NCBI GenBank assembly: GCA_001630475.1
Contig: KV419394.1
Location: 186,001 to 250,000 of the forward strand
Source: Sistotremastrum niveocremeum HHB9708
Taxonomy: Eukaryota; Basidiomycota; Agaricomycetes; Sistotremastrales; Sistotremastraceae
Length of the DNA: 64,000 nucleotides
Reading direction: 5' to 3'
Positions 1 to 64,000 of this stretch are shown in pieces (the stretch's first letter is position 1; each line of letters starts with the position of its first letter). Position numbers and translations under genes: made by a program. The notes beneath the pieces were generated by a model. The model was not told the DNA's origin, did no database searches, and saw nothing but the letters and a program-made list of their open reading frames with translations.

Positions 1-293
1 CTGATATTACATATCACAGCAAGTGCAGAGCACACGGATCCTATAGCTAGAAAAGACTGCTGTGTTTCAATCTCATGAACTCTGTGGTATTCATGATCAA
101 TATATTATTTTGAGGTACGACTATCAATAATGCATGGGCCATATTATTGGCTCAGACTGCATCACTACTGCATCGGCTGTCAGGACAGTCCGATCGAGTC
201 TAAGAAGCCGCAACGCGTCCAATTTGCAATTGCTTCCGCCGAATTCGTCAACCCACATCTGTATGTGTGCGGTGAGCTCTGGCCACGACAAAG

Positions 294-2670
294 ATGACTA
301 CTCTACTTTTTGGCCAGTCACAATATGAGGACATACGGGAGGTATTAGAATTGACATATCCGGATTTTACTGAAACAGACGCATGGGTATGCCATTCTCC
401 AATCAATTTCGCAACTGCAATCTGATCCAGCGATGTTTTTATTGCGCCCTTTGTCAGGGTAAAACTCCCTTTCGAGATGTTGTAGACCAAGGTCTATCTG
501 AGGCCTATGTCTGTGACACCACTGCACGTATCTTGGGGTTGATGAAGGAATTCTCTCTGGTTGGTTCGTTTCCCAACAGCATGTTCCACAACGGCGCTAA
601 AGCCTATTCCCCATCATCCGCGCAGAAATCCACGCAAATTAAAGCCATCGTATTATCCGCAACACGCTTGTCCATACACCTGTTTCATGACTGGGCGAAA
701 GAAATCCAGGCTGTCGACGCAATCGCGTATCTAGTCAAGGCCCTACTCGATGTTTTCTACGCTTACTGCTCGCGTGCAAGTTCTTTTGGGCTGGAGGTCA
801 GGCTTTCTTGATAAGAAATGTGATGGGCTACCGACACAATGATGTAGTCAAGAGCAGAGGATCTTGGAGCAACGCGACTGATTGTCAAGAAACTGCAGCT
901 GTGGATAGAGCTTTCGGGCGAAGCTCTTGACTCTCTGAAAAGGATCCCTGTGAGACGTTTCCTAGGTTCCACATTTCATTATCTCATGCCGCGATTTTTC
1001 AAGGTGGTCCCCAATGTGACTAAAACAGAATCCATTCTAAACTTGGTCACTCAGTTGCTCTTCCTTGGCCGAATGCTCGAGTCTGAAGAGTCGAAGCGGG
1101 ATTATATCCATGAGTCAGAATATCGCTCCGTCGAAGAGGTGCGTTGACATGCAGTGGATGAACCTATTCCCAGTGACGCAAACCGGACATGGTCCCAGGT
1201 GAAATCATTGACATCTGCTATTGATAAGAAAGACGCCGAAATCGCTAGTCTTGAACAAGTTGTACGTTTTTGGGCCATTGCCCATGCATTTCGTTCAAGT
1301 AATTGTTGAGTTCACATAGGGAAACGTGCTGGCTCGTCAAGTGAGTGTCCATCTGTCGTCAATGAGCACAGCGGCAAATATTAAGTTTCTTCAAGGTACA
1401 GGATTACGAAGTCACAATATCGGATCTGAAAGCGCGAGTTCGTGACATCTGTTCGAACCAACTTCAAAGTTACGCTGACTACCTGACTAGCTAGAGGCAT
1501 CAAAAACAGCGCAGAAGGAAGCGGCTGAGAACAGAAGGCAGGTGGAGGACTTATTGACATCCGTGAGTCCATCGCTACGTCCCACCCAATCATTCAGTCA
1601 AGTACTTGTAATAGTTTCCAATGCTGAATTCAAAGCAGCCATGTCTTCCCGATCGAAAGCCTCTCGTGTCACCCGCTGCAGCTTTAACTGAAGCCCCCGA
1701 TGATGTGAGGACATTGGCTCCTGTTTGACGTCTGGTACAATCCGTTGATTACTAAATGATGATAGTCCCTTCCCCTCCTCGTGAATCCACATCGACCATG
1801 GCCTGCTCTGGTCTTACATGCACCTGTAACCTTGCATCGTACGGAGATCAGAAACTTCAGTCGTTCAGCACTCGCCGAGCTCTTGGGCGGCGGGCAACAA
1901 GCAACAGTAATGAAGTGGGTCCCGAGCATCCTTTGCCCACTAAAGCGAATCTCGAATATCTGATACGTATATTCCAGCATTTCCGACAAGAGCCTGAAAC
2001 CAATCGCCGCCGCTCATGCTGTCCGACAACTCTTGTACGCAAGTTGCGTTGGGAATCCTGGGTGTCCGCGACAGCCGGGGATGTCGGGGTATGTCAATAT
2101 CGGTCTAGGCCGCGACGTCGAGCAATTTCTCAAGGAGGAAATTCGACACCTGTTTGCTGGAACGACGATTAACAGAGGCAAGACAATGTATTGCTATATG
2201 GGAAAATATAAGTGTAGGCGTCGCCACCCACTCCCAGTTTCTAAATGGCTAGAAAGGACGGACGAGGTACGTTACATTGTACCAAACTTGGAATATCGCT
2301 GACTGCGATGCCGGAATATTAGGAGCAGCTCGAATATGCAAGTTATACTCAAGCAAAGACGAAAGATCTTCAAACGCAGGACATCAAAACTATTCGATCT
2401 CACTACGAGAAGGGGCGCCTCTTTCTTCCTTGTGTGGAGGTCGAGTTTATCGAATACGACCTTGGTCTGGCTAAGGCTCTCGCGGAAGCGGATCCTGGAT
2501 GTAATGAGAATGCGAACAGCCCTCAGAAAAGGAAAACGCGACGGAGGCGAACGATCAGTGAACCTGTGTCAGACTCGGAATCAGGGGGAATGATGGACGA
2601 ACTGGACGACTCGGATTCCGACGAATCGACGACAGATCAAAGGTCTCCGAAGAAGAGTAGACAATGCTAA
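294..2670 (+). CDS. Coiled-coil protein with DUF6697-like C-terminal region
   Basis: A multi-exon gene. The first exon starts at 294 (MTTLLFGQSQYEDIREV) and ends at a GT donor at 387. Later exons carry a helical segment around 840-1140 and short coiled-coil pieces around 1200-1560 rich in Glu, Lys and Gln. From about 1800 the pattern resembles DUF6697 of Agaricomycetes: FSRSALAELLGGG, then PRQPGMSGY, then YMGKYK and PLPVSKW. The protein ends with a basic KRKTRRRR stretch, a possible nuclear signal, an acidic Ser/Asp run and a stop at 2670. The domain call is from memory of the family pattern. Middle exon borders are uncertain and the function is unknown. Confidence 0.55.
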
Positions 2671-5600
2671 GGGGCCTCTCTTTTGTACTCAGAACTGTTG
2701 TATCGTCACTGTGTACTTTCTTGTCACTTCTCTCACAGCAGTAGCATAATCCAGACGTCTGGCTTGATTCGATGCGTATACAGGGCGGCCGAATTTGAAG
2801 TCACCAAGAGAGAGAACTGTAGATAGGTTCAGGTCGTTTGCTTCAAATTCAATTACGGTCGGGCATAATACTCACCGGACACTGTCAAGACTGCTGTCAA
2901 GTTAAATTCCTACTGTGATCGAGTTTACTAGCGATGAGCACCAGAAAGCTTGATGCATTGACAATCATAAAAAACCAATGCCTGCCGTCCGTCAAACGTC
3001 AGGAGCGACGACGCACGACATTCGATGAGTTGTATCTTGTGTTTCCCCATGCCTGCCTTCTGGATGAGCCGTAGGGCAGTAAACGAAAGTCCTACTGGCG
3101 TTGATCTCTGGGCTAGCTCTTTGTTTTGAAGTCCCCGCACCGCAGCGCGACGTTGGATGCATGAAAAAGCATCGCGGTGTGAAGCGACAGCGAAACAAGG
3201 TCTTAACAAGGTCTTACCAAGGCAGTCATATCAGCCATAGCCCCAGGCCACGGAGGTCCCAGCCTGAGCTCCGAGCGAATGCCAATGTGAAAGTCCTCTA
3301 AAATGGTGCTAAACGAGCTGGGTCTCGTTCCATACAGGACGACAGGCTGAATGCCTCTTGAATAAAGATGGCTGATATAGCATCAAATGAGCGTGTCGAA
3401 CCATGTACTGGGCAAAGGAGAGGAGTGACAATGCGCCGCAACTCGAAGAGAGTGCGGTCACCGGTTGCTCCCGACTCTCTCGCAGTAGACACTGCATGTA
3501 ATGCTGGTACCTCAGACTCCCGCATATACCGCCTGCTATTCTATGCCTCCTGTAACTAGTTCCATGGAATCCTGGAAGACGGGAACAGTTACCAACCCTT
3601 TGTAGACGGTGATGCCGCTTCTACGACAGCCATAACTGGGTGCTATTGTCTTGGATATTGTAAGATGACCAGCAAACAATAGTGGCGTAAAAATCACTCA
3701 CCTTACTCTTACAGTTCCCCACAATAAATAGTGACCGCGACATTCATCGACGCACGAGTGATGCCATTCAACAACAGGCTCCTGCGATGCGGTTTCAGTC
3801 CTACGGGGTCCAGAGGGCGACCTTACATTCACAAAACCGCACAGAGAGAGTAGAGAATAATTTTTCAGATCCACTTCACTGTTCTTGATGCGTTATCATG
3901 AAGATAGCAGCTCGATGTTGGTCGGTTTCTACTCAAAAATTCTTGTTTCACTCGAAGAGGCGTCATGAGCAGACTCGGAGGTTTCTTATTGGGAGACGAG
4001 GAATTGACCTAACGGGAATGGAGATGTCAAAAAGTGTTGGTTAGAAAGGCGAGTATGTTCTCGACTGTCACTCAACCGACGTTGACCTTATAGCAGCCAG
4101 CCCAGATGACACTGACGAAGCGGCCTCCCATTTCGGATATCCCTTCATTTTTGATGAAAATGAGAACCATATCCTGTCGGATTCCCCCCGAGGTCGAACA
4201 CTGGGTAAATCGTTATATTTTAGAATCTTCTGGGATTTGACTGGAGCATTGGATAGCCATATTTGGATGCTGCGTTCTTCGACTTTCGGACAAATTTTCA
4301 TTTTCATTGTGTTTCCCTATCATTCCTTCAAATTGTGAGCCATCTTCAGAATCGACTTCTGTTGGGAAGAATACTGACCATAATACTGTTTAGTTCCCTC
4401 CATATGGCTCGAATACCAACACCTCTAATCAGTCGATAGTGGTCGGTCGATCGCGACAACCGGTATCACGAAGCTCATGAAGGTCGAAAGTCCAAGGTTT
4501 GGATGCGTCGGCCTTGTGTAGTGAATTCTGACGGTATTGCGCTGCCACACCTGCGTTCCCTATCCGATAAGAAAGGGAGTTCTCACAAGGCAAAAGAGCG
4601 AACATTACAACATATACCATTGTGGCTATTGCGAATTTTTGTTGAGAGTTTGCGCTTTAGATCCAATCGCGGAGCTGCGCCGACGCTCGGCGTTCACCTT
4701 CTCTCATGGCCAACACTGCATGTGCTCAGTATGCACCACCCTCAGATGCGATACGCGAAGCAGACAAGACGTTCCTCGCATGAAGCACACCCCTTTCGAT
4801 CTGGCTCATTATAATGAACCGGCGAAGGGGTGAACGAGCTGTCGAGGATTGATCCTCCTGTCCTCAGCATCGATCCAACATGGCCAAACAGAGATGATGC
4901 TTCTGACGGTGAGGATTACAATGAACTCCACCTCACCTCTACCACAGACTGAATTGTCACCAGTTGCTTACGCCTAGCCTAGCCTGATTGATTTCATGCG
5001 ATCCCTGCTGAACTCCTTCGCTGCAGTACGATTCTAGAGTGTCGTGAAGCAACGATGTTACTCAGTTTTGCAGAAGGCAGAAGAGTTTGAACCGTCGCAT
5101 TCCTCAGTCGATCCTGTCCGCGAAGTAGGAGCCTCGAGTCCTTGGTGATGGCGATCGACCATACTGCCGGTGCCTAAGCTTCCGCGTCCCATACAGAAGG
5201 AGCGAAGACGAATTTCAGACATCCACTCTATGCATCCACATAAACCGTGATATCTTCCGGCTCCTAGGTTATCATCCGTGCAGCGCAGAAAAGTGAGTAT
5301 TCTTCACCGTTCATGCCTTTCAGTCTGTCTAACATGGCCCGCGCAGAGACTATGTAATGCCTGGCGTCGGCAGGAAGCACGACACCGGCATGCTACACAT
5401 GGGTCTTCTATGCTTCTTCAGTCAATATCCTGTACCCCGAAGTACGTCACTTACGATCAAACCCATGTCATTTTTCCTGTCGCCATCAATTCCATCGAGG
5501 TATAATCAAAAAGATGGTCTTGAAGAAAATCCAAGTCTTGAAGACTGGTAACAGGGACTCGCCGTCAATCATACTGCCAGTTGTCGAACCAGGTATGTCC

Positions 5601-7445
5601 TCGATACGGCTCACGAGCGTTGTGAAGCCCAATGCCACGCTGGCGAGCTCACTCAAGGCTGGGCGTCGAGAGGGGAGGCCGATCTTCGTCAAAGGCAGCT
5701 CTGTGAGGAGCCTGACCTCCAACTTCCTTCAGGGTGGCACCGATAGCCTTATCGTAGCGTCGTTGTGGAAGAGGATGAATGGCAGAGGAGGGGGAGGGAT
5801 GAACTTACATTCCCAACTCGAAGCGGGCTTTCAACTCGTTTTGCTGGATTGGGCTCCCAGGCTGAGGAGGCAGAACCAGGACAGCGGTGGTCTCTGGCCA
5901 TCTCAGACAGTTTCATTTGACCTTTATGCTCTGCTTTCTATGACTCCCTTTTTACCAATTCAACCTTCGTCGCAAGCCAAATTGACGCGCCTTTTATCGC
6001 CCACTCACTAGAATGGTCCTCTTTTTCGCGTGGCTATAGCGGCTTGGATATCCCGTCTTCTATTCCACCATGTTGAAGACCGGTATAATTCCCAGACGCC
6101 TTGTTATGAAACCGAGAAGAGATGGAAACAACGGAGACGATGTTGAGAGTGTGTGTTCGGAATTGATATGCCCGACTTGCCCGACAGAGATATGAACAGA
6201 CGACTACGGAATCGACTTAGACTCCGCTCTTTCTGGCTTCAATCTAGCTTGTGTGGCACTGGGACGTTGAGTTATAGGTCAGCCTACAATTTTAGCTTTG
6301 CTTTGGCATCTAGTTTGCTCCTCAGTCCATGGTTCAATAGTATCCTGCACACCGGGATCACTTTTTGACGCTTTTTTCCTTGTCCTCGTCCGCTCGTTGG
6401 ACGTGTTGATCTGCACCAGTCCCTGAGTGGCACGCGAAAGTGACCCTCGTGAGTTGTCCTAGTTGTTGTCTTAGAAGAGACTGGAAATTGTTGTGTCAGT
6501 GCCACCCCCGCAAAAATCGCGTTATAGCCTCCTAGGGCCGATGTTGAAGTACAAACATGCTGCGAATCTGCCCTCAGAGCTCGAGGAACCTGCTATAGCG
6601 TTCATGTGCTAATTCCGCGACTGACTTTCACTTGCTTGTCGCTATCATGCGACTACGTTCTTCAACCTGTGCCACTCAGTCGGATGACTCCGATATGATT
6701 TCCCTCAGCTGCTATCACAAATAATGCTCTGATTAACCATCGTAGATGGTTTGGGTCCCTCTCAACAGACACGTCTGCGCCGGATGCTTTGCTCTTATCT
6801 TATAATGTGAAACTACTTTGAGACATCATGTTGGTCTCGAAATTGGTTGCCAATAAGTAAATCCCTCTCGTTTTCCAGAAAGTCTCACTATGATAACGCT
6901 AGTATATCTGAACAACTATTACTCTCTTGACGCCTGTCTCGTGCCCCGATCGCTCTTCTGGAAGGCTTGCACTCGAAATTCATGGATTCGGTCCGGCTGG
7001 GTCGAATGAACATAATATCCAAGAGGTATCTTCCGTCAAAAGACGCCCTTGGCAGGAGCAGAACTTCATATCCACCCTCAAAGCCTAATCGTGTAATGCA
7101 CTACGCCTGTCATGAGTTTGACGCCCTGAGAGCGTCTGTGGAAAGCGTAACGCAATTTTCGGCCCACCGGATAAGAAACTCACAGAGCTCCCCGGGCCGT
7201 ATCCGGCTTTTCCGACTTGCTGCCGTCCTGACGGTGACGCTACGTTTTCTCGTGAAGGTTGTCTCACAAGCGCTGCTGCGCTTCGGAATATTGTCGCAAG
7301 ATATCGACCACACGATATTCGGCATTTGCTTCCTTGGAGTTTACCTTTACGACATCGTATTCTGTCAGCAGGCGATAGAAACGAAGAGGATAGCCTCGCC
7401 TAAAGCTCTCGAGTAAAACTTCGATTCCATAAGGCTCTCAATTCT
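2671..7445. other. Gene-poor stretch, no gene supported
   Basis: About 4.8 kb without a convincing gene. There are short open frames on both strands. A minus-strand stretch at 3298-3525 looks protein-like and may continue past 3200 after an intron. A 165-codon plus-strand frame at 5514-6011 has biased composition but no motif I recognise. A RING-like frame at 4537-4833 is listed separately. The stretch may hold remnants of decayed genes. I see no terminal repeats, transposase signature or tRNA in it. Confidence 0.4.
4537..4833 (+). other. RING-finger-like open frame, probably a fragment
   Basis: A 98-residue open frame. It contains HCGYC followed some 25 residues later by GQHCMCSVC, spacing that resembles the first half of a RING finger (C-x2-C, then C/H pairs). 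The following CP-x-C pair expected of a RING is not visible; the frame runs into DVPRMKHTPFDLAHYNEP and stops. I could not place convincing exons around it. It may be one exon of an undetected gene or a relic. Chance resemblance is possible. Confidence 0.25.
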
Positions 7446-7739
7446 ATGCGCATGACTGTGCGTCTCTCTGATTGGAAATCTGGCACTCTTATCAAACTGG
7501 GAAAACTCCATTTTTCACACACTGCACCTTGGATCAATCTGTCTGTCTGGTACACACGTCTTCTCGATTTCAATCATGAGACTGCAGTCTCCACACTTCT
7601 TTACCTTCCTATCGACCCTGAGTGGGGTATCTACGTGTTATCCTGGTTAGTTTCCAGAGCGCCTGTTCAATCTGAGGCACGTATCAAAAACTCTGCCGAC
7701 AGTTTGGCTGAACGGCTGGTATGCATACTGGTTGAATAG
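7446..7739 (+). CDS. Short hypothetical open frame
   Basis: An uninterrupted 97-codon frame with ATG at 7446, where a second ATG follows two codons later, and stop at 7737-7739. It is rich in Trp, Leu and aliphatic residues (for example WINLSVWYTRLLDFNHE and LPIDPEWGIYVLSW) and looks more protein-like than its shadow frames. There is no motif I recognise, no signal peptide and no clear neighbouring exon. Its end overlaps the 3' end of the minus-strand gene at 7684-8333. It may be spurious. Confidence 0.22.
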   Translation: MRMTVRLSDWKSGTLIKLGKLHFSHTAPWINLSVWYTRLLDFNHETAVSTLLYLPIDPEWGIYVLSWLVSRAPVQSEARIKNSADSLAERLVCILVE

Positions 7740-8333
7740 GCGACACCCATTGATCATATGATCGTGATGCATCTGTACGTCCAAGCTTGAGAATTTGCTT
7801 CAGTAATTCATTGACTGGAATGATTGGATTACTGGACCTGATATCTGTTGGTCCTTTCCGAGTTCTGTGCCTGGCATCAGCATACCTCTTGAGCGACCCT
7901 GAAATGATAGTCGCCTCCTCGCCTGCTAAGATCCAGGTATTGCTCGTCTCTTTGGAAATCGTCACGAGATCAATAATCAACACTTAAAACACTCGATGCG
8001 CAGTCAGCACGGAAACGGAACACTAGCTCGTCATGAAATAAGAATATTCCATTTCCCCGCATTAGCACTGCTTTCCCTTCAGGGCTCATGATCTCCAAAC
8101 ATGCTTCCGACTCAAGCTCGTCCAAGAAATTCCAGAAGACCTCTTTCTCCTCTTCGCACCTCTTTCTATTTAGAATTCCACCCAAAAAAGCGCTGGCGCG
8201 TAAGACTCTAGTGAGCACCGCCACACCGAGCTTGAAGAGACTATTCTCACTCGAGTACGGATTTGGTTATGTTGTCCCCGCGATACTCCGAAATATTCCT
8301 TCTACATCCGTTCTTTCCGACCTTGTCGCTCAT
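7684..8333 (-). CDS. Hypothetical protein, three exons
   Basis: Read on the minus strand from ATG 8333. Exon 1 is 8251-8333, exon 2 is 7993-8207 and exon 3 is 7684-7925. Both introns (8208-8250 and 7926-7992) have GT-AG borders, and exon phases agree, giving 179 codons. A further 51-bp GT-AG segment in the last exon could be removed without changing the frame. The centre is acidic and helical (KRCEEEKEVFWNFLDELE), followed by FLFHDELVFRFRADC. I do not recognise the family. The clean splice structure is the main argument that it is real. The C-terminal 51 bp overlap a weak plus-strand frame. Confidence 0.5.
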
Positions 8334-8747
8334 TTTGTTTGATGACCGTGCCGTGATGCCGTCCTCCGCGTCTTTTACGCTACGCTTTTAGTAGTGTGGT
8401 TGTATGAGCGTGTGTACGGTTATATTTTGGGCTGTGTTATGAGCGCGGGAGGATAGATGGAATGTTTCTTTGAAGAACACGCTATGCATGAATGTGCGAG
8501 TCGCGTCCGAGTCTTGAGCGATAGTGGGGACGTGTACTCAGGGTTGCCAGAGAAGAGTAATAACATTAGTAGATTTTGAATCGCCTTCTGGAATGCATAC
8601 AATGACCTAGCGATATTGCGACAACGACGCAACAATGGTGACGCAGCCTGGAATCTGGTGGTACTCGGGCTATCTCCAAGTCCCACCATACCATACCGTA
8701 CCATAGAGTTCATGACCGTAGTATAGTCAAATTGCAATTGCGCCAAG

Positions 8748-10369
8748 TTACTCAGCCTTCTTTCCTTTTCCCTTTCCTTTTTCTCTAACGTCGCCACCCA
8801 ACCAGAGTGCACTAAAGATGACGAAACCAATACTAGTGCTAATTGCACCTGCGTAATAAGGCCATGCCGAGCTCAGGAATCGGGGATACCCATCATGTCG
8901 GGGTGGGACGAGTGGGACTACGATTGCACTATGCAAATGGGTCCATCTAAGCCATAGTAGCCATAGTGTTAATATCGATTACGAAATGATATGAGATGTG
9001 AGAGAGAGGGTACGAACCCTTTTCGTTTGTAGTCTACGACGAATTTGAATACGCCATGTCTGTCGGGGGCACGGAATGTGACTGAGTAATGGCCTGGTGC
9101 ACCTTTGATGGGGGGCAGGGCGGTGCGGATGTGGGGGTCGAGCATTGTGTATTCGAGTTGGAGGTCGGTTATGCCAGAGTAGGGTTTCCAGGTTGATGTT
9201 TTCGCGTCGAATCGATCAATGTCGATGCTGTAGACCTGAAGTAACCTCAGTATTCTGAATCTAATTAAATTCATAAAAACGCACGATTTCGTCTTTGGTT
9301 GTGTAATGGTCACGAGGGTAATTCTCGCCAAGGAGATGGTGAGAGGTGTTCGCAATGCGTAAAACGAGAGACTCCTGGAACGTCCAAGCAGCTACATCCT
9401 TGGAGAATTGTTCATTCCCAGATTTAACGCCCCTGTACAACTAAATCAGTCATGACTTCACACAAAAATGAAGAAAACTCACTCAAGAGCCTCAGCATTA
9501 GCAAATTCATCCCCAAACACATCAACCCCTCCAACCCAAGTCACCCTCGCCCCACTAACAGTCTGGAATCCACTAACAACGCCCATCGAGCCTCCCGCCC
9601 AAAGACCCTCTCCTCCTTTCTCCACAGCGTCAGCAATAGACTCAGAACCCCTATCACTCTCCGTATCACTCGCAAAGCTCTCTTTGGGAGCTTTGAGAAT
9701 AGGTACCAAGCGCGGATTTTCACCGTACGCGTGTGAGATGCCTTTGAATAGTACTGGACCGAGATTTTTGGAGAGGATGGGGGCGTTGGGGGTGTTTTGG
9801 GGTGTTATGGCGAGTGTTGTTGGGGGGTGAGGGCGGGAGGGGAAGTGAGAGATGAGGGGTGTGTTTGGGGGCGGGAGGATGAGTGAGAATTCGGCGGCGA
9901 GGGATGAGAGGGGTGTTGTGGATGGTGAGAGTGCTATAAGCACGTTGACGCGGTTTTCGAGGAGGGTTATTATTGATTGAGGTGTTATGTCGGATGCAAA
10001 GTCTTTGGTATCGTCGTTAGCTTCTTAGGTTATGGTTAGAGAACGCACGACGTACTTTTTGTTGTTGGTGCAAAGAATATGACGTGCGAGAATGCGGGGA
10101 TGTCATCCTCTAGAATGACTGGTTTTTCGTCTTTTGGAGCGCGGAATGTAAGGTCGTAGCCTTTCGCTATATATAACGAGAATAACGATGAGCAGAGAGC
10201 ATAGGTATCGTAAAGCCGAAGTCGTACACTCAAGACCGTCAAAGAAGATCGAGAACTGTTCCCGCGAGAGTTTAGGCTCCAAAACGACCAAGACAGAATT
10301 TCCAGCCGAGCTAGTCGCAGCGCTCAAGCCCACCAGAAGAGCCGTCGTCAGCAACGAAAGGAGACGCAT
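8748..10369 (-). CDS. WBP1: OST48/WBP1 subunit of oligosaccharyltransferase
   Basis: Subunit of the ER complex that transfers the glycan from dolichol pyrophosphate to Asn in nascent proteins. Six exons: 10228-10369, 10056-10166, 9483-10002, 9285-9432, 9018-9235 and 8748-8946, giving 446 codons; the third exon could instead begin at 10023, also in frame. The first residues form a signal peptide (MRLLSLLTTALLVGLSAA). The body ends in the family hallmarks FRAPDRHGVFKFVVDYKRKG, VPPRHDGYPRF and AWPYYAGAISTS, the last inside the single C-terminal membrane helix. A Lys-rich tail (KGKGKGKK) faces the cytosol. The length is close to yeast Wbp1 (430). It is transcribed away from adenylate kinase. Confidence 0.95.
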
Positions 10370-11213
10370 AGTGTCTACGAGCGTATTGCCAGTTCTGCTA
10401 CACTCGACTGGAGAGACGGACACGTATTGACGCTATTTCCGGAACGCGTGTAATACAACCAAATAGGGCCAAATACTGTCTACAGGCTACAGCTTGCGAT
10501 GAAGGTGACGACAGGAACGAGTCTTGGCTGCTAGACTCATCACGAGTCGAAACACGTCAATCCTGGCATCGTATCATTCACATTGAAAAAAGTACATCGT
10601 GTTTCGTGTTTCGCGCGTATCAGCTGACTCGCCATCCATCCTATGATTCCCATCCTGGACCAGTCGTGCGTCAGGATTACATGTCGATGAAGATGTCGTG
10701 CATCGTGTATGGGGTCGATCAGCCACACATACGATTGCTCAGTTCCAACAGAATGTTCAAGGTAGAGCTATCCACTCGTGTAGTAGAACATGATGATAGA
10801 AAAGTCAGAATAACAGAACAGAACGCACAGTACAGCCTCGACACAGCCTCGTTCGTAATCACCAGCATGATCCCAAGACATCTACTAGCGCCATGAATAT
10901 TCTCTAGGAAACGACGAACAACAGCCCTGCTCGTTCGCCGCGGACGACAACGGCTATCCGGCTCGGACAATGACGAAAGGGTGTCGGGCACGTCGAGGAC
11001 GGTGTCGAAATAAATATATTGAAATTTTGGGGCGCGGGAAGGGAAGAGTCGGTCGCCGGGCTCGGGAATATTCGGAGATTTTATTTTATTCTGATTTGAT
11101 AAGCATGCTATAGCAAGTCCGGCAATATCTCCGTTCTAACTCCGACCCTCTTTCAACCGACCACGCCAACGCTATCGTCGACGAGCTAGCTCGTCCAGAG
11201 AATAGAGAACGGA
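10370..11213. promoter_or_regulatory. Divergent intergenic region, OST48 / adenylate kinase
   Basis: An 844-bp gap between the start codons of two divergently transcribed housekeeping genes. Both promoters must lie here. I see only short frames without motifs and an AT-rich stretch near 11080-11100 upstream of the kinase. No clear TATA box at a convincing distance was found. Confidence 0.4.
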
Positions 11214-12214
<1,001 letters not shown>

Positions 12215-12386
12215 TAAAATAGTCGGCGGCTGTACGCGCGCCTGATCTGATGGAGAGATCCGCTAGCACACAGACACAGCTTATATTCGATTCAGAAACC
12301 TGATCAAGTCTAAACAATGCCCGTCCTCTGATCTCACCGCCATCCACGAGCAGCACGACCTATATAACAGCGTACATCCAGAAGCC

Positions 12387-14820
12387 ATGCCTCCAATGCG
12401 CCAGTCAGCCTCGTCGAGAAGAATGGACCCCACCCCCCAGTCACCAAAGGCTGCCTATCCCCTCCAGCGCGGCTCAGCATGTTTGAGTTGCCGGTCAGTG
12501 CTCATCGTCGTCGCTTTATATTCATACTCACTTGCCATCCAGGAAGCGAAAAATGGTACTATCACCTCCTCTTCCCACCCCCTCCTGCTGACCGAGCCCC
12601 AGAAATGCGACGCGACAAAGCCGGTCTGTCACCAGTGTCTCAAAGCAAACCGCGGCGACGAGTGCGAGTACGACGATGGCAAGTCCAAGAGTCGTACCCA
12701 GATGCTCCAGGACAAAATGGCCAAGCTCCAGGAGCGCATCCGCGAGGCAAGTCATCCTCAACGTACAACGTTCGTACATCGTGTCTCATCTCTTCCAGCT
12801 CGAGGGTTCCCAGCAGCCCCAACTAAAGCCCAATTCACCTCCTGTCCATCATAGACACAACACCTTCCCCAATCCCACCATCGTCGCCCCCCACCACTTC
12901 CTTGACGACTCGTCGCTCGCATTCGACATGTACAGCAACGCCCCCGTCCCCGGCGTCCACTCGCACACGCCCTCACCATCGACCCTCCACCGTGATCTGG
13001 TCATCCATGACACCTCCCGCCTCGAAGTTCCCTATTCTGGCTCGGCAGGCTTCCGCTCTTCATCATCATCAAACTCTTCCGAGTCGCCGGCACCAATTGG
13101 CTCAGACTGGGGCGGCGACAGTCTCCACCCGACGCCATTCGATCTCCAACCCGCTTCCATCGATCCTCTCATTGACTCATGGGACATCAATGGCATGCCG
13201 TTCCCCACGGGCCCTTCTCCAGCTCAATGGTGGCAATCCGAATCATTAACTCCCCCAATGCGTCAAAAACTGTAAGCGCGGCCCCTGAACCCACCACTTC
13301 CTTAACTCTTTATCCGAAAAACGCGCCAGATGAACTGATGCTCTTTCCTTTTCCAGCTTCGACATCTTCTTTGCCCATCGCCATCAATGCGCTTTCGAAG
13401 TCCACATCCCACGCTTCTTAGCTTCCATCAACGGCCCTCCAAAACAGGCACCCCACCCGACCCTGCTCAACGCTATTTACCTCTTAGCCTGCCATTTCTC
13501 ACATCAACCCCCATTGATCCAACACGAAGCGCTCTTCCTCGAACGGGCTCTCTCCCGGCTCGCAGAGGCCCTCGAACGATCCGACCGTCTCATCAACGTC
13601 ATCCAAGCTTCATGTCTTCTCGCTACCTACTTCTTCGGAAAAGGTCGTCTGCTAGAGGGATACTACCACGCCAGTTCCGCCTCACGACTCGCTGTCGGGC
13701 TCGGCCTTCACCAGATCCGATCGCAGGAATTCAGAAATATCGTTGGAGAGGGCGGACCTGATGATGTGTCCACTTGGAACAATGCTGTCACCGGCGGGAT
13801 TTTGCCTGTTCCGGATGATGCGATTGAATTGGGCGAGAGGATTCTGGCTTTCTGGCAGGTTTTCAACATTGATAGGTGTTGGGCTGTTGCTACGGGCCTG
13901 CCAAGTGGGTTGGCAGATGATGATCATCCTAGGACGATGATTGAGACGGTTTGGCCACGGGATATCGAGGATTTCGAACGGGTGAGTTTGTCTCGTGCTC
14001 TTCTCTGGACTTTCGAATGCTTATTGTTGCATAGGGCCAGATATTTGATGCGGACTATGCTACCGTTCGCTCGTTGTTCTTGCCTAATCCTGCTCCGACC
14101 ATGTATGGCCGAATGGACTCTTTGTCCACTCTTCGCGCCAAGGCAACCACTCTTTTCGAACGAGCTTCGCGGCTATCAGCAAACTTTGATCCTGGTACGT
14201 CCTTCTCTCGGAGCTCTAATGGACTTGTGTCTGATCTCTTTTTTCCAGTGACGGGCTCGGCATCAGATCACTTCTGGAAGGAATTCCGGACGCTCGAAGG
14301 TGCTATTGTACAATTCCAAACTTCGTTACCCAAAATTCGCTCGACACCACGGAATTCGATGCATTCCTCAAATCCGACAACTGCGCATTGTCTAATGGCA
14401 GTGCATACGTTGACAATGGTCGCGACGATTCAACTGCATCATTCGTTCGCTGCTAGTGATCCCCCTGCTCAGCAGAGATGTTTTGATGCGGCGATGTCAT
14501 GTGTTTCTATTATCGCTGACATGGCGGATGAGGATTACGAGTATTTGGATCCTATTATGGGGGTATGTCCTTCTTTTTCTATTTGATTTCTGTGACACAT
14601 GCTGACTTCTTTTGTTTGAAAGACATGTTGGATGTGTGTTTCGGATGTTCTTATCCGTGAAATCACGAGACGACAAGCATTGGGTGGTGGCCACGAACAA
14701 GGCGCAGCGGCAATGCTTCGAACTGTGATTCAAGCAATGCACCGGTTGAGCCGTGTTTTCCCTCTTGCTGGATATCAAGCGACGAAAGTGGAACAGTCCA
14801 GACCGCTAACAGCGTTCTAA
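12387..14820 (+). CDS. Zn2Cys6 fungal-specific transcription factor
   Basis: Eight exons: 12387-12493, 12543-12555, 12603-12746, 12799-13271, 13357-13981, 14035-14194, 14249-14562 and 14623-14820, coding 677 residues. The binuclear zinc cluster is near residues 32-61: CLSC, then RKRKMKC, DATKPVC, HQC and C after eight residues. A short coiled coil follows (MLQDKMAKLQERIRE), then a Ser/Pro-rich linker. The fungal-trans middle region begins around residue 245 (FDIFFAHRHQCAFEVH) and includes GRLLEGYYHASSASRLAVGL. Two features are unusual: a 13-nt exon inside the zinc cluster, and a GC-AG intron at 12747-12798. Target genes cannot be told from the sequence. It ends against the minus-strand gene at 14817. 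Confidence 0.93.
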
Positions 14821-15266
14821 TCTTCTTCTTCCCTACTGTCTTCTTCATCTCCGACACATTGTTTATCGATCATGTGCATCTCCCTCACTCCTCCCCTTCT
14901 CTTCTTCTCGTGTAAATCATACGACTCGAAGAGCACACCCGTACTCACACGCCCCCTCACCTCATTTACCACATCACCCTCGACATCATCAGCATCAACC
15001 TGAAGCGCGCCGATCACGTACGACCTGACCTCTTGTCCACATGCACATTGCGCCTGCGGAAAGGCACGCAACGCCTTTTTTCTCAGAGCAATTATCTTGA
15101 AACCCAATCCGCTGGGTTATCCCACCCTTCTTCACGCCAACGCCACTCATGACATGATCGCTGATCGCTGAATTCCCTACGAAATCCGAACCTCATCCCG
15201 CCTCCGTGGCCGTGTCCGCCGCCGATGCCTCTCGTTGTGCTTCTTCCCTGGTCCGTGGTCGATCAT
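14817..15266 (-). CDS. Small hypothetical protein, two exons
   Basis: ATG at 15266, exon 1 15181-15266, a GT-AG intron 15112-15180, exon 2 14817-15111; 126 residues in agreeing phase. The N-terminus is very basic (ERHRRRTRPRRR), then GLGFKIIALRKKALRAF, a CACG pair, and an acidic tail (GDEEDSREEED). No known domain is recognised. Its stop codon overlaps the stop of the zinc-cluster regulator on the other strand by 3 bp, so the two transcripts must overlap. It could be an artefact of the converging UTR, but the splice signals are clean. Confidence 0.42.
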
Positions 15267-16730
15267 AGCATTTATTGTCAGGGCCCGGGGAAGTTTGTCG
15301 CTTGATCGACTTGTTACATATGTTCATATATTTTATATCATTGAAGGGTCTCGTCATGTCTTGTGCCATTTATATTAGTGTACTACTACTCTCCTGATCT
15401 ATTTCCACTCCTGCTTTATAGTGTTATCTTAGAGCTCAGAGAAAAAATTATAAGAGAAGATAAGAATATAAAAATTTTACAAACATTTTTAGGCTTCTTT
15501 TGGAGCTGAGCCTTGTGTCGAGTTGTGTGCGACGAGGTTCTTTTTCTCCAGGTACACGTGTGTGAGGCTAAGGGGGTGATTTAGGGAGTGTGAGAGAACG
15601 GCAAGCGAGAACCTTTGTGGTGAGCCGGGTGGCCAATTGGAGACCGAATTCGGGTCCGAAGTTTGGCCGGCTTCCGTTTCCGACAGCGATCGCGGCTAGG
15701 GACTGATCAAGACCCCGAAATGGAAGACCAAAACAAGCAATGCGCTCGAGGAACAAAGAGGGTATGTCTACTGAATTAATCCGATATCTATTGAAGAGGG
15801 GTTCATTTATGATGGCAATATATGGCAAGTGTGTGTTCCGTTCGGGTCTTTCATCGCGCTCTGTTCATGGAAGGAGGCGTGCAAGGTCCGACGACGTCAG
15901 TGACGGAGCAACGGACGATACACAGATCCGGATATTGGTGTGGGGCTTTCTGCTATATTTTTTCGATCATTTAGTGGAAAGAAGGTCGCTTGTGGATCTG
16001 ACATGCCGAAGGTGAGTCGAGAACGGCAGGCTTTTTGTTCGATCCGCCAGGGAAATTTTCATTTGAATTGCCGATATGGATATGGAAGGGAGGCGGGAGG
16101 CGGAGAGGGTGCTGCGCGCTGAATTTATTTCTCAGGCTCGTGGAGAAGCTGGGAATGAACTGGGAAAATGGGTGTGTGGATCACTAGACGAGCCATGAGG
16201 ATAACGGAATATTGAATCGTACGATGTCAGATGAAGGGCGTCATTGGGAACCCTGGTTGTGGACGGGGCGTGTTGGAGGGACATGATCTTACGTCGTTGA
16301 TGTCTTGTTTTGCGTGCCCTTGAACCCATTGGAGATATGAGACAATGAGTCTGGCTAAATGGATAGACTTTATCCATGCGATTGTGCGGATCAGTCCAGC
16401 TTTGTTAGAATGGCAAGGGGCCGCGGAGATGTGGGAGGACAAATGTGGAAATGTTGTTGAGAGCTACTGCGGTCTGAAATTGGCTAAGGGCGTATTGTGA
16501 TCGATAAGCGTGTCGATCTGATGGGCTATCAGGGATTGAGGTCGTCGTCAAGTGTGCGTTTCAGATTATTTTCCGGGCGACTCGACACGAACATCGGTGC
16601 CTTGGATGGCACAAAGATTTCCATCACGAAACGAGCCTTTCCCCTTTTTCGTGATGTCTTCATCAAAGATAGACGTGCGGAGAATCACAGAAGCCCAAAC
16701 CCAGAAGCCCCCATCAAAAAGCACTAATCA
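15267..16730. other. Intergenic stretch, nothing firm
   Basis: About 1.5 kb. 15290-15490 is AT-rich. A plus-strand ATG at 15720 opens a short frame that meets a GT donor at 15762; the following frame to 16015 contains a hydrophobic patch (ILVWGFLLYFFDHLV). A minus-strand frame at 16227-16442 also looks partly protein-like. Neither could be joined into a convincing gene. Confidence 0.3.
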
Positions 16731-17060
16731 TCAAATCATCAATCGCATTAGTGATAGCAGGAGCCTGAGCCTGTTGAGGATATTCGTCGCGTTTCTTGCT
16801 GACGTCTCAGCGAGATCATTTGAACCGATAAGACTTGATTGAGGTGCTTGCTCGCCGAATGGTCTATAGCAGGCAAAATGAGCTCGGATCCCAAACCAAG
16901 CTCGTTCGATCGGTCCTGGACGGCGTTGTAAGCATTGAAGGAGTAGTCATTGACGACAACATATTGGCCAATCCGAGACAACCGAATATCCAAGGGGAAG
17001 GGTACAACCAGACAATGTCATCAGTAGTGTGACCAAGAAGATAAGCGGGGGCGCTACCAT
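16731..17060 (-). other. Possible small secreted-protein gene
   Basis: A minus-strand ATG at 17060 opens a signal-peptide-like stretch, MVAPPLIFLVTLLMTLSGC. Downstream minus-strand frames remain protein-like to about 16730 but the exon connection is unclear; the best join uses a weak donor (GTCAAT) and a 39-bp intron. It lies only 86 bp from the start of the divergent gene at 17147. It may be a short secreted protein or chance. Confidence 0.2.
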
Positions 17061-17146
17061 CCAGTGACGCCTGTCCTGCCTAACTCGTCCTCCGCGTCCA
17101 GCATTTGCTTCCGACGTCGAATCGAACTCGAATCGCTGCTTATGCT

Positions 17147-20100
17147 ATGGATGCTGCTTTTCTGACACCCCAGGAAGAACTGGAACTGAGCTCACACATC
17201 CATGGCCTTCTGGATGATTACGTTTTGACCCATCTGACCATCGACTTCATCGAATACACCAATTCGGAGGTATCTGACGTATGTGCTTTGTCTTATTCTC
17301 AGGCTGGCTGTTTTTTCACGATTGGAATGTTATCCAAAAACATGCAGATCCTCTCCCAGAATTTGGCTTTTGTTCCTGTCGATGCGCCCGGTCAAATCGC
17401 TCCGCATGCTAACCCTTACGACGCATTGTCACGGCTTTGGAAACTCTCGTCACTAAAGCCCTATGATCAAAAATGGAGTATGACCGACAAGACTATCCAA
17501 TGGATCCGTGATATCAATGCAATGAACAGTCGTCGCGGAGATACTAAAGCGGGGAAAGTCTGGTGGGAAGAGGATCAAAGCAAGTGAACGCCGCTTCTAT
17601 CCTTTTCACAGACTATAACGCGTCGATTTTACAGCAGACTATCTGAACGCTCCCCATCGTCCCTTGACCCCAATTCTTACGCGGTCGTCGATCCGTGCTA
17701 CTCCTAAGCTCGGTCTGAACACGAAGAAAAAGGGTCGGGGACCACCCACAACTCTCCCCCACGTTCTGGAGCAGACCGCTCTACATCAGATCAAATGCGA
17801 CCCTGTCGAAGAGCGGGAAGTAGTGCGTGAAGAAGTTCTGTGAGAAAATTGGTCCTCCAATGTAGCGCATACATTCACCCCCATTTTCATATCTCAGGAA
17901 ACTCAAATTGAGTTTCTCTGCCTCGATGCAGACAGATGTATTGGATTGGGTTAAGCAAGCGGCGTTCTCTGAGGCTCCTGACTCAAGAAAGGATATCGTG
18001 GAAAAATATGTCTTGCCGGTGTCTCCGTCTACGAAGATGCCTCCTGGCCGCCTGACGCCGCCATTCTTCACAAAGGAGGATCGACCAGGTTCTTCCAACC
18101 AATCCTTCCTTCACTGGGATCTTCTTCCTGTCCTTCCGCCTCCGAAACCTGAATTACCTGTTGAAGAGACTGAACGCCATATAGAAAATGCTCGCGTGAT
18201 AGATGGTCTTAGTGAGTAGCATATTATCGGGCCGGTATAGTTCTGGATCTTCGCACAGACTGCCTCAATCTCGAAAATTTCTCAGACGATGAGTATCCTA
18301 GCACCCCCTCCTTGGTCCGGGGTTCGTCTCTGACTGTATCCGACGACTTTCCAAAACTCCTTCCCTCATCACCGGGAACTTTCCTAATGCGACATCCAAG
18401 TCAACATACGTTGAAGGCGGCTAAAATTGGTAGGTGCTCTTGGCCGGAAGTGTCAAAGCATCACTAACGATTTCCTTAGAAGAACCTCTTCTGCCACGGA
18501 GCGCGCTTCTAGGATATCGAGAACTAGAAGATCCCAGGGCCGTGGATCTGGAGAGGTAATGCTCGGTAGTCACATCTCATTCCAATATTGACATTCCGAC
18601 CTACAGCTTTCACGATATTATTGGACCTCTGATTCCGCCGCCGCCTTCTCAACCACCGATAGCTCACATCGAAGCCCCTGAAGAAAGTCGGTTGTCGCCG
18701 TCGATGCTTACAGAAAACTCCGTAGACGAACTTGAAGATGACGACTTGGAAGAACCAAGCGTCGGCCGATATCTCAAGAAATATTCCGAGCCGGGAAATG
18801 TGAAGCAACAATATGACAATATCTTCCGAGAGAGACTAGAGAAGACGGATGGTTTGATGATGAATGGTGAGTCCTATACTCATGTGGGCTAAAAAGGCTT
18901 CTCTGAAGCATCTCACGCCGCTTACAGTGATCACCCTGCCATCTCCCCCTTTCGGACAGCCTAGCGAACTCACCGTGACTAACTTGAAAGCGCTTTCTTT
19001 GCCTAAGAAAAAGAAAGGCGAGCCGGATCCTCCGAATCGTAGTCCGCTCTGCGTCTTGAAGAAAGTAACTGGTCTCCAGACCTTGAACTTGGAGCTTAGC
19101 TGGAAGTGAGTCCACACGTCCAGTTCTGGGCGTATTAATTTCTCGGGATTTCAGACCCTTTAATTACAAAAACGGAAAACCTACTCACGAAAAGCTCTGC
19201 TCTGTCATGTCATTCTCCGATGCCACTCAAGAATCGAACGACTTGATCTCAGATATCATACGTGACGTTCCAGCTTCTCATGTCCACGACTTTGAATCGG
19301 AGGCCTGGCTTGATTCCGAGTTACTCGATCTTGACAATTGGCGTAGTCAACGGGCGCCACAGGAGGAGCTCTTTTTACTCACTCGAAAAGAAAGGGAAAG
19401 GCAACGCCAACCTCAGACGGAGGTCCTTCTAGAAGACATCATCAACGTCGACGCTCTGACAGACGAAATTGATTCATCTGATCTTGAACTGATTATGCCA
19501 CCGGCCAAACGAACTCGCCACGAACAAATGTCTCCGCACAGCTTACTGCAAGGCCTCCATCATATGGCGACTTCTCCTATAACCTCTACTCACCTTTCTG
19601 ACTACACCGAAGAAGTAACGTTCGCGGAGCGTAGGAAGCAGATTCCCTTCACAAATCCTTACAATCGCGATGTTCTTCAAGGAGCGCCTATTATTGACGT
19701 CACTACTCCGGATTATCTCCCTCGCACACCCTCGCCCGTAAAGGAGCACAGAAAAGTAACACCGATTACGAATGCTATCAGAAATGCGTCGAAGTCATTG
19801 ACCGCCCTTCCTCGCCCAGAAGCCGCTGGTTTTTCGTTCTTTCCGGATAACACATCTTTTTTCGCGCTGCGAGGTGGTGCTGGTCCAAGCATTGGAAACG
19901 CTTTGCATGGAGGTCATAATTTCCCTTCGAGCAGTCCCATAACCTCGCCTAGTCCGCGGATTATTGTCGTTCCAGATGTGGAGCCTGATACGGGGCGTTT
20001 CTGCGTACCTGCCGCGCTCAAAGAATGTGGTCGACTGCAATTGCCACAAAACTGGCGACGTCCAACGACGGTACATCGATATATCAGCTCCATGTCTTTG

Positions 20101-20969
20101 GCTCGCAAGCATGCTCTTCGAGATGTTCTTCAAAGTGATCAATGCTGGGTAGATCTCGTCGAGAGAACGGAAATGAGAAGCCCTGATCTCGTCGTCGACC
20201 CTGATACGGGCATCATCTTCCATGGTCTGGCGAATCTTCCTATGGATCACAAAATTTTGGCGGCGGAGCTCAACCGATTATCCTGGCGATTCCAGACTAT
20301 AGTGGTCATTTTCGAGGCTTTCAGGGGTTACCGCACAAGAGACCTTTCAGCACACGTCGAGAAAGAAGTATATCCATTCGCTGAACCTGTTACGAAGGTC
20401 GTCGGACGTCTGAGAAGAAATTTGGGGATCGCAGAAGGGACATCTAACAAATCGCCTGGGTGTTCCGTCTTCTTCGCTTTTGCTCGGGACCCGAAGGAAG
20501 CTGCATTGATAACACGATTTATTGGAGATGAAGCCGAACGACACTGTCCACTTGATAGAAGCATCTGGGATGATAGAGCTTGGCTGCAAGATGAATCTTG
20601 GGAGGTGAGGGTTTATGAGCGGCTTCAGACGATTGACTGACGGCAATGGTCAGGGAGAGGATGAATTGGCACAAATGGAGACCATGAATTATTTTGCTGC
20701 AAATGTCATACTATGTCGTGCCGACTTCAACGCGTTCCTGGACATGGATACTGATAGTCGTTTCTTAAATTTTGGGCAGTTGATTGGAGTGGACAGAATG
20801 GTGAGCGTGGTTACCATATGAGCGCACATGATGTTACTGACACAGTAACGATCCTTAGACGATTATTAACAATATCATCTCTCAGCGCTTGAGAGACATG
20901 GTCTTATCACCTTCGACGATTCAGATGGACGAAGGCGCGGGGAACTATGATGCATATATAATGAACTGA
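17147..20969 (+). CDS. Candidate Zip2/SHOC1-like meiotic XPF-fold protein
   Basis: Ten exons (17147-17579, 17635-17839, 17898-18211, 18259-18429, 18480-18555, 18607-18866, 18928-19105, 19155-20604, 20654-20800, 20859-20969) code 1114 residues. The N-terminal two thirds is Ser/Pro-rich and poorly ordered, with an acidic region and NPYDALSRLWKL near the start. The last 300 residues look folded: DLVVDPDTGIIFHGLANLP, then ELNRLSWRFQTIVVIFEAF, then GCSVFFAFARD, resembling the strands of an XPF/ERCC4 nuclease-like core without a visible ERK catalytic motif. The end (MNYFAANVILC, GQLIGVDRM) resembles a helix-hairpin-helix pair. That order matches Zip2/SHOC1, which promotes meiotic crossovers. Gene: high confidence; identity: inference. 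Intron 1 begins with GC. Confidence 0.65.
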
Positions 20970-21205
20970 AACACGGAAGTGTAGCTAAACGATGAGGTCT
21001 ATGTATGGAAATTCTCACCTTAATATTCTATCTTCAAAGGCATATTTTATACCAATGAGGCCATTGCGTGATGGAAGTGTCGGACCCGTAGTCGACACCA
21101 CCACTGTTAGATAAGCGCCTGGCGTCTTCTGTGTCCTTGGTTCAGCCCTCGATCCTTATTAGTCGCACCTTTACCAACCCCTAGGCCACCCTTCATTTCC
21201 GCCTC

Positions 21206-23147
21206 ATGTCAGACTACGACGAAGACGACGTTGATTATTTGGGAGGTTCTGATGAGGTATTTTGGCTGGTGACCGTGGAGCGAATATGTCTTGATTGTGG
21301 CCTTAGGACGACGGCTTTGACTCGCCTGACACGGGTGACGATGACCACGACTACGTGACTCGCACATTTGCTGTGAAAGAAGAGGCAAAGAAGGAACTGG
21401 AATACGAGAGTCTTAATCCCGAGAGAATTCTCCAGATCATCGAAGGGGATGCACAGAAGGTCGTCAATATCTCGGGCCTTGAGGTTCGTTTCCTTGTCTA
21501 TATTATCGACATCTGGGCGTTGACGACTTGATTAACTGCTCTCTCACCCTTGGAATATCACATTTGACTCTCCCTCCAGCTCGGCATATGTCAAATCCTG
21601 TGTCGCGTGAACAGATGGAACACAGAACATCTACTCGACAAGTACATGGATTCCCCGGGCAGCACACTAGCCACTATTGGAGACAGATGGAGCGCTAGTC
21701 AAGACTGTTACGCCCCTCCTCCGTCCAAAAGGGTCCGCCGAAATCAACCAGCAGAGTTCGTATGCGACATATGCTGCATGACACCTGACGAGGGAGAAAC
21801 ATTCAAGCCAAGATGCGGACACGAGTTTTGCAAGGATTGTTGGGGATACTATTTGGACACTAAGGTGACGGAAGGAGAATGTTTGATTAAATGCATGGGG
21901 GAGGCGTGCAAGGTTGTTCTTGTGGACTCAGATGTGAAGGCGAATTGCTCCGAGAAGTCCTGGCGATTGTAAGCTACTCCATTTTTCACTTACCCGTTTT
22001 TACCGACTGTCCATAGGTACCAAAAACTCATCTCCCAGATGTTCGTCAAATCCAATTCCCATCTGCGGTTCTGTCCATTCCCAGAGTGCGATCAAGCCGT
22101 CAGCTGCCGCGATGTCTCTGAGTCTTCGTTGAACACGCTGGTTCCTACTGTGTACTGTGTCAATGAACACCCATTCTGCTTTGGCTGCGGCATGGATTGC
22201 GACCATAGACCCGTAATCTGCAAGGTTGCTGCTATATGGTTGCGTAGTGCAAAGGAAGATTCGGGAACATCCCAATGGCTCAAAGCGAATACAAGACCCT
22301 GCCCTAAGTGCAAGCAGATGATTGAGAAGAATGGTGGATGCAAGTGAGTACCCGCCTGGCCTTTTCGAACTATATCTGACGCCACTGCGCAGTCGTATTA
22401 TGTGCCAGAACTGCAAACACCAGTTCTGCTGGGTTTGCAAAGCCGATTGGTCCTCCCATGGGTATAACAATTCTACCTGCAATGCATTCAAGGAGTCGGA
22501 TAAAGCAGACTATGAGCTGGAGGCTGGGTCGAAGCTTGAGCGCTGGTTGCACTATTTCGACAGGTACAATAATCACGAACTATCTGCGCGCTTGGATGAA
22601 CAGCTATATGAGCGAACTGAGGAGAAGATCGTGGAGGTGCAGAAAGCCAGCGGGTTGTCTTGGATTCAGGTACGACTGAAATGATATTCCGGTATAAGTC
22701 ATCCGCTGACGCATGGTCGACGTACAGGCACAGTTTATGAAGAACGCTGTTGTTGAATTGACACAATGCCGGACGACGTTGAAGTGGACGTACAGCATGG
22801 CCTTCTACATGAAGGCGGGGAACTCCAAGGAGATGTTTGAAGACATTCAAGCGTAAGCTCGATTCCCAGCGCGCTGTGTTCGCCCTACTGATTCTGAGAA
22901 AGTGACTTGGAGAAATCCGTCGAAGACCTCTCGCAGATGCTTGAGATCGAGATCGAAGACATCAACGTCGCGGAGCTGCGTCAGAAGATGATCGATAAGA
23001 CGGTAGGATTCTCGTATGTGACTTGAGATTCGAAGGCCCCTTATCCTTATTCAGGTTTATGTGCGAAAGAGGCGTGATATCGTTCTGGAAGACACTGCAA
23101 AGGGCCTACAAGACGGGAGATGGGAATGGATGATAGCGCTTGATTGA
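21206..23147 (+). CDS. RBR-type E3 ubiquitin ligase, Ariadne-like
   Basis: Eight exons (21206-21256, 21307-21483, 21580-21968, 22017-22343, 22393-22669, 22728-22852, 22903-23002, 23055-23147), 512 residues. An acidic N-terminus (MSDYDEDDVDYLGG) is followed by RING1 from about residue 137 (CDICCMTPDEG, then CGHEFCKDCW), an IBR domain (CPFPECDQAVSC, then CFGCGMDCDHRPVIC) and RING2 near residue 300 (CPKCKQMIEKNGGC, CQNCKHQFCWVC). The Cys of NGGC is the expected thioester-forming catalytic residue and is present. The helical C-terminus (TLKWTYSMAFYM) fits the Ariadne domain. Such enzymes work with cullin-RING ligases in animals; yeast Hel1 is the likely relative. Confidence 0.95.
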
Positions 23148-23864
23148 TACAATGTACACCTTAGCTTCTTTCTTATTCATAGCTCGACGAGAATTGAGAT
23201 TTGTCAATGATGCATGAGGAGGGCGCCGAAGGTATCAAGTCAGGAGGTCAAAATGACACTACTTAACAACTACACCGTGGTGTAACGGGCTGTAACGGCC
23301 CTCACTCGGGAATGCGAGGTGGTGTAAGCTTCAACGGACCAATAGCCTGGTGCGCTGGTTCAAGACGCTCCCCTCCGGAAAACTTGGTTTCCTCTTAACT
23401 CGCGGCGTAAGCCATGAGATCTAATTGGAGTAATGGGTTTGTAACTTGTCAGGGAAGTCATTCCGCAGCAATACAAGTCCGCCGAGTTGATCTTAGGAGA
23501 TCAGGGGCGTTGTCAGACGCGCTGAGCTACCGTGCCTCTCGCAAACTTTTGACCTATTTTAATTTCAACTTTTGTAGCAGACTCAAAACTTGTACTGCCG
23601 TTTAGACTTCTCTTGGCTTTCACCTTTTTTATTCAGACCTCTTTCGTTTCTAGGAGTTTCTATACGATATTGTTGATATGAGTGTATACCATCAAGTTAC
23701 AGATGATGTTAGCACTGAAGCTAATAGAATCATTGGTATTACGATGCTACTCTAGCAATACAAGCGTACATATGTAACCTTCGGTCGACTCGTACACTTC
23801 GAACTCCGCCACCAACTTTATCGCGTGGAACGCCGGTCGTCATTATTGCGCTCACCTTCGCGGG
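23148..23864. other. Intergenic stretch before the intersectin-like gene
   Basis: About 0.7 kb. It must hold the end of the RBR transcript and the promoter of the next gene. A minus-strand segment near 23500-23545 resembles the 5' half of a tRNA (GGTAGCTCAGCGCGT) but no 3' half follows. CT-rich tracts occur near 23610-23650. Nothing else is recognised. Confidence 0.35.
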
Positions 23865-26800
23865 ATGAACCAGCAGTGGTCGAACCAGCAGCCTGGGTAT
23901 CAGTATCCTCAACAGACTGGTGCGCCAGGTCCTGGAGGTTTCCAACAGCCTGGATTCGGAGGTTTGTTACCGCAAAGGACCGGATTTCCTGGACAATTCC
24001 AGCAGCAACCACAGCAGTTTCAGCAGCAACCGCAACAGTTCCAACAACAGCAGTTCCAACAACCGCGACTCCAGCCTCAGGCAACAGGCTTTGCGCCCTC
24101 TAACTTCCAGAATCAAAATCAAGGATTTGGAGGCGGTATACCGCCCGTCCCACCGCTGCCGTCCAACCTCACCGGTCGTCCAGGCTTCCAGCCCTCACAG
24201 CCCACTCAGCTGAACACCAATGCATCTCTGCTCAATCCTCAGCAGCAGCGTTTCCTCAGTCCATCACCTGGATTCGGGGCGTCGCCCATCTCCTCTCAAC
24301 CCACGGGATATGGAGGCAGTGGGTTCAGTGCGCAGCCTCTTGTACCGCAGATGACCGGATTTGTCGATCCACGGCTGCAAATGATGTCCAGCACATTTAT
24401 GCCAGCTAACACTTCTGCTCCATATTCTCAAGGCGGCGTCCCTCAGTTCTCGGGTGCGGGCGGACCTCAGCAGGGTCAGTCCTTGCAACAGTCTTTCCAG
24501 CAGCACAACCAAGCACAGAGGGGCAATGCTGCGCCCAAAATTCCTTGGGCTCTCTCTAAGGCTGAGAAGAAGAACTACGATCAAATCTTCCGTGCTTGGG
24601 ATCCTCAAAGTACTGGGTTTATTAGTGGACAAACGGCGCTCGAGGTCTTTGGTCAAAGCGGTCTAGAGAAGAACGATCTTGCCCGGATTTGGTACGATTG
24701 TCTCCTCACTTTGTGAACGTCGTACTCAGCAGTCGACTCAGGACTCTTGCTGACGTCGATAACCGAGGCAAGCTGAACCACGCTGAATTTTACGTGGCAA
24801 TGGGTCTCATCTATCGGCGTGCGTATCCGCCTCGCTGCTGATAGTCCAGACGTCTGACATATGTACAGGCCTTAATGGAAATGATATACCCGATGTCCTA
24901 CCTCAGGAACTCGTCCCTCCTTCCGCTCGTGATCTCGACGAATCGGTCAACTTTATCAAGGACGTTCTTGGGAAAGATACGTATTCGAGAGCGTCCAGCG
25001 GCTCCGAGAGTCCAGTCTCGGCGCTGAAATCACGCTCTTTCCACGAGTCCACGGCTCCTGGCGCTGGATCGCGTAAAGATGCCACCGTGTACAAACACGA
25101 CAACGCACAACCTGGCAGCAACTACAAGTCTGCTCTACGTAATTTCGATCGACGAACTGTTAGATCAGCAGCTGACGAGGATAGCCCGGCTGCTGATTTA
25201 TCGGATATCAAGCGTGATCTCGAAAGCTCTGCGGAGCTCCTCGAGAAATCTGCCAGTCGAGACGAAGAAGATGCTGCCTTGGATCAGGAGATGGACGACC
25301 TCAAATGGCGTGCTAAACGTCTCAAGGAAGATCTCAACCGTGTGTCGAAGGGACCAAGGAGTGTGGCCCGAGACGAAGAACGAAGAAGTCTCGAGCGTGA
25401 CTTGCTTAGACTCCTTCATGAGAAGATACCCGAGGTTGAGAAGAAGATCGAAGAAAGAGAACGGAGGAAAGAGAGGGAGAAGCGCGAATGGATATCAGAA
25501 CGCGATAGGAGGAATGATCGTTATGGAAAGTATGACGATCGTCGGGATGACCGAAGATACGACAGTCGCGACCGCGAAGAAGAAAGGGAAAGAGGCTATC
25601 TGCGTGGCACCTTCGACCGAGACGACGACAGGGAGCGTGAGCGCGACCGTGATCGCGATTATGATCGCGACCGCGACTATCGTGACCGAGACTCAGACCG
25701 CTATGGTCGTTACGATGATCGTGACCGCGAACGGGAGCGCGACCGAGATAGGGATAGGGACAGGGAACGCGATCGCCCACGTAGTCCCCCAGCAAGCTCT
25801 GCTCGGTCCCCGCCACCTGCACCACCGCCAGCATCGTCAAACACTTTGAACGCACCACCGCCAGCGCCACCTGTACCAGCGGCCTCTCCGGCACCGAAGC
25901 TGAAGTCCATGACACCGGAGGAGCGCAAGGCCTATATTCAACAACAGGCCCAGCAACGTCTCGCAGATCGTATGCGCTTACTAGGCGTCACGTCTCCCTC
26001 CGTTCCATCTGTGGATTCGAGTGTCGAGGATAGGTTGGCGAGAGAGAAGAAAGAAGCTGAAGAAAAGGCTCAGAAGGCCGAACTAGAGCAACAGGAGAGG
26101 GAAAGGGCTCGTCGAGAGAAACTCCAGGAAGCTAAGGGTATCAAAGAGGACACTCCATCCACACCTTCGGCTCCTGTTGCTCCTGCTGTCGTAGCCCCTC
26201 CTCCACCTCCCCAGGCAGCAGCACCTGCGCCTAAAGCTCGAGTTCCAGCTCCCCCGCCGCCTCGTTCACGACCGAAAGCTCCCCCTCCACGGTCAGCTGC
26301 TCCAGCTGTGGCTTCGCCTCCCGCACCTGCACCTGTCCGAGCTCCGGTTCAGCTTCCTGCTGCTCCAGCACCGCCCGCAGTTGACCCCGAAGAAGAAACA
26401 TTCAAAGCTCGTGAAGCTGCTCTCAAAAAGGCGAGAGAAGAGCGCGCTGCTCGTCTACGCCAGCTTGAGCAGGAAGAAGAGGAAGCTCGGCTTGCCGAAG
26501 AGGAATATCAGAACAGACGGAAAGCACTTGAACGCTCAGCTACGCCTACTCCTCCTGCTGTCCGTTCTCCTTCTGCCCCTATCGTGCCAACGCCTCCTGT
26601 GGCCCCGTCTCCTGCTGCTGTCTCACCCGCTGAAGCCCCGCCACCCCCTCCACCACCACCACCTGCACCTGCACCTCCATCTTCGGCTGCTGGAACAGGA
26701 TCGAGCACCAACCCGTTCAGTCGCCTCAAAGCTCAAGGGAATGGAGCGGCCTCACCTGCAACGCCCGTTACGAACGGTGATAAAAATCCCTTCTTCCGTC

Positions 26801-29800
26801 CTACCCAGGCCGCGGTAGCTGTTTCACCCCCTGCACCAACGCCTCCAGCTCCTGTAGTGCCGCCACCTGTGCGCGCTGCATCGATACCCCCTCCCCAGAA
26901 ATCAACTTATAATACTGCGCCGAGTGAGAGCGGTGATGAATGGGATGATCCTAAAGAAAAAGATGAGGATGACAGTAGCGAAGACGAATATTCTGGAGCT
27001 CGCAACCTCCGAGATAACCTTGCTAAGCATGTCTTTGGCTCCATAATGCCTGCACGTCCCACCTCTGCTGCTGGAACCTCAAAGCCTAGTACTCCTGCTC
27101 CTCCCAGTGCTCCTCCCGTAGTTGATACTGAGATACCTTCTGCACCACCTGCTCCTGGACCGCCTCCCCCTCCTGGACCTCCACCGCCTCCTGCTTTCAC
27201 TGCGCCAGCTCCTTCAGCTGACCCCAATGCTGGAAGAGGCGCTCTTCTTGGAGCCATTCAGGCAGGCACTAGATTGCGCAAGACTGTTACTAACGATCGC
27301 AGCTCTGCTCCAGTGGCAGGCCAAGTACTTGGCAGTGCTGATCCTCCGGCTCATGTCATTGCGCCGGTCCGTCCTCCATCTCCTCCATCCCCTGTTTCGG
27401 ACGATGTCGAATCTATACCCTTGAACTCAGCCACAAATTCTAATCGTCAGTCTGTTGATTGGTATGCAAGTCTTGCGGCTGACCATCAACGTGTACCGAC
27501 TCTGCCAGCTCACGAAGAAGAGGCGGAGGACGAAGAGGAAGCAGCACCCGTTATTCCCGACATCACCATTCATGAACCTGTCAAAGCGGAATCTCATGAT
27601 GATCCTCTTCAAGATATTGATACGTCGTCCGGTATGTCCTTCCTTCCATGACCTCAAATTATAAGTCAAACCATGCTACTAGAATTCCGTGTCCGGACCT
27701 TGTACTCCTACGAAGCCCAGCGTCCCGAAGATTTGTGTATGTGAACAAAATTATTTCTGTTCTGTTACTCAGTAGAACCATAGCGTTTGCTGAGAATTTG
27801 ATCCTGATCGCCCATCCTTCAAAGAGCGGGAGCGACTGGTGGCATGGAACTGTTGTCCGCGACAACAAATCCGGCTTCTTCCCGAACACTTACGTTCAGA
27901 AACTTGAGAGTGGTGAGAGCCATTCCTACTTCTCCCGAGAGCAACGCATTGATGGACGTACAGTGAAAGCGAAGGCAATATACTCATATGAAGGAGGAAG
28001 TGCCGAAGAGTTACCTTTCTCGGAGGGCGATGAACTGACAATTGTGGATCAAAGCGATGCAGATTGGTGGAAGACAGAGCGAGGTGGTGTCGTATTCATC
28101 GTACCTGCCGCTTATCTAGAAGTTATTAATGGTTAGTTTCTGCTACCCCCCTCTCCCCTCCTCTTTCGTTTACTTCTAAGGCGCAGGCTAAAGTTTTGCT
28201 TTTGTTCTTTTTCATGTATGCTCCTCAAAATCAAAATGTTATTAATTTCATCCTTGCGTTGGACCGTGAAGCGTCTTTGAGTATTTCATCGAATCAGCCC
28301 AGTCAACCTCGCTCGTCGCGACCGGACCCTGAGGAGCAGCCCCAACTTCAGCTTCCGACTATTAGCACCGAAACCCCCAGCCAATCTGATCTCGACGCTA
28401 AAACAGAAGGCACTATGGAAGAGGAAGAGTATCATTCTTTCGAGTCCGATACTGACTATAAGACTGTAGAAACGGGCTCCGACGAAGATGATAGCGATGA
28501 CGAGGATGCGCAGGCGCGGGAAGTTGAACGACAGAAAGTGATGGAGGCTGCTGGTTTGGTTATCAAACCTGACCCTGCAGCGCCTCTCGTTCGGGCAAAG
28601 TCACTCAAGAAACGTCGACCGCCGCCTCCGGCACCGGAAAGAAGTACAACTACATCTAGCCAGCCCATCGATAGAAGTCTACCTCCGACACCCTCTACTG
28701 AAGAAGAGCCTGCTAGCCCTGCAGAACCTATACACGTCGACGATGCGTTCGAGCGATATGAAAACTTCAAACAACGAGATCAGCATAGATTCTCTACTTC
28801 GACTATCGAAAGCAATCTGCCACCTTCCTCGCCTGTTTCGCTCGCGCCATCGATGAGTCCTTCGGTTTCCAAAACGGAAGGCGAATCGCGATACAGTGCT
28901 CAATCATTCTTGCATAGCATCTTGGGCCGTAAATCAACCCCTGGCGCCGAAGATAAAACTGCAAATATGTCCCGAATTTCTACCGCCTCGATCTCCGGAC
29001 CGATTCACGCTGCGTCGTCATCGGCAGATATGTCACGGCAAGGAAGTCCTGCTTTGGGATCTGTGAGCCTGCAGTAATAAGATACGCATCATGCTGATAG
29101 TGTCAGTAGTCTTGGTCAAGTCTCATTGGGAAAGATGCGCTGGATGGGATCATGCCGGAGGAACGGAAGCGGCAGGAGGTGTGCTGGCTCTCTTCTGCTC
29201 TCCGGAGAAAAATTCATTAGAATGCAAGGCGATATTTGAACTGATATATACGGAGAGCGCATACGTGCGCGATCTCCAGCTGGTCGTCGAGGTAAGAACC
29301 TCCCGTTGCATTTGACTCGCAAAGAACTAAATGTCATCGCAGGTCTTCTATGCGAGCATGCTGTCGCTTCTGGATACCAAAGCTATCACAGTTATCTTTG
29401 CGAACATTGAAGACATTCTGTTGACTAATACAGTACGTTTAGTACCTCGTGCCCAGGGAGTACTCGACTTATCAAAGTGCAGGCATTTCTGAGTTCTTTG
29501 GAAGAGCGACAGAAGGAATGTCGGCTTTATATTGACGAGATCGGTGATGTATTGGAAATGCACGTGGCACAAATGAACGTGTACATGGTGAGCACCAGCA
29601 TTCTATGGCCAAGGCAAGATTGACATCTGGCTAGCAATATTGTGTCAACCAAGGGGGTGCCATTCAAGTCTTGCAGTCCCTTCGAGAAACCAAATCAGAG
29701 CTAGCTGCCCATCTTCAGGTAAGTTCAACGATTCTTGGCTTCCTTTGCACGGTTACCTGAGGACCTAATTCTTTTTTCAGAAATTAAGAGATGACCCCGT

Positions 29801-30698
29801 TGTCCGGAATCTTGACCTGTCAAGTTATCTCCTCATTCCCAGTTCGTTTCCTTGCACGAATCATTCACGGCCTTCTCATATTCGATAAATAGTGCAAAGA
29901 ATCACGCGTTATCCTCTGCTCATTAGACAGGTGTGCATCACAATGCTCTGCCGATTGTTCCCTAATGGTCTTTTTACAGATCTTGAATCATACTCGGGCA
30001 GATCAGGACCGAGATCAAGTTGGGCGAGCTCTGGCCGCTGCCGAGGGCATACTGGCCTCCATCAATGAGACAATACGGGAAGAAGAAGGAATTCAACGTC
30101 TCAAAGTTATTTCGAAAGAACTATGGGTCGGTCAAGGGTGTGTTGTTCCAGATCTTCTTTGACCACCTGGAGGCTTATCAATCTCTTGCAGGCGGCTTGA
30201 CTTGAGTGAACCGACGCGATACATGGGGCGAAGATTACTCTTGCGCGAAGGAATACTTCTGAAAGCCAAGAGTAGCAAGAAACTCAGAGCGTTCTTGTGC
30301 AGTGACGTCCTTGTTCTCACCGTTGAGGCTACCAGAACGTTGTATCGGATGGTCAGTTTCATATTCAGACGGCCAGAAATCATCGTGTGCCTAATCTGAA
30401 CACGTGCAGCCTATTCCCTTGTCCGAAGTACGGGTGACGGAACTCGTCGGAAAACGAGGTTCGTTTTTCTTTGTGCTGGTTTCTCATGCGGTGGATATAT
30501 ATGTGTTACTGAACTTGGCCTTACCTAGATGACCTGGCATTTCAGCTTGAACTGGCATACCCGAGAGGAGGCGACGTGATTGCACTACGAGCCACTTCTG
30601 CCAGAGACTGCAAACTGTGGATGTCATCGATTGAGCAAGCTGGCAAGAAGTGTGCAGAGGCTGAGAGACGTGCGGCCCGCCGTGTTCGAAGGAGATGA
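23865..30698 (+). CDS. CIN1: Intersectin-like EH-SH3-RhoGEF protein (Cin1 type)
   Basis: Seventeen exons with agreeing phases code 1968 residues. Order: a Gln-rich N-terminus with repeated PQ-x-TGF/TGY motifs; one EH domain (about 225-310; ALSKAEKKNYDQIFRAWD, LADVDNRGKLNHAEFYVAMG); a charged coiled coil with an Asp/Arg/Glu run; a long Pro-rich region with polyproline tracts; SH3-1 (about 1224-1290; TLYSYEAQRPEDLSF, DWWHGTV); SH3-2 (ADWWKTERGG); a linker; a DH domain (about 1640-1830; AIFELIYTESAYVRDLQLVV, LLIPMQRITRYPLL); and PH (to about 1960). It should link endocytic coats with actin and activate a Cdc42-like GTPase. The nearest described relative is Cryptococcus Cin1. Unlike animal intersectin-L I see no C2 domain. 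The small 3' exons (38-170 nt) all lie in the DH-PH half. Confidence 0.93.
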
Positions 30699-31200
30699 AA
30701 CTTTTCTACTGGTCATCTTGTATATATGTACTTCTTGGGCGCATTGTTGTACAATATCATCAGAGTCGTCGGTGACGTTGAAACACCAGACATTACGAGC
30801 GGTGGATTGGATGTCGATTGCTGGCGCTCACATCATGATAACGGCTGTTGTTCTGCAGATGGTAGGACGAAAATCAATGGTCTCATTGGCGGCGAAAGGA
30901 CAGCCTTGCTCTTGATATCAGGCCAAGAATTCAGGTGCGTGTTTATTGATCAGGAGCTCTCGAAACTTGCTCATTGTCTGTTGATAGAAACCTGGTCTAA
31001 AAGTCCGAGGGGTTCCGAGTCTACGAGCTAGCTTCGGCTCCGAACTGACATAATTGTTCGTAAATTTCAACAACACTGAGGACACTATTCCATCCTGGAT
31101 CAGGTCATTTAACGTCGAACACTAGTATCATCATCGACTGGTGGCATTCAGGTCGTGGTTCAAGTGAGGTCGGCGGAGATTGAACAACGACTTGACCATT
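30699..31200. other. Intergenic region, intersectin-like gene to CDC73
   Basis: About 0.5 kb between two genes on the same strand. It holds the 3' end of the intersectin-like transcript and the CDC73 promoter. The open frames here show no domain, and none resembles a C2 domain. Confidence 0.4.
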
Positions 31201-32720
31201 ATGTCGGAAGACCCATTGAATGCTTTGCGAAATAGCATTCGTTCAAAGCGTTCCATCACTTACCTCGAGAACGGAGAACCCTCCAAGAAATTCATTACTG
31301 CATCTGACCTTCGACTCTCGCCATCTCTGACTTTTCCGAAAGCCACAACCACTCGACTTCGCAAGCCAGGAACCAATAGTGTTGACCCCACCGCCAATCC
31401 CGACGATTTCATCTCATTAGGAGCTGTTTACCTTGCTTGGCTCTACAAGGATGTATCTGGTGCCGAATATATGAAACAGATGCGAGAGAATGGCGCTGGA
31501 AGCTCATTCGTCAGTGTTACAGAGAAGAAGAGCCTTGTGGACTGGTTAGAAGGCAAGAGATCAGAGTTGGACAGTCTTGCGCCATTGCAACGTATGCCTC
31601 CAATCTTCTGACCTCATTATAGTCACTAATATGCACTGCAGAGGAGTCCGGGACACCACCTGGGTCACCGTCGCGCGGTCCTGGCACCACGCTACCCACC
31701 ACACCCGCCGCAGGTGTAAAGCGGCGATACGTCCCAAAACCTTCAGATCTCGAAGCCGCAAAGCGAATAAGAGCGAACGAGATTGAGTTGAGGGATCGCA
31801 ATACCGTCCTACGAGGAACAAAACCGAACGTGCGTTCTCTCGTGTTCATATCAGCATAATCCCTCCTTACCAGTCCGCAGAATTTTACCTCCATCCAAAA
31901 GGTCTACGCTGACAAATTACGGCGAATCCGAGAAAGCGCCAAGTCAGGACAGTCTGCCACTGCATCAACACCTGCCAAGCCCGTCTCTGATCCCAAATTG
32001 GCCGCTCGAAAAGCCAAGAATATGCATCCTATCATCATGATATCCTCCTCCCCCACTTCTCTTATCACCATGTACAACGTCAAGAAATTCCTGCAAGACG
32101 CCGTCTTCGAAAGCCCAGCTGAAGCCCGCGAGAAGGCAATGGCAGAGGGAAGCACCAAACCGGAGGACATGATTCCGATATATCGGAAGAAGACTCAGAT
32201 AGGACCTGGTGGGAAGGAGATTGAAACGCGATCGCGATATTTTGTGGTTGATGGGACTGACGCGCTGGGCAAGTTTGGCGCGGATGCGTGGTGTGTGCTG
32301 TCCTCTTTTACACCCGTCATAATTGAATGCCGACGGTCTCAAAGGGACAGAGTGGTATGTGTTATGACGACGGGTCAAGCATGGCAGTTCAGACCATACA
32401 AATGGAGTGAGCCTCGGCAGCTGTTCCATCATGGTGAGTCACCGGTTATGAATTCACATTCGAAAGCCGTTCTCAGCGATCCGATAGTCAAAGGTGTATA
32501 TGTTTCATGGTCCAATGATCCTCCAAACACCAAGATTCAAGATTGGAACGTGACTGAGCTCAAAGTACGTCTTCTGATAACACTGCCATCCGAGTTCGTT
32601 CTCAGGAATTCCTCGTAGATCGACCAGCACCGACGACACGTGGATAAATCAGTTGTCGCGCATTTTTGGAAAATTCTTGATACCTGGACGAGTGCGAACA
32701 AGCCATGGCTTGTTTCATAG
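31201..32720 (+). CDS. CDC73: CDC73/parafibromin, Paf1 complex subunit
   Basis: Six exons: 31201-31591, 31642-31829, 31881-32290, 32345-32433, 32488-32564 and 32619-32720, 418 residues. Cdc73 joins the Paf1 complex to elongating RNA polymerase II and supports histone modification. The N-terminal half has the conserved LGAVYLAWLYKD segment; the middle has ANEIELRDRNTVLRG and VYADKLRRIRE. The Ras-like C-terminal domain runs from about residue 250 (HPIIMISSSPTSLITMYNVK) through FLQDAVFE and AWQFRPYKW to HFWKILDTWTSANKPWL. The length agrees with yeast Cdc73 (393). Confidence 0.96.
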
Positions 32721-33080
32721 CACCGTTCCGGCGGTGGCAACCGTTCTCATCGCGCTGTGATGGTGTCTCATGAGTTTCTTGCGTTGGTTTGCTCCCCTGT
32801 TCTGTCATATATCTTTTCTTACTATAGTACATCCCGAGCCATGTCCTATAGCCTCGCTTTCTATCGCAACGTGCGAATAATGTTTGTAGAACTAACGAAG
32901 AACTTATTGATTGAAACTACTAGTATCTATGGAACAACCAGTGCTCGATAGATTGCTTAAGATGAAAGAACGAAGGGCTACGATTGAATCGGCGAAATCA
33001 CTGGAGATAAAGAGTATGATTTATATTTTCTGAGTTTTTCACGTCTCTTCGCGGGCTTTGAAGTTCTGAAGGCTTGAAGA

Positions 33081-33655
33081 TCACACATGCTTGTGAACGA
33101 AGTCAATGAATCTCTGAAACTTCATTGAAAGTTAATTCGAGATATAGCTGGCGTACAATGAAGACATACCCAAGTCGACATCACGGAGGCTCTGAAACTG
33201 GAGCTGAGAATCTTCGACGTTTTCCTTCTGATGACTTTGATCTTCGATGAATGCTCGTCTTTGGGCTTCTCGGACTCTTGAATGTGCTCGGGCTTGATGC
33301 TCTCACGATCTTCGGTGACTTCGTCATGCTTTTCCAAAGCAGCACATCTCAGGAATTCATAGTATCTATCGATACGATCGAATGTATATTTGCTACTGTA
33401 CGACGGGGTGTAAATCTGCGACGTTTATCAGCACTGTAAAGACACGATAAGGGGATAAAGTACCTCGTCGGTGAAGGACCTGTCAACGCCTTCACTCTCT
33501 TCGAGATCGTCAACGACAGCTGGAGAAGAAGAGTCGCGGAAAAGGTAGGAATGAGGACGAAGATCGGATCGGGAAGGAGAGGAGAAGGAAGCGGTAGAGA
33601 CGACGAGGTCAATGGAAGGGAATGGATGTTTCAAAGCTCGCTGAGGAGCTTGCAT
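33081..33655 (-). CDS. Small hypothetical protein, three exons
   Basis: Start 33655, exons 33464-33655, 33170-33415 and 33081-33119, separated by introns of 48 and 50 bp with GT-AG borders; 158 residues in agreeing phase. The N-terminus is Ser/Pro-rich (STASFSSPSRSDLRPHS). The middle has YTFDRIDRYYEFLRC, then a Glu/Lys-rich stretch and IKVIRRKTSKILSSSFR; the short last exon adds FQRFIDFVHKHV. No known domain is recognised. It is tail-to-tail with CDC73, 360 bp apart. Confidence 0.55.
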
Positions 33656-35699
33656 AGCTTATCGAAGGAGAGGAGAATTCGAAGAAAGGAAGGGTAAGAT
33701 GATGGTAGGGGACGAAAGTGGAAAAAATTTGATGGGGATGTATTTGAGATGGGTCCAGAGATCGCGTAGCTTTCCGAGACCAAGAAAGGTTACTTTGAGA
33801 GGAGTCAGAGATACAGAGACGGAATTAGGCTCCGAGTATGCCTTGAGGCGCGTTTCGGATCCGGGATCAATTGGAGCGACGCGTCGGGTTTATTTCAACG
33901 TCGAACAATGACAGGAGGCCCTTCGAGAGTTTGACAACAAGCTTTCGATGTGAAGAAGATGGCTTGATCAATGAAGACTTCAAATAACAGTTTACTAGTG
34001 TCCGTCAGCATGCATCTGGGCCAAGATCGAGTCCAGCCAGAAGCCATCCAAGAGTCACTTGGCCCTTGACACACAGCAAGTCGCCTGCAAAATGTCACGC
34101 AATATAACCGATTGCCATATAGAATTCGAAGAATTTGGGATCCCGGCTTCGTGAGTTGGCCAGGCGTCAGCCTCTCGACGGACCATATGACTTGCGATCG
34201 ATTTGCCTGTCTTCATCCAGGGTATAAGAGGCTCTGATGGCGATGAGATTTTGCAAGATGAAGACCCCCGTCGACACAAGAAAGGGCCCAGTAAATCGGC
34301 AAGTCGAGTACTGGATACGGCCACGATAGTCCTCAAAAGCATCCAAATCGACGTGATCGATGCCAAAGCGGCCACAAGCACTTCTAACAGTTAACTCTCT
34401 GGTTAAGCCATAGACACCAAGGCTAGACAGATCCAGGCATACGCAACTCTGGATAGCTATGGACCAGTAATGGGCCGATGAGCCAAATGTCAACAGCAAG
34501 ATTTGGACCGCACTTACGCATCAGACACCAACACATCAATCCACAGAAGATCTTCAGAATTTTCGTGTTGGCAAGTCCACTTAGTGACCTCAGGGCATGG
34601 TCGTTTTTTCCATCGTCGCTGCATCGGTGTCTGGCCGCTCTCTCTGCATGTGCCCAATCCATTTGGTCTGATGACCATGGCCACTGCTTGAATAAACTCC
34701 AGCATGGTGATGCATTCAGCGGTGGTGTGCCAGTGAAATATCGATAGAGGACAGAGCGTGGTCTGAGACTGTCGACTTGAGTGTATGCATGTGGTCGGGA
34801 GAGAGATGACTTCCGCTTCCGTCCTTTCGAACTGGTCGAGTCTTTGACTTCAAATTTCCATCAAATTGGCAGCTCAGCTCTGTGCCACTCTAGCTCGTCG
34901 GTCTGCATATCACGATCACCCAAATCGCGTTTCTGAGGCGGGATCGCGGCCACGAATCGTCAGCGTCAGTCATTTTTTTTCGTCGTGTTTTGGGTATTTG
35001 CAGTCGCACCCCGAAGCTCAATATTCCTAGGATCAGCTCTTTGCCTCAGACATTACATTCTGAAGATCCCTATCACTCTGTGAGGGCTGCATGGCCTCCT
35101 CAAGGATACCCTCCGTGAATAGACACTCCCTACGGATCTCACTCTGGTGAAGTTTCTTCGACAAACTCCAAGCTCAACGATGAAAGCTTCCGACTCATTG
35201 CCATCACGGCCTTATGGGGGAGCTATACGTGATCTACCCAATGTTGAGATGCGTGGACTATGACTTACAGGCAGAGGAACCCCAATTCGCCTGCGCGAGG
35301 AAATCTCTGGAATTCAGATTGGAGACAGCACTCCGAACAACTTCAGTGCCTTCAATCGAAGACCCAGCTGTCGTCTTGGGTGCATCTAGCATTTCTTGTT
35401 GGAGACTGGACGGCAACTGCTGAGTTAACCCGACACCTACTACCATGTTCAGTCAGGTCAATAGAGCTCTTACGCACGAAGCTGCGCTGCTGCCTTCGAA
35501 CCCACGCCTTGGTCTTCTTCTTGCTATCGACCTTCAACGGCTAGTAGATGAATTCGTAAAGCTCTATCCAAGATCGCTGCCATCAAGACCGTAACTCATG
35601 CCTTTCATTATGGTGCGCGATCCGTTCACTTCTAGCTGCGGATACTGACCGTTAGACGGTAATAAACAGCTACTAGTACAGGCATATCGAAGATCCCGT
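33656..35699. other. Gene-poor stretch with hydrophobic fragments
   Basis: About 2 kb without a supported gene. On the minus strand, 34055-34660 has several overlapping protein-like frames, some hydrophobic (DIWLIGPLLVHSYPE; VAALASITSIWMLLRTIVAV), as in a decayed multi-pass membrane protein. On the plus strand 35214-35544 has short frames. Neither gives a consistent exon chain. Confidence 0.35.
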
Positions 35700-36345
35700 C
35701 GAACTCAACAAAGTCAATACGGTCATGTCTGAGACTGCTGTCACCGCTCTCAGGAAGATCAGTGCTGCCTTAAAGTATCTCATGCTCTAAATGAGCGCAA
35801 AGGCGGGTGATCTGCTAGCTTCCACAACCTTTCCATTCATGTACGATCTTCAGGGTTGCGGAGCAGAGTTCTACGGTCAAGTTGAGTTCCCTCCTGATCC
35901 TCTGATGGAGTCCACCCCGCGCCTTCCCGAACCATGCGCGTCCGAGGTCTTCGGCCTCTACTTGTCGTTCTATCGTGCAATAAACGACGGCGGCGCAGAA
36001 GTTCTCTCCCCAGCCACGAATGCAGCTTACAAACTCATGACAACGGAGGTCTCCACTGACACCCTTGCCAAATACCAACTCCACCTCATGTTGAACGACG
36101 ACAACTTCTTGAATGGCGAAAGCGAATGCTACAATGTGTGCGATAAAGTCGCGAGTTTTGAGACCAAATGGCCAGCTATGACTGCGGACTTTAGACTGAA
36201 GTGTCTTCCTCCTAAGTAGGACAATTCTCAGCATGTCATGGAGGTTCACAAGCATGCTGAGACGCGGGCCGAGCTCGAGGCTCAATACGTATCCAAGTCG
36301 GGTGCAATCCGAATCGAGGAACTGGTTGGTGCTGCAATAACATAG
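35700..36345 (+). pseudogene. Probably decayed unknown gene
   Basis: The largest intact piece is a 142-codon frame from ATG 35791 to 36219 (STTFPFMYDLQGCGAEFYGQ, then VFGLYLSFYRAINDGGAEVL). The same frame carries protein-like sequence both before it (ETAVTALRKISAALKYL) and after it (VMEVHKHAETRAELEAQY), separated by in-frame stops without obvious introns. I take it as a broken gene with at least two breaks, or a gene with unusual splicing. The family is unknown. Confidence 0.35.
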
Positions 36346-36905
36346 TTATCTGAGCTTTCTTTGGCCTCCCCTTCGACCTGTTTAAGACGAAACGCGTGGG
36401 ATGTGAGGAGGATGATGCTACTGTCAAAGGGTATCGCGCTGCGTAGGATCTGTATAATTGAAGAAAGCGAAGATCATTTCCGAAATCGACGCTGACATAT
36501 AGTAGTAGAAGAATCGTCTAGTTCTAGAATCAATAAACCAAGATTTCAATTTCTTTTGTATATTATTCAGTCTGGAGGTCTCCGACCAGCTTCAGAGGTC
36601 CATGGTTGGCGCTTGTTGTCGAAGGGAGCTCACCATGACTCCGCTGAATCCGCTACGATCACCTCGAACGTCACGATGTTGTTCATAGGGCGCTGCTAAC
36701 TGTCTCTCTTTCAATGATATCGAAGTGTTTTATGGAACCAATGTAGAGTGGGAAGGCGTTGTCGTGAGATGAGCGGGATGGATGCGGCGGCCTGTGCAAT
36801 CGAACGATCTGTTCAGTATGTAATCCTTCAGGTACTTGTATTGGCTAATCTATATGAACACGAAGTAACATCGAACTCTGTGAAGTCTAGAGCACTGTTC
36901 TGCTC

Positions 36906-37191
36906 ATGGAGGTGTTAACGATCCGCACACTAAGCCCAGGTGCAATCTCGCTTGCTTCTGTCGCTCTCATCAATACGTCTGGCACCTATTGAACTCCCAG
37001 ATATCACCATACGACTCAATAACGCCTATAGAGAGGAAATCACGTCAGATTTTGGGAAAGGGCACTGGTCGCCTGCCGAACAACGTCTGAAACACTGGGT
37101 TCAAGATGAGTGCCAGCGCGTTTTCTCAATCACATCGATGTCTTTTGAGATGGAAGACTCATATATGCATTCAATACAGCTCAATACTTGA
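36906..37191 (+). CDS. Very small hypothetical protein, two exons
   Basis: ATG 36906; exon 1 36906-36939, a 61-bp GT-AG intron, exon 2 37001-37191; 74 residues in agreeing phase. The sequence DITIRLNNAYREEITSDF followed by HWSPAEQRLKHWVQDE looks like a folded helical protein. No domain or signal peptide is recognised. It may be a fragment of a longer, older gene. Confidence 0.4.
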
Positions 37192-37637
37192 TATTCCTCC
37201 CACTTTGCCCTGCAAATATGGCCTGACACGTCAGTGAATAAATCCTCCCTTTTTCTGCGACTTTCCTGCCACATCCGATGGCCGCCTTCCGAATAAGCGC
37301 CCAGAGCGCGCGGACCCTGAAAGACCCTGACTGCGCATCGTCATCCACCATCGCTTGCACTCTGGGCGCCCGGCTACGCGTCGAAACTCCGCAAGATTTA
37401 CATCATTGACTTTCCTTTCTTGTCTGGACCTGCTCCCGCTCAAATCTTCAACGATTTGGACCTCCCAAAGCCTCTGGACGTGTTATGGCGGAGTTCCAGC
37501 GGGGTTCCAATGCTTCCCAAAAGGTATAAAATGTTGATATTTTTCAATCTCCGCTTTCCCTAACTTGACCTGAACTTGTTCAGAGATAGTTCGGTAGCAT
37601 CGCCTACTACTTGCACGCTTTATAAGCATTTTATATT

Positions 37638-38375
37638 ATGTCTATTGTTCACATGACATATCTTCCAGGATCATTCGCTGAAGGTCATCCAGGCTCAGAG
37701 ATGACCGTCAACGCATTGTTCTTGTTCGTGGTGACTCTGCACGTCGTAAGTTGGCTTTCGTCATTCGCGTTGTATGACCTTGTCGCTGTTGCAGTTAAAC
37801 TCCTCGGAGTGGTATTCATCGTGTCCGCCTCCATCTCGTACCACCACCGTGTCAACGCCCTCATCGTGGCTGATGAGGTCGCTGATCATCGGCAGATGCA
37901 GATGGACACGGTGATTGCCCTCATCGACTCAACCACAGCAGCCCACTCTGGCGAGGTGGCTGTGCACAGTCAAATTCGTGAAGAATGCGATGTGCAAGTG
38001 GCGGTTCTCAATGCACTCTTAGAGCGCATCGAGGTCCTCGAGAAGATGAACGAGGTCAACAACAAGGTCGTCTCGAGGATGCAGGAGGACAATGAAGATG
38101 TTCGGAGAAGCCTCGAGAGGGGGGAGAAGGAGGCCTTGTGGTTGGAGAAGGCGGTGGAGGGTGATAAGGAGCGTGTGGTGGGTCTGGAGCTTGCGATTGT
38201 ACAGAGATTGGCTGATCTCACTGCTGTGGGTGTTCAGAAGCGTGAGCTTTTGGATTCCTTGGCTTCGGCCAAGCAGTCTTTGACCGCCGCTCGTGCAAGA
38301 GTGGAGCACTGGACTGGGAGGGGGGAGTTGTTCGAGGGCATGGCGGCCAAGGGGTATGCCTCGGGGTCGGCTTGA
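37638..38375 (+). CDS. Intronless membrane-anchored coiled-coil protein
   Basis: A single 245-codon exon, ATG 37638, stop 38373-38375. Two hydrophobic segments lie near residues 27-50 (ALFLFVVTLHVVSWLSSFAL) and 54-70 (VAVKLLGVVFIVSASI). The rest is a long heptad-rich coiled coil (LNALLERIEVLEKMNEVNNK, then GEKEALWLEKAVEGDKERVV). A TTTATAAG box lies about 25 bp upstream of the ATG, so the leader is very short. It lacks introns, unlike most neighbours. The likely form is a membrane protein with a cytosolic coiled coil. The family is not recognised. Confidence 0.68.
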   Translation: MSIVHMTYLPGSFAEGHPGSEMTVNALFLFVVTLHVVSWLSSFALYDLVAVAVKLLGVVFIVSASISYHHRVNALIVADEVADHRQMQMDTVIALIDSTTAAHSGEVAVHSQIREECDVQVAVLNALLERIEVLEKMNEVNNKVVSRMQEDNEDVRRSLERGEKEALWLEKAVEGDKERVVGLELAIVQRLADLTAVGVQKRELLDSLASAKQSLTAARARVEHWTGRGELFEGMAAKGYASGSA

Positions 38376-39342
38376 GTGGGGAGAGCCGCGGGGGAGGGGG
38401 CGACCCGGAGGCGGTGGTGCGTTTTCATGAAGGGGGGGACGCTTTGTTGAGCGCCTTCCCTTCATTCAATCCTACAAAGGTGAGTGCGCTGTCTACATCT
38501 CTCGATAAGCTTTACTAACTCTTTTATCTCTACATCCAAGCTACACAAGATAAGTCATTTAATCGTTCCATTCAATCATCTACTAACACACGTTGCAGAT
38601 CACCATTCCTTATCACGACATGGCGCATCAAGCGCGTCATGTCTTACATATATATATATACTACGTTGATACAGTGTACTTTTCTTCTTCTTCCTTCGCT
38701 GTCGGGGTCATTGTAACACCGCACGAATATAAGTTGAAGCCGCTCAGTGCGTGATTTTGAATGTTACGTCTGAGTGTAACACAATGAGGGCAATGAAACA
38801 GGTTCAAGAAATAACAAATAGCGATATATAATACATGAATGGACTCTATGGTAATGAATGACTACTGCCATATCAAATACTAGTAATGCTAGCGCTCAAG
38901 TGCATACCCAGAATGAGCACGAATAACCCGAGAGGCTGATAGCCCCATCACACCGGAGAGAACGGCTACTCAAATTGAGCGTCAACGTATCAGGAGAGAT
39001 GAAGAGTGAATGAAGAAGGGCAGTTGAAGTCCGGCAGTATTTACTTTCGGCACTTTCAATCTATGAGCGATGGTTCATGGGCACGAATGGAAGCACTTAC
39101 GATCCAATTTGGATAACTCTGTCCGAGAAGTAATCAGGGGTTAATGATCGACGACGATTTTGGATTATCAATTGTTGTATATGGAGGAATGACAGGAAAG
39201 TGATGTGATAGCGATTGTATTTGCAAGAAAGCGTCCAAGAAAACGGATATGTGTATGTGGCACGAGTGAAGACGCTGATTAGGATTGAATACATGTTTAC
39301 GAAGATATGGTCAAATAGCTCACAGTAGTATGCAGAACAATT
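38376..39342. other. Intergenic stretch
   Basis: About 1 kb: the 3' end of the coiled-coil gene, AT-rich sequence and a short TA repeat at 38648-38661. No gene is supported. Confidence 0.4.
38648..38661. repeat. Short (TA)n microsatellite
   Basis: An uninterrupted run of about seven TA units within AT-rich intergenic DNA. Confidence 0.8.
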
Positions 39343-39672
39343 CTATCGTTCCTTTTCCTCTTCGTCTTCGTCCCGGATTTCACTGGAATCGTTGAGGTCC
39401 AGGAGCGACATGGACCTCTCGTGCTGCTCGTACGGGAATATAACTGGTGTCGCCGGAGTAGACTAGATTGGGGAATTAGAAGATCCGCACGAATGCAGAG
39501 CGCGTATTCTTACGGTATCAGTTGCGGCTGCATTGCGGGTGGGCGCGACTTCACAGTAAAACGGTGCGGGGAAAAAGAATGGGTGTCGACGGAAAAGCGA
39601 CTGGACGTGAGGTGGAAATCGTCGAAGAGCGAGGACGAATTCTATTGAAGGGAAAGTCCAACATTTGCCCAT
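39343..39672 (-). CDS. Short protein, paralogue of the gene at 44997
   Basis: ATG 39672; exon 1 39514-39672, a 51-bp intron, exon 2 39343-39462; 92 residues. The N-terminus shares with the gene at 44997 the pattern PSIE-x-VLA-x-RR-x-PP, then Q-x-L-x-RRHP-x-FFPAP. The C-terminus shares SLLDLN and then ends in an acidic tail (SEIRDEDEEEKER). Arg/His/Phe-rich start and acidic end, no signal peptide, no known domain. Function unknown. The matching motifs in two separate genes make it likely that both are real. Confidence 0.62.
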
Positions 39673-42600
39673 TATCAGAACAGAATATTGAGCGAAATGT
39701 ATGTTGGAGGATTGCGAAGGAGCGGAAGAGAGAGTGGATGTCACGCTCAGGGAACGGGGGGAACGGAAGCAAGATATGGAAGTAAAAAGACCCCCTAATT
39801 TATAGCAGCGGTATTAGCTTCCGGATCGGGAGTGACCAGACATCGCGTCGATGGATATGGGCCAAGTACGATATCGGCGCAGTAGGTTATTTGAGAAGAC
39901 CTCGAAAGGCACAACTACACGATTTCCGGAAGAACTCGAACGTGAGAAAGACGGGTTTCGAGGGTGTTTTGATGGCATTGTCATGAGCGTCCCGATTGCC
40001 TTCCAAAGTCGAAACCCGCATCGGGAAGTTGTTCATATCGAGAATTGTGGGATGCCGTCGTCACCTACGAAAGTTGAATCGAGGAGCTTTGATAACACAA
40101 GATGAGTACAGGGTGTCCGAATAATAATATTGACTTGATTACCAGAACGCAACGGTTTGCCTGCGAAATTCGAGTAGTTCCAGCAAGTTTTGAATCGGAT
40201 GCCGTGGCCTTGAATCGAGGTACGGCCGTTATCAATCGACATGATAGAAGCTTCTTGAGAGAAAAAGCCACTGTCGATTTCTTGGACTGTCGATAAAGAG
40301 GACACGGCCGTGCCGACGATCTCAACACTGCCCTGCGATCGATTGGTCCCGAGCCCTGAAGATCTCAACGTCTCTCCCATCGACCATCGACCATCGTTAT
40401 CAACATGGCATATATTTCTTGCGTGTATTTCTGGTGCACTGGGTACATATTTAGTGTCCCGTAGGGTGACTCGACTTCGGCTATTGGGCGCTTACCGCAC
40501 TTTCTTCGTACTCTAACAGAGCTGGTAAACTCGCCAGGATATCCAATGATTTGACTTCAATAAGACCGTCTTTGAACCTCAAGAGTGGAAGCAAGACCTC
40601 TAAATTGCACTTCTTGAATCGTGAGGCCCATGCAAGCTTATGTGCGCCGCAATAAGGTTCCATCAAGACAAACAGGCTGAACAAGACGAGCTCGTCTTCA
40701 ATCAATGGTTCTAAGCAATGAAGACTGCAAGACTCACTTATGCTCTGGGATCCTGACTGACTCTGTTCTGCCCTTGTAACCTCTCGCTGCTTCGGACGGG
40801 GTGGTCAACACCATCTCTTCAATAATCCGGCAGTGTCAAAGTCAGCTATGACCCTGATAAAATGTTACTATATGCACCAAGAAGACATCAAGGAGCATTA
40901 GGACTTACCATTGATGGTCTAAGCTGCCCTATGAAACAGCCTGAAGGCCCCGTGCGCCAGGAAAGGCCAAAATGCCCCATCAAGAATCAAGAAATAATGG
41001 ATTCATCGCGAATGAGCCCACATATCATGGCTATGATCCTTCACGGCCGTACGTGCGTATCAGCCACTGCAAAATGGTGGCCGTAATGCTGCTGGCGTCC
41101 AGAGCAACGGCCCAGAGAACGAAATCGGTGATTGAAATCTGATCCCGTTTTTTTCGCCCGAGTTCCAAGCTCAGCCTCGTCCGACTCATTCGCGCTCTTC
41201 AATCGACAAGCCACGACTACGAAGACGCCTCTCAGACAGAGGGCGATCAACGAAACTATGACCGAAATAATCCGGGAGAAAAGGAGGTGGGGTGGCTTTT
41301 TGCGGAGTGGATGGAGGACATTCAGCCCTACATCAGCTCCTGTAGCCTCAAACCATCTCCTGGCTAACTCGAGCTGGACGACCCAAGAGATATTGCCCTA
41401 TGGATGATCCATCGCCCTTCACTCAGAAATCTCAAGGCTTCAACTCCACCAGACGTAGCCCGCCAACGACCGAGCGCCAGCCTTGCCTACCCTCTTTCCC
41501 AATGCCACGACAACCCAATCTCTATTAAGGACCTGGACCTCGAGCCTCTGGAGAAGTAGAGGAATGGAAAAAAGGCATAGGGGCCCTTCGGGGAATTTTT
41601 TATGGCGTCTCTAAAGCGAGGGCGTATGATACACCCGGAGGGCAAACGGTGGCTACAGGATTGCTGAACTTTCTATCCACCCTCTGAGTCCCTCAAATTT
41701 GGTCAGTCCACCACAGCTTCCCAAAGCTCAGTACCCCTGTCTTGCCCCTCTGTCAAAGGTTTCCATATCGCAGACCATCCGCTTCGCAACTAGCCTCACG
41801 AGCGTCTGCATCACTATCCCCCTCCCCTCGCACTTCATCCTGCCGATTTCAACGGCTTGCGTTCTGCTTTCATCTATGAGAAGCAACCTCACCTACACTT
41901 GCCTCCTGTATCGCCTGCTCGCTTCGCCATTCGAGCCACCTGCATCGACAATGCTCTACTCGATTCAAATTTCTTCCACGTCCATTCTTCCGTGGCGGTT
42001 TCTATCGAGAAAATCCATGCCACTCCCATCCGATGCTCACTCGGACTCCCCACGACCGCCCTGGCTACATCAATCGCAATTGCTAGCGAACTTATCAATC
42101 AACTCGAGCACGCTGACAAAAGCGGAACACATGAGAGGGATATAGAGCTGGTCTCATGCACAGAAAAACCTGACGAATGCTGTATAAACCAGAAACCCCG
42201 TAATTGATATCAATATTGCTCATGAGGCAACGCCCGAGATGCCCGAAAAAGCTCCGACATATAATTCCGCTGCTATAAACGCCACCGAGGCAGCTGCCTT
42301 CGGAATATAATCCGGCACCGGAAATGTCATTCCTCAGAGCTAGTATACACAGTACCCTACGAATGCCACGCCATGATGGGATGCTTATGCCGATTCGTTT
42401 TCTCTACTATAATGGGGATGGGTGTTTTCATATTCGTCGTGGAGGAATGCTATCGAACCGACAAGGTCGCGAACGAAGACATCTACAGACGCTTCTCCAA
42501 ACCTCCTCATGATTCAGTTGTGATAAATACTATCATAAATTCATTTTTGGGCATTCATTGAGTCGTGCCATTGGCATTTCAGAGCTCATCACAAGCTTTT

Positions 42601-42958
42601 CGAGCTGGTCGGACGCAGAGAGTCTGAAAAGCATGGAAGACAGAATACGTGCAGAGATTTCAAGCAGAGAGTGCAACACAGTCAAAGACAGGTAGAAAAG
42701 GCGTGGCATTGAGGAGCGATATATAATCATCCAGGAGTCCGACAACTTGAACGGGCAGAGAGAATGAACAGCTGGATAGACAGATAATACCGGAGCGGAG
42801 GTCAGAGAAAATACGAGATTTTTGTACCAGGATCTGCCGAGAGTACGATCATCAGGAGGCAGGCGACTGAATATAAGGCCAATCCGACCTGAAGTTTCAG
42901 CAGCAGCGTTATGAGTTTCCTTGGGACGGCTTGACGTTTCGTTTCGAGGATTCGAGTA
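39673..42958. other. Gene-poor stretch
   Basis: About 3.3 kb. 39673-40860 has only short frames. 41130-42210 is protein-like in changing frames and is listed separately. 42220-42800 has short frames with hydrophobic patches. No repeats with matching ends, transposase or RNA gene are seen. Confidence 0.35.
41130..42210 (+). pseudogene. Decayed or heavily spliced coding remnant
   Basis: Successive plus-strand segments look coding but in different frames: EVGWLFAEWMEDIQPYI near 41280, then DPRDIALWMIHRPSLRNLK, then VEEWKKGIGALRGIFYGVSK near 41560, then PARFAIRATCIDNALLDSNF near 41920 with an open frame to 42207. GT-AG introns do not connect them convincingly. I read it as a broken gene with several breaks. 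The family is unknown. Confidence 0.3.
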
Positions 42959-43719
42959 CTAGTAGAACGCAATTGATGACGCAGTCTCGAAGAAGAGACT
43001 ACATCCACTTGATTGCAGCCAAGCCACAGAGCTGGGCGAGCGACGAAGACAAACTTTGAATGAAAATCTTGAAAAGAATACAGACGACGTCTTGAAAGAA
43101 GAGATAAAGCGATTTCGTACCTGCAGTCGATCGCAGACGTTTGAATAGTCGACGGGTCAACTCCTGACCACCTTTTGAAGCTCTCCGTGCCACCTCCTCT
43201 GCCACGTCTCCCTACACTTCTGCTCCCCATGTCTTTTTTTGGCGGAGACCTATTCTTGATAGGTTCTGAACCCTGGCCATTGGATGACTGTATCGATATT
43301 GAAGTGAAAGAGCGGAGTGTGGCTGGGCTGCCTTGAGTTAAGGTGGCCCCACGCTTTGAGGCCCCGCTTGGCGAAAATAGTTCTTTCATCTGTGGAAGTA
43401 GCTTTGCTATAACTACCTGTGTGTTCTGCGGGTTGTCGATGTTGTTTGAGGTCGGAAAACCGTAGGGGCGGCCGGTCAATCCGAGGTGAGCGTTCTGGGG
43501 GCTCCACGGACTGAATTTGAGAATTTGCGACATCTCTTGTGAATTGAAGGTCGTTGCTGATTCCGAATTGCAGTCGATAGCGAAGGCGACATCCAAAGGA
43601 AAGGAAAGAGATGCTTTGGGGCAACTGAAGTCAGCCCGGAAGCAAAAAGAAATAAAGTTCGCAATTTACCGGCATTTCCATTCTTGCCGATCGTCCATCG
43701 CCAGCTGCTTCGTCGCCAT
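42959..43719 (-). CDS. Hypothetical basic Ser-rich protein, three exons
   Basis: ATG 43719 (MATKQLAMDDRQEWKCRCP); exon 1 43670-43719, a 45-bp intron, exon 2 43121-43624, a 53-bp intron, exon 3 42959-43067; 220 residues. If the second intron is retained the frame stays open to 42802. The centre has NTQVVIAKLLPQMKELF, then SPSGASKRGATLTQGSPATL, and an Arg/Gly patch (RSVGRRGRGGG) that could bind nucleic acid. No domain is recognised. Confidence 0.52.
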
Positions 43720-44996
43720 CGTCGTCGCCTGGCTACTGATAGCAGGAGGTTGTCCAGGTCATCACGGCCTTCATAAGATACTGTCTTTCGAGTTTTATGG
43801 GACAAGGTTTCGATATTTCAAATTCTGGCTTGAAAATCGCCTGAGACGGTCGATAATGGACCGAGCAGAGCTTCTTGGTGCAGAGCATTCTTCGGGCATG
43901 AATTTGAGGTGCGTCTTGATGTTTTGAGTGGCGATTCTCATCTTCCGAGCAGCATTTCAGTATAGATTCACTTGCAAGAGACCCAAATGCTTGAGGCGAT
44001 ATCCATTATTTTTTCCGTTGGTAGTCTCTCCAGTAGCTGCACCACCAAGGTCTTGGAGTCCCAAAGATCTCGATGGTCAGAAGGCTCATCAGCTCTTCTA
44101 GCATATCGACTTGCTTCTTAGTCCTGTCAACAATGCCCTGCTTGCAGTCGGGTCATGTCTTGCTATCTTCCGCTCTTCCTTCCAGAGTGGTCTTCACGTC
44201 TTGCTGTTTCGTTTCACGCATCATCTGCGTTCACATCCTTTCAAAGTTATATCAGTCAAACGACCTTTGTTATGGTTGAAGGTGAAGACCTGTTGGCGCC
44301 CGTCGGCCCTGAGTCATGCTCGCTCTTTCCCACGGCATCCTGATGGGACCAGATGGTCAATTACTGGTCTGAAGTAAGGAAACGAGGCACGCCCCAGGTT
44401 GTAGCAACTCAGGAATACGAAAGCATCGCCGAAGGGATGGCGTGGCCATGGATACGACTCAGCAAAGTTTACAACCAGCATGGGCTCCGTGTCGTCTGCG
44501 AGGCAAAAAGGTTCCGTCGAACCTGGGGGAGTCAGTTGTTGCCAGTGGACGAAATTCTTCTCGCGAGCTCGTTCAAATGACCTTCGCAAGAACTAGGAGC
44601 AAAAGTTGACACAATCGACCCTAGTTCGGTGCCAGTTGTGGTATCGGTCGGGACCTGGGATGGACCTTTGGAGGTATTCCACTCTGGTGCCGCATGACAG
44701 CATCGCGGATCCTGAGAAGAACGACGAGTTGCGGCCATCAAACCGACCTTCCAAACAGACAACGCCCCTTTCTGCCTATATGTGTTATGTCTTCGATTTC
44801 AGCAATATTCATTTTCTGCATTCATGAAAAATCGGTCCAAAATGAGGGTTGGCCGTATACGCGTATCGTGTTCGGAACTATAAAGTCGGACTCTAGGTAT
44901 GCTTGACCTGCTCTTCTACGTACTTCCATCACCTCCCCTCAATCTGGCCAGCGTCTCCTCTCTTCGCTCATTCATCTCGCTCAAAACTATCCCATC
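43720..44996. other. Intergenic stretch with a coding-like remnant
   Basis: 1.3 kb. 44353-44580 is an open plus-strand frame (EYESIAEGMAWPWIRLSKVY). The same frame past its stop remains protein-like to about 44697 (VPVVVSVGTWDGPLEVFHSG). This suggests a broken gene, family unknown. The last 150 bp are pyrimidine-rich and form the leader of the next gene. Confidence 0.3.
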
Positions 44997-45566
44997 ATGG
45001 GCTCTAGCAAACGGACATTACCTTCCATAGAGCTTGTTCTTGCTACTAGAAGATGGCCGCCCTACATCCAGCTTCTTCTCCGTCGTCATCCTGTATTTTT
45101 TCCGGCGCCTGTCTTCCGAGAGGTTGATTCTACACTGTTTTCGATACTCAACTCAATGCACTGACGCTCTCTTTTTGTCCCATTCGTAGCGCGACTCAGT
45201 GCCTGCTTTGGACAGAGCACAATATCCCGCCGCTCCAGTTCTCAGACCCCAACCTCTCCCCGAAACCGAAGATCTCACCAGCATATCCTTATTGGATTTG
45301 AACGAAACAGTCGATGGCGTCGAGGCCTCAGCTTCTACATCCCCCGAATCCATGGAAGCCGGGGTCGATGACACTCCGACACCTAGTGATAGCGAGAGCC
45401 CGACTACTTCTTCAGCTGACACGCCTGTTCTCGAAGAAGAGGATCCAGGCAAGCGGGAGGTCACTGTGAGACCTATCTTCATCTCATGGTAGATCAAATA
45501 CTGACCTCCCAATAGACTATCGCCTTGAGGATATCCCGCTACGTCGGTGACAACGCTCAGTCCTAG
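44997..45566 (+). CDS. Short protein, paralogue of the gene at 39343
   Basis: ATG 44997; exons 44997-45122, 45190-45465 and 45516-45566; 150 residues in agreeing phase. The first exon encodes PSIELVLATRRWPPYIQ, then RRHPVFFPAPVF, matching the gene at 39343-39672. SISLLDLNE recurs in the middle. The rest is Ser/Thr/Glu/Pro-rich and acidic, so probably disordered, and ends TIALRISRYVGDN. Compared with its paralogue it has an inserted disordered region and an extra last exon. No signal peptide or known domain. Function unknown. Confidence 0.68.
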
Positions 45567-46356
45567 ACATTCGCATACAAAACATATTCCCGCGACTCTG
45601 TCGCATTTCGTTCTTGCCTTCCTCCTCCTCCTCGTTTGTTGTTGGCCTGTATCATCTAATCATCCTTTCTTGGACATCGACTCCTGCTCTCCATAGTTCT
45701 CACTGTCCTCTCTGGTACATTCTCTTATTCACCCCGTACGTACAATCGCCTGTTGAACTCGCAGAATTGACTAACAATCATGTGGAGGCAGGCTCACTCG
45801 CGTCCGCATTAATACATAGTTTTCTTTGACACCTCTTCCTCACTGCGTCCTCTCAATCCTTTCGATCATCTGCCTGTCTACTTTGTACAAAACTTCTTGA
45901 AATATATTTGTTGTTCGTATACTTCTTCGGTCCAACCTCTGACCTCCGGATTCTCCCCATGTCAACGCCCCTCGGCTTGACAAATGCCCTATAATATATT
46001 GAGATCGTAATAAAAGAACGAGAATCTACAGGAGACCTAAGTGATGCACCGGATAAAACGAAGTAGTGAAATCTCGGTAAAGACTAATTACACACATGTT
46101 GACTGGAGTGATTCTGGAGATAGTAATAAAGATAACGGAAGTAGAGACGACCTAAACAATGTGCAGCGAAGATAGGATACCCGCGACAATTCCATGCCAC
46201 CGAACAGTATCGACGAACGAACGATAATTGTGGCACCGGATAGTGCGCTCAACATGTCCCGCTTGCCTCGTATTCAAGTCGGAGACATCGCAGCCTGAGA
46301 AGTTCTACCTGCAAAGTGCAACGTGAGTGATGTCGAAAACAGACGAGATTGTTTGT
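45567..46356. other. Intergenic stretch between convergent genes
   Basis: About 0.8 kb, CT-rich at first and AT-rich later. It carries the two 3' ends. No gene is supported. Confidence 0.4.
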
Positions 46357-47637
46357 TCACCTGAGAGTTTCACTAATCTTGGACATGAGCCAGGAGTTAG
46401 GCCTCATGTAGAGGACCATACATTCTGCCAAGGCTTTGAGTTGAAACAATTGATCGGGTATGGAGGTCCATTTGCCGAAAATCATCCGGTTGTGTGTTTT
46501 GAGGACGCGTTTCAGAAAACGTTTCTCGACTTTGCTCATCTTTACAGCTGGGATACTGTTCACGTATTCAAAGATGGCATCGTTTTCAGCCGCTTTCTGA
46601 AGCTTGAAGGGCGCATCTTCCCATTCTTTGAAGAGCCTTGAATAGAAAGTTCGTAGCCGCTTCACTTCGTGTGGGTTGCGACAATTGGCAAAGCCGTAGG
46701 GAATGAAGAATCGATAGTCGTCTCCGGCGTCGTGCCACGCTATGTAGCCCTTCAGTGACCAAATGGTCGAGGTCCATTGCGAGGGCGTCGAAAGGATCAG
46801 CTCGAATTCGGGAGGGAGGTCGCTCCGGTCTTCTGTCAGACCTTTACAATCCATAAGAGCAATGAGGGATGAGGTCCTGTAAGCTTCGCAGAACTCGTCG
46901 AAAGAAGATCGATGGATGAGATCCTGATATAGGTCGATAAGCCAGCAGTGTCTTGGCTCGTTGAAGACACAGTATCCGAACTCCAACCAGAGAGAACCTT
47001 CTGTATCCAAATTTGGTCCCCCAAGGGAGAGGACCGCGATGTAGAAGAGAAAGACGCGCTGCTTGTGCTTTGGCCAGCTCGCGACTCGGTTCTCCAGCTC
47101 CTTCTGGGTCTTCCCTTCGGCACCTCCGATGATCTTCCAGATCTGCTTATACACGTCCTCCATATAATTAGTCACGGCAGAGTAGTCCGTGAGAGGCTTA
47201 TTGCTGAAGACCTCGGGTCGCTGGATAAGCCAGCGGAAATTTTTACTGGACGCGTCTCTTCCAGACTTTTTGTAAAGCGCGACTATCTCTTCGAAAAGTT
47301 TGCCTTCGCGTTGCCATCTGTCCAGGGTGAGAGTTTTGACGCCGAGGTCTTTTAGAACTTCTTCATACACGGCGCCAAGGGCTTCGTACTCGGGATCCGT
47401 GACGAGCTTGGAAAAGCCGTAATCCTGTAGCGTCTCTTGGCCCATCTTAAGTTGTTTTCTGAAGACCGTCGCGGCGAGGTAGTCTGCGGACGTGACTTTG
47501 CGCCCAGGGTTGTCGCAGTCGACAATGTGGGCGCTCCAATCTTGATTCTGACATTTTTGGCTGCAATACGCTGCTCTCGCGCATCCTGTGCACGTCTTCT
47601 TCGTTGGGGTGGCACACACATCGCAAGTACGCGTCAT
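46357..47637 (-). CDS. MYND-finger protein A
   Basis: Intronless, 426 residues from ATG 47637; an upstream in-frame extension to 47676 lacks an ATG. MYND finger at residues 5-41 with all ligands (C5, C8, C16, C19, C25, C29, H37, C41). The rest is a long helical region typical of Agaricomycete MYND proteins of unknown function, including FDEFCEAYRTSSLIALMD and WSLKGYIAWHDAGDDYRFFI. It is a distant paralogue of the two plus-strand MYND genes here and diverges from the one at 48857. MYND fingers usually bind Pro-rich peptides. It has a C-terminal extension of about 25 residues compared with its relatives. Confidence 0.88.
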   Translation of the reverse strand: MTRTCDVCATPTKKTCTGCARAAYCSQKCQNQDWSAHIVDCDNPGRKVTSADYLAATVFRKQLKMGQETLQDYGFSKLVTDPEYEALGAVYEEVLKDLGVKTLTLDRWQREGKLFEEIVALYKKSGRDASSKNFRWLIQRPEVFSNKPLTDYSAVTNYMEDVYKQIWKIIGGAEGKTQKELENRVASWPKHKQRVFLFYIAVLSLGGPNLDTEGSLWLEFGYCVFNEPRHCWLIDLYQDLIHRSSFDEFCEAYRTSSLIALMDCKGLTEDRSDLPPEFELILSTPSQWTSTIWSLKGYIAWHDAGDDYRFFIPYGFANCRNPHEVKRLRTFYSRLFKEWEDAPFKLQKAAENDAIFEYVNSIPAVKMSKVEKRFLKRVLKTHNRMIFGKWTSIPDQLFQLKALAECMVLYMRPNSWLMSKISETLR

Positions 47638-48856
47638 GACGGACGAAAAAGTGTTAACAGGCTGAAACTGACGCAAACAAGGTAGTTAGTTTTGACTGTT
47701 TTGATGACATCGGTGATGGAAGATAGAACGTGGCTTACCTGCGACTAGGGTGGCTAAGTGATTGGCCAATTGGTGGAGGGGGTGTATCGGCTGAGTACCG
47801 TTCTGGAATATATGTGGCCAATGAAAGATATTGGGGAGGATGAGGATCCGTTGATGTGATGGATGTAAGGTAGGATTAAGTGCAGATTTAAAACGCGCAG
47901 ATCTATAGGATCATGTCGAAAATTAAGGGCGTTGAGCATCGACGTCAATTCCTGCTGGAGATGACGGAAAGACACACTTTGATATATTTTAATACATGTA
48001 GAATTTTTGAAGAGGCCGTAGGTTCCGTCGTTGAATATACAAGAATTTTTGTGACTGTGGTGGTCGTACAGGCGAGACAGCTTCAGCGCTAACGTTCTTG
48101 TCCCGGTTCCCTTGTCTGGCATTTCATGTGGGTCTTTCTCGCACTTCAAAAACTGCAGAACATACGCTTTTCAAATGCTCATCCAGTGTCTAGACTACGC
48201 TGAAGCATAGGAATGTGCACGTCAATACCTCGACCCTACGAAATTTTCACCTTGAGCCACAGGTCTGATTGCCTTCGCCTTGGATGTCTTCATGATTAAG
48301 CGCGTCGTTCAACTATGGCTGGCCTGCTATTCTAAGATAGCCTCTTACTCTTTGACGTCTTCCTGCGCGCTGGACTGAAAACCGCCCCCTTCTCGTCAAA
48401 AGCCATCTTACATGCGTCTCGGGCGCTTAGTTGCTCTTATTACGCTCTATCTTTGATCTTCTCGTCCTATTGAATGGATGGTCTGGGGATGTCTTCATCC
48501 CAATCAGAGCCGGAGGCGAGCCTGCAGGCCAGAAGCAGAGGAGAGGTCAGCTGCAGGGCTTCCCAAGTTCGATCTTTCCCACTCCTGTCGTGATATCGAT
48601 GCTATCGATATCGCACCGTTCCCGCATTTTGGTTTACGTCTCCTTTCAATTCAAGAGATTATATACTACGATCTCCGAACTGCGAGAGTTACTGGCCACT
48701 TGGTGATCGCCGTGCTCATCTGGCTTTCAGTCGTTGGCTTTCTGTATCGAAACTCTTGCGGCTGTTTGAAGGTGACGAGATTTACCTGATCGCAAAGTTT
48801 TATCTCCCTGATTCGAAGTCTCTTTAGCACATCAGAGAAACCGCATCTCACGAAAC
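47638..48856. promoter_or_regulatory. Divergent MYND A/B upstream region
   Basis: A 1.2-kb region between start codons of divergent MYND genes, matched by 50347-51533 in the second copy. It includes short frames that are conserved between the copies only because the DNA is duplicated. A leader intron ending just before 48857 is possible. Confidence 0.45.
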
Positions 48857-50044
48857 ATGGCGCGTACTTGCGAGGTTTGCGGCGATCCAACGCAGAAGGG
48901 CTGCACAGGTTGCACACGAGTTGCCTACTGTAGCTCAGCGTGCCAGAATGAACATTGGCCGCTTCACGTTGTCCAGTGTGACAACCCCGGCCGTCCGATA
49001 ACCACCGGTGATCATTTCGTCGCCTACCACATGGGAGCCGAGCTCCATTCCCAATCGATGATGGACTATGGATTCCTCAGGATTAACGATCCGATGGAAA
49101 TGCCCCTCCTCATCGACATCTATGTCAAACTCATCTTCGATCTCGGCGTGAGAGGTCCCACTCTGCACAAGTGGCGCACCACGGGCACACTTCATGCAGA
49201 GATTGTCGCAAAATTTGAAGCAGCCAAGATTCTCGCTCCCATGGAGTTTCAGTGGCTCGTCCAGAACCCGCAGATCTTTGTGGCCAAAGCTCCCCCAGGT
49301 CGTCCCACGTTCCTCAAGTCGGTGGACAACGAAGACGCCGAGATGCAACGCAGGACATGGGTACGTGTGGGGGGGTCGGCCACGGATTCCACGGCCGACA
49401 TCACTAGGATTCAAAAGTCCTGGTCCAAAGATAGGAAGATCTGCTTCAAGTTCTTCACGGAAGTGCTAGGAACGGGCATTCCGTCAGAGCGTTCCGCGGA
49501 CTCATGTGTCCCCTTCGCCTGTTGCCTCTATTCAGTCAAATTCCCCGAAACGCTGTGCATTCTATATTACACTCTCATCCAACGATGCAGCTTTGACGAA
49601 TTTTGCGAAGCATACACCACGTCATCTCTTATCGCCCTCATGGATCGGAAGGGCCTCTACCAGGAGCGCAGCGTAATGGGCCCCGACTTCGAAACTGTCT
49701 TATCCCAATCACCTCGCAGGATCTCGAGCGTTTGGTATCTGAGGGCGTATGCCCACTGCCAAGACGCGGTCCCCGATTTACGTCACCTCGTTCCCTACGG
49801 TTTCGGCAACACTCAAGATCTCAAAGAGATGGAACGCCTTCGACTCTTTTATTGCAAACTCTTCAAAGCCGAGCTCATTCCGTCCCTCGAGCTCTTGGAG
49901 GCTGCCAACGGCGGCCGACTCTTTGAGCGTATCATGAAGATACCGAATTTGAACGCCAGCAAATCTGACCGACGCTTCTTGAAGCGTGTCATGGATACGA
50001 AGCAGCCCCGCGCGACAGTCCGCGAGACTACTTACAGGAACTAA
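48857..50044 (+). CDS. MYND-finger protein B
   Basis: Intronless, 395 residues. MYND finger at residues 5-41 with full ligands (CEVCGDPTQKGCTGCTRVAY onward), then DYGFLRIND, LGVRGPTLHKWRTTG and FDEFCEAYTTSSLIALMD. It is most similar to the gene at 51534, its partner in the tandem duplication, and more distant from gene A. The last 100 residues differ from that partner at only about three positions, whereas the first 290 differ far more often. Molecular role unknown. Confidence 0.88.
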   Translation: MARTCEVCGDPTQKGCTGCTRVAYCSSACQNEHWPLHVVQCDNPGRPITTGDHFVAYHMGAELHSQSMMDYGFLRINDPMEMPLLIDIYVKLIFDLGVRGPTLHKWRTTGTLHAEIVAKFEAAKILAPMEFQWLVQNPQIFVAKAPPGRPTFLKSVDNEDAEMQRRTWVRVGGSATDSTADITRIQKSWSKDRKICFKFFTEVLGTGIPSERSADSCVPFACCLYSVKFPETLCILYYTLIQRCSFDEFCEAYTTSSLIALMDRKGLYQERSVMGPDFETVLSQSPRRISSVWYLRAYAHCQDAVPDLRHLVPYGFGNTQDLKEMERLRLFYCKLFKAELIPSLELLEAANGGRLFERIMKIPNLNASKSDRRFLKRVMDTKQPRATVRETTYRN

Positions 50045-50157
50045 GAAGCTGCACCCTACAATACATATGCTGATCTCTCTGGATTCTGCATCCTGTATAC
50101 TGTTGAAATATTTAAATCATGCTGAACAATGACATTGATCTTCTTCAAGAAGCCTAC

Positions 50158-50346
50158 TCAGGTCTTGAGAGATACCGTCGCGGCGAGGTAGTCGGGGGAC
50201 GTGACTCCGCGCCCTGGGTTGTCGCAGTCGACGATGTGAGTGCTCCAATCTTGATTCTGACACTTTTGGCTGCAATAAGCTGATCTGGCGCATCCTGTGC
50301 ATGTCTTCTTTGTCGGGGTAGCACAGACATCGCAAATACGCGTCAT
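50158..50346 (-). pseudogene. Truncated MYND-finger copy (A')
   Basis: An open frame of 62 codons from ATG 50346. It carries a complete MYND finger nearly identical to gene A (MTRICDVCATPTKKTCTGC) and the next 20 residues, then leaves homology at about 50172. The last residues (SLKT) come from the 3' flank of gene B read backwards. It is the cut 5' end of a duplicated gene A, so it lacks the whole helical body. It might still express a bare MYND finger. Confidence 0.8.
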
Positions 50347-52838
50347 AGTTAACGTGAAAGTGTTATGAGGCTCAGCAAAATGCATTAAGGCTAGTCAGCT
50401 CACACTGATAGGATAACATTGGCGATGGAACTAGTGTGGATAGGTGATCGACCAATTGGCCAATTGGTCGACAACGATGTAGCAGTTGGAGGGCTGGTCT
50501 GAATAGATGTCGCCAATGAAAGACCAGATCTGCAGATATTGAAGAATATGAGGATCCGTCAGTATGATGCAGATGATGCAGATTTAAGTGCAGATTTAAT
50601 GTTACTAGATCTATGGGATCACGTCGAAAATTGAGAACGTTGAGCAACGACGTCAATTCCGGCAGCATAGGAGGACCGACACACCTTTATATATAGTAAT
50701 AAATGCAGGATTTTTCAGGAGGCCCTAGGCTCTTTCGTTGAATATACAAGATTTTCTTGTCGCAGTGGCAGTGGTACAGATCCAGACGAGACAGCTTCAG
50801 CGCTAACCCTCGTGTCCCGGACCCTTGTCTGGCATTTCATTTTGGGTCTTTCTCGCATTTCGACGCGGTCCCCAAATGCTTGAAAATGCTCTAGAATGTC
50901 TAGAACACGCTGAAGCATATAGCAATGTGCTTTTCACTGCCTCGGCCTTGACGAAATTCTTACCTTGAGCCACGGGTTTGGTTGCCTTCGCCGTGAATGT
51001 CTTCATCTCTAAAACAGGTCATTTAATTATGGCTGGCCTGCCATTCTTAGGCAGTCTTATAATCTTTTCATTTTCACCATCGACGCTGTCCTGCGCGCAG
51101 GACTGCGAATAGCCGCATTCTCATATAAAGCCATCTTCCACGCGTCTCGCCCGCTTACTTGCTCTCATTACGGCCTATGACTGCTCTCGCCATCGTATTG
51201 GGTGAAATGATTGTGGGATCTCTTCATCTCTTTCCAAGCCGGAGCCGAGTCTGGAGGCCAGAAGCAGACGAGAGGTCAGCTGCAGGGCTTCTCAGGTTCA
51301 ATCCTTCCCACCCCCGACATGATATCGATGCTATCGATCTCGCACCCTTCCCTCATTGTCATTCGCACATCCTTTCAAGTCAAGAGGTTATATACCTCGA
51401 TCTGTCCGTGGGCTTTGATCATCGAAACCCTTGCGGCTGTTTGAAGGTAACGAGATTGACTTGATCATAGTGTGTTGTCTCCTAATTCGAAAACCATTTA
51501 GCACATCAGCGACAGTCTTGCATTTCACCATTAATGGCGCGTAGTTGCGAGGTCTGCGGCGCTCCAACGAAGAAGGCCTGCACAGGTTGCACAAGAGTTG
51601 CGTACTGTAGCTCGGCATGCCAAAAAGGACATTGGCCGCTTCATGTTGTGCAGTGCGACAACCCCGGTCGCCCTATAACCACTGGCGATCATTTCGTTGC
51701 TTACGAAATGGGGGCCGAGCTTCATTCCCAATCGATGATGGACTATGGATTCCTCAGGATTAACAATAATATGGAAATACCCCTCCTCGACGAAATCTAT
51801 GTCAAACTCATCAAGGATCTCGGCGTTAGAGGTCCCACTCTGCACAAGTGGCGCACTACAGGCAGACTTCATGCAGAGATTGTCGCAAAGTTTGAGGCAG
51901 CCAAACTCCTCCACCCCGAGCACTTTCAGTGGCTTGTCCAGAACCCGCAGATCTTTGTAGCCAAAGATCCCCCGGGTCGTCCCCCGTTGCTGAAGTCAGC
52001 GGACGACAAACAGGTCCAGTCGCAACGCAGGACATGGATACATATCGGGGGGTCGGCCGCAGATTCCAACGCCGTTATCGAGAGGGCTTTAAAGTCCTGG
52101 TCCAAAGATAAGAAGCATTGCTTCCAATTTTTTTCGGAAGTGTTGGAAACTGGCATTCCCTCACGACGTTCCGCCTCGTGTGTCACCTTTGCCCTTTGCC
52201 TACACTCGGACATATTTCCCGAGGAGCTGTCCATTCTATACTACACTCTCGTCGAACGATGCACCTTTGACGAATTCTGCGAAGCTTATACCGCATCATC
52301 CCTCAGCGCCCTGATGGATCGAAAGGGCCTCTCCCAGGAGCGCAGAGAAATGGGCTCCGATTTTGAAACCATCTTATCCCAATCACCCCGGAGGATCTCG
52401 AGCGTCTGGTATCTGAGGGCGTATGCGCATTGTCAAGACGCGGTCCCCGATCTGCACCACCTCGTTCCCTACGGTTTCGGCAACACTCAAGATGTTAAAG
52501 AGATGGAACGCCTTCGACTCTTCTATTGCAAACTCTTCAAAGCCGAGTTGATTCCATCCCTCGAGCTCTTGGAGGCTGCCAACGGCGGCCGACTCTTTGA
52601 GCGTATCATGAAGATACCGAATTTGAACGCCAGCAAATCTGACCGACGCTTCTTAAAGCGTGTCATGGATACGAAGCAGCCCCGTGCGACAGTCCGCGAG
52701 ACTACTTACGGGAACTAAGAAGCTCTATCCTAGAATACATATGCTGGACTCTCTGGAATCCGCATTGTGTATACTGTTAGAATCATGCTGAACAATGACA
52801 TTGATCTTCTCCAAGAAGCCTAATCAGGTCTTGAGATA
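50173..52838. repeat. Tandem duplication, copy 2
   Basis: The second 2.7 kb unit holds truncated A', its upstream region and gene B' with its 3' flank. The left border is the junction where the gene B flank (AGGTCTTGAGA) runs into gene A coding sequence (ACCGTCGCGGCGAGG). The right border is where the B' flank continues into unique DNA (TACCTAGGGACC). Confidence 0.75.
51534..52718 (+). CDS. MYND-finger protein B'
   Basis: Intronless, 394 residues, tandem copy of the gene at 48857. The MYND ligands at residues 5-41 are all kept. The N-terminal 290 residues have drifted (SSLSALMD for SSLIALMD, and one residue missing near position 215) while the last 100 are almost unchanged. There are no breaks, so both copies are probably functional. 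Confidence 0.87.
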   Translation: MARSCEVCGAPTKKACTGCTRVAYCSSACQKGHWPLHVVQCDNPGRPITTGDHFVAYEMGAELHSQSMMDYGFLRINNNMEIPLLDEIYVKLIKDLGVRGPTLHKWRTTGRLHAEIVAKFEAAKLLHPEHFQWLVQNPQIFVAKDPPGRPPLLKSADDKQVQSQRRTWIHIGGSAADSNAVIERALKSWSKDKKHCFQFFSEVLETGIPSRRSASCVTFALCLHSDIFPEELSILYYTLVERCTFDEFCEAYTASSLSALMDRKGLSQERREMGSDFETILSQSPRRISSVWYLRAYAHCQDAVPDLHHLVPYGFGNTQDVKEMERLRLFYCKLFKAELIPSLELLEAANGGRLFERIMKIPNLNASKSDRRFLKRVMDTKQPRATVRETTYGN

Positions 52839-53045
52839 CCTAGGGACCTTCAGGGCTGGAACAATGATTATGTGTGATATATTCAGTATAATAGTTTTCG
52901 GTTTTTCTCTAGTCAGGCTCTCGGAAACCATTCATGAGGCTCCGTAACATAGGTCAGAGTGAGGGGGTCCAAAGGCGACGAGTGCCATTTCGAGATATGG
53001 GTGTCACATATGGCAATCAATCTTTCCACAAACTGTAACATGATC

Positions 53046-55675
53046 TCAACAAACGCGAAACATTGACTCGGCAGTCAAACGCACCTGGACATATTCTCTA
53101 GCACACAACCGCGAAGGAATCGAATCTGAACCTCGCCCTGCAAGCGAAGTAAACTCGTTCCTGGCTCTGGTAAAGTATTCTCTGACGACTGGTCGTTCAG
53201 CTGGTTCATCATCCTCCAGGCAAGCAGCTTTCCACTCCTGGAATCCGTCGAAATCTGGGGTTGCGGGATCAGATTGGAGGTCATCGTATGCCGAATCAAA
53301 AGCCCATTTGAAGCGTCGGCGGAAACTGAGGGCCTGCTGCGTGAGGCTAATATGAATCGGTCTTGAGTCGCGGATTAGGATCTATCTCTGGTGAGATCGA
53401 GTTTGAATGAGGGTATACAACTTACTTTGGCAATACCAACAGACATAGCGAATAAGGCGCTGGTATAGATTAATCTAGAACGTAGATAACGTGATGCTTG
53501 GCGGGATGGAGCTATGGACTCGAGTCACGCCGGAGCATTCAAAGATAACATTGAAGAGCATACCGTCATGGGTTTCGTCGAGGAGGGACAAAATGGAGCG
53601 GACGACGCCGAACTGTGCTGACAGCACGCACGACGCGTACCAGTATACGAACGGCAGCTCCTCACGAGAGTACAAATCCATTTCAACACCACAGAATAAG
53701 ACCTCCGTAATCAGCCACAGGCGTTGGTGTTGAATGACCAGTGGTATTCGCGAGAGCATGTCCACCGAGCCTTCTGTCTAAAGGCTCTTCAGGCGGAAGG
53801 ACATCAGTAAGGTACGAATTACATACAGTATCTCCGCCTCTGACAAGGCCCTCGAGTATGAAGTTCGCCCTGTCATACACCTGGTGCCATTCGAGAATAT
53901 CGTTTGAGAATTCTCTTCGTTGTCGACCGCGGTTGTGATAAAAGGCAGCCTGGTACTGGATGACAAGCTACAGGCAACACTGAGAATGGAGAATTAATGA
54001 ACGTGGGAAACTTACCTTGACTATATCTCGCTCCAACTTTTCCGCGATCTGTGTCGTCTGAGGTTGATGTCTCATTTCCACTGCTTGAAATAGCATTCCA
54101 GGTGGCACGCCCGCTAGTTCTAGGAAGAATTGATCGACCACCCACACTAGTGGATGCCGATCAAGTAGGATAGAATCGGTATGGAATAATGACTGTAAGG
54201 TAATCAGCACACGACGAGAATGAATATGAGGGTTTCGACTCACCATGCCCAGAGACCGCAGATAAGCGGTTTTCTTATGCTTGTCTAGCAAAAATCCCGT
54301 CGACCTCAGACTCGATGCAGTCTGCAAAGACAGTCATTATAAGACCTCATGAAGCCACCTCCACATTGCCTACTTGCCAGTCGAGGAGAGTATTCGAGTC
54401 TCTACCAAGAATGAATAACTCTTCTCTTCCTTCGATCAATCCCTGAAGTCCATCCCACACTTCGGGCATCGGCAAAGGTTCCATTGCAGGCAAGGGCAGG
54501 TAAGTGGGAAGTTGTCTGCTGACGTGGATGTCGAAACACAGAGCAGCATGCGATGATGAAGAGATGGTAGGTTGAGGGCCTGTTCTGACGCGATCGAAGA
54601 GTGGTCGGGCCCAGGATATGATTTCCTCCGATTCCATTGTGCCGGTCGAATAAAGATAAACTAAAGCCTAAACGACTGGATTAGCTTTATGCATGAGTAA
54701 ACAAGGAGAAAGTGACCTACGAGCCGTAATTCTAGTCTTGCGAGGAGAGCTTCTTTCCACGGATATTCTACGTCTATATGCAGGATGAGTGCTCTGGGGT
54801 CGTGGGGAGATCTTCCACGCGTACCGATATTATAGCTTTTCAGCCATAGTATTGCATCCTGCATGATGTCCACGACTCGCGCCACCTGCATCGCCTCGCA
54901 TAGAGATACTTCAGCCTTCTCCATATTCCAATCTTCGCCTTGCTACAGAACCAGTCAGCCACTTTCCGTCTCAGAAAATCCATGAGAAGCTCACATCTCT
55001 AACATTCCCTTTCGCCAGTTCTCGCCAGGCCATATCACAACATTTGAGCGTGCCACAGACATAGCTGTACAGGACTTTACTGAGCATCTCTCGTGGTCGG
55101 GAGTCATCATGGGTATCGGGAGTGCGAAGGATGGCATCTCGATGATGAACAAAGAGACACGTATAGACCGTCTGTGCGAGTGCATATCCATTATGCCAAG
55201 TCATCTGGAAGCACATTAGAATTTATCCCCAGCTGATAATTCGAGAGAGCGCACCTCACAGGCCGTCAATCGATCCATGACCCAGCAAAGCTCCTCGGGA
55301 AGAAGATGACGGGTTGGTTCGAATGGCGGACGATCTTTCTGTTCAGCTAGAATGACACCGCTATCCATTCTTGGATCCATGATCTTGATTTCAGAAAAAG
55401 ACGAAGAAACCATTAGATGCCTATGAGCCATGACTATCTCAGCGACACGGAGCCAAAGAAAAGGACCTCGATCGCCCCCATCGACTCGTTCAGTGTGAAG
55501 TCTTCAATGGATATGATGCTGCCCAGGTCCATCTCTAGAACTGAAGGGTGAGCTGACGTTTAGATTATGGATCTGGGCCGCTGTCTCTACCTTGTGTGCC
55601 ACGTTCAAATATCGTTCTGACATCTTGGAAGTCTGACCCGCCAGGAAGAGAGAGAAGTGAATCAAAGTCGCTCAT
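53046..55675 (-). CDS. MAK10: NAA35/MAK10, NatC auxiliary subunit
   Basis: Large auxiliary subunit of the NatC N-terminal acetyltransferase, which acetylates Met-Leu/Ile/Phe/Trp starts and anchors the catalytic subunit to the ribosome. Start 55675 (MSDFDSLLSLPGGSDFQD). After two introns comes the family hallmark IMDPRMDSG. Further exons carry WHNGYALAQTVYTCLF, then WAREL-like helices, PLVWVVDQFFLELAGVPPGM, DMLSRIPLVIQHQRLWLITE and the C-terminal IHISLTQQALSFRRRFKWAF. Numerous introns of about 50 bp. The stop at 53046 is approached by a possible last donor at GTGCGT that can also be read through. Head-to-tail with the Mg transporter. Confidence 0.93.
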
Positions 55676-55872
55676 ACGCGCCGGTCGACGTTAGGACAAG
55701 CACTGAAGGAACAACTTGAAGCGCGATGCCGAACTCGAATGGGCCTGATTTTACGGCAGAGCTCCATAACCGGAAAAGCGCAAATTTGTGAACCCAACGA
55801 GAATCGTATTAGTCTTATCTAAGGTATATAATATAGCATCCATCGTACGAGACCCAGAAGCTTCAACTGGCA

Positions 55873-57760
55873 TCAGCTCCCATGAGCAACCACCTTCCCT
55901 CCAAGAGCCCGGGCGACCTCGAAACTCGCTACTAATAAACATTGACCTATGAGGTCTACTAAAGACGACTGGATGGGAAGGGCATACATATCGGGATCGA
56001 GACCCCTTGCCCAGAGAACATGAGTGAGAAAATTTGCGATGGTCAAAGATGCGATGACCTGTGTAACAACCGTAACATGATAAGCCTCGGTATGACGCAT
56101 ATGAAGAGAGGGACATACAGCAGTACAGAAGAAAACAAGGAAGACAACGACAAATGTAGGATGCAGCTCCAACCAGCCCGAAAAATGCAAGAATGAGAGG
56201 AAGAGAATCTGGATAGGGATAGTGACTGAGAAGAGCACTGATGCTGCAAGGAAAAGTCGTGGATCTTCGTCATCATCGTCAGGGCCTCCCTCAGATGACG
56301 AGTGTAGATATGTAGATATGCGGGAGACGAAGACAGAACCGACCGCGCCCGGAAGCCCTACGCAGAAATTTGAATGAGCACATACGATTATATGACTGAG
56401 AATGCGGCATCTACCTCCAATGACGATGGCCAATAATCCATAGCCCTCATATTTATCCACGAAACTGTCTAGGGCCAAGCCGGAACCAGTAGAAATAATC
56501 ATGGCCAAGAATAATGGTGTCCAACCCAGACCAATGAGGTGTTGCACGAAAGTGTTTTTGCGAGTTAGGAAGAAAGCACCGCCAGCGCCACATAGCAAGA
56601 ATGTCGCCAATAGTGTGGGAAAGATTGTCAAGATCTTTGGTAAGAGCGCAGTTCCCACCAGACCGAGAATGCACAGTGTCAAGAGGTCGCCGAGTGCGGA
56701 TGCGATGGGGGGAGCAATATTGTCTGCAGAAGTAAAATGAATATGGAAGCATATAGAGCTGGTTACTCGACGGACCAGGATTGAGGCGAAATGCGCGACA
56801 GACGACGATCAATGTACACATGAATGAGCCCAGCGTCAGTGCGCTTAAACCCGCTGCGGACATTGAGGTGGCCAAAACCATTACGAATCTGTTATGAGGA
56901 ATTCAGTTAGAGAATCGCCGCATATAGGGCAACATACTCTCTCCAAACCGGAGCCTCGTGGCCTGGGTGCAGTTTTGGCTTTTTGACATGTTTCCGGCGA
57001 TATAATCGCCCAGTATGTTTCTTCTTCTTTTCGTCGTGCGGGGGTTTCAGAGCGGTAGCGAGAGCAAATGATAAGCAAGATGCAAGGGCAGAAACGATGA
57101 GAGCTTGGAGCTGAAGGAGTGAAATATTGCCGGCAAGGAGACCGCGTCTGACTGGACCTGAATCTAATTCACCCATGTTCGCCTAAAAGATATTTAGTCA
57201 ACAGCATCTTGGTGGCCCACTGGTATCTGACGCACTGAGGTCGAAAGACGTGCTGAAAGGTTCATCTCGAGATTTCCTTTCATGTTGTTCAGGACAGGGA
57301 TCAAGATGAATAATTCATCGATCTTTTTCATAACTTCCCATTCCTGTAAGCCGAAGGTAAGAGGCGGTTTGAGGGAATATATGCGATGAAAATTTACAGC
57401 GACGGTCTCGACTAATTCGCCAGTAAAGACGAGGCCGACGGTGCTGAAGGCAAGGGTAGGAAATGTCTACAGAATCATAAGTAGGGTCCGTCAGGGATGG
57501 CGAAGGCGGCATACCTCTACTAACATCTCTTTTATAAAAGCAGCATTGCTCATCCTCTTCTTCTCGAGAGCGCCGTTTCCAACGGCCTCGACGTTGCCAT
57601 CCTGCAGAAGAGCCCGTCGCGAGTCATCCTCGTCGCCGTTCAGGGAGGCGTTGTCAGAGTCGGTGTCGGCGTCGGCGGACGAGGTGGATGGGCGGGGATG
57701 GATGGTGGACATTTCAAAGGAAGAAAGTGGTAAGGGGTCATTGGAAGCAGGACTGGACAT
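55873..57760 (-). CDS. SLC41/MgtE-type magnesium transporter
   Basis: Multi-pass membrane protein of the MgtE/SLC41 family, which moves Mg2+ and related divalent cations. Start 57760; a second ATG at 57712 is possible. The N-terminus is acidic and Ser-rich (TSSADADTDSDNAS). The first MgtE domain has LVPVLNNMKGNLEMNLSARL-type sequence (ILIPVLNNMKGNLEMNLSAR) and NMGELDSG. The second begins after a Lys/His-rich loop (EKKKKHTGRLYRRKHVKK) with FRLNPD and ends in LLVASFEVARALGG. The two repeated domains match animal SLC41 architecture. The introns have GT-AG borders. It shares a 76-bp divergent promoter with the next gene. Confidence 0.92.
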
Positions 57761-57836
57761 TCGCACCAACCGACGATCATCGGGTCACAATTTGGCGTGA
57801 TTTGTTTATTTACCGGCGAACGTTCGTCTTTGCTCC
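57761..57836. promoter_or_regulatory. 76-bp bidirectional promoter
   Basis: The start codons of the Mg transporter (minus) and the gene at 57837 (plus) are only 76 bp apart. If the second transporter ATG is used the gap is 124 bp. The region contains CAATTTGGCG and AT-rich DNA, with no clear TATA box. Confidence 0.55.
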
Positions 57837-58546
57837 ATGTCGGGCCCATCCAATATTGAACCCAATATACAACCAATAAGAAAGCTATCCAAAAGACAAG
57901 AAAGCAGATTGGTAGACTACGTCGAAGACAATCTGCTAGAAATATCCGGGCAATACAAGAAAAGGTCAGCATCACATTGTCTTGCTAATGTCATTCACAC
58001 CCGGTTCCTGATAGGGCCCACGAATCTTCTCGTTTGCGAACTCTGAACGACTATCTGCTCGCTACGAGACCACTCTTATCTGTGATACTCCTCGTGCCAC
58101 CCTTGGGGACGTCTGCGTCGTTACGGACATCTCTACTGCTCCGACTGACGGGCGAAGTCTTGGATGCCATCCCCAACTATCCAATCCAGAGTGACACGCT
58201 AGATGCGCTTTATGGCTGGCTGTCTGACCTCGAGCAAGGGTGGCTCACAGTCTTGCGGTCTCAGCTTTGGGATACAACAGAGCATGCAGGCAAAGACCTG
58301 ATTTTGCCCGAAGATGCGAAGCCACAGGACCTTCCGAGCCTCGTTTCGCAGACAGATCGGACACGTTTGAGGAGCATCCTGATCTTGGGAACTGAAAAGC
58401 TGGAAGACTTTCTCTCCCAGTTGGGTCCGATAGAGGAGATAGAGGATGAGGAGGGCGAAACCCTAGACTCCGTCCTGGAAGACCCTCGTCAGCGGTTCGC
58501 TGACATTTTCGGGCAGATCTTTGCTGAAATGGGAAGCTTCTCGTGA
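57837..58546 (+). CDS. Hypothetical acidic helical protein, two exons
   Basis: Exon 1 57837-57964, a 50-bp GT-AG intron, exon 2 58015-58546; 219 residues in agreeing phase. The N-terminus is charged (IRKLSKRQESRLVDYVEDNL). It then has LLATRPLLSVILLVPPLGTS, ALYGWLSDLEQGWLTVL, a Glu/Asp-rich tail (EEIEDEEGETLD) and FADIFGQIFAEMG. No domain is recognised. It is predicted soluble and helical, with one moderately hydrophobic helix. Confidence 0.7.
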
Positions 58547-58695
58547 TCGAATTGGCTCTCGGATTCTTCGCCATATAATGCAAGACCTCTCACTGGATAT
58601 CATTCACACTCATACATAAAAGGCACGTCGTCCAAAAAAGATAACTACTTTCCACGAAAGTATTACACGAGAGCTCTCTCATCACTCCTTTCCAA

Positions 58696-59970
58696 TCACT
58701 CCGTCATGGAGCCGAACTTCACATCCCAACCGTTCCAGTCCTCCCTACCGCCAATCCCAGACCCCTTAATCACCTCCATACGCCACCTTTCAGTTGTTAT
58801 TGCCCCACAAATAATCGCAGCAGCCTTTGGAGCCCAAGTGTTCGCTATACACTTGAGATCTCCGTATCCGAATGGCATCAGCGAATCGCTCTGCTCTTGA
58901 CTGAGCTTCTGCATGTGCCTCATCGGATCGAACTCCCTCGACAATGGGCCCCATATGGAAGGTGAATGCTGGGCAGCCTCTACATCCGCTGCCTTCACGA
59001 GACGATGTGAGGGATCGGTGCATGAAGCCTTCGACATGCAACTATTCACGTCATCCCTATGAACCGCTCGCGAGATGCGTCTCGTCGGCGGGTAAAGTCG
59101 CAGCACCTCTGTGATCATAGCGTTGGGAGATGGTCTCTCCGCAAGCTGGCCAGTTCTGTTCTCCATATCGAAGTTATAGTCCGTAGGGTCTTCAAAGAAC
59201 GCATCGAAGATGCCCCCATAGGATGGCGCTCGATAGACCTCCAGGATCGTGTGGCCGACGACGCGCCATAACGTCTCATACGCAGGGATAAGGATATTCA
59301 GTGGATTATCCTCCGGACGACCCTCCGTATCCGCCATAGGAATCCATTTCCTCAATCGTTCCATCGTGCCATGTAGCAGTGCTACATGCCTTTCGTCCGA
59401 TTCATGCTTGATCTTGGACTCGCACCAAAGCGTATTTATGCCATCGGTGACGAATTCGACATCATCCAAATCCATCTTATCCGTATCGACGTTCCAGAAC
59501 GCCGACAAGACCGTGCAGAACGTCACGAACCGGACTAGCTCAGCCATCGGAACCCTTGGACGCGTTTCTTTAATGATAAACGCGTCCAGATGGGTGGAAG
59601 CGAGATCGGCGAGACGTTTGAGTCCGTCGTGGTCTTTGTACGGTTGGAGTCGTTCGTGGGCCTCTCGTCGGAAGGACTTTCGAAGATCGATGGAGGGTGA
59701 GGTGAATGTGTTGTGGAGGTTGAACGCTCGGATGAGTCGAGCGTTAGGGATGGATCTTTGGAGAAGACGTTCGTAGAGGGATGTGTGAGGAGGCTGAAGG
59801 AGATTCTGGATGGAGGGAATGGTGTCGAGGATGACTCGCTGGCGAATGGGAGCTGGTTGGCGACGTCGATGTTGGGTGCGTAAGAAAGAGATGATGTAGA
59901 TGAGGATAGGTGAGATGATGAGAAAGAATGCGCTCATTGGTGTCAAGTGGGTGACTTCAGGCCAGAACAT
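58696..59970 (-). CDS. Short intronless cytochrome P450-like protein
   Basis: About 424 residues from ATG 59970; ATG 60048 would add 26 residues but lies upstream of a TATA-like box. A membrane anchor (MSAFFLIISPILIYIISFLR) precedes a basic, Pro-containing linker. Visible P450 signatures are an I-helix-like AYETLWR, the K-helix ExxR (EVLRLYPPTRRISR), a PERF-like REFDPMRH, and the haem loop PFGYGDLKCIA with its Cys. The haem loop lacks the usual Arg two residues before the Cys and the trailing Gly. At 424 residues it is shorter than the usual 480-520. It is probably a divergent fungal P450; substrate unknown. Confidence 0.82.
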   Translation of the reverse strand: MFWPEVTHLTPMSAFFLIISPILIYIISFLRTQHRRRQPAPIRQRVILDTIPSIQNLLQPPHTSLYERLLQRSIPNARLIRAFNLHNTFTSPSIDLRKSFRREAHERLQPYKDHDGLKRLADLASTHLDAFIIKETRPRVPMAELVRFVTFCTVLSAFWNVDTDKMDLDDVEFVTDGINTLWCESKIKHESDERHVALLHGTMERLRKWIPMADTEGRPEDNPLNILIPAYETLWRVVGHTILEVYRAPSYGGIFDAFFEDPTDYNFDMENRTGQLAERPSPNAMITEVLRLYPPTRRISRAVHRDDVNSCMSKASCTDPSHRLVKAADVEAAQHSPSIWGPLSREFDPMRHMQKLSQEQSDSLMPFGYGDLKCIANTWAPKAAAIICGAITTERWRMEVIKGSGIGGREDWNGWDVKFGSMTE

Positions 59971-60006
59971 GATGCTGCCAAATGGTATGGAGACTGTTCT
60001 CTCGTC

Positions 60007-60016
60007 TTTATATATA
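60007..60016 (-). promoter_or_regulatory. TATA-like box of the P450 gene
   Basis: TATATATAAA on the minus strand, about 37 bp upstream of ATG 59970. It lies inside the frame if ATG 60048 were used, which argues for the downstream start. Confidence 0.5.
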
Positions 60017-60048
60017 CAACTCGAAAGCTGACTGCATGTCGTACTCAT

Positions 60049-60898
60049 TCAGCTGCGTAGCCCAGTGCTGCTTCTCAATGACAGAGAGGATCCCATGTAT
60101 TCGACTCCCCTTGTCTATCTAACACCCTGATCCCAGTCAAGGAAGTCCTGCAGGTGTCGTTCCCATACCTTCGAGGATCCGGGATGTGACTTTGCCTCCG
60201 CGGAGTGAAAGGTTCTATGCTGTGTTTTCGCACAATGATTCGCGCGCAAAATGATAAGCTATTCGCGAGTGACGTGACCTCTCTACCTGCACTGATGACT
60301 TGGTACGAGGGCGCTGGAAATACACCCTGAGGGCAACCACACCTTGAGCGTCAATTATATTCCACACCGCTCCAGGATCGGCATATGACTGTCCTTCTCA
60401 CTCAGGATCATTCGCCCCCCCATCTACCTATGACTGCATTGTTACAGCATGGCTTATGGACGAACAATGAGAGTAACATTATAACGAGACCGGTCCGCAC
60501 GTCCCTTCTGCCCAAGCATAAAAGGTCAAGGTTTTCCTCTAGTGACGCGATTATGCGGAGGCAGAAGAAATTTCAAATTATGTCGTTGATAAACGAGGCG
60601 TTTGATAAATGACAACAATATGTAGCTGAAAGACTACTGCGCGCTGCAAGTGTCCCTCTAAATGCCAAGTGCTTTGGAAAGCAGCCCGCTTTCACCGGCG
60701 TAGTCGCCCGGCAGCCTCCAATGACTGTCTAGCTGCACACAGTGGTAACGATGAACGCGAATGTGGGCGTTCGTCGGGGCAGCTGGAGACTTAACAGCAT
60801 AAGACGACCTGCAATAATTGAGCATCTCTGAGGACTTTCGACAAACAGTAGGACTTACTGTCAAGTCTGTGATAAGCGAGACGTGAAAATCATTGTGA
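60049..60898. other. Intergenic stretch between P450 and mS33
   Basis: About 0.85 kb. A 75-codon plus frame at 60385-60612 and a minus frame at 60658-60918 lack motifs; the latter is mostly the 3' flank of the mS33 gene. No RNA gene is seen. Confidence 0.4.
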
Positions 60899-61279
60899 CT
60901 ATTTCTTTCTCGCTGCACGCCTGCTATCGGCTATAGTGACAAGATAAGGTTGTGTTCCAACATGAATTCAGCGACGGAGCGTACCTGCAGTCTTTGCCTT
61001 CTTGGGTGGGCCTTTCCCTCTGACCTTCAATGCTCTCAAATCCTCCAATCTTGTCTCCTCAGCTTCGTCGACCAAGTTCATCTCTGGGAACATCCTGTTG
61101 ATGTCCTGAATGGTAAAGGTTTTCGGCGGGTAGTATTTAACCATAGATGGACCTCGTAAACGAGCTTTGAGATATTTCGCTCCAGTCCTCACGGACGAAG
61201 GGTTATACGAGGTATTGAATATTGAACATCTGAGCTTTGTCAAGGCAGCCAATCGAGCAGGTGCCACCACTCTTGACAT
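60899..61279 (-). CDS. RSM27: Mitochondrial ribosomal protein mS33 (Rsm27)
   Basis: Small-subunit mitoribosome protein. ATG 61279; exon 1 60985-61279, a 54-bp GT-AG intron, exon 2 60899-60930; 108 residues. The family core is visible: ARLAALTKLRCSIFNTSYNP, then SVRTGAKYLKARLRGPSMV, then YYPPKTFTI. The spliced tail is basic (DSRRAARKK). Reading through the intron gives a slightly shorter protein ending TLRR at 60968, which is less typical. It shares a 70-bp divergent promoter with SUV3, whose product acts on mitochondrial RNA. Confidence 0.9.
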
Positions 61280-61349
61280 TGAGAGTCACCCAAGATGGTG
61301 GCGAAGGGCGAGAAAGCGGAGTCCGGATCAATATTTTCTTCCAAGCTGG
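61280..61349. promoter_or_regulatory. 70-bp bidirectional promoter, mS33 / SUV3
   Basis: Only 70 bp separate the start codons of two genes for mitochondrial gene expression. No TATA box is seen. Confidence 0.6.
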
Positions 61350-63726
61350 ATGCAAAGTCTCCTCTCGAGCTCGCTACCATCGTGGCGAGTACGACTTGCT
61401 CGATCAATTCTTCACAAGAATAAATGCGTTCACACGTCCTCGATACTGTTTCGAGAGGTCTCTCAAGCGCATCGTAGTCAGCCACCTGCGAAATTACGCC
61501 CCAGAGCTTACTATGAAACTCAACCATCGATCGACTTTCCGACGGCATGGGCCAAGACTCCTTCGTATACCACCAAAGACGTCTTAGATGTCCTTGAACG
61601 CCATTTACCTACCTGGGTTAAATCGACTGTCGTACGGAATCGCTTCCGAATCTTAGGGCTGGACCAAGAACATTTCTCACTCTACACCGAGTTTGAGCAT
61701 GCCATCATGGAGGAGCTGCGCGCTTTACAGTTGGGAGAGCCAGTGGATGAAGAGCTCTGGGATATGGATCGAATTAAATACGACATGGCTGAAATCAGTC
61801 GCAATGTGGCCATCGATTCTGCCTTGTCCATCCGTCTGTGCCACTTCATCTCTGAACGGAGAAAGGGGACACCGTTGGGGAACGTGGTCTCTGAAGTATT
61901 CAGATGTGCAGATCTCCGCCATTTCCACATGGATATGGAGGCCCGAGGCTTGAAGAGAAAAATCATCATGCATGTCGGTCCGACAAACAGTGGCAAGACG
62001 TATAATGCACTCCGGGCATTGGCATCTGCAGAATCTGGATACTATGCCGGACCCCTCCGCCTTCTTGCCCAAGAAATCTGGGAACGATTTAATCGAGGGA
62101 CCATCGAGCCCTTGATACCCAATCCGACCAAATCTTCCAATGTCGTACCCTGTAATCTTATTACAGGCGAAGACAGGCGTGAAGTCTCTCCAGACGCACG
62201 TCTTCAAAGCTGCACCATAGAAATGCTTACTCTGTTGCAACGCTTCCATGTTGGCGTCGTTGACGAAATCCAGATGATGGCTGACAGAGATCGTGGTGGT
62301 TCCTGGACATTTGCTCTCATCGCTTCCAATGTCAGGGAGCTCCATCTTTGTGGCGAAGAAACAGCAGTTCCTCTCGTCAGATCGATGTTGAAGGAGACCG
62401 GCGATGACTTAACCGTCAAATACTACAAACGGCTCACTCCCATGCATGTGGACACGGAGAGCTTGAATGGTAATTGGGCAAACGTCCGCAAAGGGGACTG
62501 TGTAGTCACCTTCTCCCGCGATGGAATCTTCGCTCTCAAGAGGCAGATCGAAGCGGTCACTGGTCTCCGGTGCGCAGTCGCCTACGGCAGGCTGCCCCCG
62601 GAAATCCGAAGTGAACAGGCAGCACTCTTCAATGACCCAGACAGTGGATACGATGTCATGGTCGCCAGCGATGCCGTCGGAATGGGTCTTAACTTGTATG
62701 CACCAAATTTGTCTTCCTCGGCTACTCGTCCAATTCATTTATTGTCTTAGGAAAATCAAACGGATTGTCTTCGCCATGCTCCACAAATTCAATGGCGCCG
62801 AGAGAGCACCATTACCGATCTCGCAAGTCAAACAGATTGCGGGTCGAGCTGGGCGCTATGGACTGCACGGCGACACTCCCTCACCGGGCCTCGCAACTAC
62901 GTTCTACCCCGCCGATCTTCCATGGCTGAAACATGCTATTGATCAGCCGAACAAACCCCTCCAACGGGCGATAAGATCATTCGTTCTCGACGATATCCGC
63001 AAGTTCATATACCTTCTTCCAGAAGGCGTCTCATTAAGAGAGATATCGGACCTACTTCTGGCATGTGCTCGTGTAGGAAAAGAGTATACCCTCGCGGGAG
63101 GTTCATTGAACGATGCCTCAATCGTTCTTGATCAGTATATCAGGGAACTCTCAGTCGAAGAGCGCTTCCTCTTCTGGTTGTCACCTCACGCGTGTGGCAA
63201 AAGTACGCCAGAGGGCGCCGTATCTGTCCTCTTTGCCCAGGCGCACGTTCGAGGTGATCCAATAACTCCTACGCAATGCTTAGCGGGGACCGGCATGTTG
63301 GAAACTCACCTTTCTATCAAAGCAAAGATGCTCTCCGGGGACCCGCCTCGAGCCTCCGGATATATTCTCAACTTGCTAGAATCCCTACACAAGTGTCTCG
63401 AGCTATACATATGGTATGCGTACCGCCTCCCTTCAACTTTCGCATACGCTCGAGAAGCTGTCGCTCTCCAGAAGGAGGTCCAAAGTTCGATAGAGTGGGG
63501 TCTACAGGGTATTGCGGAGAGGAGAGCATTGAACCGCGTCCCTCATGATGCTAAAGCCTGGCAGCAGAAACGACAGGATGAAAAAATCGAGTTCACTAAT
63601 CGTTCTATCGGATCTCAAACAGTCACCGACTTCTCATCTACGCCGCAACCTCCCAGTCTGGTGAAAATGTTCAACAAAGATCTGATGAGACCGCCTCGAG
63701 CGAGACGAGCATCCAGGGTGCCGTAA
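61350..63726 (+). CDS. SUV3: SUV3 mitochondrial ATP-dependent RNA helicase
   Basis: Helicase of the mitochondrial degradosome, which unwinds RNA for 3'-5' decay. Exon 1 61350-62695, a 55-bp intron, exon 2 62751-63726; 773 residues. The start ATG 61350 gives an Arg/Ser-rich mitochondrial presequence (MQSLLSSSLPSWRVRLARSI). An in-frame upstream ATG at 61167 would run through the mS33 coding region and is rejected. Motifs: Walker A HVGPTNSGKT near residue 209, VVDEIQMM (DEx-H variant) near 303, SDAVGMGLNL, and motif VI QIAGRAGR. A SUV3-type C-terminal domain follows (CLELYIWYAYRLPSTF). The Arg-rich tail ends at 63726. Confidence 0.96.
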
Positions 63727-64000
63727 CTGCGCCCATCCCCGTCCGATCCCTCACTTCCTCAATCTCATGTCGCTTTTCATTGGCCATCTCTCCTCACCGT
63801 GCTGACCTTTGCATTCCTTCACATATCTCTTCATCCTTCCGCAAAATATTGCATGACATGTCTCAACCTATATGTATTTCATTTGCTTTGCTAGCTTTCA
63901 AGCGTGTACTATCTATTCGTTATCATATGGGTCAAAGTATATAATCCAACCAGAATCACCTGTCATAGCTCCTGTCATACACCTTTTCGGCGCTAAACTA
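63727..64000. other. 3' flank of SUV3
   Basis: CT-rich, then AT-rich DNA with no open frame of note. It probably contains the SUV3 3' UTR and poly(A) site. Confidence 0.4.

What the first reader, a model, noticed from the sequence alone, without database searches (positions are those of the whole stretch)
39343..45566. Two members of an apparently undescribed short protein family 5 kb apart
The spliced genes at 39343-39672 (minus) and 44997-45566 (plus) share an N-terminal pattern PSIE-x-VLA-x-RR-x-PP ... RRHP-x-FFPAP and a later SLLDLN motif. The linkers and tails between and after them are unrelated. Conservation of exactly two motifs across diverged copies suggests selection on both. I know no family with this pair of motifs. 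The basic, aromatic start and acidic end could form a binding pair or a DNA/RNA contact.
Basis: partly seen in the sequence, partly recalled or inferred. Interest (0 to 1): 0.72.

Follow-up and report, generated by a model that had tools for sequence, protein, structure and literature searches.

The report
Nine-member fungal small-protein gene family
Two short look-alike genes in this fungal DNA belong to a nine-gene family of small proteins that matched no catalogued family searched and whose conserved stretches look like docking tags for partner proteins, but what they do is not shown.

Summary
The genome holds at least nine members: seven on contig C1 between 73 and 231 kb, one each on C10 and C14. 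Gene models built by hand have phase-0 introns throughout.

Two duplicates show constraint: exon 1 has 8 synonymous versus 1 nonsynonymous change. Pfam, NCBIfam and PDB searches find no relative.

Best reading: a small docking protein with a helical head and a disordered, motif-bearing tail. P-x-L-x-P is the published ligand core of the BS69 MYND finger, and MYND genes are amplified in the same C1 region. That partner is a lead only: proximity to MYND genes is within regional chance. 'Basic start, acidic end' fails in three members. No fungal proteome or RNA-seq was available.

The parts
39514..39672 (-). gene A exon 1 (block 1: PSIEFVLALRRFPPHVQSLFRRHPFFFPAPFYCE)
   Evidence: matches 8 other places in the genome
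39463..39513 (-). gene A intron, 51 bp, GT-AG, phase 0 (predicted)
39343..39462 (-). gene A exon 2: P-A-T-PVIFP, then SLLDLN, acidic end, stop; lacks the C-terminal block
44997..45122 (+). gene B exon 1 (block 1)
   Evidence: two short helices predicted from the single sequence, mean pLDDT 70
45123..45189 (+). gene B intron 1, 67 bp, phase 0 (predicted; weak 5' splice site GTTGAT)
45190..45465 (+). gene B exon 2: P-A-A-PVLRP, SLLDLN, Ser/Pro/acidic linker; predicted mostly without regular structure
45466..45515 (+). gene B intron 2, 50 bp, GT-AG, phase 0 (predicted)
45516..45566 (+). gene B exon 3: TIALRISRYVGDNAQS, resembles the last exon of the C1:168k member (SLLLFMSRYIGDRQSEDP)
39673..44996 (.). 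5.3-kb spacer between the two head-to-head start codons; its three longest ORFs (287, 171, 152 aa) have a codon score near zero, but a 137-aa ORF at 41794-42204 scores in the range of known coding ORFs, so a gene inside is not excluded; TATAWA 132 bp (A) and 118 bp (B) before the ATGs
46360..47685 (-). neighbouring MYND-finger gene, convergent with B, 794 bp away; candidate partner type only

Best explanation
A paralogous family of small intracellular docking (adaptor) proteins. Shown by sequence: nine genes whose modelled introns are all phase 0, a conserved 35-residue head, a P-x-x-P-x-[LI]-x-P motif (8 of 9) and an LDL motif (9 of 9) 15-21 residues apart in a divergent linker, and in six members a short hydrophobic C-terminal block. 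Inferred: the head is a small, mostly basic two-helix element, and the tail is disordered and presents two short linear motifs to partner proteins. Most specific inference, weaker (about 0.2): the proline motif is a ligand for MYND fingers, which this genome carries in many amplified copies, so that the family would recruit or buffer MYND proteins.
For: The same nine exon-1 places were found by all four member queries. Phase-0 introns in every hand-built model, intron 1 lying between block 1 and the proline motif in 9 of 9. P-x-[LI]-x-P in 8 of 9, strict P-x-L-x-P in 7 of 9, and LDL in 9 of 9, while the linkers align poorly. Constraint between C79 and C109: exon 1 has 1 nonsynonymous and 8 synonymous changes (binomial 5.6e-5), block 3, a stretch chosen after looking, has 0 and 7 (1.3e-4). 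TATA boxes at -107 to -132 in 5 of 9 (two of them duplicates) versus 3.7% of random windows; the counting range was set after a first look. Exon 1 of B modelled as helices 9-17 and 22-30; exon 2 of B without regular structure. For MYND: P-x-L-x-P is the ligand core of the BS69 MYND finger, whose Y540, Q546 and W550 contact it (passages of PMC3555993 and PMC4742278); Y, Q and W stand at the same spacing in 7 of 7 MYND fingers checked, all from C1.
Against: No expression, binding or localisation data. Both structure models rest on single sequences with modest confidence (mean pLDDT 70 and 65). P-x-[LI]-x-P appears in 12-44% of shuffles of the tails of 8 of 9 members (0.65% for A), so a single copy is weak evidence and only its conserved place counts. 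C10 lacks the motif. Exon 3 of C79/C109 shows little constraint (3 nonsynonymous, 2 synonymous changes, dN/dS 0.45), and the part of exon 2 with the proline and LDL motifs has only 1 change, so it is uninformative. MYND fingers differ in specificity: RACK7, ETO and DEAF-1 do not bind the P-x-L-x-P ligands of BS69, and BS69 needs Arg560 just after the finger (passages); by my own reading that residue is Asn or Thr in the fingers here. Three of seven C1 members within 1.5 kb of a MYND gene is expected by chance in that MYND-rich region (P 0.18).
Confidence: 0.45

Rival explanations
1. The conserved head does the work (for example binding nucleic acid, a membrane or a larger complex), and the tail motifs are minor or are phosphorylation/kinase-docking sites.
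For: The head is by far the best conserved part (49-100% identity over 35 residues) and the first 45 residues are net basic in 7 of 9. A T-P site lies inside the proline motif in 6 of 9.
Against: Two members have a head of net charge 0. No PDB relative by sequence or fold for the head, a weak test for so short a piece. The T-P at that place is absent in B, C173 and C10, and the proline and LDL motifs stay while the linkers around them diverge.
Confidence: 0.3
2. A decaying or recently made orphan family: paralogues of an ordinary gene spread by local duplication in an unstable region, now without an important function.
For: Seven of nine lie in about 160 kb of C1, two inside a 4.4-kb inverted duplication. 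Retroelement sequence lies at the contig start and near C79. A and C10 lack the C-terminal block as modelled, and the 3' end of C173 could not be modelled. Exon 3 of C79/C109 shows little constraint.
Against: Few nonsynonymous changes in blocks 1 and 3 between C79 and C109. Open frames and usable splice sites in 9 of 9 as far as modelled. TATA boxes in place in 5 of 9.
Confidence: 0.15
3. A and B are unrelated short ORFs and the shared motifs are chance.
For: Short proteins of simple composition; no match in any library searched.
Against: Nine-member family with E-values down to 2.8e-12 between members and shared gene structure.
Confidence: 0.01

Closest known systems
MYND-finger ligands with P-x-L-x-P (E1A, EBNA2, MGA bound by BS69/ZMYND11; PMC3555993 and PMC4742278, passages read)
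   Same: Strict P-x-L-x-P core in 7 of 9 members, in a stretch predicted to be unstructured in B; MYND matches are abundant in the same genome (96), and 7 of 7 fingers checked keep Y, Q and W.
   Different: No sequence relation beyond the five-residue core; binding untested; not all MYND fingers bind this core; the BS69 Arg560 is not matched at the same place.
Clathrin-box proteins (L-hydrophobic-x-hydrophobic-[D/E]; consensus recalled, no call)
   Same: A and B read LLDLN.
   Different: The first Leu is replaced in 7 of 9 and the acidic fifth residue is present only in C14.
Basidiomycete peptide pheromone precursors (short, C-terminal CAAX; recalled)
   Same: Short proteins in several diverged copies on one contig.
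   Different: None of the eight members with a modelled C-terminus ends in CAAX.

Membership tests
any Pfam-A or NCBIfam family | profile match | tested here: not met
   0 families for A and B and for 8 of 8 members scanned (the 9th, C109, left out as near-copy of C79) in Pfam at E up to 1 and NCBIfam, a prokaryote library, at E up to 0.1
any protein with a solved structure | sequence or fold match | tested here: not met
   best E 0.55 with block 1 of five members, none with the eight-member alignment; Foldseek of the 42-residue head model of B: no match at E up to 10. A weak test for so small and modest a model
MYND-finger ligand | P-x-L-x-P core in an accessible stretch | tested here: met
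   strict in 7 of 9, P-x-I-x-P in A, absent in C10; accessibility inferred from one single-sequence model of B exon 2
MYND-finger ligand | direct binding to a MYND finger, lost on mutating Leu/Pro | not testable with these tools
   needs a binding assay
MYND-finger ligand | cognate MYND fingers keep the pocket residues | tested here: inconclusive
   Y, Q, W kept in 7 of 7 fingers checked (all on C1; one search lists 96 matches); the BS69 Arg560 equivalent is not kept by my reading
clathrin-box protein | L-hydrophobic-x-hydrophobic-[D/E] (recalled) | tested here: not met
   first Leu only in A and B, acidic end only in C14
basidiomycete pheromone precursor | C-terminal CAAX (recalled) | tested here: not met
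   0 of 8 modelled C-termini; C173 end unresolved

The most novel reading that the evidence does not exclude
A fungal two-part system: a family of small soluble P-x-L-x-P ligands that expanded together with an array of MYND-finger proteins in the same chromosome region, so that different small proteins pair with different MYND proteins as an adjustable recruitment network.
Probability: 0.13. Interest if true: 0.7.

Novelty: new member of a known kind. Interest (0 to 1): 0.4.

Why it matters
Short, lineage-restricted gene families are easily missed by annotation (general knowledge). This one is unusually clear: nine copies, shared gene structure, signs of constraint, and a motif with a named candidate partner domain. 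MYND matches are numerous here (96). None of the titles and abstracts listed (3 papers; 7 papers) deals with ligands of basidiomycete MYND proteins. If the pairing were real, it would give them a testable ligand.

Tried and rejected
Conserved gene neighbourhood: rejected as evidence for pairing. Members B, C79 and C109 are convergent with a MYND gene 402-794 bp away, but C79 and C109 are one duplicated segment, the MYND gene beside B scores higher against MYND genes at C1:254k and 143k than against the one beside C79, and the closeness is expected by chance in this region (P 0.18).

Pair duplication: A/B and C168/C173 are both head-to-head with 5,324 and 5,214 bp between start codons, but the spacers share no convincing sequence (best blastn E 0.007) and the tree is unresolved (1 of 6 inner branches starred).

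Subtelomere: the first 600 bases of C1 carry a retroelement integrase/chromodomain and no telomere repeat, so this was not supported.

Clathrin box, CAAX pheromone and basic/acidic pair: not met (see membership test). Relatives in viral contigs (14 pattern matches) and genome contigs (44 pattern matches; bacteria and archaea): none confirmed; neither collection is one of fungal genomes, so this says little. Literature (seven searches): nothing on this family was seen in the listings, which is weak evidence because most fungal gene families are not printed as motif strings.

A weak match at C56:850-1032 to B's linker (E 0.31) was left as chance-level. B was typed one Thr short (149 instead of 150 aa); corrected.

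Full report
What is there. The window is C1:186001-250000 of a 34.7-Mb genome in 111 contigs. Short introns and genes such as Cdc73, cytochrome P450 and MYND fingers fit a fungus; I could not test that it is an Agaricomycete. Gene A (minus, 39672-39343) has one predicted 51-bp intron and encodes 92 residues. Gene B (plus, 44997-45566) has predicted introns of 67 and 50 bp and encodes 150 residues. They lie head to head, with 5,324 bp between start codons.

The family. Queries with A, B, the C14 member and the C73 member each found the same nine exon-1 places. They are C1:73k, 79k, 109k, 168k, 173k, 225k (A) and 231k (B), C10:132k and C14:537k. E-values of A against the other eight run from 2.8e-12 to 1.1e-7. 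The only match outside the family was one place on C56 at E 0.31, taken as chance. The search reads exon by exon and scores only the best candidates, so nine is a lower bound.

Anatomy. The models were built by hand, choosing GT-AG pairs that keep the frame and fit the other members; some 5' splice sites are weak (GTTGAT in B, GTTCGC in C168, GTCTGT in C79). In them intron 1 is phase 0 in 9 of 9 and separates the head from the rest; intron 2, where modelled (6 of 9), is also phase 0. The 3' end of C173 is unresolved, and a further intron in C10 is possible. Conserved pieces: (1) head, 35 residues, 49-100% identical between members; (2) P-x-x-P-x-[LI]-x-P in 8 of 9, with C10 keeping only the outer prolines; (3) LDL, 15-21 residues further on, in 9 of 9; (4) a short hydrophobic stretch around intron 2 in B, C168, C14, C73, C79 and C109, followed by SRY[VI]GD in B and C168 and by a different ending with NW[DN]-x-P-x-NP in C73, C79 and C109. 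Invariant columns in the eight-member alignment (C109 left out) include the outer prolines of piece 2 and all of LDL.

Is it coding and constrained? C79 and C109 lie in a 4.4-kb inverted duplication, 88% identical overall. About 1.9 kb over the family gene and its upstream region (C1:78240-80100) differs by about 4% (my sum of the 60-bp bins), while the left flank differs by roughly 20% and the right flank by roughly 15%; this looks like gene conversion. Nei-Gojobori counts: exon 1 dN 0.007, dS 0.228; whole gene dN/dS 0.17; exon 2 from its start through LDL only 1 synonymous change, so uninformative; the linker after it dN/dS 0.42; block 3, 7 synonymous and 0 nonsynonymous changes; exon 3, 2 synonymous and 3 nonsynonymous (dN/dS 0.45). 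Binomial chances are 5.6e-5 for exon 1 and 1.3e-4 for block 3, the latter picked after looking. Introns are 95-96% identical while dS in exon 1 is 0.23, so the tract is a mosaic and the ratios are signs of constraint, not rates. A codon score trained on eight nearby coding ORFs is higher in the modelled frame than in the +1 frame for 9 of 9 members, though slightly below zero for C73 and C79. TATAWA occurs at -107 to -132 in A, B, C79, C109 and C173 (C79 and C109 not independent); C73 has it at -33, C14 only at -476, and C168 and C10 have none within 1.5 kb.

Known or not. No Pfam match for A, B or any of the eight members scanned, none in NCBIfam, none in the PDB by sequence beyond a best E of 0.55, none by fold for the 42-residue head model (a weak test). 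No fungal proteome collection was available, so 'undescribed' remains unproved; the family may well be present, unnamed, in other mushrooms.

How it may work. The head of B is predicted as two short helices (residues 9-17 and 22-30, mean pLDDT 70), and exon 2 of B is predicted almost without regular structure (mean pLDDT 65, pTM 0.15); both are single-sequence models. A small structured head with a motif-bearing disordered tail fits a docking protein. P-x-L-x-P is the core recognised by the BS69 MYND finger in E1A, EBNA2 and MGA, with Y540, Q546 and W550 making contacts to EBNA2 (passages of PMC3555993 and PMC4742278). All seven MYND fingers checked here, all from C1, keep Y, Q and W at the same spacing. 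The genome has 96 MYND matches at E up to 0.01. The MYND protein beside B has 39 matching places, about 37 genes by my count, 16 of them (itself included) on C1:80-265 kb, the stretch that holds or adjoins the seven C1 family genes at 73-231 kb. Against this: the motif is short and easy to find in Pro-rich tails, other MYND fingers do not bind this core and BS69 needs an Arg that is not matched here, and being next to a MYND gene is not above regional chance (P 0.18). I put the MYND reading at about 0.2 and the full co-expanded system at 0.13.

Verdict. A real family, larger and more structured than reported, matching nothing in the libraries searched. Its kind, a lineage-restricted family of small motif-bearing proteins, is familiar; its function is open but now has concrete tests.

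Noticed in passing
G000 C1:77359-81721 versus C1:107199-111569 (L026, L027): 4.4-kb inverted duplication holding a family gene and most of a MYND gene; divergence drops from roughly 15-20% to about 4% over the family gene and its upstream region, as after gene conversion.
   Followed up: partly
window 39673-44996 and G000 C1:168074-173286: Two head-to-head pairs of family genes with almost equal spacers of 5,324 and 5,214 bp that share no convincing sequence; most ORFs inside score as non-coding, but a few (for example window 41794-42204) do not.
   Followed up: partly
window 46360-52715 and G000 C1:80-265 kb: Clustered MYND-finger genes, mostly 400-480 aa; 16 of about 37 relatives in the genome lie in this region. 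One copy at window 50161-50394 is an ORF of only 78 aa, 82-85% identical to the gene at 46360-47685, perhaps a truncated duplicate.
   Followed up: partly
L050 (G000 C1:1-600) and L026:7523-8395: Retroelement sequence: integrase SH3 plus chromodomain at the contig start, copia-type gag near C79.
   Followed up: no
L028:3631-6554 (G000 C1:164131-167054): Two divergent, related ORF sets; the one ORF scanned matches inositol polyphosphate kinase.
   Followed up: no
L025:8556-9104 (G000 C1:75056-75604) and G000 C1:82912-83589 (L026): Related ORFs beside C73 and C79 (42% identity); the first matches aquaporin/MIP. Another sign of local segment duplication.
   Followed up: no
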